DNA from: an uncultured Aquincola sp. | GTDB lineage: Bacteria > Pseudomonadota > Gammaproteobacteria > Burkholderiales > Burkholderiaceae | Assembly: GCA_937883885.1 (NCBI GenBank) | Contig: CAKZXL010000446.1 | Coordinates: 1 to 7,567 of the forward strand | Length of the DNA stretch: 7,567 bases | Direction: 5' to 3' | In this document: positions 1 to 7,567 of the stretch, piece after piece | How the letters are laid out: each line of letters begins with the position of its first letter | Numbering within the stretch: position 1 is the stretch's first letter | Translations under genes and position numbers: made by a program | The notes under the pieces: generated by a model | The model's database searches: none | What the model was told of the DNA's origin: nothing | Seen by the model: the letters and a program-made list of their open reading frames with translations, nothing else

Positions 1-912
1 AACAAGCCCGAAACGCAGATCATTGCCATCTATGGCAAGGGCGGCATCGGCAAGAGCTTCACCCTGGCCAACCTCAGCTACATGATGGCCCAGCAGGGCA
101 AGAAGGTGCTGCTGATCGGTTGCGACCCCAAGAGCGACACCACCAGCTTGCTGTTCGGAGGCAAGGCCTGCCCCACCATCATCGAGACCAGCAGCAAGAA
201 GAAGCTGGCCGGCGAGGCGGTGGCCATCGGCGACGTGTGCTTCAAGCGCGACGGCGTGTATGCGATGGAGCTGGGCGGGCCCGAAGTGGGCCGCGGCTGC
301 GGCGGCCGCGGGATCATCCACGGCTTCGAGACGCTGGAAAAGCTCGGCTTCCACGAGTGGGGCTTCGACTACGTGCTGCTGGACTTCCTGGGCGACGTGG
401 TGTGCGGCGGCTTCGGCCTGCCGATCGCCCGCGACATGTGCCAGAAGGTCATCGTGGTGGCCAGCAACGACCTGCAAAGCCTGTACGTGGCCAACAACGT
501 GTGCAGCGCGGTCGAGTACTTCCGCAAGCTGGGCGGCAACGTGGGCGTGGCCGGCATGGTCATCAACAAGGACGACGGCACCGGCGAGGCCGCGGCTTTT
601 GCCGAGAACGCCGGCATCCCGGTGCTGGCGGCGATTCCGGCCAACGAGGACATCCGCCGCAAGAGCGCCAGCTACGAGATCATCGGCCGCCCCGGCACGG
701 CCTGGGCGCCCCTCGTCGAGACCCTGGCCCGCAACGTGGGCGAGGCACCGCCGATGCGGCCCAAGCCGCAGACGCAGGACGAACTGCTGGGCCTGTTCTC
801 GGCCGACAGCGTCGGCCGCGACGTGGTGCTGCAGCCCGCCACCGAAGCCGACATGACCGGCCAGACGGTGGTGGTGCGGCCTTCGCTCGAAGTGGTCTAC
901 GACGCGGCCTGA
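1..912 (+). CDS. bchX: Chlorophyllide a oxidoreductase iron protein subunit X (partial, 5' end missing)
   Basis: BchX is the ATP-dependent, NifH-like reductase of chlorophyllide a oxidoreductase. It passes electrons to the BchYZ catalytic component, which reduces ring B of chlorophyllide a in bacteriochlorophyll synthesis. The frame is open from base 1, so the gene starts upstream. 303 residues are visible, and perhaps about 30 N-terminal residues are missing relative to known BchX (inference). The P-loop GKGGIGKS lies at visible residues 12-19, and CDPKSDTTS, a NifH-type segment, at 41-49. The two cysteines expected to ligate the [4Fe-4S] cluster between the homodimer subunits are C100 (GRGCGGRG) and C135 (DVVCGGFG). 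The LLDFLGD segment before C135 is the switch II region. An internal ATG at 82 is not the start, because the P-loop lies upstream of it. The stop is 3 nt before bchY, which indicates one operon. The BchX-specific motifs argue against BchL or NifH. Confidence 0.97.
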   Translation, partial: NKPETQIIAIYGKGGIGKSFTLANLSYMMAQQGKKVLLIGCDPKSDTTSLLFGGKACPTIIETSSKKKLAGEAVAIGDVCFKRDGVYAMELGGPEVGRGCGGRGIIHGFETLEKLGFHEWGFDYVLLDFLGDVVCGGFGLPIARDMCQKVIVVASNDLQSLYVANNVCSAVEYFRKLGGNVGVAGMVINKDDGTGEAAAFAENAGIPVLAAIPANEDIRRKSASYEIIGRPGTAWAPLVETLARNVGEAPPMRPKPQTQDELLGLFSADSVGRDVVLQPATEADMTGQTVVVRPSLEVVYDAA

Positions 913-915
913 GCC

Positions 916-2388
916 ATGAGCTGCCACGCCACCGCCGACATGCAGGCCGCCGCGCAGGCGGCCGGCAAGGCCGAAACCCTTCAGCGCTACGCCGCCGACT
1001 ACCCGGTGGACCGCAACACCGGCCCGCACGGCCAGCCGCAGAGCATGTGCCCGGCCTTCGGCTCGCTGCGCGTGGGCCTGCGCATGCGGCGCACCGCCAC
1101 CATCCTGAGCGGCTCGGCCTGCTGCGTCTATGGCCTGACCTTCACCTCGCACTTCTACGGCGCGCGGCGCAGCGTGGGCTACGTGCCCTTCAACAGCGAG
1201 ACGCTGGTCACCGGCCAGCTGTTCGAGGACATCCGCCGGGCGGTGTTCGAGCATGCCGACCCCGAGCGGCTGGACGCCATCGTCGTCATCAACCTGTGCG
1301 TGCCCACCGCCAGCGGCGTGCCGCTGCAGCTGCTGCCGCGGCAGATCGACGGCGTGCGCGTGATCGGCATCGACGTGCCGGGCTTCGGCGTGCCCACCCA
1401 TGCCGAGGCCAAGGACGTGCTGGCCGGCGCCATGCTCAAGTTTGCCCGCCATGAGGCGGAGGCCGGCCCGGTGGCCGCGCCCCGCGGCGGCGTGGAAGCG
1501 CGGCCCACCGTCACCCTGCTGGGCGAGATGTTCCCGGCCGACCCGGTGGGCATCGGCATGATGCTGGCGCCCATGGGCCTGGCCGCCGGCCCGGTGGTGC
1601 CCACACGTGAATGGCGCGAGCTGTATGCCGCGCTCGACGGCCATGTGGTGGCCGCCATCCATCCCTTCTACACCGCCAGCGTGCGTGAGTTCCAGGCCGC
1701 CGGCCGGCCGGTGGTGGGCTCCGCGCCGGTAGGCGTGGAAGGCACCGAAGCCTGGCTGCAGGCCATCGGCCGCACGGTGGGCGTGGCCCAGCCGCTGATC
1801 GACAGCGCGGTGCAGCGGGTGCTGCCGGCCATCCGCGGGGCGCTGGCCAGGTTGCCTATACAAGGCCGCATCACCGTCAGCGGTTACGAAGGCAGCGAGC
1901 TGCTGGTGGCGCGGCTGCTGATCGAAAGCGGCGCCGAAGTGCCCTACGTGGGCACCGCCTGCCCCGCGACACCGTGGAGCGAGCCCGACCGCCAATGGCT
2001 GGAGGCCCGCGGCGTGCACGTGCAGTACCGCGCCAGCCTGGAGCAGGACCTGTACGCCATGCGGCATGCCCAGCCCGACCTGGCCATCGGCACCACGCCG
2101 GTGGTGCAGGCGGCCAAGCAGGCCTGCATACCGGCGCTGTACTTCACCAACCTCATCTCGGCCCGGCCCTTGATGGGGCCGGCCGGTGCCGGCTCGCTGG
2201 CGCAGGTGGTCAATGCGGCGATTGCCAACCGCAGCCGCTTTCACCAGATGAAGGACTTCTTCGGCGACACCGGCCAGGGCGACAAGGCCGGCGTGTGGGA
2301 AACCACGCCCAAGCCCGACGCCGCCTTCCGCGCCGACACCCGCCGCCGGGTCATCAAGCTCAAGGTGGCGCAGGAGCAGTTGGGATGA
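916..2388 (+). CDS. bchY: Chlorophyllide a oxidoreductase subunit Y
   Basis: BchY is the NifD/BchN-like subunit of the BchYZ heterotetramer, which binds chlorophyllide a and carries a [4Fe-4S] cluster fed by BchX. The protein is 490 residues, close to the family size. The cluster cysteines are visible as C45 (SMCPAFG), C70 (in SACCVYG, where C69 is the adjacent alternative) and C128 (NLCVPT). The spacing 45-70-128 (25 and 58) matches the cluster ligands I recall for characterised BchY. The fourth ligand should come from BchZ. The chosen ATG lies 3 nt after the bchX stop and has no strong Shine-Dalgarno sequence, so translation is probably coupled to bchX. The last bases overlap the bchZ start (ATGA). 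The N-terminus appears somewhat shorter than in alphaproteobacterial homologues, judged from that cysteine numbering. Confidence 0.96.
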
Positions 2389-3845
2389 GCTTCGTCATTG
2401 ACCACGACAGAGCCGGCGGCTACTGGGGCGCCGTGTATGTGTTCACCGCCATCAAGGGCCTGCAGGTGGTGATCGACGGCCCGGTGGGCTGCGAGAACCT
2501 GCCGGTGACCAGCGTGCTGCACTACACCGACGCGCTGCCGCCGCATGAGCTGCCCATCGTCGTCACCGGCCTGGCCGAAGAGCAGCTGGGCCGCGAAGGC
2601 ACCGAAGGCGCGATGAAGCGCGCCCATGCCACGCTGGACCCCGACCTGCCCAGCGTGGTGGTCACCGGCAGCATCGCCGAGATGATCGGCGGCGGCGTGA
2701 CGCCCGAAGGCACCACGCTGCAGCGCTTCTTGCCGCGCACCATCGACGAAGACCAGTGGCAGTGCGCCAACCGCGCGCTGTACTGGCTGTGGCAGCAGTA
2801 CGGCCTGCGCAAGGTGCCCGAGCGGGTGCGGGCGCCGGGCGACAAGCCGCGCGTCAACATCATCGGGCCGGCCTACGGCATGTTCAACGGCCCCAGCGAC
2901 CTGGCCGAGATCCGCCGCCTGGTGCAAGGCATCGGCTGCGAAGTGAACATGGCGTTTCCGCTGGGCAGCCACCTGTCGGAGGTCTCGCGCCTGGTGGAGG
3001 CCGACGTCAACATCTGCCTGTACCGCGAATACGGCCGCCTGCTGTGCGAGCACCTGGAGCGGCCCTACCTGCAGGCCCCCATCGGCCTGCACTCCACCAC
3101 CGCCTTCCTGCGCGAGCTGGGCCGCCTGACGGGGCTGGACCCCGAGCCCTTCATCGAGCGTGAGAAGCACACCACGCTCAAGCCCATCTGGGACCTGTGG
3201 CGCTCGGTCACGCAGGACTTTTTCGGCACTGCCAGCTTCGCTGTGGTGGCGGGCGAAACCTACGCCCGCGGCATCCGCCACTACTTGGAAGACGAGCTGG
3301 GCCTGCCCTGCCAGTTCGCGGTGTCGCGCAAGCCCGGCAGCAAGACCGACAACGCCGAGGTGCGCCGCCAGCTGCAGGCGCAGCAGCCGCTGGTGATGTT
3401 CGGCTCGTACAACGAACGCATGTACCTGGCCGAGGTCGGCAGCGCACGCCCCGGCCCGCGGCCGAGCTGGATCGCCGCCTCCTTCCCCGGTGCGGTGATC
3501 CGCCGCGCCACCGGCACGCCCTACATGGGGTACGCCGGCGCCACCTGGCTGCTGCAGGAGTACTGCAACGCCCTGTTCGATGCGCTGTTCCATGTGCTGC
3601 CGCTGGGCACCGAGATGGACGCCGTGCCCGCCACGCCCGCCCGCCAGCACGCCACGCTGGCCTGGGACGAAGACGCCCGCCGGCAGCTCGATGCGCTGGT
3701 GGAGGCGCAACCGGTGCTGGTGCGCATCTCGGCGGCCAAGGCGCTGCGCGACGCGGCCGAAGCCGCGGCCCGCCGCGCCGGCCGCGACAGCGTGGGCCTG
3801 ACCGACCTGCCGGCCGAAGCGGGCACCCCGGCGGTGGCCTCATGA
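2385..3845 (+). CDS. bchZ: Chlorophyllide a oxidoreductase subunit Z
   Basis: BchZ is the NifK/BchB-like partner of BchY. Together they form the catalytic component that reduces the C7-C8 double bond of chlorophyllide a. The protein is 486 residues, typical for BchZ. C36 in GPVGCENLP is the expected fourth ligand of the BchYZ [4Fe-4S] cluster. The central [11 protein letters not shown] segment (about residues 104-114) is a nitrogenase-like component 1 core motif. The last 60 residues, from W427, look like the light-independent protochlorophyllide reductase C-terminal domain (PCP_red), with a [18 protein letters not shown] stretch. The start was chosen at 2385 because its ATG overlaps the bchY stop in ATGA and an AGGAG lies 8 nt upstream, inside bchY. 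The same frame stays open much further upstream, but that stretch overlaps bchY and encodes no recognisable sequence. The gene ends 114 nt before pufB. Confidence 0.97.
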
Positions 3846-3967
3846 AGCCCTGCATGCCTTGCTCCGCCCGGCCAGGGCAGCCTTTGCCGCGCGGGCTTTT
3901 GCGCGGTGCCGGTCGCAAGACCACCGGCCGCAAGGCCATCGATCGAAGGAACCCTCCCTATGCTTGA
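3842..3967 (+). CDS. Possible 41-codon leader ORF at the bchZ-pufB junction
   Basis: This short frame begins at an ATG overlapping the bchZ stop (ATGA at 3842-3845). It ends with TGA at 3965-3967, just past the pufB start at 3960. The predicted peptide has 41 residues, is basic (many Arg and Lys), and has a CMPC motif near its N-terminus and no membrane segment. I recognise no family. The arrangement resembles pufK of Rhodobacter sphaeroides, a short ORF whose end overlaps the pufB start and which affects pufB translation, but there is no sequence argument for homology. It could equally be a chance open frame through the GC-rich spacer, and codon use cannot be judged on 41 codons. No separate Shine-Dalgarno sequence is obvious, so any translation would depend on ribosomes finishing bchZ. 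Confidence 0.25.
3876..3928 (+). promoter_or_regulatory. Hairpin-forming spacer between bchZ and pufB
   Basis: Two short perfect inverted repeats lie side by side. CCGCGC (3887-3892) pairs with GCGCGG (3901-3906) across an 8-nt loop ending in TTTT. GCCGGT (3908-3913) pairs with ACCGGC (3923-3928) across a 9-nt loop. A weaker 4-bp pairing, GGCA (3876-3879) with TGCC (3885-3888), would compete with the first. No T-run follows either stem, so they do not look like intrinsic terminators. They may act as RNA processing or stability elements within a bch-puf transcript (inference). I see no clear sigma-70 promoter here. Confidence 0.45.
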
Positions 3968-4109
3968 TCCCAGAAGCGGCTCGCTTTCCGGCCTGACAGA
4001 ACAGGAAGCGAAGGAATTCCATGGCGTGTTCATGACGAGCTTCGTCGGATTCACCGCCGTGGCCATCGTGGCCCACGTCCTGGTGTGGATGTGGCGTCCG
4101 TGGCTGTAG
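3960..4109 (+). CDS. pufB: LH1 antenna beta polypeptide
   Basis: PufB is the beta subunit of the core light-harvesting complex (LH1, B870). It is a single-helix inner-membrane protein that pairs with PufA and binds bacteriochlorophyll a in the ring around the reaction centre. It has 49 residues, a normal size. The conserved [10 protein letters not shown] segment ends at H21. The membrane helix runs over about residues 24-44 and contains H39 (VAHVLVW), the axial ligand to bacteriochlorophyll, exactly 18 residues after H21 as in other LH1 beta chains. The C-terminus WRPWL is also typical. The start at 3960 was preferred over an in-frame GTG at 3906 because GAAGGA (3945-3950) lies 9 nt upstream and this start gives the usual beta length. 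The next ORF begins 27 nt after the stop. Confidence 0.97.
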
Positions 4110-4136
4110 CCACAGCCCATTGACGAGAGGGTTGTC

Positions 4137-4367
4137 ATGACCGACCTCACCCACCATCACTCGCTGCCCACGGCAGCGCCTGCCCGGGACTCGCTGGCCA
4201 CTGTCGGCGTGTTCATCGCAGGCTTTGCCGTGCTGCTGGTGTTCGCCCTGCTGGCGCAGCTGCTCATGCTGCCCTGGCGGGCCTGGCTGCCGGGCGCCGA
4301 GGGCGAGCCTTCGCTGCTCGGTGCGGTGCGGGCGGCCGTGTACACCTTCATGTCCTACCTCGACTGA
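4137..4367 (+). CDS. Unrecognised single-helix membrane protein between pufB and pufA, beta-like
   Basis: The 76-residue product has a polar N-terminus with HHH at 6-8, one strongly hydrophobic helix (about residues 23-45), a WRAWLPG boundary, and an acidic, Gly/Pro-containing tail ending in a possibly amphipathic segment (61-75). GAGAGG (4125-4130) lies 6 nt before the ATG, so it is very likely translated. Residues 24-51 align without gaps to PufB 22-49 with 11 of 28 identities, including GVF and W-R-x-W-L. Q41 replaces the bacteriochlorophyll-binding His, and V23 stands at the second conserved His. This suggests a diverged beta-like or accessory LH1 subunit that cannot bind pigment in the usual way (inference). 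Its architecture also recalls PufX, but the sequence does not match PufX or PufQ as I know them. It ends in tandem stops TGA-TAG, the second merging with the pufA ribosome binding site. Confidence 0.85.
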
Positions 4368-4381
4368 TAGGAGGCCCCACC

Positions 4382-4573
4382 ATGTGGCGTATCTGGCTTT
4401 TGTTCGATCCGCGTCGCGCGCTCGTCGCTCTGTTCGTGTTCCTGTTCGTGCTCGCGCTGCTGATCCATTTCATCTTGCTGTCCACCAACAAGTTCAACTG
4501 GCTCGACGGCCCCACCAAGGCCGTGGCCACGCAGAACTCGGCGATGCCGGCGGCCACCCCGCCCGCGCGCTAG
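4382..4573 (+). CDS. pufA: LH1 antenna alpha polypeptide
   Basis: PufA is the alpha subunit of the core light-harvesting complex, forming the inner ring of helices around the reaction centre. It has 63 residues. The N-terminal MWRIW and FDPRR motifs are classic LH1 alpha features. The membrane helix covers about residues 13-33, with the bacteriochlorophyll ligand H29 in [10 protein letters not shown], followed by FNWL at 38-41. An excellent ribosome binding site, TAGGAGG (4368-4374), lies 7 nt upstream, in keeping with the high expression expected of antenna genes. After the conserved part there is a tail of about 20 residues rich in Ala, Pro and Thr, which may be removed after translation as reported for some alpha chains. 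The usual basic residue at position 6 is Leu here. A strong stem-loop follows the stop. Confidence 0.97.
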
Positions 4574-4582
4574 CGCCCCACC

Positions 4583-4621
4583 GCAGGCAGGCACCGCGGC
4601 GCGGCTGCGGCACCTGCCTGC
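4583..4621 (+). promoter_or_regulatory. Stem-loop between pufA and pufL
   Basis: GCAGGCAGG (4583-4591) pairs perfectly with CCTGCCTGC (4613-4621). After a 2x2 internal loop (CA/CA), seven further pairs including one G-T close a 3-nt loop near 4601-4603. No T-run follows, so this is unlikely to stop transcription. Its position matches the intercistronic hairpins that protect the 3' end of pufBA mRNA in Rhodobacter, giving more antenna than reaction-centre protein. The same role is inferred here. Confidence 0.75.
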
Positions 4622-4655
4622 ACTTGTCCAAGACGTCCTGGCGAAAGGATGCCCC

Positions 4656-5480
4656 ATGGCCATGCTGAGCTTCGAAAGAAAGTACCGGGTCCGCGGCGGC
4701 ACGCTGATCGGCGGCGACCTGTTCGACTTCTGGGTCGGCCCCTTCTGGGTCGGCTTCTTTGGTGTCACCACCGCGTTCTTCTCGCTGGTGGGCACCTTGC
4801 TGATCATCTGGGGTGCCTCGCAGGGGCCCACCTGGAACCTCTGGCAGATCAACATCGCGCCGCCCGACCTGCATTACGGTCTGGGCATGGCCCCGCTGAT
4901 GGAAGGCGGGCTGTGGCAGCTGATCACGGTGTGCGCCATCGGCGCCTTCGTGTCCTGGGCGCTGCGCGAGGTGGAGATCTGCCGCAAGCTGGGCATGGGC
5001 TACCACGTGCCCGTGGCCTTCGCGGTGGCCATCGGCGCCTACGTCACGCTGGTGGTGGTGCGGCCGGTGCTGCTGGGTGCCTGGGGGCATGGCTTCCCGT
5101 ACGGGATCATCAGCCACCTCGACTGGGTGTCCAACACCGGCTACCAGTACCTGCATTTCCACTACAACCCGGCGCACATGCTGGCGGTGAGCTTCTTCTT
5201 CGCCACCACCTTCGCGCTCAGCCTGCATGGCGCGCTCATCCTGTCGTCCACCAACCCCGCCAAGGGCGAGCCGGTGAAGACGGCCGAGCACGAGAACACC
5301 TTCTTCCGCGACGCCATCGGCTACTCCATCGGCACGCTGGGCATCCACCGCCTGGGCCTGTTCCTGGCGCTGTCGGCCGGCTTCTGGAGCGCGGTGTGCA
5401 TCGTCATCAGCGGGCCCTTCTGGACCCGCGGCTGGCCCGAGTGGTGGACCTGGTGGCTCAACCTGCCGGTGTGGCGTTGA
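4656..5480 (+). CDS. pufL: Photosynthetic reaction centre L subunit
   Basis: PufL and PufM form the membrane core of the type II (quinone) reaction centre, which carries out light-driven charge separation from the special pair to the quinones. The protein has 274 residues and five membrane helices. With Met as residue 1, the ligands are H154 (accessory bacteriochlorophyll), H174 (special pair), and H191 and H231 (non-haem iron). Subtracting one gives the standard numbers 153, 173, 190 and 230. Tyr L162, H L168 and Glu L212 are present. Position L213 is Asn rather than the Asp of Rhodobacter sphaeroides. L166 is His where I recall Asn in Rhodobacter. AAAGGA (4644-4649) lies 6 nt before the chosen start. 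A second ATG at 4662 is possible, but the first keeps the usual N-terminus. Confidence 0.98.
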
Positions 5481-5492
5481 AGGAGACCTGGC

Positions 5493-6473
5493 ATGGCCGA
5501 ATATCAAAACCTCTTCACCCGCGTGCAGGTGGCCGGCGCTTCCTACCCCGGCATTTCGCTGGGGCGTGACGACCATGAACGCGACAGCGGCAGCACGCAT
5601 TCGCACTGGCTGGGCAAGCTGGGCGATGCGCAGCTGGGACCCATCTACCTGGGCTGGCTGGGCATCGCTTCGCTGATCTTCGGCTTCGCGGCCTTCGAGA
5701 TCATCGGGCTCAACATGTGGGCCAGCGTGGGCTGGGACCCGATCCAGTTCGTGCGCCAGCTGCCCTGGCTGGGGCTGGAGCCGCCGCCGCCGGCCTACGG
5801 CCTGACGCTGCCGCCGCTGAACCAGGGCGGCTGGTGGCTGCTGGCCGGCCTGTGCATGACCATCTCGGTGCTGCTGTGGTGGGCCCGCATGTACCGAAGG
5901 GCGCGGGCGCTGGGCATGGGCACGCACGTGGCCTGGGCCTTTGCCGCCGCCATCTGGCTGATGCTGGTGCTGGGCATCATCCGCCCGGTGCTGATGGGCT
6001 CGTTCGGTGAGGCGGTGCCCTTCGGGCTGTTCCCGCACCTGGACTGGACGGCGGCGTTTTCGCTGCGCTACGGCAACCTGTTCTACAACCCGTTCCACAT
6101 GCTGTCGATCGCGTTCCTGTACGGCGCGACGCTGCTGTTCGCGATGCACGGCGCCACCATCCTGGCGGTCAGCCGCTTCGGCGGCGAGCGCGAGATCGAG
6201 CAGATCACCGACCGCGGCACCGCCAGCGAACGGGCGGCCCTGTTCTGGCGCTGGACCATGGGCTTCAATGCCACGATGGAATCCATCCACCGCTGGGCCT
6301 GGTGGTTCGCGGTGCTCAGCCCGCTGACGGGCGGCATCGGCATCCTGCTCACCGGCACGGTGGTGGACAACTGGTTCCTGTGGGCGGTCAAGCACGGCGT
6401 GGCGCCGGTGTATCCGCAGGTCTTTGCTCCGGTGACCGATCCGGCGCTGCTGCTGCAAGGGGTCAAGCCATGA
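5493..6473 (+). CDS. pufM: Photosynthetic reaction centre M subunit
   Basis: PufM is the partner of PufL in the reaction centre and binds half of the special pair, the primary quinone QA and the iron. The protein has 326 residues and five membrane helices. Visible ligands (Met = 1, with a one-residue deletion near 107 that restores the classical numbers) are H182 (accessory bacteriochlorophyll), H202 (special pair), H219 and H266 (iron), and E234 (iron). Y210, which tunes primary charge separation, and W252 at the QA site are also present. D45 in LGDAQLGP corresponds to M44, which is Asn in Rhodobacter sphaeroides. The C-terminus extends about 20 residues past the sphaeroides end, as in species whose reaction centre carries a bound cytochrome. 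AAGGAG (5480-5485) lies 7 nt upstream and overlaps the last base of the pufL stop. The stop overlaps pufC in ATGA. Confidence 0.98.
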
Positions 6474-7567
6474 AGCACATTGCAACCACGGCCACGGTGC
6501 TGGCCGCCAGCCTGCTGGTGGCCGGCTGCGAGCGGCCGCCGGTGGACACGGTGCAGACCGGCTACCGCGGCGCCGGCATGGAGCAGGTGTACAACCCGCG
6601 CCTGCTGGCCCAGAACGCGGCGCTGAACACCGCGCCCGAGGCACCGCCACCGGCCTCGCCCGACGGGCCCAAGGCCTCGCAGGTGTTCCAGAACGTCAAG
6701 GTGCTGGGCGACCTGAGCATCGGCGAATTCACCCGCACCATGACCGCCATCACCCAATGGGTGTCGCCAGAGCAGGGCTGCGTGTACTGCCACGACGGCG
6801 CCAACCTGGCCAGCGACGCCAAGTACACCAAGGTGGTGGCGCGCCGCATGCTGCAGATGACGCAGCACATCAACACCGACTGGAAGACCCACGTCGCGGG
6901 CACTGGCGTCACCTGCTACAGCTGCCACCGCGGCAACCCGGTGCCCAGCAAGACCTGGTTCGAGCCGCTGGCGCCGGCCAGCTCGCGCAGCCTGCTGGGC
7001 AACAGTGCCGGCCAGAACGCCGCCGCGCCCGAAGCTGCCTGGGCCTCGTTGCCCAACGACCCGTTCTCGCCCTTCCTGCAGCATGCCGAGAACATCCGCG
7101 TCATCGGCACCAGTGCGCTGCCGGCGGGCAACCGCCAGTCCACCAAGCAGGCCGAGTGGACCTACGGGCTGATGATGCACATGAGCCAGTCGCTGGGCGT
7201 CAACTGCACCTTCTGCCACAACTCGCGCTCGTTCGGCCAATGGGACCAGAGCTCGCCGCAGCGCTACACCGCGTACTACGGTATCCGCATGGTGCGCGAC
7301 CTCAACGTCTCGTGGCTGGAGCCGCTGACCGACAGTTTCCCGATCGAGCGGCTGGGCCCCAACCACGACGTGGCCAAGATCAACTGCGCCACCTGCCACC
7401 AGGGCGCCTACAAGCCGCTGTACGGCGCGCAGATGATGAAGGACTACCCCGCGCTGATGATGCCGCCGCAAGCCGCGGCCGCCGCCTCGGCCGCGATGTC
7501 GTCGGCCACGCCGGACGATGGGCAGGGCAGCCTGCGGCGGCTGGCGGCGCTGATGGGGGGTGCGGCG
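6470..7567 (+). CDS. pufC: Reaction-centre tetrahaem cytochrome c subunit (partial, 3' end missing)
   Basis: PufC sits on the periplasmic face of the reaction centre and re-reduces the photo-oxidised special pair. The first 366 residues are visible with no stop before the window ends. The N-terminus is a lipoprotein signal (K2, hydrophobic stretch, lipobox VAGC with C20), which implies lipid anchoring after export. Four CxxCH haem sites lie at 104-108 (CVYCH), 149-153 (CYSCH), 246-250 (CTFCH) and 306-310 (CATCH). By alignment to the Blastochloris viridis subunit, the sixth ligands are M91, M127 and M235 for haems 1-3 and H141 for haem 4. The start overlaps the pufM stop (ATGA), and AAGGGG (6457-6462) lies 7 nt upstream. 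The linker between haems 2 and 3 is shorter than in B. viridis, and after about residue 333 there is an Ala-rich tail running off the window. Confidence 0.97.

Follow-up and report, generated by a model that had tools for sequence, protein, structure and literature searches.

The puf operon on the 7,567-nucleotide stretch of DNA analysed here (the window) raises the question of what a 76-codon gene is doing between pufB and pufA. All genes in the window lie on the + strand, in the order bchX(end)-bchY-bchZ-pufB-ORF76-pufA-pufL-pufM-pufC, where bchX, bchY and bchZ were named by gene order and Pfam hits and ORF76 denotes the gene in question. The features relevant to ORF76 are the following.

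3960..4109, + strand: pufB, LH1 beta chain, 49 aa (PF00556 E 2.3e-13; NCBIfam pufB 1.2e-25)
4125..4131, + strand: Shine-Dalgarno-like GAGAGGG ahead of ORF76, read from the sequence
4137..4367, + strand: ORF76 (ORF2/ORF74 family), ligand-less tailed LH1 beta homologue by profile comparison; ATG, 76 codons
4188..4262, + strand: predicted transmembrane helix of ORF76, residues 18-42 (AlphaFold2 model, mean pLDDT 69)
4203..4205, + strand: Val23, at the site of the second conserved His of beta chains (His there in 3 of 128 family members)
4257..4259, + strand: Gln41, at the site of the bacteriochlorophyll-ligand His of beta chains (His in 1, Gln in 78 of 128 members)
4275..4286, + strand: W-R-x-W motif, residues 47-50, retained from beta chains (W+6 in 127, R+7 in 125, W+9 in 120 of 128)
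4290..4364, + strand: C-terminal tail of ORF76, beginning PGAEG (helix predicted at residues 60-75; tail-only profile match to tailed PufB)
4369..4374, + strand: AGGAGG, pufA ribosome-binding site immediately 3' of ORF76, read from the sequence and by Shine-Dalgarno analysis
4382..4573, + strand: pufA, LH1 alpha chain, 63 aa (PF00556 E 1.3e-17; NCBIfam pufA 1.7e-22)
4583..4621, + strand: strong hairpin in the pufA-pufL gap (fold of 4565-4660)

The preliminary description had placed a well-started 76-codon gene between pufB and pufA, and that reading holds. The PufB of the window is tail-less, stopping one residue past WRPW, and keeps both histidines. Shine-Dalgarno duplexes were calculated at -6.3 kcal/mol for ORF76, -6.2 for pufB and -10.2 for pufA, and 14 nt separate the ORF76 stop from the pufA ATG. 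The segment containing the pufA-pufL hairpin folds at -48.7 kcal/mol (z -2.0, with 4 of 200 shuffles equally good). ORF76 is thereby separated from pufL and placed with the LH1 genes, the hairpin being a likely mRNA segment boundary. Rfam at gathering scores gave no match anywhere in the window. Among the operons fetched for the PufL+PufM tree the nearest was that of G184, at 98% identity, and the ORF76 protein itself is 87% identical to an Aquincola tertiaricarbonis protein.

Searched against Pfam, NCBIfam and PHROGs, including the PufX and PufQ models, the ORF76 protein of the window gave no significant match, and Foldseek with its predicted model returned nothing convincing (three matches, best E 6.8). 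When about 5.8 billion proteins were searched, 86 of the 100 candidates proved to be homologues, and 75 of these have 74-78 residues. The source name "light-harvesting complex 1 beta chain" is attached to 34 of the 86, an automatic label that calls for caution in annotation. The Pfam LHC model (PF00556) matches 3 of 60 members at E up to 0.1, and a DUF2567 model that looks unrelated matches 16 of 60. The genome loci selected by the gene all had the order pufB-ORF76-pufA (23/23).

To avoid selecting by ORF76, operons were also picked via pufM, with G001, the Roseateles puraquae genome that carries locus L010, as the point of departure. Draws around G001 gave 62 of 399 genomes for the family, 48 of 399 (44 new) for the order, which we take to be Burkholderiales, 31 of 398 (27 new) for the phylum and 7 of 369 (5 new) for the class. 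The family and order draws provided 106 regions, 98 of which had adjoining pufB and pufA. Of the eight left out, six were cut by contig ends (L114, L115, L178, L188, L199 and L207), one (L087, G149) had its pufBA on a separate contig, with a tailed PufB and no ORF76, and in one (L062, G375) no pufBA was found. This last locus carries pufLM without adjoining pufBA, and its assembly contained no LHC-family match above the cut-off. Of the 98 complete operons, 83 have ORF76 in the pufB-pufA gap, against none of the 32 operons from the phylum and class draws. What had been read as a departure from the expected pufB-pufA order is instead the rule in the family and order draws, and the survey of the pufB-pufA gap in relatives, a check named beforehand, found the gene conserved there.

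The gene has been published before, as an ORF to which no function was assigned. According to the accessible part of PMC12817894, which cites Nagashima 1994, the puf operon of Rubrivivax gelatinosus contains two such ORFs, ORF1 upstream of pufB and ORF2 upstream of pufA. In Roseateles depolymerans, ORF74 is RD2015_RS05155, between pufB (RS05150) and pufA (RS05160); in our locus for strain DSM 11813 (L014) the match covers 8001-8222, where 74 codons run from an ATG inside a longer frame, again between pufB and pufA. ORF2 and ORF74 thus occupy the same place as ORF76, ORF2 being equated by its described gene position, and an ORF of this type, of about 74 aa in the pufB-pufA gap, is present in all 23 gene-selected loci and in 83 of the 98 pufM-selected operons. 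Our literature searches, mostly of freely accessible papers, found no paper naming ORF2/ORF74 a beta-chain homologue and no report of its complementarity with the PufB tail. New here are the beta homology over the whole length, the single clade, and the complementarity with the PufB tail in 98 operons.

A profile of 44 ORF76 members run against the PDB hit 8z81_B (E 4.1e-17), 9m8m_B (1.9e-13) and 7xxf_B (4.7e-13), which are true tailed LH1 beta chains of 75, 67 and 73 residues that extend past W-R-x-W. Profile-profile comparison by hhalign scored the ORF76 family against 27 tailed PufB sequences at 99.5% (E 1.3e-22, 68 columns), and the controls stayed at 4.7% against PufA and at or below 1.2% against reversed sequences. 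The tail alone matched that of tailed PufB at 96.7% (E 4.6e-10; alpha-end controls below 1%), which answers the worry that hydrophobic helices resemble one another. Within the window, the ungapped alignment of ORF76 24-51 with PufB 22-49 was confirmed at 11 of 28 identities. When the aligned residues were shuffled in fixed register this number was reached with p = 2.5e-5, and when the helix region was shuffled over 21 registers with p = 2.5e-4, so hydrophobic composition is insufficient to explain the identity. The earlier caution about common origin can be relaxed: the profile scores and shuffles support ORF76 as a beta-chain relative that itself lacks the bacteriochlorophyll ligand. By profile comparison, ORF76 is a LH1 beta-chain homologue along its whole length, tail included. 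Chance hydrophobic similarity is ruled out by the same scores and shuffles, and a relation to the alpha chain by the low score against PufA. The accessible part of PMC12817894 aligns ORF2 with PufA chains, gives its identity to PufA2 as 10.1-14.5% and concludes that ORF2 was not the source of Gemmatimonas pufA2; the beta-like character of the family agrees with that conclusion.

The 25-residue tail had been described as absent from PufB. This is true of the window PufB and fails as a general rule, since many true LH1 beta chains are tailed. The nearest relatives of ORF76 are tailed PufB chains such as that of G1044 (23/52 identities), so its tail is inherited rather than a novelty. Tails comparable with that of ORF76 in the order draw are SMIDGVKAAVNSFMPYVFMA (G1044) and SMLDGVKAAANTITPYMMS (G933). 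The tailed chains (8z81_B, 9m8m_B and 7xxf_B, and the PufB of G1016, G1044, G933 and G946) are homologous to ORF76 from end to end. They differ in that a tailed PufB is the operon's own PufB, with the ligand His in 21/21 and the second His in 20/21, whereas ORF76 is a second, ligand-less gene. AlphaFold2 models of the monomers, both of low confidence, look alike: for ORF76 (mean pLDDT 69) a disordered N-terminus and helices at 18-42 and 60-75 are predicted, and for a tailed PufB (mean pLDDT 68) helices at 14-45 and 55-75. By homology to beta chains, the ORF76 tail would be periplasmic. A tree built on 77 columns and rooted at its midpoint shows ORF76 as a single clade (97/96), and a 98/93 branch sets ORF76 and tailed PufB apart from the PufQ-like proteins considered below. 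A recent copy of the window's own PufB is ruled out, the family being one clade joined to tailed PufB.

Homology to beta chains over the helix and its flanks is thus accompanied by loss of their bacteriochlorophyll ligand. Gln and Val do stand at the conserved His sites, as first noted (PufB His39 aligns with Gln41 and PufB His21 with Val23). The ligand His is gone in 127 of 128 members, replaced by Gln (78), Cys (13), Ser (11), Glu (8), Ala (6) and others, and so varied a site argues against a replacement pigment ligand. The sole member with His at this position is the homologue at 1791 of locus L108 (G093), where a pigment ligand was possibly regained or retained. Pooled over 21 pairs of close operons, pN/pS was 0.16 for ORF76, 0.16 for pufA and 0.13 for pufB, indicating purifying selection on the ORF76 reading frame. 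By region the values were 0.08 for W-R-x-W plus tail, 0.22 for the transmembrane part and 0.23 for the N-terminus, so that constraint is strongest in W-R-x-W plus tail. These data show the homology of ORF76, its conserved gene position and the constraint on it.

The occurrence of ORF76 is complementary to the PufB tail. PufB ends 1-3 residues past WRxW in all 83 ORF76-bearing operons of the family and order draws. Among the 15 operons without ORF76, 11 have a PufB with 27-28 extra residues and the other four (G116, G842, G984 and G955) carry a PufQ-like ORF upstream of a PufB without a tail (1-3 residues). ORF76, tailed PufB and PufQ-like ORF therefore occur exactly one per operon in 98 of 98, a comparative pattern that suggests a division of labour between PufB and ORF76. 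By profile count, the exclusivity fails in the 32 phylum- and class-draw operons: 12 have a tailed PufB and a PufQ-like ORF, 11 a PufQ or PufQ-like ORF with a tail-less PufB, 4 a tailed PufB only, and 5 none of these (L137, L138, L140, L213 and L216).

Because the independent events are few, we treat the complementarity as a pattern and attach no significance test to it. On a quick PufL+PufM tree the states need 6 changes at fewest, with 2 pairs on starred branches; the first sample held 3 independent pairs, of which 2 went in the expected direction and 1 (G116) had no tail difference. A careful PufL+PufM tree of the family draw nests two groups of tailed operons within the ORF76 operons, on starred branches, and a single clade for the seven tailed family-draw operons was not rejected (AU p 0.156). 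These seven comprise six with both genes (L054, L056, L071, L075, L100 and L112) and G149. Their PufB+PufA group with those of eight tailed outgroup operons (98/89; tail excluded, 117 columns). In the six loci PufL and PufM lie among the ORF76 operons and pufBA among the tailed outgroup ones. In those operons the entire pufB-ORF76-pufA cassette was probably swapped for a tailed pufBA. Such a replacement may carry no functional equivalence, which counts against a split of beta-chain jobs. An origin of the tailed family-draw PufB by fusion of pufB to the ORF76 tail was rejected, since the signature of ORF76 is missing from their tails and their pufBA fall together with those of other tailed operons.

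The expression signals of ORF76 are those of an LH1 gene. Over 52 operons the median Shine-Dalgarno values were -7.4 for ORF76 (range -12.1 to +0.6), -7.8 for pufB and -7.3 for pufA (paired p 0.83 and 0.48), and ORF76 lies 10-17 nt from pufA in all 52. For R. depolymerans, the accessible part of PMC10037100 reports that loss of the sigma factor SP70 lowers pufA, pufB and ORF74 more than any other locus and that these three genes make up the major 1-kb puf transcript. Synthesis at LH1 level is more in keeping with a biogenesis factor or a stoichiometric subunit than with a ring opener present in one copy.

Our best explanation, which we advance tentatively, is that ORF76 is a ligand-less, tailed LH1 beta paralogue of one origin, that the jobs of the beta chain were split, and that ORF76 acts in LH1 biogenesis. 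A tailed beta chain would have been duplicated, with PufB keeping the His and dropping the tail and ORF76 keeping the tail and dropping the His. ORF76, produced at LH1 level just ahead of alpha, would insert as a single helix with beta topology and hold no bacteriochlorophyll of its own via histidine. Its retained W-R-x-W interface would touch alpha or beta while LH1 is being assembled, and the conserved tail helix in the periplasm would give in trans what a tailed PufB gives in cis. The explanation is weakened by the failure of exclusivity in the 32 phylum- and class-draw operons, by a tail match to PufQ-like proteins of 26% only, and by the one member in 128 with a ligand-site His. If it is correct, the third LH1-transcript gene of a large group of phototrophs, so far an ORF of unknown function and now a ligand-less beta paralogue, would be a missing player in LH1 assembly, and its replacement of the PufB tail makes the purpose of that tail testable.

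The strongest rival, which we consider rather doubtful, makes ORF76 a permanent, pigment-free third chain at LH1 level, sitting between or beside the alpha-beta pairs like a gamma chain, with its tail closing off or stabilising the periplasmic side. The retained W+6, R+7 and W+9 make a place in the ring equally possible, and expression signals on a par with pufB and pufA suit a ring component. No solved RC-LH1 in the PDB copy searched is close to the window PufB (best-scoring match 7xxf_B, 31/46 identities), so a chain of this kind could have been missed. Against it, operons with a tailed PufB have no comparable chain in the pufB-pufA gap, and PufQ-like ORFs stand in for ORF76 in four operons. 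Moreover, the C-terminal 13 residues of beta are unseen in the Rps. palustris RC-LH1, which is attributed to heterogeneous cleavage on mass-spectrometric evidence (accessible part of PMC7806223), and PufQ, a relative by our profiles, is described as no structural RC-LH1 component (available text of PMC5725709). From these last two points we infer that a role in LH1 biogenesis is most likely, ahead of a permanent ring subunit. The Rhodopila gamma-like chain, with 22 residues and the opposite orientation, is unlike ORF76. Chain 4 of PDB 8k5o, a 105-residue beta-like chain that occurs once in the RC-LH1 entry of Halorhodospira halochloris, is a possible precedent for an odd beta-like subunit.

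PufX, protein-W and gamma chains are small extra RC-LH1 membrane proteins of other species (PMC9640540 and PMC7806223, in their accessible parts), and the preliminary description had named a role of the PufX or protein-W kind. A single-copy ring-opening or quinone-channel subunit occupying one beta place is now unlikely. A position at the end of an open ring would be in keeping with its single helix, beta-like interface and lost ligand, but the pufA-pufL hairpin leaves ORF76 on the side of the LH1 genes, its Shine-Dalgarno equals those of pufB and pufA, and complementarity with the PufB tail would go unexplained. Pfam found no sequence relation to PufX (PF11511, no hit), and pufC rather than pufX follows pufM. 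Protein-W has three transmembrane helices (accessible part of PMC7806223), whereas ORF76 is predicted to form one long transmembrane helix, a short turn and a tail helix.

ORF76 is also linked to PufQ, a protein whose way of working is disputed (PMC5725709, in the text available). Rhodobacter-type PufQ lies upstream of pufB in 10 phylum-draw operons; one of these proteins was run against Pfam (PF05398, 80.8 bits) and nine formed our PufQ profile. PufQ-like ORFs of other lineages occupy the same place, and hhalign scored them at 98.6% against tailed PufB, 98.6% against ORF76 and 94.2% against Rhodobacter PufQ. Rhodobacter PufQ scored 0.5% against tailed PufB, no direct match, and 48% against ORF76. 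With tails alone, PufQ-like proteins matched tailed PufB at 91.5% and ORF76 at 26%, and ORF76 gave no match to Rhodobacter PufQ. PF05398 gave no hit to the ORF76 protein of the window at E up to 10 and reached 1 of 60 family members (E 0.019), and ORF76 lies in the pufB-pufA gap rather than directly upstream of pufB. PufQ and PufQ-like proteins resemble ORF76 in being small, ligand-less, single-helix products of the puf operon with a profile relation; they differ in clade, in gene position and in lacking the L-P-G-A-E signature in the sequences inspected. ORF76 as a relocated PufQ was rejected on the 98/93 branch, and the tree indicates that ORF76 is a separate beta derivative rather than a moved PufQ. 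The same beta stock may also have given rise to the PufQ-like proteins.

That ORF76 is a PufQ equivalent, tuning the haem/bacteriochlorophyll branch or carrying pigment precursors, is the least probable reading: the chain of matches through PufQ-like proteins, the shared ligand-less single helix and the fact that ORF76 and PufQ-like ORFs never co-occur in the 98 operons favour it, but ORF76 is nearer to tailed PufB, the direct and tail-only matches are poor, and 11 of the 98 operons have neither gene. A wider reading, possible though somewhat doubtful, is that the LH1 beta tail, ORF76/ORF74/ORF2 and PufQ are one homologous LH1-building module, supplied in cis by tailed PufB or in trans by ligand-less beta paralogues, with PufQ an old beta derivative and ORF76 an independent later one. 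A simple equivalence of tailed PufB and PufQ-like proteins is argued against by the 12 of 32 operons that carry both.

PufQ-like ORFs upstream of pufB were seen at L121:4703-4987(-) and in L143, L132, L139, L117, L184, L187, L192, L214, L215 and L217, and further ones in L118, L119, L123, L128 and L131. By profile comparison they bridge PufQ and tailed LH1 beta chains, and where tested they were missed or barely reached by the family models (for L121, PF05398 E 0.021 and NCBIfam pufB E 0.0012). In the PufQ-like ORF at 1475 of L215 (G1173), AHF and WRGWMP stand at the positions taken in beta chains by the ligand His and WRPWLP, and its product is a possible intermediate from beta chain to PufQ.
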